In this document: positions 1 through 64,000 of the stretch, piece after piece | How the letters are laid out: every line of letters begins with the position of its first letter | Numbering within the stretch: position 1 is the stretch's first letter | Assembly: GCA_022605405.1 (NCBI GenBank) | Contig: JABYQQ010000024.1 | Coordinates: 434,001 to 498,000, forward strand | Length of the DNA: 64,000 bases | Reading direction: 5' to 3' | Origin: Earliella scabrosa | Taxonomy: Eukaryota; Basidiomycota; Agaricomycetes; Polyporales; Polyporaceae | Made by a program: the position numbers and the translations under genes | The notes under the pieces: model-generated | The model's input: only the letters and a program-made list of their open reading frames with translations | Databases searched by the model: none | What the model was told of the DNA's origin: nothing

Positions 1-1118
1 CCTGCGCGTTGCCTGCGACGGGCTGCTCTGCGGAGGCTTTATCGAGCAGTGCGTGCATGGCGCCGAAGCTGCCGATCTTATCGCTCGTGGCGTAGACGGT
101 GAAGATGAAGACGAAGATGATTGCGAAGAGCACTGCGGTATGCGTACTAGATAGTGCGGCAGGACTGTGAGTGGCCGCTCAAGGATACCCAACTGCAAGG
201 ACGTACTAGTCACAGAGCAGTGTTGCTCGCATTCCACCGACGACGACATAAATGGCGACACCAAGAGGGATCAAGAAGCATGCCTATATGCGCATAGACT
301 CGTCAATTGGACGCGTCCGGAGACATCGACAGTAGTGAACTCACAGCAATGGTGTGCATGCCCGTCAATGCAGTGACCGTGGCAGAGCCTCCGAGGATGA
401 GCATTGATGAGACGATGATGTTCGTTGCGAACCCCAAGAACATGAACACGAGATGAGCGACTTTTCCCCATCGCGCCGCAACGATCTCGAGCCATGTATG
501 CGCATAGGGAGCATTGAGCTTGAGTTTGGCTGCAAGCTGTCAACGAGGTGAGTAACTGGTAGAACTGGACAGAACACGACGGGTGACGCACCTGGGCGAA
601 GAGCAAGACCTGGACTGTCGCGCCGGCACCATACCACCACGGCCCCGAGATACCGTATCTGTATGCGACTGCACTCGATTGCAGCTACCAGATCCAATCG
701 TATGAGTACACGAGCGCCCACAAGGGGCAGTGTCATCGACTGACCAGAGTTGCGGCCCACGTCCATGCGGAGACGATACCGGACGCGATGAGCCCGGGCT
801 TGACGCTTCGGGACGCGCTGTTGAACTCTTCCGAGTTCTTGGGCGAGAAGCCGGTGTACCGCGCTTGAATTGCAGTCAAACATAGCATGAACGCGCTGAA
901 GAAGAGGCCGATTCCTGTGCACACGAAGTAGCTGAGTATCTGAGATACCGGCAACCTGAATAAGTTGACATACCAACAACTTCGGATTGGAGGGTTGGGT
1001 GATGGAGATGAGGGGCACATTCTATCAGCGACCGGATGCTGAAGCTGAAGATCAATAGGTCTTACTCACCGACCCCATACCCCGCACCCTGGGGCAAGAT
1101 TGGTTCGTTTGCTGACAT
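1..1118 (-). CDS. DUR3: DUR3-type urea/polyamine transporter, copy A (5' part; continues beyond the left edge)
   Basis: This is a plasma-membrane sodium:solute-symporter family protein of the fungal DUR3 type, which imports urea and in yeast also polyamines. The start at 1118 opens a short exon (to 1070) reading [17 protein letters not shown]. Exon 2 (914-745) carries the family block with [17 protein letters not shown] and AWTWAATL. Exon 3 (to about 592) carries [18 protein letters not shown]. Later exons encode further hydrophobic helices and run off the window. Introns have GT-AG ends at positions matching copy B at the other end of the window. No frame break is visible in the part present. 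The assignment rests on recognising the family; transport specificity is inferred. Confidence 0.85.
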
Positions 1119-1360
1119 GGCGGCTGTTCGTGTGGCCGTTGGACGGAAGACGTAAGATGCGAGTCGTCAGAAGCAGAGGTCGTCGCACTCGTCCAGAACT
1201 CCTCCTCGAGCAAAGAAGTCAAGGAGAAAGAGCTCGAGGACGTGCTTCTCGCGCTCGGCCGTTTACATAGGGCCCCGTTACGGCCGCCCTGCGCCAGCGT
1301 TGGGGCATTGCCGCCATCAGACGAAGGACTGGTTGGATTCCCAGCATGCCCCGTGCGCAT

Positions 1361-1518
1361 GGCTTATCAGTTCGCTGCGACGCTGGCGGAGGTTTAGCCG
1401 ATGGAAGGACGTCCGTCGGAGCCATTTCGTTGGCTGCACCAAGCCTCCACTTATCTCCTACGCGCTCCTCCGGCGCAGGCGTGGGCACTGGGCAGCCAAT
1501 GCAACGCTCACAGATAAG
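1361..1518. promoter_or_regulatory. Cluster of three GATAAG motifs upstream of DUR3 copy A
   Basis: GATAAG core sites lie at about 1362-1368 (minus), 1450-1455 (minus) and 1513-1518 (plus), roughly 240-395 bases upstream of the transporter start. In fungi, AreA/NIT2-type GATA factors bind such sites and switch on nitrogen-scavenging genes, DUR3 among them. The sites are seen directly; the regulatory role is inferred. Single six-base motifs are common by chance, but three within 160 bases upstream of this gene class is suggestive. Confidence 0.45.
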
Positions 1519-2003
1519 CCAGCCGACGTCCACTGCCATTTCCACTGGCCGCGGTTTGATTTCCCGAAGTGCGTTCTGCTCTTGGTTGGTCGTTGAAGAG
1601 CAAAGTCATGCTCGAGGCCAGCCGTGCTGTGTGCGTTCCAGATATGTAGACGTCGCGTCGAGGTCGAGAGGGTGGGCTCTTCAAACTCGATGACTTACAT
1701 GGACAATCCTTCGGCAACCGCCGACATAGAATATTCTCACGGTGGCTCACTATCTAGCTGATCACGCTTCAAGCTTCCAGTTCAACGTTCAACGTTCAAC
1801 TGCAGACCGGGCGAATCGACGAATCGCAAATCCACGGCTTATACATGGTGCTCATGATCGCTATAGTAAGATGCACGCATAGAGTTTCTGTTGTAAAATC
1901 CCGCTCATGTCGCCACCCCATATATCCCATCACGACACGACATTAATCGGACGCTAGTAAGACGGGCACCTTGGACTCCGACCTCGGAGCTCTGGAGTGA
2001 CTG
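1519..2003. other. Intergenic stretch between the DUR3 promoter and the split F-box-like gene
   Basis: No gene is supported here. The short open frames have no recognisable content and overlap the upstream region of DUR3 copy A. It presumably holds the distal promoter of the transporter and the 3' flank of the F-box-like gene. Confidence 0.4.
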
Positions 2004-4260
2004 CTACTCTTGAATGCCCCCTCTCCTTCTCTCCCGTGCCGCCCTATATATCTTCATGAGTTCACGTTCTTCATCATAGAACGAGTGGACTCCCTGTGGA
2101 CGCCTTCCGAGGAGATAATGGCAGCGGTGATCGGCAGAAAATGCACTGAGATGGGGGAACAGCCTAGCAACGAGCTCCCCTGTAAGCTCTTTGTCTACAA
2201 TGGCCGTGGGTGTTGCAGATATCCTAGTACGCATGTCTCTCTCAATGAGGAGTAGACGTAGGTGATGGTTCATTACAGGAATGGCGTCAAGATCTGCTGG
2301 GGATGTGAGGCTGAATTCGACGCCGTGGAGCTCGAGAGTCATGAGTGATTGACAGCGCTGTGCGAGGAGGAGGAGGGCCTCATGCGCCGGTAGCTTGCAA
2401 GGAGTTATGAGGATCGCCAGCTCGCGGAGCTCGGTCCATGCTGCCGCGATCGCGGAGAGATCTTCCATACCGACAGTCGCAATCGGCTCATAGATATAAT
2501 AATTCATTGGCGGGATTTTCCGATACAATCGTAAACGGTGAATCCGCTTGAGAGAAAAGAGGGGCCGGAGGAGTTGTGTTGCACTGTTCAGTTGGCTGGT
2601 CTTCCATGGACCGTGGTGGACGTTGCCCAACACGAATCTGTGAAGAGATGGGAAACACCGTGCAACATCGTCCACAAATGGGTAGAGCGATGGCCATTCT
2701 ATGCATCAGTAGATGTCCGAGTGTCCTAAACGCTCTAAAACCTCTAATTTAGAGGATTTAGAACTTTTAGACACCCTTTAGAGAGTTTAGATATTAGAGA
2801 GTTTAGAAAATGTGTATCCTAATGAAGCCGCAGTAAATGCAAGAAAGTTAAGTTACCCTTCAATTCTCCACTCTATATGATCTATGAAGAGTCATAACCA
2901 GGACAAGTGCATGAGAATTGGATTGTCAATTCCCCAATCTTCCCCTGCCCCCAAAACTCTAACTGTGCCTGTAACTATTCTTTTCCTTATGCTACTCTCT
3001 TGGTTTCATGCCATGGCACTCATATAATGAGTATGTGTCTGAATTTGCACCAGTTCATCTCATGTCATTGATTCTGATGATCTCTAAGAGATCTAAACTT
3101 CTAACCACATCTAAGAGACATTTTAGAGGTTTAAGAGCTCTTAGGGAGCATGGACATCTACTGATGTGTTGCAGTGTTCAATGAGGAGGGCGTTGAGGAG
3201 GGGAGATGTGAAGAGGTTCAGAAGGTCCGGATGGCCGGCTTCAGCAGTAATCCATAGTTCGCGCAGCGCAGCAAAGCTCCCCACCTCCGAGCTGATGTGG
3301 CTACTTTCGAGGATGCTCAGGCGAACCTGCAGAGTACCGAGGTGGGGAAGAGCCGCTAGGCTTCGGAGGAATGTAAGATTTTGTACAAAACATGCCTGCC
3401 GCAAGTCGAGTGACCGTAGTTGGTGCATCTTTGTAAGGAACGGGACCGCGAAGATGTTCTTCGGCACTGCTTCATATTGACCATCCCAAGGACGGAAGGT
3501 GAGGGAGAGGGCGGACACGAGAGGTGTGCATTGCATGGTACGGAGAAGCGTAAGGTTGAGAGCAGCCCGGTACCCCGTCGGGCCAGACAGGCCAACCAAG
3601 GTGTCTTGATAGTCTGCCCGAGACCATGACAGAATAACATCCAAAACCTCGAGTAAAGGTAGAGCAAGTTGCAGCATGCCCGGCTGATGAGGAGAAATCG
3701 TGATGCGGGTGATGGTGTGTAGGTTAGGGAAGAGGGGCTGCTGGGCATCAAGTTCGAGGAAGTGACGCCAGACAGCAGGCGATGCAATCCGGCTGCCATG
3801 GAAATCCCAGCCATCGGGGTATCTGACGGAGCGTGTGAACATCGTCAATTCGCAAAGACGATTCCAACTGCTTCTGGAGACTGGCCCCGTAAGCGTCTAT
3901 GTGCAAGTGTAAGTCGTCAATCGCGTCAATGACCGCTCGCTATAACGGCTCATTCACCCAGTAACTGTCTTTCTCTTCCTCTTCGTCCTCGTCTCCATAC
4001 CCAGCGTTCAAGTCGTAGCCAAGTTGTTCAGCTCCAGAGATGAACTCAGGCAGTGCTCGGAAAGCAGCGACATCGGTTGGCAACGTCGTCCAAAGTGCAC
4101 GAGTTGCAGGCTCTTGGAACACTTTGCAAACCCTTGTCAGGGCTGCCAGTGTTTGATATTTCTCGCGTACTTGATCTGCCAGCCATTCTTCGGGAAGTGG
4201 CCGCAGATGGTGGAAAACTTCATGGAGGACATCGGGTACAAGAAGAGCTTTGTGATTCAT
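2004..4260 (-). pseudogene. F-box-like/leucine-rich protein gene split by a transposable element
   Basis: This is a tandem paralogue of the intact gene at 4511-6252. Exon 1 (4260-3958) gives an F-box-like N-terminus (MNHKALLVPDVLHEVF) and an acidic stretch. Exon 2 starts at 3896 after a GT-AG intron at the same place as in the paralogue and has leucine-rich content. The frame is interrupted at 3166/2704 by a 463-bp inverted-repeat element, which brings an early stop. Beyond the element the reading frame resumes and ends at 2004 with no other break. If the element and one copy of a CA dinucleotide are taken out, the residues around the junction (EHCN then IEW) line up with QHRD then IEY in the paralogue. 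The gene was therefore probably broken recently. Such proteins usually act as substrate adaptors of SCF ubiquitin ligases. Confidence 0.8.
2704..3166. mobile_element. 463-bp non-autonomous TIR element (MITE-like) inside the F-box-like gene
   Basis: The ends are perfect inverted copies of CATCAGTAGATGTCC, and similarity continues inward as an imperfect repeat of about 45 bases (a CCTAA, GCTCT, AAACCTCTAA pattern). The element is AT-rich, unlike its GC-rich surroundings, has many internal TTTAGAG/CTCTAAA motifs and encodes nothing. Comparison with the intact neighbouring paralogue indicates a 2-bp TG/CA target duplication. Superfamily is not clear: a 2-bp duplication recalls Tc1/mariner, but the dinucleotide is TG rather than TA. 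Confidence 0.8.
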
Positions 4261-4510
4261 AGCGAGAATGCTTTGGGGTCGAGGGTTGAGAGTGTTACAG
4301 GTGCGGCTGGATGGATCCCACTCTAGGTTCGGATCAAGCCGCCTTCTCAACTCCGAAGGAATTTTGGTGCTCCGCGAAGATGCCATGCGAGGCAAGCGCC
4401 GGAGCAAGAGGGCTCGCGCCGAACCTAACTTACATCGGTGCCAGTGCGGCGTGCCCTCCAAGCAACATCCAAATCATGAGACTCGCCATTATGAAGTGAA
4501 TGCTACAAAA

Positions 4511-6252
4511 TTACATGCTACTCCTCAACATCTCCTGTGCCGCCGTGATCCGCTTCATGATTGGCTTATCCGACCGGCGCACCTGTGAATGCTGTCCAAG
4601 CTCGAACTTGAATACGCAGTTGGCAGTAAACGCACAGAGCTGAGGGAACAGCCTGGCAACAAGCTGTGCCGTAAGCTCTTCGTCCAGGACGCTTGAATGC
4701 TTCCCAAGCAGGAGTGTATGCAGTTTGTTGTTCATGACGGGGAAGGTGTCGAGATCTGAGGTTGTGAGCTTGAACGTGATGAAGGGCAGCTCGAGAGTTG
4801 TGAGCGAGGGGCAGTGCTGCGCAAGCAAGCGTAATGCATCATGGGAGAACCCATCATGAGGATGGATGAAAATCATCAGCTTGCTGAGTTCGGTCCACGC
4901 TGCTGCAATCGCGGACAGGTCTGTGAGACCGACAGTCGCAATCGGCTGGGGGACAGGATCGACGTATCGCCGATATCTGCGAAACAATCGCAACTGACGT
5001 ATTTGCTTGAGTGAGAAGAGGGGCTCTAGAAGTTGAGCCAGACTGCGGAGATCACCGGTGTTTGTTGGAGTATGGTAGACCTCCTCCAGTAACCATTCGA
5101 ACCTATGTATGGAGGGATAACGCTGCGCAACCTGGTATACGAATGTGCTGAGCGATGAATATTCAATGTCGCGGTGTTGGATGAGAAGTTGGGTAAGCAG
5201 TGGAGCGCTGAAGAGGCTGAGAAGATCTGGATGGTCAACATCCGTGACGATCCATAGTTCGCGAAGCGCAGCAAACCCCCCGAGCTTCGAGGTGATGCGG
5301 CTGCTCCGGAGGACACCGAGATGTATCTGCAGGGTACTGAGATGAGGAAGATCTGCAAGGCCTGTGAGGAACCGGATATTTTGCACGCGACATGCCTGCC
5401 GCAAGTCGAGTGACCGTAGCCGGTGCATCTTGATAAGGTGTGGGGCCGCAAAGATGTCCGACGGAGCCTTTTTGAAATGCCAAGGATTGAAGGTGAGAGA
5501 GATGTTGGAAACAAGCGGAGCGCGTTTCATGGTATGAAGAAGCATGAGGTTAAGCGCACTCCGATATGCCGCTCGGTCAGACAGGAGGGCGTCTTCATCT
5601 TCTGTTGGATACCATGAAAGATCAATGACCAAAGTCTCGAGGGAAGGTAGAGCAAGTTGCAGCATGCCGGGTCGGTGGGGAGAAGTTGTGAGGCCGGAGA
5701 TTGTGCGTAGATTCGGGAAAAGCGGCTGGTGGACATCGAGGTGGAGGAGGTGGCTCCAAACAGCTGGTAGTACAACACGCTCGCAAGCGTGCCGATCCGT
5801 ATAGTTGATTGAGCGCGTGAACGCCGTCAGTTCACGGAGACGATCCCAGCTGCTTCGGGATACTGGCCCCGTGAGCGTCTGCGTACATGTATCGTTGGTT
5901 AGTGTTGACAATTCGGCGATTCCACGTTAGAGCTCACCCAGTAACTGTCCTTCTCTTCGTCATCACTATCAACATAACCATCCTCGCCCGAATCCGAACC
6001 CTCGTACTCGGTATGGTCAGCTCCCGAGACGAACTCAGGCAGCGCTCTGAGAGCGGCGACATAACTTGGCAACGTCGACCAAAGCGCACGCGTTGCAGGA
6101 TCTTGCCATGTCGTGCAAATGCGTGTCAGGACTGCCAGTGTTCGATATGTCGCGGCTAGCTCCCTGTGATCTTCCAAGTCGGGAAGTGGCCGCAGATAGC
6201 CAAAAATCTCATGGAGGATCTCGAATGTAAGCAGAGCCTTGTGAGGAGGCAT
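4511..6252 (-). CDS. F-box-like/leucine-rich repeat protein (intact paralogue)
   Basis: The gene has two exons, 6252-5938 and 5878-4511, separated by a GT-AG intron, giving about 560 residues. The N-terminal 75 residues (LLTFEILHEIFGYL, then LAVLTRICTTWQDPATRAL) fit the divergent F-box-like domain common in mushroom genomes. An acidic stretch follows (EGSDSGEDGYVDSDDEE). The remainder is leucine-rich with repeated LRSLDLRQA and LSTLQIHL type strands. Such proteins are expected to bind Skp1 and present substrates to an SCF ubiquitin ligase; the substrate is unknown. It lies in tandem with the transposon-split copy immediately downstream, which suggests local duplication. These families turn over quickly in Agaricomycetes. 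Confidence 0.8.
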
Positions 6253-6862
6253 AGGGAGTTTGCTGTGGAGTCGGGGTTTATGGCGAGTATAGTTAGGTGC
6301 AGTGGCGACGTGGTGTGGTGGGTGGTGGCTTCTGCGATGGTTTGGAGCTGGTTTGGAGAAGGCATCGAGCGCTGAGCGCCCGCCGTGGGAAATTGTGGCA
6401 CGAACTAGCGCCGGAGAAAAGGGTCAATCGGACCGCCGAAAGCACCCTAAAGCACCAAAAGGATGGCCGCAAGCTTTGTATCCCAATTCTGGAGTTTCTG
6501 GCGTGTGCTCGACGAAGCGACGACAATATTAATATATTGCGAGTAGTGACAGCGAGTGCGTGTGAGCGGCGGTTACGTGGTTGGAGAGAGAGTGGACGGA
6601 GTGGGGTTGAACAGTCAGTACCGTATAGCCACGGACGATCTTAGTACTACATGAACTAAGTGAGTACTGAAGGCTGCCACGCGGATCAACGTTGGGATCG
6701 CGCAAACAACAGGATACCAAAGTCAGGGGTTCGTTACGGGGATATAAGGTATAGAACGTCCACGTATATAATGAGCGGAGGGGACTCATCGGGGAGATTT
6801 TCTCGTCATTACCATACCGGTGCGTGGCCGAGGTCGACGGTGTACAAGGTAAGATGGGGGAT
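6253..6862. other. Intergenic region between the F-box-like gene and the 3' end of the ABC transporter gene
   Basis: There is no convincing gene. It should contain the F-box-like gene promoter on the right of its start at 6252 and the transporter 3' UTR. A short AT-rich patch lies near 6525-6540. Open frames here have no recognisable domains. Confidence 0.4.
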
Positions 6863-13022
<6,160 letters not shown>

Positions 13023-13863
13023 GGCAGGAGCTTGAGGATGCGCAGTTGAGGCTGAATGAACTGTAAGAGTCCGGTAAGGAGAGGCGGGTGGACAAGTCCG
13101 ACTGACCTGGAGGTTAATATATGAAGTCAAACGCGCTTGGGTTGACGCGCGGTGTTCATGCCAGCCCGTGGCGCACACCCGGAGAGAGGCTGTTGGAACG
13201 CTACAAGAAGCACCCTTCCGTTCTCGGCGTGGTAGCCCTTCTCATATGTGCCATGAGATGCGTGCCACGAGGGGTCTCCTGATTGGAGGAGGCGAGCGAG
13301 TTTGTGCTGCGAACCTGTTTCAGCCGGATCGGGTCGGGCAGCGTTCGGTAGCGGCGCCGCGCGAACTGACTCGTCCGCGTGGGCCCGCCTAGGCCTGGCC
13401 CCCGGCCGGTCAGGCAGCTGACGAGGCACGCCGGCCACGCCGAGGAACGCCCGTCCCGACAACGCTCCGCCGGCAAGATTTAGACATCGCCCGCCGCCCG
13501 CCGTCCGGCGGGGAGCTTCCCTGAATGGAAGGAGATGCATTGAATTTTGGCGGACTTTGAATGGCCGACTGCCCGAGTCGCTCTTGTCTGGCTCGCTCTC
13601 TCCTCCACGCCGTCCTCGTCCTCGCCCACCATGGTCGCCTGCTGCTGATCGCCCAATGTCTCCAGCACACTCCTGACGCCGTCGCATGTCCCTCTGTTCT
13701 ACGCCCTCTTCTTCTTGTCTTTCTCTTTCTCCCCAGGCCGCCACGTCTCCGTCCAGCGCCCATTCTACTTCGGCTACTGTCCAGTCCTCGCCAAACGTAT
13801 AGCTCTCGTACGTCCCAAGTATCTGGATCATCCTCCCTTGCACCACCCCTGCCACGCGCGAAG
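13023..13863. other. GC-rich divergent promoter region between the ABC transporter and the C2H2 gene
   Basis: The two genes are transcribed away from each other from this 0.8-kb stretch. It holds long overlapping open frames on both strands (up to 242 codons) caused by GC-rich composition. None has a recognisable domain, so it is treated as regulatory and 5' UTR sequence. Confidence 0.5.
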
Positions 13864-15737
13864 ATGGCTAGTAGCGACCAGGGCCTCTTTTCCCTCGTCG
13901 AGGCCGCCAGTGCCGTTCGGCCCATCCACCCCGCCAGGGAATCCTCCGTCGACAGCACCCTCTCTCACGGCAGCTGGAACGGCTCCAGTAGCCTTGGAGC
14001 GGGCGGAGGTAGTGTCGGAGGCAGTACAAAGGTCCATGCCGCCATGAAGCACCGCAGACTCTCGTCCACTGGTCAGACTAGGAGGAGAGTGAGCGATGCA
14101 CGGGAGGCACAAAGCCGACCTTCGTGCGTTGTCTCTGTTCTTCCACTTTTACCTCCAATCATATACTCTCCATAGGCCTGTAACCTTACACACCGCTGCT
14201 GCGGCATTGAATTCTCTGGCCACTTTGTCCCTTTCCGGTTCCCCGCCGCCCCCCGGCATTCCCCACACCGGCACATCTTTGGCCACCGCAAGCGGCCTTC
14301 TCGCATCCTCCCCGTCTGCTCCGGTGCCAAAGATTGAGACCAAGGACGATGATGCGGTGCTTGACGAAGCCTCCGCGGCCGCTCCGGGAAAGGCGGAAAT
14401 TAACGGAGGTGGGATCAGTATGACTAAGACGGGAAAGAAGAGGGGTACCATCTTCAAGTGTGAGAGCTGCTCGAAGGTCAGTCTAATCACCTGTGTTACA
14501 CGATGAGTTGTATCCGTCTCTGGTCTTGCGTAGTGCACAATATCTGGCTTGCATGCTTCTGCTTCCTGACGTCGGCCGGAATTCTAGCAGGATCCTGACA
14601 CACATGCCTAGGTCTACCGACATCCGTCATGCTTGATCAAACACCGCTGGGAGCATTCGCCGCATTGGCGGGAAGCCTCCAAGTTCCTGCTCAGCAAGCA
14701 TCAGCAAGTCCAGCTCCTCGAGGTGAGTCCTTCTCCAGCCCCTCTACCTCCCTGTTCTGATCAGGCAAAAGGCGGCAGCCATCCTCTCGCACATGGCACC
14801 TTCAACTTCGGGAGGCACGTCGCTCCCTGATGATCGCGCTTTGTGGCCTTCCTTCTTGTCAGGCGGCCTTCTACCGCCTCCAGATCCAGCGAACATCATC
14901 CACGATGCGAAACCCACATTGAAGCCCCGCGCATCCTCCGCCTCTCTAGAACCCCAGGTGACGTACCCGACATCCAGTTCTGTGCCTGCGCCCTCGCTCC
15001 TCTCCTCCAGCGTCGGCGCGCTGTCTCCGGGCCCTGGTTCCGGGGCTGCCACCAGCACTGGGCGCTCTCCCTCGGCGGGCCCTCGTATGCACGACTATGC
15101 CATCCCGAACTCGGGCGGGATCACCCATGTGCGTCCTGGGGTCGTCGGTGTCCCTACGCCCACACAGTCCCGCGCACAGTCGGAAATCCATGTGATACCC
15201 GTTCGCAGCAGCAGCAGTCTCCCCGCAAGCACCCCACCAGGCTACCCGTCGTCGCACCACCGCTCTGCGCCCGTCCCTGTGCCCGTTACCGGGCGCGATG
15301 CGTACCGCGAACCGCACGCCGACGGCGGCGCATACAGCTTCGTCAGCGGAGCATCCGTGTCGGACGCATGGAGCTCGCCCGTGTCAGTGGGCTTCGCGCA
15401 GTCGTCGTTCCGCTCCTCTGTCGGGTCCGCGTCCGCGTCCGCGCCCGGGCTGGGGCGGTCGTTCTCGGACGGTGCGGGCGGGTGGAGCATGCCGCACTCG
15501 TCTGTGCGCTCCGGCTCGCGCTCGCGCAGCGGGAGTGGGAGTGGGAGCGCCGACATGGACGAGGACGAGAGGGAGGGCGAGAGGGAGGGCGATGGAGGGT
15601 ATGTCGACGTGGATACTGTCGACGGGGAGGGTCATGGACGGTTTGGGTTCCGGTCGCGCGCGGCGTGGAGGAGCCAGATGCATGGGAAGATTGAAGAGGA
15701 GGAATGGGACGGGATGGAGATGGAGATGGAGATGTGA
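13864..15737 (+). CDS. Single C2H2 zinc-finger protein, Ser/Pro-rich (probable nuclear regulator)
   Basis: There are four exons: 13864-14123, 14176-14476, 14612-14722 and about 14769-15737, for roughly 545 residues. The finger crosses an intron and reads CESC, then VYRHPSCLIKHRWEH, fitting C-x2-C-x12-H-x3-H. Just after it is a conserved-looking segment SPHWREASKFLLSKHQQVQLLE. The rest is low-complexity Ser/Pro/Gly sequence with an SGSRSRSGSGSGS run and an acidic, then basic, C-terminus ending EMEMEM. One finger is weak for DNA recognition alone, so it may act with partners. The last acceptor is uncertain: an AAAG acceptor keeps the frame, whereas the nearby CAG does not. The target is unknown. 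Confidence 0.75.
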
Positions 15738-16407
15738 GAGTTTGGTGGGGGGGGCATGGTATGGTGTATGGCGGTGCGCGGCCGCGGGCTCGGGAGGGAT
15801 CACAAGGAGACCTCGCCGGCAAGAGAAGTTCATGGACTCTATACGCGCTGCAGAAGTGAAGCGTGGTTTTGATGTGTATCTGTATGTTACTAGGGCTGGG
15901 GAGGTTCTGGTTGGATAGGATCCAAGGTCGGTCGGTCGGTCTGTTGGTTGGCTGGAGTGATGAATCGTACGCATCCGCATCTTTCTGTGTTCCGCTCACA
16001 CATGTTGCATCCGCAGATCTATGTATGTCTACTTACCATTTTCTCATAGTGTCCTCTCCCGATGTACATGATTACATACTGATCGAGTCCGTCGTCGTGT
16101 TGTGCAATCAGTACGTGTACTACCTTTGTACTGTACGCCCATGTCGTTAACGTTGTTGTCATCCGTAGTGTCGCTCGTTATATATTCTCGGACATTCTGC
16201 GCGTGGTTCCAGGGTGGGGGCTGTGGTGGCCGCCCATCCGCCCATCTGAACATTGATACCTCCTCAGTCCGCAGGAGAGGAGGGGTGCAACCATGTGGCG
16301 ACACCATTCAAAAGTACAAATACTGGGCCGTGTTTCAGGTGCATCCACCGTACCACTGATTGCTTCAGTTCAGTACTAGTACATTGCGCCTACGCCGGCA
16401 CGGGGCA
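15738..16407. other. Convergent intergenic region between the C2H2 gene and the DUF1348 gene
   Basis: No gene is supported. Two genes converge here, so it should carry both 3' UTRs. The open frames at 15.9-16.3 kb have no recognisable content. Confidence 0.4.
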
Positions 16408-17111
16408 TCAAAGGTGCTTGTCGGAAATGGGGAACGAGTTCACGTCGACGCCGTCTTTGAACCAACGCTCCTCCTCGGCGATCGGGACGTCGTTCCCGCT
16501 CATCTGCCGTTTCTTCATAAGCCCGTCTTCGGCGAACGTCCAGTCCTGCGCGGCACGCCGGTGAGCGTTCGCCGTTGTCCTATCAGTATGATGATGGAGA
16601 AGGAGGGAGAGGAGGAGGGGGAGGAGGTCCGGCGCACCTCGAGGCCGTAGCAGCGATACCACTGCTTGGTCCCGTCGAGCTTGATCTCGAAGAACTCGTA
16701 GAAGAACTGCAAGAGTCGAACGTGGAGGATGTGAGCTGAGCATGAGCATGGATGCGCGGGGACGCGCGACCGAGTTCTGCCAGTGCGCACCTGCACGGCG
16801 ATCTTGTTGTCCGTGAACGCGAAGAGCTCCTTGCGGAGCCTGTACCCGTTCTCCTTCTGCCACTTGCGCGTCAGGAAGCCGACGACCGCCTCGCGGCCCT
16901 TCAGGAACACGTCGCGGTTGCGCCAGACCGTGTCGGGCTGACAGAGTGGCTATTAGATCTAGACATTTGGAGCGCAGGCTGACTTGAAAGACACACGCAC
17001 TGTGTACGCGAGGGCGACCTTCTCCGGGTTCTTCGTGTTCCAGAGATCCTGCGCGAGCTTGACCTTCTGCTGCGCGGTCTCGGCGGTGAAGGGAGGGACG
17101 ATGGGGGCCAT
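16408..17111 (-). CDS. DUF1348 / NTF2-like (SnoaL-like) small protein
   Basis: Four exons (17111-17001, 16937-16791, 16706-16638, 16545-16408) join in frame to 154 residues, the usual length of this family. The order is [61 protein letters not shown] and [20 protein letters not shown]. The last block is characteristic of DUF1348 proteins, which adopt the cone-shaped NTF2 fold. Their biochemical role is unknown. All introns are GT-AG and 63-91 bases long. The gene sits between the C2H2 gene and the P450 cluster with no obvious functional link. Confidence 0.85.
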
Positions 17112-17750
17112 TGCAAGTGCTGGGTCGCCGTGGGTTCAGGATCGTGTATCGAAGCTTGAACCAACTGCACGGACTATTTATATCGATTCCTGTAGGCTGG
17201 GGGGCGTGAACGTGACGATGCCACCGCTTACCCCCTGCCACTGCCATCGTTGCGTGTGGATATCTGGATTCGCGTCGATCGCAATCAGCTGGCCCCGTGG
17301 TTCGAAGTTCTCTTCCAATGTGCCATGCGAGGGGGCGCGCGGTGTGTAACGCTTAGCGGGATGAGGCCGGGTCCTAGCTTCGATGGGCACCGGCCTGCAT
17401 TGGCATGAGGTCATATGAGCCGTGCTCGACCCATCGATGGCACCAATCGCAAAACGTGCATCGGGAGTCGACGGAGTACGAGGGAAAATGTCTGGAGCGA
17501 AGAAGGCAGAAGTCGTAACGAGATCCCGCAGTCGAAGCCTCGGGCATACCAGCCATTTCACCGAGGCAGATCAGGCACCCTCCCTTGCTGTGCGTCACGG
17601 TGGAGGATGTCTGTGGGGCTTGACGTTTGAGGTTCATCCTTCAATCGCATGTGTTCACGTCGGAGTGAAAGATGGTACTCATTAGTGCGACTATAGGGTA
17701 GAATCTGCGTAGCAGACCACATCGGATAGTATCCGTGGAGACTAGAACCC
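17112..17750. other. Intergenic region at the left border of the P450 cluster
   Basis: There is no supported gene. It lies between the start of the DUF1348 gene and the stop of P450 A1. Open frames on both strands lack recognisable content. Confidence 0.4.
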
Positions 17751-20175
17751 TTAAGCAGCGTTGGCGTGCTCTCGAACGAGCGCGACCGCGCGCGGGGACC
17801 GTGGCCGGATGCTGCACGGGAACGAGTTTGGCGTCCTGGCGGGCGCAGGATACGGATCCCCAAGCCAGAACGACATGCACATACAGGGAAAATAATCTGT
17901 CAGCCACTCTTCCTTGCTTCGATAGGAGAGGCGCGTACCGGAACACCGCGTTCTCAAACGCCACGACAGGCTCCACGAGCGTGCCCTGCGCGTCCACCGC
18001 CTTCGCGACGTCGAACGTCGCGATGAAGGACGCGATGACGATCCACAGCGACGACTCGATCAGGTGGGAACCTGGGCAGCGTCTAGTAGGTGAGGAGTGA
18101 TCCACCCAAAAACAAGTTCCTTCCGTCAGAGAGATGTTACCCCGAACAAGGTGATCTACGCACCTCCTTCCGAACCCGAAGACTGCGTTACGGGGGTCGC
18201 GTCTGTGCGCAGTCGCGGCGTCCACTTTGTCAAGATAGCGCTCCGGGCGGAACGCCTCGGGGTCGGGGAACAGCTCGGGGTTGCGCATCATGTTCCTGAG
18301 TGCGTACGGATCCTGGTCAACCGGCCCGTCCAGCCACTGCAGAGCGCACCGTGCTGAGCACCGCAGCTCGAAACCAGACTCACCAGACGTTCGGGAAGAC
18401 GAGCGTGCCGCGCGGGATGTGCATCCCATTATAGTTGTCATCTTCCATGAGCCGGTGAGGCAACCCTGTTCAACCAGTTGTCAGTTCCGTCCTCGATATG
18501 CGTTATGGTAGACGGAGGACATACCAAGGGGAACAGGAGCACCCCAGCGCAGGACTTCACTCATGATCGCGTCGACGTATGGCAGAGACGGTCTGTCGGC
18601 AAAGGTAGGCAGGCGCTCCGAGCCAACTACGGCCTCTATCTCCTTCTGCGCCTTCTGCGCGACCTCGGGGTGCAGCATCATCATGAGGAAGAAGTGGAGG
18701 AGGACGGTCACGGTCTATGCACCAGATCGATGTCAGACGTGGGCAACGTGCTTTAGAATAGTACTAACCGAGTCAACACTGGCTTAGATCGTCGCTTCGG
18801 TGTTAGCAGGCAGGGGCAGACGTTAACCTGGGGGTCACGTACCTGAGTACATCGAATTTGCGGTCCAGCGCAGATCAAAGTCTTGCTGTGCAATCTTCGC
18901 CTGGTCCTTGTCCTCCTCCGACCGTCCCTCAAGCAGGGTGGTGCAGAAACAAGGCGTCGCAGTGCCGTCCTGCTGTTCCGCCATGCACAAAGATGTCAGT
19001 AATACCCATTCGGGAACGGGTTGGATATTGGGTGGGCACAACGAACCATGCGGGCCTTGACGAATTCAAATGGCTTGTCGACGAACTCCTCCATCTTCGC
19101 CTTCCACGCGATCGCCTTGCGCTTGAACCCCGCACCGGGGAACCACAACGGCAAGTGCTGCACTACCGGGTCGCATCATTCGCGCAAGTCAGAGAATCAT
19201 GTCGTGCAGGCGGAATCATACTAACTCACAGAAAGGGAAAATGTCCACGAGCCAGATCGTTCCACTTGACGCAATCTGGTTCGATAGGAGGTCGACGCAC
19301 TCCTCCGCAAGGCTGATCAGCGGGTCGTCGTTGGACGTCACGCGGTAGCCGTAGACGACCAGCAGCGTCAGGGTGCCTGCGTACCTGGCATGCCAGTATC
19401 CGTGAGTCAGCACCGCGGCGGAGTCGATTTCGACAGCATATACGCACCTCTTGAGATGACTCTCATAGTTCTTGGGCTCGTCCAAGAGTCGTTTGAGCAG
19501 TGCATGGGTTTCGATTTCAAGCAGTGGGTGATAGGTGGGAATCGCGGCGGGCCCAAGTGCTTTCACCATCAAGCGCCGCTGCCGGCGAGACTTGTCGCCG
19601 TACCGGGTAAAGGCGACCTGTATACATCCATAAATCACGCGTATCACGGCCGCGCCGACCACGAGCAGCCGAAAGGAGCGGCGAAGTGACTAAAGAGACG
19701 TCGAGGAGTTAGAAGTTGTGCATACCATGTTCTCGCACCCGCAGCTAAACCGTACGCTTGAATCATGCGCTATGACAGAATGCCAACAAGACTCACAGGT
19801 CCCCGGCCATGACAAGTGCCGGTTTGTCCGAGTAGATGGATCCTTTGCGCTCGAGAAGGTCGACGGCGACGTCATATGTGTTCAGAAAGAGCAGGCCCTG
19901 GCCGAAAACATGGAGATACACGATATCACCTGTATCCGTTCTGCTTGAGGAGAGGGTCCGGAATCTCTGAGTAATGGCGTATGCGCACCGTAAGTCTTGG
20001 CCCAGGCCGTCACTCGTAGCCACAGTTCCTTCGAGGTGAGATCCAACACATTCCCGATCACGGGGAATGGTCTCGGACCTGGAGGTAGAGCGCCGTTGTG
20101 CTTCCCTCGGGACCTGGCGAAAGCAAATGTGAGAACAGCTGCTGCGAGCAGCAGTAGGGCGGAGGTGAAGGTCAT
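17751..20175 (-). CDS. Cytochrome P450 A1 (mushroom CYP, CYP5144-like)
   Basis: The N-terminal anchor MTFTSALLLLAAAVLTFAFA is followed by a proline hinge (ALPPGPRPFPVIGN). Further blocks are KSRRQRRLMVKALGP (helix C region), the ExxR motif in MSEVLRW, FPDPEAFRPERYLD and the haem loop FGFGRRRCPG, which is split by an intron. The stop is at 17753-17751. It would be an ER-anchored monooxygenase with an unknown substrate. The I-helix is odd: the exon after the intron ending at about 18800 gives MYSASVDSVTVLLHFF where AGxDT is usual, so the conserved Thr is Ser and the Gly is missing. The preceding intron ends TAAG in A1 and TCAG in the decayed copy A2. It is divergently paired with P450 B1. The CYP5144 assignment is from overall resemblance only. 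Confidence 0.85.
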
Positions 20176-21549
20176 GGTGGTGGGAGTATGTCAAGAGTGG
20201 TTTGGAGGAAGGGACAGGTTATGACGGTCTGGAGGATGTGACGCAATCCCGTGAGCGTTGGGCGTTGCGCTGCGTCGCGACCATGGCAGCACGCTCTAGA
20301 CTCGCGCTTGCTAAGACGACGATTGGATTTCGGCGAGGAAGCGACCGGAATTTGTACGGGCGAGGGACGAGCCAGAAGCTCGCCGGTTCTGACCACCTCA
20401 AGCGCTTTGAGAAGACGCCGTACGCGTGTGATGAGCCTGACACTGACAATGTCAGTTTAGGTTCGAGCAATCCCAAGTATGACGCGTCCTAGTCGAACGC
20501 CACAGGGTGCAGCACCGGATGCCAGGACCGTCCACCGGTCGACGCGAGATTGTCGAGGTTGCCCGCAGGTTCAACCTCGAGTTCGCCGTCGGTTCAGAAG
20601 TTTGTACCACGTAGCATCGGTGGGCGGTTGATCCCTGAATGAAGACTGCCAGCAGTACTACTATACATCGTGGGTTTGGTGGACGCTCTATTCATTGTCA
20701 GTGCTCTGGTCAGGGGGAGGGTGTTCAGCGAAGACGAAGGATAGAAGAAATACACACCAGTAGTACCCATCCGAGTCCGAACGAGAAAGATACACCCACG
20801 CTGCGGGCGCAATCGGGCTGGAGTCTTCTCAGCTGCACACCGACCTATCTATGTATACAGGCCTGCGCAAGCCGCGACACAACAATGAGATGAACAGGCA
20901 ACAAACACGTGCGATTCCAGGTGCAGCCTGCAGGCAAACGAGAGTCCAGGAGGAGCCTGAGCGCGAGTGATGTACACGATCTGAGACTGTAGTAGGATTG
21001 TTGTATGTATGCCACAGCATTCGAGATCATCTTGGCGCTGCCAGGGGGAAGAAGACACTCTGAGACAACCTCCAGGATGAGCGGGATCATCATGCACACT
21101 GGTACGTAGTGGGAGGAGGGAAAAATGCGGGCGTCTACGGAGCGATGGCTGTGGCAGCATGATCGGTTCGGGAAGCGGTTTGCACCTCTGTGAAACCCTT
21201 GCAGGTGGCAGTCGACCGTTCTCCCAGCACACCACCCTGATACGCAACCATCGTCGAGCGAGACTAGCTGATAATTCCGAGCACAATGATGCGCGCCCGT
21301 CGTCGGCCTCTAGGAAACCCGATGGTCCGGCCTGTGGGATCGCAGAATCGTTCGTACGTCAGCCTTCAGGTCTTCAGGCCCTTGGTCCCGCTCTTTACAC
21401 CGATAGATCTGACCCTCCAAGTCAGTGTACACAAATCATGAACCAGCATTACCAGCACGCGGATCACTGACATATAAACCGCCTACCACTCGCGACATCA
21501 CTCCCCATTATCTTCTCCTCCTGCGGCCTGCCATTTCCTCTTCTTCGTA
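20176..21549. other. 1.37-kb divergent promoter region between P450 A1 and B1
   Basis: The ends resemble the 474-bp spacer between A2 and B3, but about 0.85 kb in the middle (roughly 20345-21205) has no counterpart there. That part is either an insertion here or a deletion in the other copy. I saw no inverted ends or coding content. The B1 side shares blocks with the B2 and B3 upstream regions, including a TATA box. Confidence 0.5.
21473..21478 (+). promoter_or_regulatory. TATA box of P450 B1
   Basis: TATAAA lies 77 bases upstream of the B1 start, inside a GATCACTGACATATAA block. The same block and the same 77-base spacing recur before B3, and a close variant (TATAAT, 69 bases) precedes B2. 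Conservation across the three copies supports a real core promoter. Confidence 0.6.
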
Positions 21550-24303
21550 ATGGCGCTCGCTGCACTCCTCTTTCTCGCCGCCGCTCTCTACTTCTCATGG
21601 TCTATTCTTCGCCCGTTCATAGTCAAATCCCCACTGGATAAGATCCCAGGGCCTCCGTCTCCTTCCTTCATAAGTGGTAAGTAGAGCTGCCCGCGAACTG
21701 GCCAATCTCGCGGTCGATCTACACCAAGGAGACACTGGCACCGACGTCACTGGGCGAGACGTTGCTGCCAGTGCTCTTAATGCTCCAATACGAGCCTGGC
21801 GATTACTGGACTTTACCGCCGCGTCCCTTTCCCGCGGTTCTCACTCTAATTCCGCAGGTAACCTTAACCAGTTAATGACACGTCGTTGTTGGAGCTTCCG
21901 AGAAGAGATTCAACGCAAATATGGTCGGGTCGTGCTACTCCATGGCATGGTCGGGGTACGTCTAGCTGCAGTCCTCATACGCACTCATTGAGCATGCTCA
22001 CACCCGTTATAGAACAAGTGGCTCCATGTCTATGACCCGAAGGCGCTACACGCCGTCTTCCTCAAAGACCAGGACATTTACGAGGAGCCTGTGATGTATG
22101 TACTCATTCTTATGGCGCCCCTTCTCCTGGCTGATCACGCGCACGTCCCCAGGTCCATGCGCATCACACTCGGGCCAGGACTTCTCGGCACCCTAGGTCG
22201 GACTTCCCTAATGTCCCAATGTCGTGCTGCGCGTGGCTGACCGAGCGGGTCGCCCACCAGGACAGCAGCACAAGCGACAGCGCAAGATGCTCAATCCCGT
22301 CTTCTCCACCAAGCACCTGCGCGATATGATGCCCATATTCTACCAGGTCATCCACAAGGCACGTCCGCCCTTGGTTTACGCCCACCCTCCATATCTTCTG
22401 CCAGAACAGAGATGGCTGACCTTCACCTCGTTCAGACGCGCGATGCTATCAAACAGCGTGTCGAAACAGGCGGAGGCAAGGACGCAGTCGAGCTCGACGT
22501 GCTGAGCTGGATGGGGCGCACTACGCTCGAGGTCCTCGGACAGGCAGGTTTGGGCTACTCGTTTGACCCGCTCACCGAAGACCGGCCCGACGTGTTTGCC
22601 ACGGCCGTCAAAGAGTTCTTGTAAGTCTCTCCCCTACTGCTCCGTATGCATATGCTCATTCCGCTGACCCACTAATGCCTTCCCTCGCGATAGCCCACAG
22701 CTCGTCCACCTGACGCTCCCGCGGCTCCTGCTGCCCTATGTCGCGAACATCGGCTCGCCCGCGTTCCGCCGACGCGTGGTGGAGATGCTGCCGAGTAAGG
22801 ACCTCCGGCGCATGGTCGAGATCACCGACACCTTGCACGAGCGCTCGGTGCACATCTACAACCTCAAGAAGGACGCGCTCGAGAAGGGCGACGAGGCGCT
22901 CAAGCACCAGGTCGGCGAGGGGCGCGACATTATGAGCATCCTCTGTGAGTGTCCCTTCTCTGTGGGCGCATGTGGCTACGCCAAATGTCGCTGTCATATG
23001 GGGTGAAGCGAGAGGGGGAATTGATATGAGTTTTGGAACAGTGTGGGAAAATATGAAGGCGTCTGAGGAGGACAAGCTCCCAGACGACGAGCTCATCGGA
23101 CAAGTCTCGTACGTGCCTCTCCCTTGCACAGCATCTCCCCCTCTCTGGTTTGACGGCTTGACTGACCCTTGTGGGCGCGCATCCAGGACGATGATCCTTG
23201 CGGGCATGGACACGACCGCGAACTCGCTCGCCCGCGTCCTAGAGCTCCTTGCGGACCACCCAGACGTGCAGGAGCGCCTCCGGGACGAGATCACGCACGC
23301 GATTGAGGCGGACGGCGTTGGCGGCACGCTCGACTTCGACACACTTATGGAGCTGCCGTATATGGACGCGGTCTGCCGCGAGACGCTTCGAGTGTGAGTG
23401 CTATGATCCTCCACCACTGCGGTTCACCTTTACCCTGTCGCGCATGCTGTGCCGGTGTGGGCTCCACCGCAAATCCAGCACTGCGATTTGCACGACTAGC
23501 TAACGCGCTTATTCCTCCCCCGCAGCTCGCCCGGCGTCGCGTCCCTCTTCCGAGAGTAAGTCTCTTCACCTCACGCACTTCGACTCCATCGCTCACCAAG
23601 CCTCGGTATTTTTCCTCTCCTTGATCCACCGTCACATGGTTTGCAGCGCGATGAAGGACACCGTCCTGCCGCTCTCCACACCGATTCAGCTTCGCGATGG
23701 CACGACCGTCTCCGCGATTCCACTCCCGAAGGGCACGCGCATTGTCGCGAACGTCGCCGCCATCAACCGCGACCCCGGGCTTTGGGGCCCCGACGCAGAG
23801 GTCTGGCGGCCGTCGCGCTGGCTCGAGCCGCTCCCGCGCGCGGTCGAGGAGGCGCACATCCCTGGAGTGTACTCGCATCTGTGCGTTTTCCCCGCACTGG
23901 CTTATGCATATGAAGCTGGACACGCGACTGATGACGGGTCTTTCCTTGCAGCATGACGTTCACCGGCGGCGGTCGTGCGTGCATGTGAGTTCCTGCATTG
24001 TGTTCGCATCTGTCTGTACGCCGAATGCTGATCCTCCCGCTCACCACCCAGCGGTTTCAAGCTTGCGCAGGTCGAGATCAGTGCGTTTCCTTTTACTCAC
24101 GCGGAACGAACTGTTGACCCCATCCCCTCCTACTCTTACCCGCCCATATAGAGACCGTGCTGTTCGTGCTCCTGCAACACTTCAAGTTCGAGCCCACGGG
24201 CAAGTCGATCGCGTGGAACTATGCTGCGGTGCAGTACCCCACGGTCGGGACCGAGAACCCTGATCCCGAGCTGCCGCTGAAGGTGTCGCTGTTGCGCCCG
24301 TGA
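21550..24303 (+). CDS. Cytochrome P450 B1
   Basis: About a dozen exons encode roughly 540 residues. The anchor MALAALLFLAAALYFSWSIL is followed by the hinge DKIPGPPSPSFISG. Other landmarks are GQQHKRQRKMLNPVFSTKHL (helix C), an ordinary I-helix ILAGMDTTANSL, ExxR in CRETLRV, VWRPSRWLEPLP and the haem loop FTGGGRACI|GFKLAQVE, split by an intron. The stop is TGA at 24301-24303 after LLRP. It should be a membrane-anchored monooxygenase. The substrate is unknown. B1 is the oldest-looking of three B copies and is separated from B2 by the 14-kb mobile element. All exon joins I checked keep the frame. Confidence 0.88.
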
Positions 24304-24788
24304 TAATTAGGTTGCACTGCGCTGGTCAGTGATCCCCACCATTGGCATATAGGCACGGTCCGACCGGACGTTTGAGTGGAGACGGGCAATACTGTACATA
24401 GCGGGTTTCTCGGGAGCTTCCCTATCATTATTGTCAGTACTCTCGAATGAATCGTTCGCATGAGGGATTCACCGATTGTCGCGGGCGCCGTCGTCTCTCC
24501 CCGGCATGCAATATGAGTTAGCTATGCAGATGGGATAGTGGGCGACAGCCTCGTGTGAGCACAGGTGCAGCAGTGGACGGGATGTGCGGTTCCGTGTGGG
24601 TACGGATGACGGCATGCGATCTGGTATGTAGACCGTTGCAGCACGCCGGAGTGGTGTTTGATGCAGCGCCGAGGACGTCTGGGCGCATACAGCGGTGCAT
24701 TTTACACAGATCGCAAGTGTGTCAGACGACTGAGAGGGGCGAGCGGCGAGTAAGACTGGCTCTCCCTATAACTTGCAACGCCGGCGGA
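24304..24788. other. 3' flank of P450 B1 up to the element target site
   Basis: This stretch holds the B1 3' UTR and non-coding sequence ending in the CGGA (24785-24788) that reappears at the far side of the 14-kb element. No gene was seen. Confidence 0.5.
24785..24788. repeat. Candidate target-site duplication (left), CGGA
   Basis: CGGA directly precedes the left terminal inverted repeat and also directly follows the right one at 38935-38938. Four bases can match by chance (about 1 in 256), but the positions are exactly those predicted from the ends of the inverted repeats. Confidence 0.5.
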
Positions 24789-24874
24789 CTATGGCGCGCC
24801 GTCTGTCGATTTATTCCGGCGCTCACGCATTTACTCGTCGCACTGCCACACTTACCTGTCATTAGTCTGCCTCA
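24789..24874 (+). repeat. Left terminal inverted repeat
   Basis: It is about 86 bases long and matches the reverse complement of 38849-38934 with about six mismatches; the core includes GTCGATTTATTCCGGCGCTC. Inward of it (24889-24985) are several GCGCACACACAT-like short repeats, also present inward of the right end at about 38750-38830. Such subterminal repeats are typical transposase-binding arrays. Confidence 0.8.
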
Positions 24875-24985
24875 CTAGTAATGACAGTGCGCGCACACAT
24901 TTTCGACTTGCGCGCACACACATATTTCCGGCACGCCGCACACATGTAAGTTGGAGTGTGTGCGACACTCACAGACTTATGGGCA

Positions 24986-25521
24986 CACACATGTCACAAA
25001 TACTCATGCATCTCTGTTCTGGAATATTTGTGCTGTATCAGTAAAACATGATCAAATGACATACATTCCTACTGAATCTTGCTCTGTACGATGGTGGCCC
25101 TCAGTATTGCAGATAGGACATCACTAGTAGAGATGTTTCACTGCTCCAGCAAAGCAATAACGGGGAGGATGATCATGACATTATCACTGAGTCTACCCTA
25201 GAGTCTCAATATAGTGCAAGGACGTGGACGTCTGACTCGGACCAGCTGTGCTATCTAACATGGGTATCTAGAAACCAGCAACATTGGACAGATAAACGTC
25301 AGAAAGCGCATTATCGTTAAGGGGGACACTATATGAGACTCTGAGTATCATAGAGACCGTAACTCAGCAGAGACGTGGGATAACGTGGTCATGAACATGG
25401 GTAGTGGGTATGATGAGACGTGTAGAGACCGTGGATACATCAGATGAGATGTTATAAGAAGATAGTGCTTGAATAGACACAGCAACAGAGGAGATATTAT
25501 GCAGCATCACGTACCACTGCT
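24986..25521. other. Non-coding left arm of the element
   Basis: About 0.5 kb of AT-richer sequence lies between the subterminal repeats and the first element gene. No open frame of note was seen. It probably contains 3' UTR and element regulatory sequence. Confidence 0.45.
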
Positions 25522-27313
25522 TCAGTTGTTGGTCTCCTCGTCCTTCATCGTCACCTTATAGGGATCATCTTCGGGGTCCAGGGCAGGGGGATGAGGAAGC
25601 CCCATGGTCTGGCCCTTCCGCCACTCCGCCATCCACTCAGAGGGAGACTTGATAGACTTTGGAGAGGCGGCAGGAGACCAGGGGGCGTTGTCAGAGAAGG
25701 CGGCATGGTCAGGAGTAGAGCGCGAGGGATTTCCCCCAATGCTGGCATGGCTGAGATCCTCCTCTGCCGGACCATCACTGTTGGGAACAAGAACAACAGG
25801 TGGCGTTGGGGTACGCTCTGGAATGAGGTATGAGCAATGCTACTTGAGATTAGACAGACTGGACAGTACCTTGAGGAGCTGGTAGTCCTCTGAGACGTTT
25901 AGTCTTGCGAGTCTCTTTCACATTGTGGCTGGATCCAGATCCTCCAGGCGATGATGCAGGAGAGGGAGAACGAACCCGCTTCTTTCCTACCAGACGGGCA
26001 GACATCCGGCGAGGCTGGGTAGAGGGCGGTGGAGGTGACGGACTAGGGCTAGGAACTTGCAGAAACCCACTGCTAGTAGTGGTTGTTGGTGGTGGAGGAG
26101 GAATGGATGGAGGTGGAGGAGGTGGGAGGGGCTCAAAGGATGAGGACTCAGCGTCTGAGCTGTAAGCAGCGACCGCCTTTCCCTTGCCCTTGTTCTTTGG
26201 AACAGCTTCGCTCTCGTCCTCCTCAACATCGTCCTGACTGTCGTTCTCGTACTCCTCTATATCTCCATCACGTACATGCTGAAGAGCAGCAGATAGATCA
26301 AGATAGATCTTGGAGGGGATGGGGTTCTTCGTCGCTACAATTGATGGATCAGCAGAACAAATCCACCGCAGAGGTTGTTGCTTACCAAAATACAGAGTTG
26401 AAAGATCGCTGTTGCGAGCACGCGCCGGATGGATGTAACGAGTGACAATGGAGCCGTTGTACCCCTCAGTTGGCTGCACAACCAGAAGGCTATTCCTCGT
26501 GCGCTTAAGAAGCGCCCAGTGGAGATCGGAGCAGCCCTCGAGGCCTTGATGAGCCCCGTAACGTAAGTCGAGATACTCAAAGAGCACTGGATAGAGTGAG
26601 CGGAGGTAGTTGTCGATCTCTGTGAGGGTCCACTGGGAGTCGATCTGAAGTTGGACATCGTTCTTCGTGAGTCGCACCAGACCAATGACTTGAAGAAGGT
26701 TGAGCGTTCTCTCGTCAGGCACAAGCGTGTCATAGAGCTCGAGCAGGAAGTTCCCCTGCTTGGAGACCTGTATCGTATCGTAACAATGATCAACCCTAGT
26801 GTATCATGGTAATTGATAAAGAAAGTTACGCACCACAGTCTCGTAGCACCCCACAGGGCTCATCACAATGTTCCCAATGGCAGTCAAAGCATGGGTGGTG
26901 CCGGAAGAGGATGTGTTCCGAGGGGGCTTCTTAGAGCTTGAAGAGGATGATGATGCCTGGCCACGGATGCTGGTAGTGCGACGAGGGCGAAAGGACAATA
27001 AGGAAGAGGAGGGACCGGAAGTACGGGAAGAAGATGATGATGCAGACCGAGAGGTGGATGCCTTGCCTGGACGGAAGCCTGAGACTGCCTCTTGGCGCGC
27101 AGTGACCTGGGTGCCAACACTTCCGTATGTGGCGAGGATCTCGTCAAAGCTCTGCGCCGATGTCTTGTCCTTGGACGGATAGTGAAGCTGAGCGAGATGT
27201 CCACACTTTTTGCATTTCTTCTTGTGCTGTTCAAGTCCATCGCAGTCGCAAGGTTGACCATCGGCTTCTTTGAATGCGTGACAAGGTTGTTGGTCACCTT
27301 CGCTGTTCTTCAT
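25522..27313 (-). CDS. Element gene 1: Cys/His zinc-motif protein with disordered Ser/Pro-rich tail
   Basis: Exon 1 begins at 27313. Residues 10-45 carry clustered Cys/His (PCHAFKEADGQPCDCDGL, then KKCKKCGHLAQLHYPS), which looks like a small zinc-binding module. A Ser-rich basic stretch follows. The second exon (from about 26767) has VSKQGNFLLELYDTLVPDE and LNLLQVIGLVRLTKNDVQLQ, a folded-looking region. Then come an acidic stretch, a KGKGK motif and a polyproline/Ser-rich region with SARLVGKKR. The last exon ends DPYKVTMKDEETNN at 25522. Introns are GT-AG. The function is not recognised. Its place next to the integrase gene, on the same strand, suggests a DNA-binding or accessory role in mobility; this is inference. 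Confidence 0.6.
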
Positions 27314-27550
27314 TTCCGGGTGAAACTGGGGGAGCGAATGTCTAAAGGAGCGAGAAAGGTGGAAGTCTGAAAGAATGAGAATGAAAGTTGATAGATGTGC
27401 TGGCAGAGTGTCCTTGACGTTCAGTCCTCTCCAACACCACGTTGTAAGTCGGATAAAGCTGATTTGTCAGCTGATTTGCTTCTGTGACAAAGGTGAAGAT
27501 AGAATGAAGACGGTACACAGAAACATAGATGGATACAAATATGAGACGGT

Positions 27551-29617
27551 TTACAACAAAAGACGATTCATCATCTCTAATCCCTGTGCCCAGGCAACAG
27601 CTCGAGGCCACCAAATCTGAAAAGGAAGAATTACAGAACGACCACGGCCACTACGACCATAGGGTATAAATTCTTCTTCGCCATACGTACCCTCCTCCCA
27701 CTCCTCTGGCTTGAGACCATATCCATCAGGAATGATCTTTCGATCCTGAACCTCCTGTAAGCATCTCAGGAAGGTTTGTTCAGTCTCAGCATCCTGGAAT
27801 GGAGAGTCGCTGGAGGGAACAGGTATGGGAGGGTGACGGACATGTCGTTGTTGATCTTCTGCCAGACGGGCACGTATATCTTCTGAGTCTGACTCTGATG
27901 AAGATGAGGAGCTGCTGTCATCTGAAGACGATGAGTCCTCATCGTTGATGATGTCACCATCATAGGCATCGTGATCGTAGTGTCCAGCTCCTGTTTGACC
28001 TTGTCGTCGCATGAAAACCTCTCCATCCACCCCATAGTAGCGATACAGCAGTTGGGGATGGACATCATTGAAGTCCTCTCCTGGAAGATAGCCTTCTCGG
28101 AGCATGGCTAAGAAGCGCATATCCTTTGAGCGATGTTAGTACTGAAGAGTATCAGACAGGGTACAACTGTGAGTCGCGTACAGATGGCGTCTGATTGTGG
28201 GCCTTCCTGGAGATCTGGTGGTTGTTCCAGTTGGCCTGAAACGCAGCGCAGTCTTCATTGATGGCGTCGAGGAAGAGAAAGTGTAAAAGCCATAGATGCT
28301 CAGGTTTGTCGGGATCAAGAAGGTGATCGCGTTCAAGTCTGGTGAAGAATGCCCTCCACTGTATTGCGAATTGGGTACCAACTTCAACCCACATTCGCTC
28401 GATGCGGGTGTTTCGAGTTGAGCTGAAGTTATTGAGATTAGTGCCGGCAATATAGAACAGAACAGAACAGGTCAGTACTCGCCTTCCCCACATAAAGGAT
28501 GCTCTGTTAGGCCCTCTTTTCTCAATCATATATATCGCGACATCCATGTTCTCACCACCTCTATCTCCCCGTACTCTGGATGGCAGACCGTAGACCTCTA
28601 CTGCTTCTAGGAACAACTGGAAAACTGTGGAAGCTTGGTTGTTGGTGCTGGCGCGAAGCATAACTAACTGTTGATATCGTCGTTAATAAAGATCAGAGCA
28701 GGTGGCGCATATCAAGCAGCTGCTCACCATTCTGTCGTATCCATCAGCACCACCATGAATCACAATACCCCAACGTATAAGCTTGTGATGCCCGTCGATA
28801 TGCCAGAGATAGTTGGGATAGGGAACAGAGTACTCTCGCCGATCAATGGTAGCGTGATTTCTAAGTACCTGTCCCAGACCATCGACTCTACGGATCGATG
28901 CTCTGACACGGCTACGCTGGACTTTGATGCCATGAGATGCGAGGAATCCTTGAACATAACGGCTTCCTGACTTGGGGTGAAGCTCGCGAAAGTGACGGAC
29001 AAGAATGTCGAGGGCATGGTCAGGTATGTCGGAGTAGCGTGGAGTAGTGAGATTGTGGGCCTTCAGCTGCTTTGCAAGTGTCTGGCGATGGACACCCAGA
29101 GCATTCGACAAGGCTGTGAGGGTGATATGACGATGTGAGGAGGTGGCCTCTTTGAGAACATCAGGGTCGATATGGATCGAAGGCCGCCCTCGCTGTCCTG
29201 ATAGAACATATGTCACAACTTGGGGTTTGACAAGGACGTCCCTCCTCCTATAACGTCGACTAAGATCTTCATAGTATGCCATCCTATCGGATATAAATCT
29301 CACCTTCCTGTATCCTCCGCAGCAGCTTTGAGCTCATTAACCAAAGAGTCAAATGCCGCAAAAACGATGGTCGCCCATTCTTCATCTTCGGTGAGAGGGA
29401 CGAGCTCGTGGAGAATGGGAGCCATGCGATTGACCAGACGGTCAGCATGCAGGCGGAATCTAATGGGATCTCCATCCTCAAGCCGTAAGAGTTGACTTGC
29501 AGCATCGTAGGCGTCAGATAGAATTGTGTATGCCTGGTTTATATTGGCTGCCCAGTTCTGACTATGAGGAGGAACTGGAAGTGGAGGGAGATGAAGAGGA
29601 CGGGGATAGGTAGTCAT
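27551..29617 (-). CDS. Element gene 2: integrase-core (DDE) transposase-like protein
   Basis: Five exons run from 29617 to a TAA at 27553-27551. Intron 1 (29303-29248) joins AAEDTGR to RRDVLVKPQVV in frame. After a GRPSIHIDPDVL segment comes a helix-turn-helix-like stretch (LTALSNALGVHRQTLAKQL), then the catalytic core. The core has LWHIDGHHKLIRWGIVIHGG (first Asp), RVRGDRGGEN (second Asp) and TRNTRIERMWVEVG (Glu), a DDE triad. The exon 3/4 intron begins with GC instead of GT (AG|GCGAGT) yet keeps the frame. The C-terminus is acidic/Ser-rich. Proteins of this type are abundant in Agaricomycetes and annotated only as integrase core-domain proteins. It is intact by inspection and the best candidate for the enzyme that moves the element. 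Confidence 0.8.
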
Positions 29618-29832
29618 CGATGTCTGTAGTAAGACAGGAGAGTATTGAGGGGATATTTCCTATAGCAAAAGCTCGAGAGGCAAAGGTGAGAGGAATGAGC
29701 TGAGAATGGAGACAGAAGCATGGCTGCTGCATGAGGCACTCACGTGTTGCGGAATCGATTGCAGTGGGGTCGATGTTCAAGCTTTCGCTCTCTGTGCTCT
29801 CATCATTTCTGCAACTTCTGATCTTGAACGCT

Positions 29833-30802
29833 ATGGCTCCTGTGGGGTTTCTCAATATTAACAAACACCTCACCTGGTACCTGTCAGAGGGGGTGATTAT
29901 CGTGAGTTCTACCTTCAGGTCATAGTATTGGACAGAGCGGAAGAACTGAACGCATATTGTCCTAAGGTCTTAGACGATGGAACAGCATATCGTTTGCCAA
30001 CCTCTATGCTCAAACTGGATTCAGGATGCTTTCAGGGCTGCTTGTCCATCCCCGGTGATGGCAAGGAGGGCCTCAGCGATGACAATCCCATTCGTCTTCC
30101 CAATATCTCATCAGAACACTTTGATATATTGCTGAACTTCCAATTCCGACAGTAAGTCTCAGATATCTGCTTGCAGTACTGATGGTGATACTTACTTGCT
30201 TTAGCATCGTTCCTACCACACCAGAGGAGCTCATGGTTCTGTTAAAGATGGGTCACTTCTTCCAGTACGACACTGCCCAGTCATACGCACAAGGTCGATT
30301 GGAGTCCATGGAGTCCTTTCCTTCCGTTCAGAAGTTCATCCTCGGCATGAACTGTCATATCCATCCCTGGGTATGTGATGGCTTTAGGAAGCTCGTGGCC
30401 GTTCCCGAGACTTTCTTCAGTCCAGAAGAGGGCGCTCAGATGGGTGTCGTTCCGATGCACACAGTTCTCACCACCATCATTCGTGTTTGGAAATTGCGCC
30501 GTACCACTGCCCTTTCCGTGCCCCCTGTTCAGCATGCTAAGGCTTGTCGCGGCAACTTTGTTTGCGACTCAGCATGGTCTAGGGAGTGGCAGAAGGTTGT
30601 AGGACATCTTATGCATCCGAAGAGATGTCTCCCCATGGTGACTATCTTACAGCAGCTGATGGACGCGGCAGACATCTTTGAGATGCACCGCGAGTGTAAG
30701 AAGCGCACCTTGGATCATATTTATGGGCAGAAATGGTTGCATTCGGAGGAGAAACTCGTCGCAGAGCAGCTTGATGGATTGCTTAGATGGCTCAATATGT
30801 GA
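29833..30802 (+). CDS. Element gene 3: BTB/POZ domain protein
   Basis: Three exons (29833-29901, 29967-30151, 30205-30802) join in frame to 283 residues. The N-terminal part (HLTWYLSEGVII, then VLDDGTAYRLPTSMLK, DSGCFQGCLS, HFDILLNFQFRH) is a BTB fold as seen in the large mushroom BTB family. The region after it (PEELMVLLKMGHFFQYDTAQ) is the usual helical extension. BTB domains mediate dimerisation and often link to Cullin-3 ubiquitin ligases. It is the only left-half element gene on the plus strand, so it may be cargo or a later insertion. The start at 29833 was chosen because it gives the normal spacing to the BTB core; an upstream ATG at 29731 is possible. Confidence 0.75.
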
Positions 30803-30882
30803 TTCTCTGTATCAATTTCAGCTTTGGTATAGAGTTGTATACTACGAAGTATGTTCATGTAACAGAAGTACAAACGTATCAA

Positions 30883-32430
30883 TCAGTTGGCTGACTTGGA
30901 GTTACGGAATACAGCAAGTTCCTCCTCAGTGGGCTGAATGTTCCCACCAGGCCACTTCTCCCATTTGAGCTCGTCATCCAGATAGAACGAGCCCTGCCAC
31001 CCATTACGATCTTTCTCCCAGTCAACTGCATGTCGATCAGTGTGACATACCAGAGACGCGCGTTGACCGGTGTAGGGTCTGTTGAAGTGCGTAATCTGAT
31101 GGGATGGGAAGATGACGAAGTCACCAGAGCGAAGCAGGATGACGAGTCCTGGCTCATATAGACACAATTCGCCGCCAGCGAACTTGCCTATAGCCATGAC
31201 CAGACAACCTCCGAGATCCAAACCGTCACGATGAACCTTGGTGTACGAGTTGAGATTGATGACGAAGCCAGAGAATGGGTACGCTGGAGCGCGATCATTG
31301 CCCGGTGTAAGTCGCGCTAGGGCACTGATGGTGACAGTCAGTTCAGGGAAGCGATCCTCCATCTATGATGCTAGATCAGCCAGAGAATCTTATCAAAACG
31401 AAATGCACGTACCCGGTTCTGTATCCACTCAAAGACCTCATCCAAAGCGACACACAGATTGTTATACTCGCGCTGGTGGATCCTGCACTCCTTCGTGAGG
31501 TATGGGGGACCTCCCTGAGTATCATTTGATCTGGTGGTGTTTGCACGACGGAGATAGAGAGGATGAACATCAGGAGGTGCATCATGTCCCTGTGGCGATA
31601 GTCAATATTGTTCTGGAGCTCTAGTCATAAGATACGAACCTTTGTGGAGTATCTAGAGTAGTATGAGAAGTGCAAACCTGCGAACTGGGGTGGAGCACCA
31701 TTCTCTTTGATGTCCTCAAGAAGTTCCCTCTCTGCTGTTGCCCCAAGAGCCATTTCAAGATTTCGAAGCAGAGATTCTCGAAGTTGCTGAGGCATGTCGC
31801 AGGCAAGATATAGCAAATTGCTGCCGTCCTTTGCCTGGAAATGCAACTCATGCCTATCGTCCACTATGTCAGAGCTTCATTCAATCAGCTGCACATGGAC
31901 GTACCCATCATATTTTGCAGCGTCAATCATAACATACTGATCTGCCTCTTTCACTCCACTGTCCTTGTCGAACAATATGTTCTGACCTGGCAGCTCAGAT
32001 CCGCTCTCATCATAGCGTCTCTGCAACTGTAAAGAAGAGTCAGATAATCACATAGATCAAACGAGTTCAAGTAACTCACTCGAGCTTTCAGATCGTCAAT
32101 GTTCTTAGGCTCATAAGCCAACGCTGCACACGCCCTCTGCTGGTAAGACCACTGGTCACGACCCTCTTGGGTGGGAGGATAGGGGGCTCGTAGATTGTCC
32201 TTGTGCTTGGGGTCGTAGTCGGTAGGGATGCATATGTAGGTGGAGCCAGAAGAGGTGGACGACTCGACATGAGACGAAAAGGATTCACCATCTCCATGAT
32301 CATGTTCATCGTCTGAGTCGGACAGAGGTGACTCATACTCACTCCCTGTCTCGCTGTCCATCGCGCTGAGATAGGAGGGTGTATACGTGCCCAGAACTCG
32401 TTGCTGAATGTAGTCAAAGGAGGGAGGCAT
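30883..32430 (-). CDS. Element gene 4: TET/JBP-family 2-oxoglutarate/Fe(II) dioxygenase
   Basis: Exons run from about 32430 to a stop at 30883. The N-terminus is acidic and disordered. A conserved block follows (GHDAPPDVHPLYLRR, GGPPYLT, LTPGNDRAPAYPFSGFVINL). The double-stranded beta-helix core has KVHRDGLDLGG (HxD iron ligands), GGELCLYEPGLVILLRSGDF, SHQITHFN (distal His) and GQRASLVCHTDR (Arg for 2-oxoglutarate). This matches the fungal TET/JBP group, whose relatives oxidise 5-methylcytosine or thymine in DNA. All expected metal and co-substrate residues are present, so it could be active. Introns are GT-AG and in frame. An alternative start at 32541 lies almost against the stop of the neighbouring gene at 32545. 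It could alter methylation of the element or its host; that is inference. Confidence 0.82.
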
Positions 32431-32544
32431 AGTTTCAGATGGATTGAAGGACGTAGCGCTGGAGGGAAAGGGCACGAAGAAGGAAGACCAGACATCCCAC
32501 TTGCGAGGTACAAGCTTGAAGTCTCTATAGAGGATAGTCATCAG

Positions 32545-34355
32545 TTACCATTGACTGGTGATATAGAGATGAAGATCGTACAGCTGGTTGATAGCACAGA
32601 AGAGGCGATCTGATGTGACCAGATCGGTACAATTGATTTGACGCGGCAGCTCATATCGTTCCAGCAGCCTAGTACTGAAGAGAGTAGACATGCACATTGG
32701 GGCTTCCCGTGCAAGCAACTGCAGCAAGGGCAGTAATCGATGCTGAATGGTCAGACCCATCTTGCTCGCTATAGAGGATAAAGAGCATGAGCTAGATGAA
32801 AAAGCAAGTTTGAGAAACAACGTGCCATCTGGAAGACGTATGTTGTGTGCAATAATTCTGGTCTGTTCCCAGAGCAGACCTCCAAAATCACTACCCAAAC
32901 CGCGATAGGCTATCACCATTAAAAGATAGATAGAGCCTGTTCAAAAGCACCAGTCAGTAATTGGCACTTAGATGAACTGATGTGAGAGACTTGCCTGCTG
33001 CAGCCAAGGCAGCGTACCTCTGTCCATTTGTGATCCATGACTGGAAGGTGCGAAGACTGGGATGATTGTCCTGATCCGCTATGAGGGCTCTGTAGACTTC
33101 GGTGTGGTACTTCCAGCCGCGCTCCTTCTTGATGCTGCAGATACGATGTCTCAAGGTGATGCTGATGTGAGAGTGCTCAGACGACATACCTATCAACCTT
33201 GATCACCAGCTGAACCTGGCTCAGCATCTTGGTGAACTCTGCAGCGTGGGCGTGATGATGCGATCGTTCGCATCTGGCCAAAAGTGAGGAAAGATTGTCC
33301 ATAGCAAAGGCGTGTCGTCCTTCCTCCCATGGCGCATTGCTTCCTAGTGCTTTCATGTACTTCACCCAATTCTGGCACTGACGATTGTTGAGACTGCCCT
33401 CAGTTCCCTCACATAGGAGAAGAACTAGTTCTTGAGCACGCTGGCTAGTGGGGTTGGGTTTACTGGTGTCTATGATGTAGGAGTGGTGTAACTTCGCAGC
33501 CTCCACTTGCTCTTGCTCTGCACGTTGCTGCTGCATGCGGGGTTCCCAGACCTCGGAGTTCCTCTCAAAGAAGAACTGACGTGAGCCCTGGATGGTACCA
33601 CGACGACAGTCTGGATTCCAGTTATGATTGGCGGGGTATACTGGTTGAGCAAGGGGTTCTGGAGCTGGAGCTTCGGAAGGAGGAAGAGAGAGAGGAGCAG
33701 AGGCAACTGGAGGTGGCCCCGTCGATAGCTTGTGACCGTGACCTCCACCACGACCGCGGCGTTGACTTCGGCCTCGACCCCGCCCCCGAGAGACTTGGAC
33801 AGCAGCAGCAGGGAGGGCAGAGGTGAGAGCAAACGTGTGTTGCATTGCAGACTGCACTACAGCCGCTGGAGGTTTGGACAAGAAAGACGTAGACTCCGTG
33901 TGAGAGGATACAGGAGAGATCATTCTAGAGGACTTGATTGCTTTGTGGGAAGTGGCTACTGGGGATGTTGATGTGGGAGTACGAACTATAGCGGGTGAGG
34001 AAGGCGGAGTTGGAGATCGTGACTGAATGGGAGAGGAAGACGGCAAGACAGATGGGGATGGGATCATGGGTGATGAGGGAACAACAGTGGGTGACGAGGG
34101 AATAGTGATAGGAGACGATGGTACAACAGAGGCAGAGAGAGATGAACGGTGTTGGGAATATGGAGAACATGAAGCACCCAAGGGGTCAGGTATGGACAAT
34201 GACGTGGGTAGAGAGACGAGAGGGGATGAGGGCCCATGTTCAAGTCGACGAATTGCACTTGCAAGCAGTGAGCTAGGAGAGACGACAGACCTCAGCACTC
34301 CCAGCATCTCCTCCACCTCCTCGCCAGTGAGCTGGTAATAGGACGTGTCTGACAT
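32545..34355 (-). CDS. Element gene 5: large protein of unknown function with RG-rich middle
   Basis: The start at 34355 (MSDTSYYQLTGEEVEEML) is followed by about 150 residues of Ser/Pro low complexity, then an RGRGRGRSQRRGRGGG basic patch. After that come a folded-looking part (QFFFERNSEVWEPRMQQQR, LNNRQCQNWVKYMKALGS) and a C-terminal part (KKERGWKYHTEVYRALIAD, GLLWEQTRIIAHNIRLPD, IQHRLLPLLQLLAREAP). Two of its later introns appear to begin with GC (GCAAGT and GCACGT) and end AG. I do not recognise the family. It is co-oriented and nearly contiguous with the TET/JBP gene, which suggests a shared role. The RG patch suggests nucleic-acid binding. Confidence 0.6.
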
Positions 34356-34695
34356 CTGGAGAAAGTATCAGCACATTCAAGTTGACATCCATCGTGAGAA
34401 GCAACTCACTGCGGTGGACAACAGGACAGCAAGTCGGCAGGAATACAGTGGTCAGAGTAAACAGAACAGATGAGAACGAGGGAGAGGGAGAGGGAGAGAG
34501 CAAGGGCAACGGCGGGCAGGGACTTCGTCTCATCGCCTCTGCCACACCCACAGCGCGTGGAGTATGGGTGCAGTGCCTCACCAAAAAGGAAGGGGGGAGC
34601 CGACATGTAATGAGATGGGACGTACACACAGCGCAGCCGCCCAGTGACGGCGCGCGCAGCGGAGAGCAGACACTTGAAGAGGTTGGCCATTCTGA

Positions 34696-35130
34696 GACGT
34701 GCGCAGCCGCCCAGCGCGCGACAGAAAAGGGAGACCTGGGCGCGCGCCACAGAGCCGACGCTTGACGGATTGGGACGTGCGCAGCCGCCCAGCGCACGAC
34801 AGAAAAGGGAGACCTGCGCGCGCGCGACGCACAGCCGATGCTTGACGGATTGGGACGTGCGCAGCCGCCCAGCGCGCGACGAAAAAGGGAGACCTGGGCG
34901 CACGCGCCGCAGAGCCGACGCTTGACGGATTGGGACGTGCGCAGCCGCCCAGCGCACGACAGAAAAGGGAGACCTGCGCGCGCGCGACGCACAGCCGACG
35001 CTTGACAGATTGGGACGTGCGCAGCCGCCCAGCGCGCGACGAAAAAGGGAGACCTGGGCGCACGCGCCGCAGAGCCGACGCTTGACGCATTGGGACGTGC
35101 GCAGCTGCCCAGCGAATGAGGAAAGGAGGG
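34696..35130. repeat. 80-bp GC-rich tandem repeat (minisatellite), about 5.4 units
   Basis: GACGTGCGCAGCCGCCCAGC recurs at 34696 (variant), 34774, 34854, 34934, 35014 and 35094, giving a 78-bp step and then 80-bp steps. Units alternate between a version with CTGCGCGCGCGCGACGCAC and one with CTGGGCGCACGCGCC, so the true period is 160 bp. The last unit is diverged. Long open frames across it come from the repeat and are not taken as genes. Confidence 0.9.
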
Positions 35131-35285
35131 AGACTTGCACGCAAGCAATGCGAAGGGAACGCTGAGTCAATCCGGACACGCGCGCCCGTGGACTGGAAAG
35201 GATTTGACAGTGAGGGAGCATTCAGGGCAACGTGCACCAAAGGGGACCCACCATGTACCCTAGCCACCCTCGCCCTGGTCGCAAG

Positions 35286-35560
35286 CTACCACTGCATACG
35301 CGGTTCCCCCACCAGATACCCGTCCTGGGCGTGCGAGTATGTCTTGTACAGCGCGTACTGGACGAACATGGACGCGTAGAAATCAGAGGTGAGCGAGTCT
35401 GTGCAGTGCACATATGCAATGGTGGGCTCTTACCTGCGGGAGGGGTGAAGACAAAGGAGAGGCCAAAGGGAGGTACGTCTTGCCAGACCAGTAACGCATA
35501 GAGAGCAGAGGTGCCGGTGAGCAGCTAGGACAGACCCAGCACCTGTGGACGTCGGAGTCT
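35286..35560 (-). pseudogene. Probable 3' fragment of an unidentified membrane-protein gene
   Basis: On the minus strand, a hydrophobic stretch (TGTSALYALLVWQDVP, then FGLSFVFTPPA) is followed by an apparent intron. The second piece reads SDFYASMFVQYALYKTYSHA and ends GEPRMQW with a stop at 35288-35286. The composition looks like a real protein C-terminus, but no 5' part or start was found. I interpret it as part of the captured host segment that also carries the BET pseudogene, with the two genes back to back. The family is not recognised. Confidence 0.35.
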
Positions 35561-35701
35561 GACAGGGAGGACGAACATCGAGGGTGAGAAACAGAGTGCA
35601 GCAAGCGCCGGCGGCGAGACTCACAAACGTCACGTGGACTCCTATAGGCGCAAATCGCAGACTCCATAGCTGCGTACAGCTCTCTCTGCGCAACATCGAC
35701 C

Positions 35702-38542
35702 GTGCCAGTGGGCACAGCGCCCATATCCTCCACGCACACCGTCTCTCCACTCCCAACTTCGCCACGACTGTACCTCCTCTCCCTTTCACACGCCGCCCGG
35801 CCGTATACGGTGCACGACGCGCTGTCCACAAACCTCAACGGCGTCCATCTCGACTCCGTCTCTGCCCCGGATTCCCCTGCCGTCGACTCTGTTGCCACTC
35901 CCGTCAACAACTCCGTCGTCCTCGACATCAAGATTGACGTCGACTACACCGGGGACAGTGACGTCCGCCACCAGGCCCCTCGCCGTCCAGCCTCCACTGC
36001 ACGCGGCTGAAGGGCCTGTGCGCACCACGCACGCCCTAGGGCAGCCTCCACCCGGTCCCAAACACCGTCTCGCGGAGCGCAAGCACGCGCTGGCGCGGCT
36101 GCGCGGCCATGTGCCAGAGGTCCTCGACGAGGAACTGTGTGCTGCCCCCCTCAAGGTCGAGAAGTTGGAGAACGCGTCGGTCATCCCTCAAATTAGTACC
36201 CCGTAGATCCCGGTACGTGTTCAATTAGTTCCTCCGCGTCGACGCGCGCTCAATACCCCGAAGACTCGCTTCCCATCGCGCCCCTTGACGGTACGTCCCC
36301 TCCGCCGCCGGGGGAGCTCCTGGAGGACGTCAAGATGGCCAAAGAAAACCCATCCGCTATCGGCGGGGACGTGGAGATGTCAGAATCAAGTGGCAAGGCG
36401 AACGGTCTCCCTAACGGACAAGTGCACGAGTTGCCCGTCGCCACCCCGGTCTCTCCCTCCCTACCGACAACTCTCTCGATGGGCCAACACCGTTTCTGCG
36501 TGTCGATGGTCCGTACAGTTGAAAGACGCGTCACCTTTCATCCAACCCGTCGATCCCATCGCTCTCGGCATTCCCCACTATCCGAGTATCATCAAGCGTC
36601 CAATGGATTTCTCCACCATCGAGCGCAAGCTCAACGCTTCCAACCCCTCCAAGCCCGATCCTAATCCTGCCAATCCCCGTTACCACACCGCCGAGCAGTT
36701 TGTCCAAGATGTTCGGCTGATCTTCACGAACTGCGTCACAGACTCACACTCAATGGCCCCGACCATCCCGTCACTCAGATGGGTAAGCGGGTCGAGGCCG
36801 TCTTCGACAAGCAGATCAAGCCGATGCCTCCCCCGGAAGAGGTGCGTTGAAAGTCCATCGATGTAGTACGCTGTTCTAACGTCCTGTAGCCGAAGGCTCC
36901 TGCACCTAAAAAGGTTGCGTCACCTCCGCCCCCACCTCCTGCACCGCCGAAGAAGCAAGTTCGACGTGCTTCGACCAACGTTCCGGTGATCCGCCGTAAC
37001 GACGAGTCCGCCGTTGCTGGTCGTCCAAAGCGCGAAATTCACCCACCTCCTCCGAAGGACCTGCCTTACGCAGAGGCGCCGCGCAAGCCCAGGAAGGCGA
37101 AGGCTCCGAAAAACGCAGCTATCGCAGAGCAGCTGAAGTTTTGCGAGAAGGTGTGGAAGGACTTGCATCAGAAGCAACATTACAGCATCGCGCATCCGTT
37201 CTACGAGCCCGTCGGTACGTCGCCATCTCTGCGATTTGTCATTATATGTGCTCATCAACCACAGATCCGCTCAGGATGGGTATCCCCGAGTATTCAAAGG
37301 TGGTCCAAGAAGCCCATGGACCTGTCGACGATGAAGAAGAAGTTGGACGCGGGTAAATACCCCACACCCGAGAAATCCCGCGACGACTTCAGGCTCATGA
37401 TCAAGAACTGCTTGCTGTTCAACCCTCCCGGCAATCCCATCCACGAGGCCGGCAAAGCACTTCAACTCCTCTTTGACGAGAAGTGGAAGAATATGCCGGT
37501 ACCCCGTTCCCACGATCCGAGCGAGGACGAGGATGACGAGGACGAGGACACGAGCGATGATGAGCGAGCGCGTGAGTGCACCCAGTCTAACCCACAAGAC
37601 TTGGCTAATTCGATTTTGCACAGGCATGGAGGGCATGATCGCGGACATGGAGAACCAGATCGCGAACATGAAGGCGTCGCTGAAGCGGAATGGGAAGGAC
37701 AAGCACCAGCCCAAGAAGGAGAAGGAGAAGCGTGAGAAGCTGACTCCGCCTGTCGCCTCCCCAGACAGCGCACACTCGCCTGCCCTCGCTCTCTCCTCAG
37801 GCTCGTGCTATCTATACTCCCGCCTCCGACGCTCGCCAGCGCAGCCTCTGCACGCTCTCCCCCACTCGACCTGTGACTGCGCCGTGTCGACGTCGAATGG
37901 CTGCACTGCTCCCGCCGTCGCCCGCTCGCCTGCGCTGTCCGCACGTCCATGCCCCGGGCTCGGACGCCCACCGCTGCTCGTCGAAGTCCGCGCCGAAGCA
38001 GTCGAAAGCTCCTCCTGCGCCCAAGGGGAAGAAGAGCAAGAAGCCTGTGACGGACGACGATGTCTTGACCTTCGAGCAGAAGAAGGACCTGGGCGACACC
38101 ATCAGCAAGCTCAATGGAGGGAAGCTGGAGAAGGTCATCCAGATCATTCATGAGGGCGTGCCCGAGATCCGCCAGGTGCGTACTTCCCCGTGTACTCGTT
38201 CGCGCATACTGACCCAATCCCGTACAGAGCATGAGGAGATCGAGCTCGAGATCGACCAGCTACCAGCAGCTGTCTTGACGAAGCTCTACAACTTCGTGAT
38301 CAGACCGCTGAAATCACCAGTCAAGCGACCTCGCACGGGCAAGGGCACTGGTATTCGTGGGCTGAAGCGGAAGAGCATGGACGAGGACGTCGAGACGAAG
38401 AAGATACGCGCGCTTAAGGAGGAGCTCAAGTCGTTCGAGCAGGGCGGCCGTACACACGAATGGCGCTGCGACGGCCTACATGAGCGAGCATTCCTCTGCA
38501 GAGTCCAGCTCAGATGAGAGCTCGGCGAGTGATTCGGAGTAG
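35702..38542 (+). pseudogene. BDF1: BET double-bromodomain gene (BDF1-like), decayed
   Basis: The order of a fungal BET protein is preserved. Bromodomain 1 spans about 36520-36840 (ASPFIQPVDPIALGIPHYPS, RPMDFSTIERKL, LNGPDHPVTQMGKRVEAVF). Bromodomain 2 spans about 37130-37500 (LHQKQHYSIAHPFYEPV, KKPMDLSTMKKKL). The ET domain lies at about 38055-38320 (LTFEQKKDLGDTI, IELEIDQLPAAVLTKLYNF), with an acidic tail ending SASDSE at 38542. Introns are retained, so it is a genomic rather than retro-copy. The frame is broken near 36515 (before LKDASPF), near 36740 (about 8 extra bases), at 37304 (one extra C before AAGAAGCCC) and near 38450. BET proteins read acetylated histones and are normally essential, so an intact copy should exist elsewhere. 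The 5' end is unclear. Confidence 0.75.
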
Positions 38543-38848
38543 GGTGCTGGCGTGTTTCTCTCTCGGACTACCGTCGTTGTAATCCTTTGTCTTCCGCCGC
38601 GTTAATCAACCTCCTTCGTGCTCGGTGACCTCGTTGGAAGGGTGTCTGTACTCCCCGCTGTCTCATCCGTCGTCGAGTTATACTCTTGTGATCATCATTG
38701 TACATGTCTAGAGTCTCAATGGAAGAGCACTATGATTTTCTGGTATTATCAAATACATGCTCGTGTGCGCAAAACAGAAAAATGTGTGTGCGCATGCCAG
38801 AAATGTGTGTGTGTGCAGTCGAATGGTGTGTGTGGCGGGGTCCATTAA
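38543..38848. other. BET pseudogene 3' flank and right subterminal repeats of the element
   Basis: This is non-coding sequence. The part from about 38750 to 38830 has repeated TGTGTGTGCG-type motifs, the inverted counterparts of the left subterminal motifs, leading into the right terminal repeat. Confidence 0.55.
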
Positions 38849-38934
38849 TGAGGCAGACTAATGACAGGTAAGTGTGGCAGTGCGACGAGTAAGTGTGTGA
38901 GCGCCGGAATAAATCGACAAACGGTCCACCATAG
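38849..38934 (-). repeat. Right terminal inverted repeat
   Basis: This is the reverse complement of 24789-24874 with about six differences. It ends CCATAG and is followed directly by CGGA (38935-38938), the candidate target duplication. See the left repeat for shared features. Confidence 0.8.
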
Positions 38935-38938
38935 CGGA

Positions 38939-39392
38939 CAGAGGCAGCCTTGACCAAAACGGGGTCGCGCCCACGCGGTTACGGGCGTCCTATGTGGGTG
39001 ATGGCTGTGCCATACGCCACTGCGGTAGGACGATCAGTTCGGAAACGGCTGGCATTTCTGTCACTCCACCAACTCAATGCGCCTCTCGCTCTCAACGTGT
39101 TCTCTGATACGCCCTGTAAGACGGCCTATGTCGAGAGGAGTCTGGGAGATTGTCTCCTGCGGAATGATGCGCGCCCACTCGCCGGCCTTTGGCAGACGCG
39201 TGAGTGTGAAATCGTCCGGAGTACGTCAGACCCGCTTCTGGCACCGATATCACCCTCGAAGGAGACGTCGTCGGCGCTGCTGTGCACACAATGCTTCGGC
39301 CACCACGTTCATCACCTATGACATATAATCCCGGTCACGACCCGCGCCAGCTCGCTTCCCTCCATCTTCTCTTCCTCCTCCTCTTCCTTCCA
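38939..39392. promoter_or_regulatory. Upstream region of P450 B2 with TATA box at 39324-39329
   Basis: It shares scattered blocks (GATGATGCGCGCCC, GTACGTCAG) with the B1 and B3 upstream regions. TATAAT lies 69 bases upstream of the B2 start. Unlike B1 and B3, no A-type P450 remains on its left; the mobile element begins instead. Confidence 0.5.
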
Positions 39393-42265
39393 ATGGCGCT
39401 CTCTGAGTTCGTCTTTCTCGCCGCCGCTCTCTACTTCTCCTGGTCTTTTCTTCGCCCATTCATAGTCAGGTCTCCATTGGACAACCTCCCTGGCCCCCCG
39501 TCCCCTTCCTTTATCAGTGGTAAGTGTCGCTGCTGCCGGGAGCTGCCTGCAGGACACCCCCTCTATCTGCATCGAGCGAGGTCAGACTTCGTGCTATGCG
39601 GAGCGACGTCCCCTCCGCCCTGCGCCAGACGCGCCTGCTGAAGCAACGTCCGAGGAGGACGCGTCCGGATACCCGGCTACCTCGATACCCGAACACCTGT
39701 CGATGTCATTGCAGAAGTTCGCTTACTCTAACTTTAATTCCATAGGTAATTTACAGCAGTACGTCACACGTCGGTGTTGGGACTTCCGAGAAGAGATTCA
39801 ACGCAAGTATGGCCGAGTTGTGCTCCTCCATGGTTTGTTCGGGGTGCGTCTAGCGCTTCGATGACGCCCAACTTTGCGCTTACACCCTTGCGTCTTGTAG
39901 AGTCGATGGGTCCAAGTCCATGACCCCAAGGCTCTACACGCTATCTTCCTGAAGGAACAAGACATCTACGAGGAGCCTGTGCTGTGCGTTTTCGATGGTC
40001 ATTGAACGCCACTGCTCCGAATGGAAACTCATGTCTCACCCTCAGTTCCTTGCGTATCACACTCGGGCCCGGTCTTCTCGGCACGATCGGTCAGCATGAC
40101 TCTCCGCGAATTCACAGCGCAGATAGCTGACAGGGTGTGGCGCAATAGGCGAGCAGCACAAGAGGCAACGCAAGATGCTCAACCCCGTCTTCTCCACCAA
40201 GCATCTTCGCGAGATGACGCCCGTCTTCTACGAGGTCATCCACAAGGCATGTTTGCCTTCAGTGCCACGCGCGCCGTCTATCACTGGTACAAACGGCTCA
40301 TCCTCACATTGTTCAGACGCGCGATGCGATCAAACAACGCGTCCAGGCGGGCGCAAGCAAAGATGGCGTTGAGCTCGACATGCTGAACTGGATGGGGCGC
40401 ACCACGCTCGAGGTCCTCGGACAGGCAGGCCTGGGCTACTCGTTCGACCCGCTCACCGAAGACCGGCCAGACGAGTTTGCCACGGCCGTCAAGGAGTTCT
40501 TGTGGGTCCCATCTCTGCGCAGCCCTAATCATACAATCCCGCGACTGACGCGCTATCTTTCTCATCACGCACCCCACCCACTCATCCTCCGACGCGCCTG
40601 CCTAACTGCGCGACCACGCGAGTAGCCCACAGCTGGTCAACTCGACGATCATCCGGCTGCTGCTGCCCTACGTCTGCAACATCGGCACGCCCGCCTTCCG
40701 CCGGCGCGTGGTGGAGATGATCCCGAACAAGGACGTCCAGCGCATGCGCGAGATCTCGGACATTATGCACGAGCGCTCGGTGCTCATCTACAATCTGAAG
40801 AAGGACGCGCTCGAGAAGGGCGACGAGGCGCTCAAGCACCAGATCGGCGAGGGGCGCGATATCATGAGCATCCTGTGTGAGTATATCTCGTGTATGCATA
40901 CGTCCGTGTACCCTGGCGGGTGCCCTCGACGTCAGGGTCGCGCGGGCCGGGCGGCATCGGCATTGAGCTCAGGCAGGGCGAGATAATGATCTGACATGGG
41001 GCTTGGAACAGTGCGGGAAAACATGAAGGCGTCTGAGCAGGACAAGCTCCCAGACGACGAGCTCATCGGACAGGTCTCGTACGTACCCTTTCCTAACACA
41101 GTATCCCCCGCTCTCCGAATGAAAGGCTCAACGTTGTGTCGCGCGCGCGTATCGTTCAGGACAATGATTCTCGCCGGCATGGACACCACCGCGAATTCGC
41201 TCGCGCGCATCCTGCAGCTCCTCGCGGAGAACCCGGACGCGCAGGAGCGCCTCCGGGACGAGATCATGCACGCGGTCGAGGCGGACGGAGTCGGCGACAC
41301 GCTCGAGTTCGATAAACTGATGGAGCTGCCCTACATGGACGCGGTCTGCCGCGAGACGCTCCGAGTGTAAGTGGCAGGTCCCGACGTGACCTAGGCATTG
41401 ACCTCCGTCGCGCTATGTGTGCCCAGTCGCAACTTCATCGCTGCCAGTGGAATGATTAGCTGACGCCCACATTCACTCCTCTAGCTCGCCCGGCGTTGCG
41501 TCCCTCTTCCGAGAGTAAGTCTCCTCCTTGCGTGCAACGAGCGTAGCGCTCACTGAGCCTTCCCCCTTCCCTTTCCTTTCGCCCCTTGCCATCTTCCAAA
41601 TCTCAGCACGATCAAGGACACCATGTTGCCGCTCTCCGAACCGATCCGGATGCGCGACGGCACGATGGTCTCCGCGCTCCCGCTCCCCAAGGGCACGCGC
41701 GTCGTTCCTGACATCCTCGGGTGCAACCGCGACACCGCGCTCTGGGGCCCCGACGCAGCGGTCTGGCGGCCGGAGCGCTGGCTCGAGCCGCTCCCGCGCG
41801 CCGTCGAGGAGGCACACATCCCCGGGGTTTATTCGCATCTGTACGTTCTCCCGCTGTTATGTATGCAAGACGCGGCTCATGACGGGTCTCCTTGCAGCAT
41901 GACGTTCATCGGCGGCGGTCGCGCGTGCATGTGAGTTGCAGCGTCATGTTCGTAGTTGCATACAGCGGCTGATGGATGTCCTATCACCGCACGCACAGTG
42001 GCTTCAAGCTCGCGCAGGTCGAGATCAGTGCGTCTCCACACCGCTCTCCCACTTACACTGCTGAGAATGCTCTGTTGACCACGGCCATCTCCATCTCTTG
42101 CTCCGACACACAGAGACCGTGCTGTTCGTGCTCCTGCAGCACTTCAAGTTCGAGCCCACGGGCAAGCCGATCGCGTGGAACTTTGCGGCGGTGCAGTACC
42201 CCACGGTCGGTCCCGAGAGCACGGACCCGGAGATGCCGTTGAAGGTGTCGCTGCTGCGTCCGTAA
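39393..42265 (+). CDS. Cytochrome P450 B2
   Basis: It has the same exon plan as B1 and B3. The anchor MALSEFVFLAAALYFSWSFL is followed by LPGPPSPSFISG, KRQRKMLNPVFSTKHL, the I-helix ILAGMDTTANSLARILQLL, ExxR in CRETLRV, VWRPERWLEPLP and the haem loop FIGGGRACI|GFKLAQVE. The stop is TAA at 42263-42265. No frame break was found at the joins checked. Its last exons, including introns, are almost identical to those of B3, pointing to recent duplication or gene conversion. It should be an ER-anchored monooxygenase of unknown substrate, possibly with a different specificity from B1 given differences in the substrate-recognition stretches. Confidence 0.88.
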
Positions 42266-42479
42266 TGGGGACGCGCAAGCTACTGGTGTGGTTGGTGGAG
42301 TTTATCATGGCCGACGGGTGAGTGGAGTCGTTTTGGGGCTGGTGTATCGCCCTCTTTCTCGTCTTACTCACCGCAGTGCATAGGGTCGGGGTGCAGAGTG
42401 GGGGTGCAGTGATGCGCAGTGGTCATAGAGCCTCTAGTACGTTACTATCTACAGTTCCGAGACAGCCATCTCTGAGTGC

Positions 42480-44174
42480 ACCGGATGGCCAATGCCAACT
42501 CAGAACGAGACTTACCAGACGTTTGGGTAGGCGAGTGTGCCTGCGGGATGTGCATGCTATCGTAGACGTCTCCCATCAGTCGGTGGAGCAGTCCCTTGTC
42601 CGTCCGCACTCAGTCCTTGTCTCTACATCCGGTGTGGATACCGTGGGTCATACGAAGTGGAACAGGAGCATGCCAGCGCAGAACCATCTCCTTCTGCGCG
42701 ACCTCGGGGTGCGTCACCACCATCATGAGGGGGAAGTGCAGCACGACCGTGACGGTCTGGGCGCACAATGGACGTCAGACGCGGGCAACGTGCGTTGTAA
42801 CGGTACTTACCGAGTCGATACGGGCTGAGATCGTCGCTTCGGTTTAAGTAGGCTGGGGTGGCCGCTACTCCTCGCGGTACGTACCCGAATACATCGAATT
42901 GGCAGTCCAGCGCAGATCAAACTCTTGCTGTGCAATCTTCGCCTTGTCCTTGTCCTCCTCCGACCGTTTCTCAGGCAGGGTCGTGCAGAAACAAGCAGTC
43001 GCAGTGCCGTCCTGCTGTTAGGCCCTGCACATCTATTGGGAACGGGTTGGAAACTTGTTGGCATAACGCGGGCCTTGACGAACTCGAATAGCCAAGTTGT
43101 CATCGAATCGGAATTCCGCGCGATCGCCTTGCGCTCGAAGCTCGCACCGGGGAACCACGACGGCAAGTGCGGCACCACCGCATCGCGCCGTTTGTGAAAG
43201 TCAGAGAATTATGTCGTGCGGGAGGAATCATCGTCACTCACGAAATAGAATGATGTCCACAAGCCAGATCGTTCCACGAGTCGAGGCAATTTGCAGCGGG
43301 TCATCGTTCAAGTTGGACCACGAGGTAGCCGTAGACGACCAGCAGCGTCAGGGTGCCCGCGGACCTGGCAGCCAATAAGTATCTGTCAGTCACCGCGGCA
43401 AAAGTCAATTTCAACAGCATGTATGTACGCACCTCTTGAGATGACTCTCATAGTCCGTGGGCTCGTCCAAGAGTCGTTTGAGCAGTGCATGGGCTCGATC
43501 TCAAGCTGAGCGCCGGGTGATGGTTGGGGATCGCGGCGGGCCCCAGTGCTTTCACAATCGGGCGCCGCTGCCGGCGAGACTTGTCGCCGTACCGGGTGAA
43601 GGCGACCTGTACAAATCGATAAATCACGCGTATCACGGCCACGCCGAGCACAAGGAGCCGACAGGAGCGGCCAAGTACTAGTGTTAAAGAGACATCGAGG
43701 AAAGTTATGCATACCGTGTTCTCGCACCCGCAGCTAAACCGTACGCTTGAATCATGCGCGATGACAGAATGCCAACAAGACTCACGGGTCCCCGGCCACT
43801 ACGAGTGCCGGTTTGTCGGAGTAAACAGTGGATCCCTTGCGCTCGAGAAGGTCGACGGCGACGTCATATGTGTTCAGGAACAGCAGGCCCTGGCCGAAGA
43901 CGTGGACTCTGGAGATACACAATATCACCTGCAAATTTCGCTTGAGGAAAGGGTCTGAAAGCTCTGAGTCATGATGGCGTATGTATGGCTTCGCCCAGTC
44001 CGTCACGCTTAACCATAGTCCCCTCGCGGTCAAATCCAACGTATTCCCGATCACCGGGAATGGTCTCGGCAGAGCGCCGCCGTTCTGCTTCCCTCTGGAC
44101 CTGGCGAGGACGAATGTGAGAACAGCTGCTGAGAGCAGCAGTAGGACGGATGAGAAGTGGTAGGAGTATATCAA
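42480..44174 (-). pseudogene. Cytochrome P450 A2, truncated copy of A1
   Basis: It begins MIYSYHFSSVLLLLSAAVLT at 44174, homologous to A1. The proline hinge is shortened (GALPRPFPVIGN), the segment around VYSDKPALVVAGD is out of register, and about 45 residues are missing before the ExxR motif (QKEMVLRWHAP). Similarity stops at about 42480, just after the exon that ends before the PERF region, so the haem-binding loop is absent. It cannot encode a working P450. The intron before its I-helix ends TCAG, which shows the ancestral acceptor of the TAAG in A1. It lies between B2 and B3, divergent to B3, and so marks the duplicated A-B unit. Confidence 0.8.
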
Positions 44175-44649
44175 GAATATTGAGGCAGGGGTAGCTCATG
44201 ACGGTTCCATGAGGGTGTGACGGATCTTCCCGTCACGGTTGCGCAACGCTGCGTCACGACCACGCTCCAGACCGCTTGCTAAGACGACGATTGGACTCCG
44301 GCGATGAAGCACTCGACCGTTCTCAACCGTTCTCCCACTCCCACCGTCGTGTGAGGGGTTTGTGACGAACCTACTACTGAGTACACCACCCTGATCATCC
44401 ATATCGAGCGAGACTGGGTGATAAATATTCTGGCGGCACAGTACCGATGATGCCACGCGTACGCTTGTCGGCCTCTAGGAAACCCGATGGTCCGGCCTCT
44501 TGGATCGCAGAATATGTCCCGTCTCTAATCATGAACTCAGAATCAACACTACCAGCATGCGGATCACTGACATATAATCCGCATCCCACTCGCGACATAA
44601 TACCTCCTCAGCCCCTTCTCCTTCTGCGGTCGGCCTCCTCTACCTCCCA
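44175..44649. promoter_or_regulatory. Divergent spacer between A2 and B3, with TATA box at 44573-44578
   Basis: This is a 475-bp spacer homologous to the ends of the A1-B1 spacer. TATAAT lies 77 bases upstream of the B3 start within the GATCACTGACATATAA block shared with B1. Confidence 0.55.
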
Positions 44650-47297
44650 ATGGAGCTCTCTGAGTTGGTCTTTCTCGCCGCCGCTCTCTACTTCTCCTGG
44701 TCGATTCTTCGCCCATTCATAGTCAAGTCTCCCCTGGACAACCTACCTGGTCCTCCCTCCCCTTCCGTTATTGGCGGTAAGTTCCCCTCATTGCGGAAGT
44801 TCAGTCACCCTAACTCTGTTTCCCTAGGTAACTTGCAGCAATACATCGCACGTCAGTGTTGGGACTTCCGAGAAGAGATTCAACGCAAGTATGGCCGGGT
44901 TGTGCTACTCCATGGTTTGTTCGGGGTGCGTCTATGAATGGCGCCTGAATGATGCCCAAGTGTGCTTACACCCTTGCGTCTTATAGAGTCCCTGGGTCGA
45001 AGTCCGTGACCCTAAGGCTCTGCACGCTATCTTCCTGAAGGAACAAGACATCTATGAGGAGCCTGTGCTGTGCGTTTCCAATGGTCATTGACTCATTGAA
45101 CGCCACTGCTCACTCATGTCCCACCCTCAGTTCCTTGCGTGTTACACTCGGGCCCGGTCTTCTCGGCACGATCGGTTAGCATGACTCTCCGAGTTCACAG
45201 CACGCATAGCTGACAGGATGTGGCGCAACAGGCGAGCAGCACAAGAGGCAACGCAAGATGCTCAACCCCGTCTTCTCCACCAAGCACCTACGCGAGATGA
45301 CGCCCATCTTCTACGAGGTTATCCACAAGGCATGTTTGCCTTCAGTGCCCCGCGCGCCATCCATCGTTGGCGCAAACGGCTCATCCTCACATTGTTCAGA
45401 CGCGCGATGCCATCAAGGAACGCGTACAAGCGGGTGCAAACAAAGATGGTGTCGAGCTCGACATGCTGAACTGGATGGGACGCACTACGCTCGAGGTTCT
45501 CGGACAGGCCGGCTTGGGCTACTCGTTCGACCCGCTGACTGAAGACCGGTCGGATGTGTTCGCCACGGCCGTCAAGGAGTTCTTGTGGGTCCCTCTGCGC
45601 AGCCCAAATTGTACAATCATACGACTGACGCGCTATGTCTTCCCTCACTATTCACCTTGCGATAGTCCGCAGCTGCGCCACTCAGCGGTCATCCGGATGC
45701 TGCTGCCCTACGTCTACAACATTGGCCCGCCCGCCTTCCGCCGGCGCGTGGTGGAGATGATCCCGAACAGGAACGTCCAGCGCATGCGCGAGATCTCGGA
45801 CACCCTGCACGCGCGCTCGGTGTACATCTACAACCTGAAGAAGGACGCGCTCGAGAAGGGCGACGAGGCGCTCAAGCACCAGATTGGTGAGGGGCGCGAT
45901 ATTATGAGCATCCTGTGTGAGTATATCTGGTGTATGCATACGTCCATGTATCTTTGTGGGTGCCCTGGACGTCGATGTCGCGCGGGCCGCGCGGGCTCAA
46001 GCAGCGCGAGATGTTGATCTGACATGGGGCTTGGAACAGTGCGGGAAAACATGAAGGCGTCTGAGCAGGACAAGCTCCCAGACGACGAGCTCATCGGACA
46101 GGTCTCGTACGTACCTTCTCCCTACCCAGTATCTCACTTTCTGGATCAACGACTCATCACTGTCGCGCGCGCGCGTATCGTTCAGGACAATGATTCTCGC
46201 GGGCATGGACACCACCGCGAATTCGCTCGCGCGCATCCTGCAGCTCCTCGCAGAGAACCCAGACGTCCAGGAGCGCCTCCGGGACGAGATCGCGCACGCG
46301 GTCGAGGCGTACGGGATCGGCAACACGCTCGAGTTCGACAAGCTCATGGAGCTACCGTATATGGACGCCATCTGCCGCGAGACGCTCCGAGTGTAAGTGG
46401 CATGTCACAACGTCACCATCGACCCTCTCTCGTGCTGGCCGGGCCTATGTGTGCTCAACCGCAAATACGTTGCTGCGAATGGCATGATTGGCTGACGCTC
46501 GCACTTACTCTTCCAGGTCGCCCGGCGTCGCGACCCTCTTCCGAGAGTAAGTCTGCTCCCCGTGCATTCAACGAGCGTAGCGCTCACCTAGACTCTCTGC
46601 CCTTTCCCTCCCTTGCTTTCCCCAAACGCGCTCAATTGCAGCACCATCAAGGACACCGTGTTGCCGCTCTCCGAACCTATTCGGATGCGCGACGGCACGG
46701 TGGTCTCCGCGCTCCCGCTCCCCAAGGGCACGCGCGTCGTTCCTGACATCCTCGGGTGCAACCGCGACACCGCGCTCTGGGGCCCCGACGCAGCGGTCTG
46801 GCGGCCGGAGCGCTGGCTCGAGCCGCTCCCGCGCGCCGTCGAGGAGGCACACATCCCCGGGGTTTATTCGCATCTGTACGTTCTCCCGCTGTTATGTATG
46901 CAAGACGCGGCTCATGACGGGTCTCCTTGCAGCATGACGTTCATCGGCGGCGGTCGCGCGTGCATGTGAGTTGCAGCGTCATGTTCGTAGTTGCATACAG
47001 CGGCTGATGGATGTCCGCACGCACAGTGGCTTCAAGCTCGCGCAGGTCGAGATCAGTGCGTCTCGGCCCATTCACCCGCTCACAGTGCAAATAATAGCTG
47101 AGATTGCTCTGCTGACCCCCATCCCCATCCCTCGCGTCGACACAGAGACCGTGCTGTTCGTGCTTCTGCAGCACTTCAAGTTCGAGCCCACGGGCAAGCC
47201 GATCGCGTGGAACTTTGCGGCGGTGCAGTACCCCACGGTCGGCCCTGAGAGCCCGGAGCCCGAGATGCCGCTGAAGGTGTCGCTGCTGCGTCCGTGA
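44650..47297 (+). CDS. Cytochrome P450 B3
   Basis: This is the third member of the B group, with the same intron positions. The anchor MELSELVFLAAALYFSWSIL is followed by the hinge LPGPPSPSVIGG, KRQRKMLNPVFSTKHL, SFDPLTEDRSDVFATAVKEF, the I-helix ILAGMDTTANSLARILQLL, ExxR in CRETLRV, VWRPERWLEPLP and the haem loop FIGGGRACI|GFKLAQVE. The stop is TGA at 47295-47297. It appears intact. It pairs divergently with the decayed A2, as B1 pairs with A1. The 3' part is nearly the same as B2, while upstream exons differ more. Confidence 0.88.
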
Positions 47298-50200
47298 TGC
47301 GGACGCGCAAGCTACGAGTGCGGTTGGCGGGTGAGTGCAGTTGTTAATCTGGTGTATCGCATTATACCTCATCTTACTCACCGTGGTGCATAGCGTCGGG
47401 GTGCGGGGTGGGGGTGCAGTGGATCGTGATGCGCAGTGGTCATAGAGTTTCTAGTATGTTACTCTCTAGAGAGTGTGTGTCTGAAGGCGGGGCTGCGACG
47501 CGTGGTGGAGTGACGGCGGGCGATCCCGATGATGCCGATGCTGCGCCGCAATTGGGTCTTGGTGTCCATGTCGGCCTCGACCGCGTCATTCTCCCTGTCG
47601 CTCCGTCTCACACTTTTCTCTGTATCTTCCTTACGTCCTCAGTAATATCGTACCATATTGTCTCCGGACGCTGCTTGTATTGGTCGAGTGCCTCTGTATC
47701 GTTTCAGTCTAGATCCGTCCATGTTGCCGGCCTGCGTGGCTATGGCACCGTGGTTGCACAGTTCCAGCTCTTTCAGTGATATCGTGCGGTAGCTGTAGCT
47801 CAGGATCGCATGGTGAGGCCGAGGCGTTAACATGAGCGTGAGCCCTTGTCCGGGGCACCGAGTCCGACGCATGCTCGACGGTCTTGGGTCGCGCACTGTG
47901 AGAGATCGAGACGAGGGGCCAGGGCACTAGCGGCGGTAGATTGTTTTTGAGAGCATGGCAGGTAGCAGGGAATTCCGAGGGAGAGGTCACACATCGGCCC
48001 TGAGAGGCCCGCTGTGCGCGGTAGAAGGTGTGGATGTGCCCGCCCGAGTGTTGTGTAGGCGGATGCGAACTCGACACACTGCTCGGCTAACCGCACTAGT
48101 ACTGATGATTGACAGTTGTGCTTGAGACACGGAGGACGTCATCCGTGGAAAATAGATTTTGCACGTGTAGGGAGATGTCATTCCGTCTGTAGAGTAGGTG
48201 CTATCCCGAAAGCCAATCTGGATCGCAGGAATCCGACGAGTCCGCACATTAGGATGTAAAGGAACGATACAAAAAGGAAGGGGTAAGTACACGCTGGAGT
48301 AGACACACCGAATGGTAGCTATCCGAGCAAGTTGGAGACATGACGTATTCGATGTATGCCTACCTGACCCCGGATGGGCGTGCTGTAGAGCGGGAAATAT
48401 TCAGACGCACCAGAAGTTCAGGTGGTACAAGGTCTATTAGCGCTCACCTGTACCGCGCGCGGCGTAGAAACCTGCGTATTGCATCCATCGGGTGCTCCCC
48501 AGCGCGATAGGCCATATGGTCCGCAGGAGTCGATGTGCATTGGATTACCGGTTAAAAATGTTCTTAGCATTCGAGCGCCGAGTGGCCGACGTGCTCCCGC
48601 GTCCGCCAAGGAGGTCCGACACCGAAGACGAAACGTAGATCACTCGGAAGAAGGTAAGAAGCGTACGTCATGGCAGTCTCATGGGTCCATGGATGACGAA
48701 GGTTCTTGGATCCGACTTGCCAACGTGTCTGTAAAGACACAGACGCAGAAATGTCGCAAATTGCACGAAGTGCTGACTACTACTTGAGATGGGTGCGGAA
48801 GAGTAATGGCCAGTACACAGATCCGCGACGGAGTCGGACGCCAGAATACCCGCGGTGACGACTCGCAGCAAGGAAAAGTTTTTCTGTTTGAGATTCCACT
48901 TGGTCTTCGGAAATGAACGGTGAGGATGCGTCTGGGTCCACCGGCAAACTAGTAGAGTGATAGCGGCGAGTCGGCTAAGAGCACGTTGTGTCTGGCTGCG
49001 CCACCGGGCTTCAAATCTCCAAACTCGGGCCGGTGCAGAGGTGCGGCAACACCACGTTGGTGCACATCCGGCCGGACTGCACAGTGGAGATAAACGCACC
49101 CGCAGGACAGGGCGTCGGTTCATCGATCTCCGGCGGCGGCGAAAAGAGGTGATGCGCTGTTAGTCAACAGAGAGGCTAGATGTGGAACGTACGGTACGCC
49201 AGCCCCGCCCGCTCCGCTACCCGTGGCAGGTCGTGTTTGATGTGGAATTGGTGATTCCTGGCGCGGCAGATTCCATGTGTGTATAGGTTCCGTGACCTAG
49301 AACTTTGTGGCTCTGCATGACAGCAATCTTCGTTCTTGTGGGTGCATCTTCCTGATGTGGTATCTCTCGTGCGCGGATGGATGGCAGATGATACTGTCGG
49401 TGCGAAGATAAATTGACCTTTCTCGGTGAACCCGAACAGCGTGAACGTCCGAGACCAGGCGTGTCGAAGGACGTGACTTGCCGAACACCAGCGAGGACGG
49501 CCGTTACCGGGTATTGCTGCATCGCCGAAATCACCCATGGGGGCCTATCTACCGGTTGAAAACATTTAGCGTACGTACCTGTATCGTCCATTGTCCGCCA
49601 CACGACCGCAATCCTTCGACAAAAAGGCTCGTCACAAGCTGTGCCTTCTCCCGAGGTGCTTGAACCAAATAGGAGGGTGCTTGGTGGATGGACGAATTAC
49701 ATCTTTTGAATTTGGAATGATGGTTCGCCATGAGCTGGCTGAAAACGTCCGATGGAAGAGAGGAGAAGGTCGAGACGTCGAACTCCACGCAGGTGCCAGG
49801 TGAGTTGAGCGCCAGTAAACTGGAGGCTTGCGGTCCGCCCTACACGCCGGGATGCCCGTGGACGGAGAAAGTGACATCGTGCTAGGCAGGCAACCTCGCG
49901 CGATACAGTCGAACAAACCGACGAACAGGTAGAGGACAGAGGATAAGAGACGCGGCGTTATCGTTCGAGTTTGACATTCGAAGGCACACCCGGCGTCGAC
50001 ACGGAGACTGTGGTCCTGGGAATTCCATCGGGTGGACGAGTCGGCAAGAGCGCGCATCCGAGGTGACAGCGGGCTGTCGACCGAGGCACTAGGCGTCACA
50101 CTAGACGGAACAAGACCGCTCCATCGTCTGGCGTCGAGGACCGACGGTGTCTACACCGTCGGCGTTCAGCTATTGCATCCCAACACCGATGGGCGTTTAT

Positions 50201-51742
50201 CGACCGTCCCCATGCGCGCATCGTCGGTTGAAAGTGTCTACCGCGGCGACTCCGACTGTTCTCTGCGTATGTTGGCGCGGGCCGCGAGGGGGATCGTTTC
50301 ACGTCTCGACTTTGTGAATGGAAGTAGGCTCTGTGCCGAACTGCGGACATTCAGCACCCGGCTCAGATAGGGAACGCAAATGAGCTCACCTCCGTATAGA
50401 CACGGAGGTGTTGCGATGGTGACATTTGCGGCGCAAGAAACGGGATAACGGGGGCTTTGGCCGTTCCTATGAACGACCGATGTGTTGAGGTGATTTCGGG
50501 TTCGGGTTCGAGACCGATCGCGCGGTGACGTATAGTGCAGCCCAGGAACAGGAGATTGGCTTCATGGAGATTGATGTTTTGGAGGTCACGGGAAGTGCTG
50601 TGAGGATGAGTAAGTAAGCCGTTGTAAATGCTACACTGCCTATTAGGAGCCGTACACGACTCGGAGAAGAATGGCGAACGGGATTAAGCTTGATGTCCGT
50701 GGAAGACGGGGTCGGACCAGTGAGTATGTGGCAGTGTACATTCCCTGTGCAGCACTTACCGCCCTCTGCCCCGAGTAGCGGGTGTCCTGACTCTGCAGCC
50801 GCGTATAGGCCAGTTACGACCTGTTACGACAGCCCGCAGAGGTGCGAGAGCCCAAGAGGGCACCGGGCTTCCCCAGAGACTGCGCACGTTGGGCGTTGAA
50901 CGAGTGTGATATCTTTGTGGCGATGCGTTGAATCAGTGCTCTCGTCTAATTCCGCGGGCTGGGAAAGCGCGTCGCCCTGGCTTCTGGTGGACCCCTGGAG
51001 AGTTTGCAAGTTGGTCATGTCGCGCGTTGTGAGCATCCACAGCTGACACATAGAGTAAAAGGGATCTCGTACACCATACTGGCACCATGAAGAGGGAAGT
51101 TGTGTGCCTGTTGCGATGATGGGCTGTGCTTGGTTGCTGGTAGGTTCGAGTATGTTGCTGGCGAAGACGCGCGCGGGCGGCGAAAGCCGGGAGGTGACAG
51201 GCGGTGCGCGCCGATCTGAGCAGTAAGCTGCTGGCACGGCCGAAGGTGCTCGCGAGCTCCCTTGGCCTTGTTTGACTGTGGGCCTGACTCGCAGCATCAC
51301 CGGCTCCGTCTCATCATGGGCGGCTGCACGCATTGCGTAACCAGCAGCTCGATTACCGATCGCTCTCTCTGTCCTCAACCGCCCTGACTAAGCCCCCGTT
51401 GTGGTCTTGCTCTCTGCTCACCCATGTGCTCCGCCTACCCTGCGTAGACAGTGCCACAAATGGGAAACCTCTACCCCATGGCCACAGAAATCCGGTCCCT
51501 CTGCGTCTAAGACTGCCCGACACACTAGACGCGTTTGGACCGAACATGCGGGTCCCCAAGCGTTTCATACGTGCTATTCCGGCATCCAACCAGCCCGTGC
51601 ATCCTCCAGGGCGCTGCCTCTGATGATAAATCTCTCAGTATTTCCACCTCTCGTATCCTAGCTATATAAGACACCCCGTTCGAATGTCGGTGAGTACACA
51701 AACACGAACCCCGTATCCCTAGCACACACCAATACAGCTAAC
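47298..51742. other. Gene-poor 4.4-kb region right of the P450 cluster
   Basis: No gene is supported. The first 170 bases resemble the 3' flank of B2 (42380-42450), including TGATGCGCAGTGGTCATAGA, so they belong to the duplicated P450 unit. The rest has many short open frames on both strands with no recognisable motif, no inverted ends and no clear repeat. It could be decayed transposon or non-coding RNA territory. The last part (about 51640-51742) includes TATATAAG near 51664, a probable core promoter of the Zn2Cys6 gene. Confidence 0.45.
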
Positions 51743-53777
51743 ATGTCTTCAGCGTCCTCCAGCCGACCCCTCACTCGGGGTGCTGCGTGTCTGCCCTGCC
51801 GCAAGCTCAAGGCGGTATGTCCGCCGTGCGCATCGGAGACGAGCCATTTGCTGATGTGCACCCTCAGAAATGCGACGGCAACAAACCCGCGTGCGGTCGC
51901 TGCCTTGCGAACAACAGGCCCGATGATTGCGAATACGCGACTGGAGCCGAGGTCACCAGGTCCCGTCTTCTCGAGGAGAACATCGCGCTCCTCGAAGCTC
52001 GCATTCGTGAGCTCGAGAACCCCGGCGAGACCCCGCCCTCTGTGCAGCTGCACGATCCCCGCAGGCATGGCACAGCGTCTGCCGGCCCATCTCGCATGGT
52101 CACACCCGCCGGGGCTGGTCTGTCCGGTGTCCCATTGTATCCCACCATGGCCCCTCCCACTGGTGAGACCCGCATGGGCCCCCGCTACCACCAGTCGCTC
52201 ATGCGCTTACGGACTGTCCTCACAGCCCATATCCCCGATCCAACTCCGCAGGAGGTTCAGATGCTGTGAGTGTCGCCTGTTCCATGCGCTCTTCTCTTCT
52301 AGCAAATTTCCGTGACACGTTCTGACTCGAGATGTATCTGCTCAGTATTCAAACCTTCATGGCAAACGCCTCGCAGCTGGGCTTCTTTCTCAACCCAACC
52401 CGATTTCGCCGCGGGGGCGTCACCAACGATGCCCTCATGAGCGCTGTGTACCTTTGGGGCAGCCGGCTCTCCACCTCGAACACCCTCCGTGCCCGCGAAG
52501 CATACTTCGCCGATCGGGCGACGCAAGCCGTTTCAGGAACGACGATGACGACGCAGTCGACGTCAGTCCTGCATACCATCCAGGCCGAGGTCCTTCTTGC
52601 CAGCTACTTCTTTTCTACGAGCCGTCTCCTCGAGGGTAGATATCACACTCTTGCTGCTGTCGCGCTCGCGACTGGCAGTCGATACCATCAGCTCGACTTG
52701 GGCACGTTGAGTGGCGACCCGATCGGGGCAGGCGAAAAGATCCGTGCCTTCTGGACTGTTGTGGCTGTCGACAAGGCATGGGCCGCGGCCATGAATTCGC
52801 CGCCTTCCCTCAGCCACTCCGGAAGAACCGGCGTGCGTGTGACGACACCCTGGCCGCTGACCGCAGAGGCCTACGAGCAGGTGGGTACTGACCACCCTTC
52901 CGTTTGCCGAACTGCGTATTCTTATCGAGTATCACTCCTTAGGGCATGCTCGTGTCTCGCTACGGTAATTACACGCTAGTGGACTACTTAGGAGGCGCCG
53001 TCGACGACTCCAACGAAGACTTCTCGCCGCTTGCGATCCGGACGAAGGCAGGCGCGTTGTATGACCGTGCCATATACGTCGCTTCCCAATACCGTGCAGG
53101 TGCATCCCACATTTCCACTGTCATGCACGCCTTATCGCCGTAGCTGATATACCTATGGTTCCCTGCCACTTAGACATGCCCAATCGCAACGAGTTCCTGA
53201 CCCGATTCAGCGCCTTGGACACCCTGATCGAACGATTCCACCGCCAGCTGGCTGCGATCCGTAACCGGAGTCCGGACGACATGCGTGAGCTGTTGGTGTG
53301 CAGGACGTTTGCTTGTGCAGCTGCGATCCAGCTCCACGCCGTGTTTGCCAGCCAACAGCCGGCTTCGTGGCAGAAGACCCTTTGTGTTTCTATTGCCGCA
53401 AGCCGGGCCCTGGACGTCGTGGATCTGAGCCAGACGCGCCATCTTGATTCTGTCATGGCGGTAGGTTATTCCGGCACAGCATGCACTAGCCCGGCGCTGA
53501 TAGTGGATTGTTAGATCTTGTGGTCTAGTATTTGCAAAGTTCTCATGAAAGAGCTTCGCCGTGTCCGCCAAAGTGGGGCGCCGGTGAGGCAGGAGGATCT
53601 GGGCAGTATCACATCTAGCCTGGAGAAGATTACTGCAGCGATGTCCAGCCTCTCCGTGAGCAGCCCCTTGATGGGTGAGTGGATGGTTTCATTTCACCGA
53701 ATGCTGCGAAAGCTGACCACGGCGGTCTAGGCCAACACCTCGCTGAGATTCAACAGGTCCGGGCATCCCTTCTATAG
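51743..53777 (+). CDS. Zn2Cys6 binuclear-cluster transcription factor
   Basis: The cluster reads CLPCRKLKA|KCDGNKPACGRCL...DDCEY, with all six cysteines in C-x2-C-x6-C-x6-C-x2-C-x8-C spacing. It is interrupted by a 53-base intron (51815-51867). A leucine-rich coiled coil follows (SRLLEENIALLEARIRELEN). Later exons hold a fungal-specific regulatory region (QAEVLLASYFFSTSRLLEGRYHTLAAVALATGS, shown here in two parts: QAEVLLASYFFST and LLEGRYHTLAAVALATGS). The protein ends IQQVRASLL with a stop at 53775-53777. It is expected to bind CGG-type half sites as a dimer in the nucleus. It lies 4.4 kb from the P450 cluster and might regulate it, but nothing in the sequence proves this. Confidence 0.85.
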
Positions 53778-54215
53778 ATCTATCGTGACTCGTAGCACTG
53801 TAAATATGCATACATAGACATGACACGCTCTCTCGCTGTGACCACTACGTTATATAGTATCTCTGTAAACCCTTTGCATGTGTACTCTCATCCCATCCCC
53901 CCTCCGTTATCATACATTGTAGCCGAGTATCATCCAATGTGTACTCATAGACTGCAATATCTTGTGACATTAATAGATGCGTTTTTCTCTTGATTGCTTC
54001 ATGGTCCGCGTTGTGTACCGGGGCGCCGTACTTGTAGTTCTACAACACCTGCCAAAATGGGCTGTACACACAAGTGATCGCGACCTGGGCGTCTGTATGC
54101 CGCCACCACCGCCTGCGCCCACCCCTCCATCCCATGCTCACGCGGTACTCCTTCTTCATTGCCCTCCCATTGCTTCCCACTCAACAGGTCTTGGCTTGAC
54201 TCTCTTTGACCGAAC
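53778..54215. other. Intergenic region between the Zn2Cys6 and SNARE genes
   Basis: This is the 3' UTR of the regulator gene and the promoter of the SNARE gene, both on the plus strand. No gene was seen. Confidence 0.45.
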
Positions 54216-55128
54216 ATGGCAGCCCCACTGGCAAAGCTCACCTCATTATCCACACAAACCCTCTCGTTGCTCTTGGAGCGCCAGCGCCTCCAGACCCTCT
54301 CATCGAATACGACATCCCTCCATGCATCCCAGATCGTCAAGAACCTCCAACAGCTGCGGACGGGCATCCTAGATCTTGAGGAGACAGAGGGGCCCTCGGA
54401 GGCTACGCGGCTCCTTCGGGCGCAACATGAGCGGATGCGGGGCATGCTTGGGGCCGACGCGGAATCCATGGGCGTACAGAGGTGCGTATCGTATGCTCAT
54501 GGTCCCCACACGCGCCACGCATTTACATCGCCCTGAAACACGTATGAAACGCCAGATGTGAGCCGCCACAACCCGCTGAGATGAGCTCGAACGCGAACGC
54601 ATCGTCATCTTCCCTACTCGCCTCAAGTGCTCCGGCCGCAACACCCGCCAACCCGCCCCCGCGCACGTCCTCGGGCGAGCCGGACTATGCGCCGTATACG
54701 GACGACCCTGAGGCCGGGTACTCGTCCGAGGAGGTGCTGCAGCAGCAGCGGCTGATCATGGACGACCAGGATGTGCATCTCGACGAGCTCTCGCGTTCGA
54801 TCACGCGACAGCGCGACATCTCGTTGCAAATAAACGACGAGCTCGACGTGCACACCGGGCTGCTTGAGGGGCTCGACCACGACCTGGACAGGACGGATAC
54901 CCGACTGACGAATGCACGGCGGAGATTGGACAGGGTGGCGAAGGGAGCCAAGGAGAACGGTGCGTGTGGTCATACTTGTCCCGGTTGGTGTCTACCTGGC
55001 ACCACAATCGGGCTATTGTGGTTCGCTGCTGACAGTTAGCGGTTTGTTCTGCGGTTCCAGGCTCAGCTGTCATGATAGCGTTGCTCATCCTGGTCCTTCT
55101 CATACTGATCATCGTGTTCAAGACATGA
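54216..55128 (+). CDS. Qc-SNARE, syntaxin-8/Syn8-like
   Basis: There are three exons. The N-terminal helical part (MAAPLAKLTSLSTQTLSLLL) is followed by a Ser/Ala/Pro linker. The SNARE motif runs from QQQRLIMDDQDVHLDELSRS through RQRDISLQINDELDVHTGLL to LTNARRRLDRVAKGAKENG, with the central-layer Gln in SLQINDELD. The last exon supplies a single C-terminal membrane anchor (SAVMIALLILVLLILIIVFK) and a stop at 55126-55128. The tail anchor directly after the SNARE helix is the usual layout. Syn8-type SNAREs act in endosomal and vacuolar fusion. The intron joins are in frame. Confidence 0.85.
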
Positions 55129-55576
55129 TATCCCGACTGCGTCCCCGAATCCGACTTCGGTGTATACGTGCATACCCGCATTCTTCCACGTTTTGCATAC
55201 CTAGATCATATATCCTAATCCAAGCTGGACGGTTTTTCTCTAATGTGCCTGCTCTGGCCACTGTCCAGAGCTTCAGCGAAACACAAACCTGAAGCTCATG
55301 TCCACCCGCAGTCTCCGACTCTGGTGTCCGCACGTCTAGGTTCCGGATGGCGAGTCATTCAGTCCACCACTCTTCCATCACGAATGACGTCGGCGCCTAC
55401 GAGGAGTATCGCCATCGTACTGCGACGCCCCGAAAAGTGGTTTATCGCGTTAGACTACGCGTACACTGCACAGCTTGCGTTTTACACAGGCACAATTCCG
55501 GCCACCCAAGGCTACGGGTTACACGGGTCTCCGGTATATAATGGGTTACACACAGTCTTACTCAGCTCCCTCGTCA
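55129..55576. other. Convergent intergenic region between the SNARE gene and the AANAT-Mss4 gene
   Basis: This 0.45-kb region holds the 3' ends of two convergent genes. No further gene was seen. Confidence 0.45.
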
Positions 55577-57079
55577 TCAGGCCCGATAACCGACCCGATT
55601 ACATGCCAACCAGAATTCTGAGCCGCCCTCCTCGGACCAGCCCAATGGGCCGAGATCACATTCTGCACACGCAAGCAGCTTCATCCTCTTTCCTCCCGGC
55701 GCTGTGTTCCCAAGTCGAGTCGAGTCGAGTCGAGTCGAGTCACCGCATTCCACAGCGCGCACGACCACACGACGCGTACACATAGGGATGACGTACGCAT
55801 GCCGCCCGAAGTCAAGTGCGTCCAGTGAACCCCAAAGTTTTATCGCATTTCATCAAGGTCAGCCTCGCGCAGACATCCAAGCACCGAATGCCGACGGGCC
55901 ACGCACCTGACAGGCCCTGCACGGGCCGTGAAAAGCCAATGTTCTCGAACGCCATCGCGCTACCCGTGACGAGCCACCACTGCGCAGTAGCAGGCGGGGC
56001 AGGGAGCGGACCTAAGCACGACGGCAGGCCCGCTGTGCTCTTCGCAGGCTCGAGCTGAACACTTGCGCGTTCGACCAGGCAGGCACCGCTGCGCATGAGG
56101 ATGACGCTCCCGCAGCCGAGCCGGGGGCACAGCAGATCGTACTTGTTCGTCGGAGATTCCCCCGAGGTCGGGGGCGCGTCGATGACGTCCGCAGCTGCGC
56201 CGGGGAACGACGTGAGCAGGCGTGCTGTGGGCCGCGTGCGTGTGGACGAGCGCTGGAGTGCCTCCCAGAGCCCGGGCGGGATGGCCTGGCCGTGGTCGGC
56301 GTCGGTCGTACCAGCCACCGAGATGGTTTGAGTCTGAGCGGGCGCGCTGGCCGGATCCTGTATCTGTATATGAATTTGAGCTCGAGATGTGTCTGAACAT
56401 GGGACTAAGCCTAAAAATTCCAACCTCAGAGAGCGTACGGGATGCCGCACTCGTCCCCGGCGCGGAGAGCTCCAAGCGCATCTCAAACCACGGGCGCGCG
56501 CCGTGCACGACAGCGCTCGGGCCGACCCACTCGAAGCCCGCCTGCTCGTAGAAGCCGCGGAGCTCCGCATGCGCGATGAGGAGCACGTGTGCGTGCTTTC
56601 CCGCTCTGGCGATGCGCGAGACGTACTCCTTGACGAGTCCGAGGCCGACGTGCTTCCGGCGATGTTCGGGTGAGACGCAGACGGAGTGGATGCAGACGGT
56701 GGCGCCGCCACGGACGTGCGTCGACATGGACGCGTGCGTGAGCGTCGTGTCTGAGGAGAGCGTCGAGCAGACGTAGCCGATGAGTGTGCGGCCCGAGCCG
56801 TTTGGGCCCGGGAGGTACGCCCCGAGGAAGAGCTCGGGGACTCGGGACTGTCGGTATCTGTGCGGGGTATGCGATGAGTCAGGAACATCCAAGACACAGC
56901 GGACGAGTATCTCACCTGAAGGACTCCAGGCTGGCAGCCTCGTCCTCTGGATAGCCTAGGACAGAACATACAGTCGTTGTGAATGTACCAGCGGTTTGGT
57001 AAAATCAAGTACCTTGCAGTTCTATTTTGATTGCTTCATCAAGCTCATTCTCGGAGACGAGATCGTAGAAGATCGACAT
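55577..57079 (-). CDS. Predicted fusion: AANAT-like GNAT acetyltransferase plus Mss4/Dss4 domain
   Basis: The N-terminal exons (start 57079; alternative 57115) read MSIFYDLVSENELDEAIKIE, GYPEDEAASLESF and YRQSRVPELFLGAYLPGP, typical of fungal AANAT-like N-acetyltransferases. The acetyl-CoA loop is EHRRKHVGLGLVKEYV, and YEQAGFEWVG follows. Downstream, the minus strand encodes an Mss4/Dss4 domain: IPPGLWEALQRSSTRTRPTA, LLCPRLGCGSVIL (first Cys pair), TAQWWLVTGSAMAFENIGFS, then LLACAECDLGPLGW (second Cys pair) and WLACNRVGYRA with a stop at 55577. Mss4/Dss4 is a chaperone-like exchange factor for exocytic Rab GTPases. No Met opens the Mss4 frame. A 58-base intron with a GTGCGG donor at about 56450 would join the two domains in frame. 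Two separate genes with an unseen start remain possible. Confidence 0.7.
55713..55741 (+). repeat. GAGTC pentanucleotide microsatellite within the last intron of the AANAT-Mss4 gene
   Basis: Five full GAGTC units plus a partial one lie in an unusually long (205-base, 55702-55906) intron, close to its acceptor. Read on the coding strand they are GACTC units. Other introns in the window are mostly about 50-60 bases. Confidence 0.85.
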
Positions 57080-57115
57080 GTCGATTCCCTTCACCTGTAC
57101 CGAAATCGTGAACAT

Positions 57116-57954
57116 AGAACCCGCATAGCACGCAAGAGCAAAGAGATCTTGCCTACCGGCCGGGCTTTAGATTGGCTGCACAAATGAGAGTTCAGTTGGG
57201 GTTCACACAACCAATAAAGGTAGCAGCGCCACCATGGTGGCACTCAGCCGCCTCCCGAACGTCGGACCGGATGACGGCACGCTTCGATTTGCAGTCCAGA
57301 TCAGCTTCCTCCGCAAGCATTTTACATTCCTAGTACAACCAATACAACAACAACAGCATCACGATGCGCGATGAACGACAACCAGACGGTAGACAAAGAG
57401 ACACGGCTACAGACACGCCCCCCACTCCATGATGCATATGCTTGTGTATGTGTATGTACGTATGTAGGGACTTGAGCTCCGATCGGGGGGCAGTGGTGAG
57501 AACGACGAGAGGGGGGCGAGACGGGAGAGTGGAGACATGAGACAGGACGGAACGACCAACGATACAATTCGGGGGCAGCGTCCATGCAGGCATGTGGGGT
57601 GAGGTGATGCGACAATGCGTACGTACGAATCCAGGTACAGTGGGGACAATCGGATGTATGAGGCTTAATAAGAGCACGGCAAAGAGGCGACGAGACCAAG
57701 CGGAAGGGAGAGAGAAGGGGCAGGCAGTAGGTGCTTGACGGAGCACACAGAGAGCGATGGAATGGAGAGGGGTAGGGACGCGTGTTGAACCTGCATCCCG
57801 CGACACGATGAACGAAGAATAAGGACGAGGTCAATGTCCGAAAGGAAGCCATCTGGGACACCCTATAAATACGGACCAAAGTTGGCAAGGGCGGCGGATG
57901 CAGAGAACCGCATCGTAGGCCCCAAATAGCCACAGTCAAACGAGGCCCAGACGC
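57116..57954. other. Intergenic region between the AANAT-Mss4 gene start and the kinase gene stop
   Basis: The right part is the 3' UTR of the kinase gene, and the left part the promoter of the AANAT-Mss4 gene. A 205-codon minus-strand open frame at 57.3-57.9 kb has no recognisable content and is not called. Confidence 0.45.
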
Positions 57955-60310
<2,356 letters not shown>

Positions 60311-60940
60311 GGTGGAGGACGAGGAGGAGGTGCTGAGGCGCGGTCAGCAAGAGGGACGTGAGCGCCGGAGACAAGAGGTGAGGAGATGAGCGAGCCGCTT
60401 CTGCGTCGGCTACACTCTCGCCGTGATCTTATCGCCGGGCTCTCTCCCGGAATAGGCCTCCATCCATCCCTCGGCCACACGCTCTCCTCCACTTCACTCT
60501 CCGACCCCGACCGGCCCATGGGCCTCTGTCTCGGTCTCTCTGCCACGCTGCCTTTTGCGCTCTCTCTTCCGCCCTCTACTGCCGCGTCTTTCCCTCTTCA
60601 GGGCCTTTCTCCTGCCGCACCCATGGCTTTATTTGCATGAACCCAATACAGAGTGGATTATGTGGTCTCTGGCTGGCCGACCTACTCGCAACCGCGCTAA
60701 GTCTATCTCGTCTCGAAGACAACGATCCACTATATTGGATATTCCGTGCCATCGTCACATTGATCATGCGCTCAAGCACTATCAGACAACGGGCCAATGG
60801 AGGTTCAAGCTAGAATTCGGGTGCCACTCCCCGGCATGTAAGTCTGTCTTGACCAAATGTCTTGCATCCGCGTGAGTCCTCGCAGCAGGCGGGTATCTTT
60901 GATAGCACGGTGTGTACGGGTTTAACATGCATGGAGCCGT
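60311..60940. other. Promoter of the kinase gene and 3' flank of the amidotransferase gene
   Basis: There is no supported gene. Both neighbours are on the minus strand, so this holds the kinase promoter. GC-rich open frames on both strands have no domains. Confidence 0.45.
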
Positions 60941-61964
60941 TCAATTCCCTCCCCCACGCGCCGCTTTCAGGATCTCCCAAATCGTCTTCCCGACAACACC
61001 AACCCCATCATTCCGCCATTCGGCTCTCCGCTGGAAGTCTTGCACAATCTCTGCGCTCAAGAGGCCCGTCGAATGCCGAGCCTTTACAATCTCCTCCGTG
61101 ATCTGCTTGTGGAACTCCGGGTGGCCCTGGACCGTGAAGATGTGCACGTCGGAGGGCGTGGGGGCATCAGGAGACGCGCCCGGGTAGAGTTGCACCATTC
61201 CTTGGTTCGGTGCCACAGACGAGGAGCCGAGCAGATGGAAGGATGGCGAGACTTCTGGGACGTGGTCGCGGTGCATCTGTTCGATGTTCTGCGGTCGTGC
61301 TAGTCAGAATCCAGCGCGAACTCGAGCCAAGGTCTGATCCTACCAATTCAGACACGCCGAACAGCTTCTTCCCCGTTTCTGTCAGATCTATCTTCGTAAC
61401 TCCAACTTCCCATTTCCCGTCGTTGGGCACGCACTCGCCACCCAGCGCGCGAGCAATGATCTGGTGTCCAAAGCATATTCCTGTAGCGACATGCGTCAGC
61501 AACTAGCTCCTATACTTGCACAATTCATATTCGTATGTGCTGACCGATCAGCCGAATATCGGGCTTCTCTTTGCTCAGGTAACGAACATAGTCGATGAGT
61601 CGGTTGATCCAATCGAGGTTCTCGTATGCAGATGCCGCTGTGCATCGGAGTCGGATTCCGTCGCGCACTTGGTAAGCAACTCTCCACAGAGAGCAGAGAG
61701 CTAGAAGCACACACCGGAGCCAGTGAGGAGCACCGCGTCGTACTGATCCACGTTCTCCGGGTACTCCTGCTTGTTCCGCACGTCGAACGCGTCTACCACG
61801 AAGTTCGGCGCATTCTCATCGGAGGCGGGGGCGGGGGCGGGGGCGGAGTTGCGGAAGAGCGCACGGAAGATGTCCCCATAATCGCCCTGCGCGGCGAGCA
61901 CGGGCGCGATGGGCGTGTCGCAGAGAAGAACCGCGATGCGGAAGGGAGATGGCGATGATGACAT
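60941..61964 (-). CDS. Class I glutamine amidotransferase-like protein
   Basis: The start at 61964 (MSSSPSPFRIAVLLCDTPIA) leads into YPENVDQYDAVLLTGSG, ASAYENLDWINRLIDYV, then the nucleophile elbow ICFGHQIIARALGGE with the catalytic Cys. The exon with VPNDGKWEVGVTKIDL follows. The last exon has HIFTVQGHPEFHKQITEE, supplying the His and Glu of the triad. The stop is at 60943-60941. There are four or five exons with GT-AG introns. No synthetase domain is attached, so it resembles stand-alone fungal GATase1 proteins (yeast YLR126C type) and gamma-glutamyl peptidase-like enzymes. The natural substrate is unknown, and it is probably cytosolic. Confidence 0.82.
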
Positions 61965-63118
61965 AGGGGCGCGTTGGATTGTGTGGGACTATGCCCGTGG
62001 ATAACAACTAGATAGGTTGGGATGTGGTGGATGACTCGGAGTCGAACAGTAGAATTGGGCTGAGGTTGTTGACCCCAGTCCGTGGACAAGTGATTCAAAA
62101 ATTGCAGTGAGCCTGTGGATCAGCACCCGATTTGTCAGCTGAACGGAGGCGATATCACTGTAGTCTGTGAGAGATGGTGAGAGGATGGCGTCAACGTGAA
62201 GGTTCCACGTACCCGGCTACTGGTGGCACTAGTAGTCGAATCGTACCAATGTGGGGAGGGTTGTTGCAATTGGGCTACCTACAGCCACGCCCGAATCTGT
62301 GTTCCCTGCGCATTGGCTCAGCACTCCCATAGGGATTGTCTGTGGGATACTAGGGCACATACCGAAGTATAGAGTGTGCCAAGCCGCAAATATGTTAAAC
62401 CCCAATAAGATGCGCGACGCTGTAAGTACGGGGCGAGGGTCACCCTAGCAATGGCGTAAGTATGTTGCCAAGATCGCATTCACAGTACTGATCGAGTCAT
62501 CTCGCGAGATCAGATCTCGATCGTGCCGGCGGTGAGTATCGTTTCGACATAGACGCCCGAAGCGCTTGAACTGTAACTCAACCACCACCTCCATAATACA
62601 CAAGAATCCGTCGGTCCTCAACTCTAGATGGTCCATTCATTGGTTTTAGCGACTATTTCTGCTAGAGATGCACACAGTGGCATGAAAGAACAGTGACGCT
62701 TAACGGTCCCTCCTTACTACACGGCGGTACAGTGGAGTGGCAACTTGAAGCCGACCGTAATTGCCACTCCACTTATCCCAGGCCATGCACGCGACGAGGA
62801 GGAGATAGCCTTGCGCACTGTTGGTACGTACATGATTGCCTTTACAGCTATACTGGCAGTTCTCTCACTGGCTCAGCCCACCATGCTCCGCGATTGTCTG
62901 TCCCTGCTGATAAGCACCCGGAAATAGTGCTGTCTGGCGGCACGAGGAATGCTCCCCGTGACAGGGACCTCCGGTACCTGCGGCACTACAGCGGCGGTAT
63001 TGTGTCAGTTCTGGGACTTTAAGGACACTCGAAGGGCAGAGCACGAGAGGATACACCTCTAGCCCTTCTTCCCTACCCTCAGGGACGTCGACAGAACTCG
63101 CGACCAGGCCCAATCAAG
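61965..63118. promoter_or_regulatory. 1.15-kb divergent region upstream of DUR3 copy B, with two GATAAG motifs
   Basis: GATAAG cores lie at 62772-62777 (minus) and 62909-62914 (plus), 205-342 bases before the copy B start, mirroring the arrangement before copy A. Nitrogen control by an AreA/NIT2-type factor is inferred. No gene was seen in the rest. Confidence 0.45.
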
Positions 63119-64000
63119 ATGTCTGCAGGTGAACCAATACTGCCTCAAGCTGCTGGATACGGCGTAGGTATGTGGTTCGATTAGGCATACGGCTGCGAGT
63201 ATTCTGACGGTGTCTCGCACGACCTTCGCAACGTGGAGTCGTCGGTATGTATCCTATCACTTCTTCTATGGGAGTGTAGCATTTAACTCGATATCACTCA
63301 GGAATCGGTCTGTTCTTCAGCGCGCTGATGCTCTCTCTGAGTGCGATCCAAACGCGCTACACCGGACTGTCTTTGAAGAAGTCCGATGAATTCAATAGCG
63401 CGTCGCGCAGCGTCAAGCCAGGGCTTATCGCGTCTGGCATCGTCTCTGCGTGGACGTGGGCCGCATCTCTGGTAAGTGCTGTCACATCTGGACTGTTCAA
63501 AGAAATCATGCATCAACTATTCGATCTACATGGCAGCTGCAGTCCAGCGTGGTAGCATACAAGGATGGGATAGCGGGACCTTGGTGGTACGGCGCAGGGG
63601 CAACGGTGCAGGTTTTACTCTTCGCACAGGTAGGTCGCGTCTCTTCATTGCGCGTGCATGCTTAGTTTTGTCCTGCACAGCTCGCAGCGAAGTTGAAGCT
63701 CAATGCCCCTCACGCGCATACATGGCTCGAGATCGTTGCGGCTCGCTGGGGCACCGTCGCACACCTCGTCTTTATGTTCTTCGGGTTCGCAACCAACATC
63801 ATTGTCTCGGCTATGCTCGTCCTTGGAGGATCAGCCACTGTCACCGCCTTGACGGGCATGCACACCATCGCTGTGAGCATCCCGGAAGGACTCAAAGAGC
63901 GCATCGCTGAATATTGGTCTTCTATAGGCATGCTTCTTGATTCCGCTGGGAGTGGCCATTTATGTCGTAGTCGGCGGGATGCGCGCGACCTTGCTCTGCG
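63119..64000 (+). CDS. DUR3: DUR3-type urea/polyamine transporter, copy B (5' part; continues beyond the right edge)
   Basis: This is a paralogue of copy A with matching exon layout. Exon 1 (63119-63167) reads [16 protein letters not shown]. Exon 2 (63302-63471) carries [28 protein letters not shown] and AWTWAASL. Exon 3 carries [18 protein letters not shown]. The following exons give [20 protein letters not shown] and [15 protein letters not shown]. The gene leaves the window within the helix after [13 protein letters not shown]. No frame break was seen. It lies on the opposite strand to copy A, about 62 kb away, so the two copies form a large inverted pair. Regulation is probably by nitrogen supply. 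Confidence 0.85.

Follow-up and report, generated by a model that had tools for sequence, protein, structure and literature searches.

The window analysed, a stretch of 64,000 bp on contig C24 of the Earliella scabrosa genome (51.67 Mb in 48 contigs), contains at positions 24790–38933 one DNA transposon, a unit of 14,144 bp bounded by inverted repeats. The element appears to belong to the superfamily IS3EU, and it very probably is a cut-and-paste transposon of this kind whose TET/JBP dioxygenase would ease the silencing of the element by CG methylation. Superfamily and kind of cargo are known; host group and gene set are new when held against the main text of Kojima (2025; PMC12730594). Four units within the element look coding, namely gene 1, the transposase, a BTB-like gene on the opposite strand, and the TET/JBP gene.

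At first detection the inverted arms spanned 24789–24877 and 38846–38934 with 92% identity, including the outer G and C of the hexamer GCGGAC because these two bases are complementary by chance. After trimming, the terminal inverted repeats (TIRs) extend from 24790 to 24875 (plus strand, starting with TATGG) and from 38848 to 38933 (minus strand, ending with CCATA) and are identical at 79 of 86 positions, in agreement with the repeats of about 86 bp described in an earlier reading made from the letters only (the sequence-only reading). No other inverted pair of ≥25 bp was reported between 24500 and 39300. The junctions read GCGGAC-TATGG..CCATA-GCGGAC, with a perfect 6-bp target site duplication (TSD) at 24784–24789 and 38934–38939. 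The duplication that had been noticed at the ends thus exists, but its length is six bases in both copies of the element and not four, as the proposed CGGA is the interior of GCGGAC. Close to each end, both copies contain subterminal GCACACAC or GTGTGTGC motifs, and P450 genes (PF00067) lie on either flank of the window element, so that the short repeats and the setting within a P450 array were described correctly.

The second, near-complete copy (C23:267770–281937; 14,168 bp) has the junctions CTACTG-TATGG..CCATA-CTACTG, again with a perfect 6-bp TSD. It is 97.9% identical to the window element over the first 10.2 kb, whereas the right part is 92–93% identical in three blocks and 77–78% in two short blocks. 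On contig C2 a decayed single end is accompanied by about 2.4 kb of related sequence, which is interrupted by other sequence; the five genomic matches of the left end are accordingly the pairs of ends of the window and C23 copies and this C2 end. Other copies with the same ends, for which the sequence-only reading had called, are therefore present, although their present mobility is uncertain because only two are near full length. No empty site was found in the own genome, in which the 384 and 391 bp adjoining the ends each matched once. There is practically no chance that the repeats are two small elements independent of each other, as had been considered from the start, or a pair that encloses ordinary genes by accident: the C23 copy shows the same ends and gene order with a TSD of its own at another locus, which refutes independent repeats, and the occurrence of a BET gene on contig C3 away from all other element parts is a weak counterargument, since that gene is the host gene.

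The transposase is encoded on the minus strand at 27551–29617 by five exons (29304–29617, 28728–29259, 28483–28667, 28182–28422, and 27551–28123; one GC donor), which yield a 614-aa model that is also open in the C23 copy. It matches the integrase-type DDE family PF24764 (E 1.3e-66) from residue 248 onward. The residues D, D, and E are kept with 34 residues between D and E, a manual count on a model that depends on the GC-donor splice; the first catalytic D lies 100–300 residues from the N-terminus, and an HHCC motif was not seen by eye. At least 629 of the 7,988 scored candidates are relatives at E ≤0.001, and the 120 matches listed include many from Agaricomycetes as well as sequences from fish, sponge, coral, and mussel. 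Of 23 candidates scored in the own genome, 21 match, four of them, besides the two copies, with 55–64% identity.

These features bear on the superfamily. Perfect 6-bp TSDs are found in both copies and, as CCGGCA, in a sibling element on contig C4, and the ends TATGG..CCATA conform to the TA..TA ends of IS3EU and to the TAYGG..CCRTA ends of its TET-carrying rust families; together with the kind of transposase, these features suggest membership in IS3EU as described. KDZ transposons and TET genes were reportedly treated together in a paper of 2014. Here, the 6-bp TSD, the 86-bp TIRs, and the lack of any KDZ family among the hits of the 19 scanned element ORFs speak against KDZ membership, and the view that the transposase is of the integrase type found support in the PF24764 match. 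It is very unlikely that the element represents a new superfamily instead of IS3EU. Its gene set does differ from that of the rust IS3EU elements, as no alpha-kinase was hit in the 19 ORFs scanned outside the minisatellite ORF (34406–35221), although one could be hidden in small exons. In the size of its TSD, in its ends, and in the type of its transposase, the element nevertheless agrees with IS3EU. The suggestion of a possibly undescribed transposon class was abandoned, since TET-carrying IS3EU elements with 6-bp TSDs and ends of the form TAYGG..CCRTA are already described in the main text of PMC12730594.

Two further genes accompany the transposase. Gene 1 (25522–27313, minus strand, approximate limits) encodes a protein with a Cys-rich N-terminus but without a Pfam hit over a cut-off; it has matches of 36–42% identity in the C4 relative and is also found in the C2 remnant. 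The divergent gene at 29862–30801 (plus strand), which we take to be BTB/POZ-like from its sequence pattern, obtained no Pfam hit, and matches to it neighbour the transposase of the relatives on C4, C1/C10, and C6; in four transposase relatives the BTB-like match adjoins in divergent orientation with 24–54% identity by segment. The C4 relative is an element of 9,249 bp with the TSD CCGGCA and TA..TA ends, in which the gene 1, transposase, and BTB-like ORFs were matched, and the TET and BET ORFs of the window were unmatched in the 18 kb examined. Its ends are less sure, as they were selected on weak inverted repeats in combination with the TSD, and other 6/6 TSD pairs with poor repeats exist. 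In 10 kb examined for each of the relatives on C1 and C6, no pair of ends was convincing. The transposase loci at C1:5319740 and C10:781720 are 99.9% identical over 3,513 bp; another IS3EU relative may have transposed or been duplicated here recently.

The TET/JBP dioxygenase gene that had been recognized in the element is present at 30883–34355 on the minus strand, with nine exons (33190–34355, 32995–33134, 32826–32936, 32582–32768, 32080–32524, 31905–32026, 31640–31853, 31413–31589, and 30883–31362) and a model of 1013 aa, even though its Tet_JBP score (PF12851; 26.4 bits) remains below the cut-off of 34.9. A separate upstream gene at 33177–34367 was considered and merged into the TET gene, since the public proteins P0001, P0004, and P0129 join both parts; the first 405 of the 459 residues of P0001, from Earliella scabrosa, lie inside the window model. 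The window TET exon and most relatives contain HRD, H, and a distal R (the iron triad HxD...H plus R), and the catalytic residues are preserved in both element copies. The modelled fold of the Ganoderma relative P0127 matches CcTET, NgTET, and TET2 at modest confidence (mean pLDDT 54.5), with CcTET as the closest solved fold and 11–14% identity in these alignments; the last exon of the window TET alone gave a poor predicted fold (pLDDT 46.4). Sequence searches of the PDB with the TET exon and with the L034 ORF returned nothing meaningful, and alignment A2 retrieved TET2 at E ~1 only, with CcTET not listed. Judged by motif and without a CcTET alignment, the AG-type hallmark (equivalents of CcTET Gly331 and Asp337) was not seen in the window protein, which reads HRDGLDLGGCLV, and the PE-type hallmark HxE is absent, as the window has HRD. 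The AG pattern is present in the loci L056–L059 and L019 and absent from L034, L035, and L060. Tet_JBP was found at 39 places in the genome, 29 of them over the cut-off, and the two element copies score lowest.

Comparison of the two copies shows purifying selection on the TET and transposase genes. Over 1013 TET codons 48 synonymous and 16 nonsynonymous differences were counted (pN/pS 0.105; Fisher p 3.6e-18), with 34 and 15 in exons 1–5 and 14 and 1 in the last four exons, 6–9 (p 7e-9). For the transposase the respective counts are 10 and 5 (p 3.7e-4), and coding indels between the copies occur in neither gene.

The bromodomain cargo of the element does exist, but as a decayed copy of a host gene. 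The block at 35786–38705 (plus strand) reproduces, at the DNA level and with its introns, a host BET gene (double bromodomain plus ET; L054 on C3), to which it is 90–95% identical by segment and whose main exons are open. On a three-way alignment inspected by eye, the window copy lacks the presumed start codon, roughly 300 bp, and a number of short stretches whose loss breaks the frame, whereas in the C23 copy some 570 bp are missing, among them the second bromodomain, and a stop has arisen. Both BET copies carry two insertions (about 167 and 217 bp) that the host gene does not have. The BET copy shows no significant loss of CpG relative to the host gene (26 vs 17, p 0.22; 14 vs 10, p 0.54), and no literature on bromodomain capture was found. 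A functional role of this block, for instance as a decoy or as a source of small RNAs directed against the host BET gene, might be imagined, as the block is kept in both copies and is similar enough to the host gene for homology-dependent effects to be conceivable. It was rejected as rather improbable, since the gene is broken differently in the two copies. Between the TET gene and the BET block lies a minisatellite (34696–35114) of 5.3 copies of an 80-bp unit, whose repeat units match in the C23 copy too.

It is also unlikely, if slightly less so, that the TET gene is itself a host gene that was caught by chance, with any selection on it serving the host, and that has no part in the life cycle of the element. 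The BET block shows that host DNA has been captured, and the C4 sibling, in which no TET ORF was matched, indicates that TET is not needed for transposition as such. However, the next hits of the catalytic exon in the own genome after the two copies are only 28–32% identical, its closest relatives elsewhere occur in Ganoderma, Artomyces, and Mycena, and the TET gene is constrained while the BET passenger in the same elements decays. This last contrast is the chief new support for a role of TET in the element's own life, whatever its nature may be: an element that keeps TET and lets its passenger decay would be expected if TET serves the element. Four of the TET relatives are from G. leucocontextum (P0129, P0130, P0131, and P0133), which fits, but does not prove, a link to the IS3EU copies reported in Ganoderma and described as more numerous in that species (PMC8955403).

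Noncoding divergence between the copies amounts to about 1.5–1.8% in the left part, 2.8% in the TET introns, and 7.6% at 34356–34900, which includes the start of the minisatellite. Because the divergence between window positions 24790–35000 and the C23 copy rises from left to right, a mosaic history is suggested, likely caused by exchange between copies or by conversion of the left part. Possible traces of methylation are seen in the CpG observed/expected ratio, which amounts to 0.84 for the whole element and 0.70 for its left 6 kb, against 1.05 for the rest of the window, which is the only baseline. Where the left 10 kb of the copies align, a CpG site is 4.2 times as likely to show a transition (70 of 1,035 vs 72 of 4,263); the CpG comparison of BET copy and host gene speaks against such traces.

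We infer that the inverted repeats of 86 bp, perhaps together with the subterminal motifs, would be bound by the DDE transposase, which would cut the element out and insert it at staggered breaks in the target, from which the 6-bp duplications would result. The core of gene 1, transposase, and divergent BTB-like gene is common to this element and the TET-less sibling, and the window lineage has in addition a TET/JBP gene and a stretch of captured host DNA that includes the BET gene. TET most likely oxidises 5-methylcytosine, or possibly another methylated base, in and around the silenced element, and the eased CG-methylation silencing would aid expression or mobility. The anti-silencing idea of the sequence-only reading is plausible, and the selection on TET lends it indirect support. 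With transposons that carry TET genes one can ask directly whether an element counteracts its silencing, and a constrained TET, a decaying passenger, and a TET-less sibling in one genome form a ready comparison for methylation, expression, and copy number.

Further Tet_JBP genes lie near a second, more distantly related IS3EU-like group of integrase genes (group B). At C24:646731–647207 (with an HWD motif) and C28:49132 they are exactly 7,259 bp from group-B integrase genes (C24:653990 and C28:56391; L060, L061, and L062). Four compared group-B copies end in CAGCCATA, followed by differing flanks, and a left end of the TET/IS3EU element of this group was not found in 20 kb. On contig C14 (L019; C14:277500 and C14:279154) the starts of the AG-like TET motif HRDTAGQATWYD and of a group-B integrase transposase are about 1.7 kb apart.

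Taken jointly, these observations may tentatively be read, with rather less than even probability, as pointing to a fourth, undescribed type of transposon TET in Polyporales (about 1000 aa, with a conserved N-terminal extension, carried by IS3EU, and maintained by selection because it counters methylation of the element). IS3EU groups of one genome would then have taken different TETs (the window type, the group-B Tet_JBP 7.3 kb away at two places, and the AG-like one beside a third), and several TET captures would have occurred in mushrooms.

Among known systems, GingerRoot and IS481EU share an integrase-like DDE transposase with the window element, and GingerRoot, which has been joined with IS3EU, also has 6-bp TSDs and mostly TA..TA ends; in contrast, the TSDs of IS481EU are about 4, 15, or 25 bp long, and the passages on both groups in PMC10045372 mention no TET. 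The window protein differs from CcTET of Coprinopsis cinerea in that residues resembling Gly331 and Asp337 were not seen after HRD. Among the open papers listed in literature searches, none showed a TET-carrying IS3EU in Agaricomycetes. The groups listed for Agaricomycotina in the main text of PMC12730594 are Kyakuja, Zisupton, EnSpm, Plavaka, and Helitron2, with Kyakuja as the only one in Polyporales, and AG-type TETs are given there for Kyakuja and Zisupton only. Like the window element, the TET-carrying Kyakuja (KDZ) elements are DNA transposons of Agaricomycetes bearing a TET/JBP gene, but they have a 7-bp TSD, CA..TG ends, no TIRs, and a KDZ transposase, and their AG-type TET has Gly/Ser and Asp after HxD, which were not seen in the window TET (PMC12730594). 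TET-carrying IS3EU elements are described from seven rust species, with 6-bp TSDs and TAYGG..CCRTA ends, and once from Tuber indicum, with the TET gene always between transposase and alpha-kinase (Kojima, 2025; PMC12730594). From these the window element is set apart by its Polyporales host, by the BTB-like gene between transposase and TET with no alpha-kinase found, by a TET without the AG and PE hallmarks stated in that text, and by the captured host BET copy; with them it shares the 6-bp TSD, the TAYGG..CCRTA ends, and TIRs of more than 30 bp, and as in three of the described families its TET gene is oriented as the transposase (PMC12730594).
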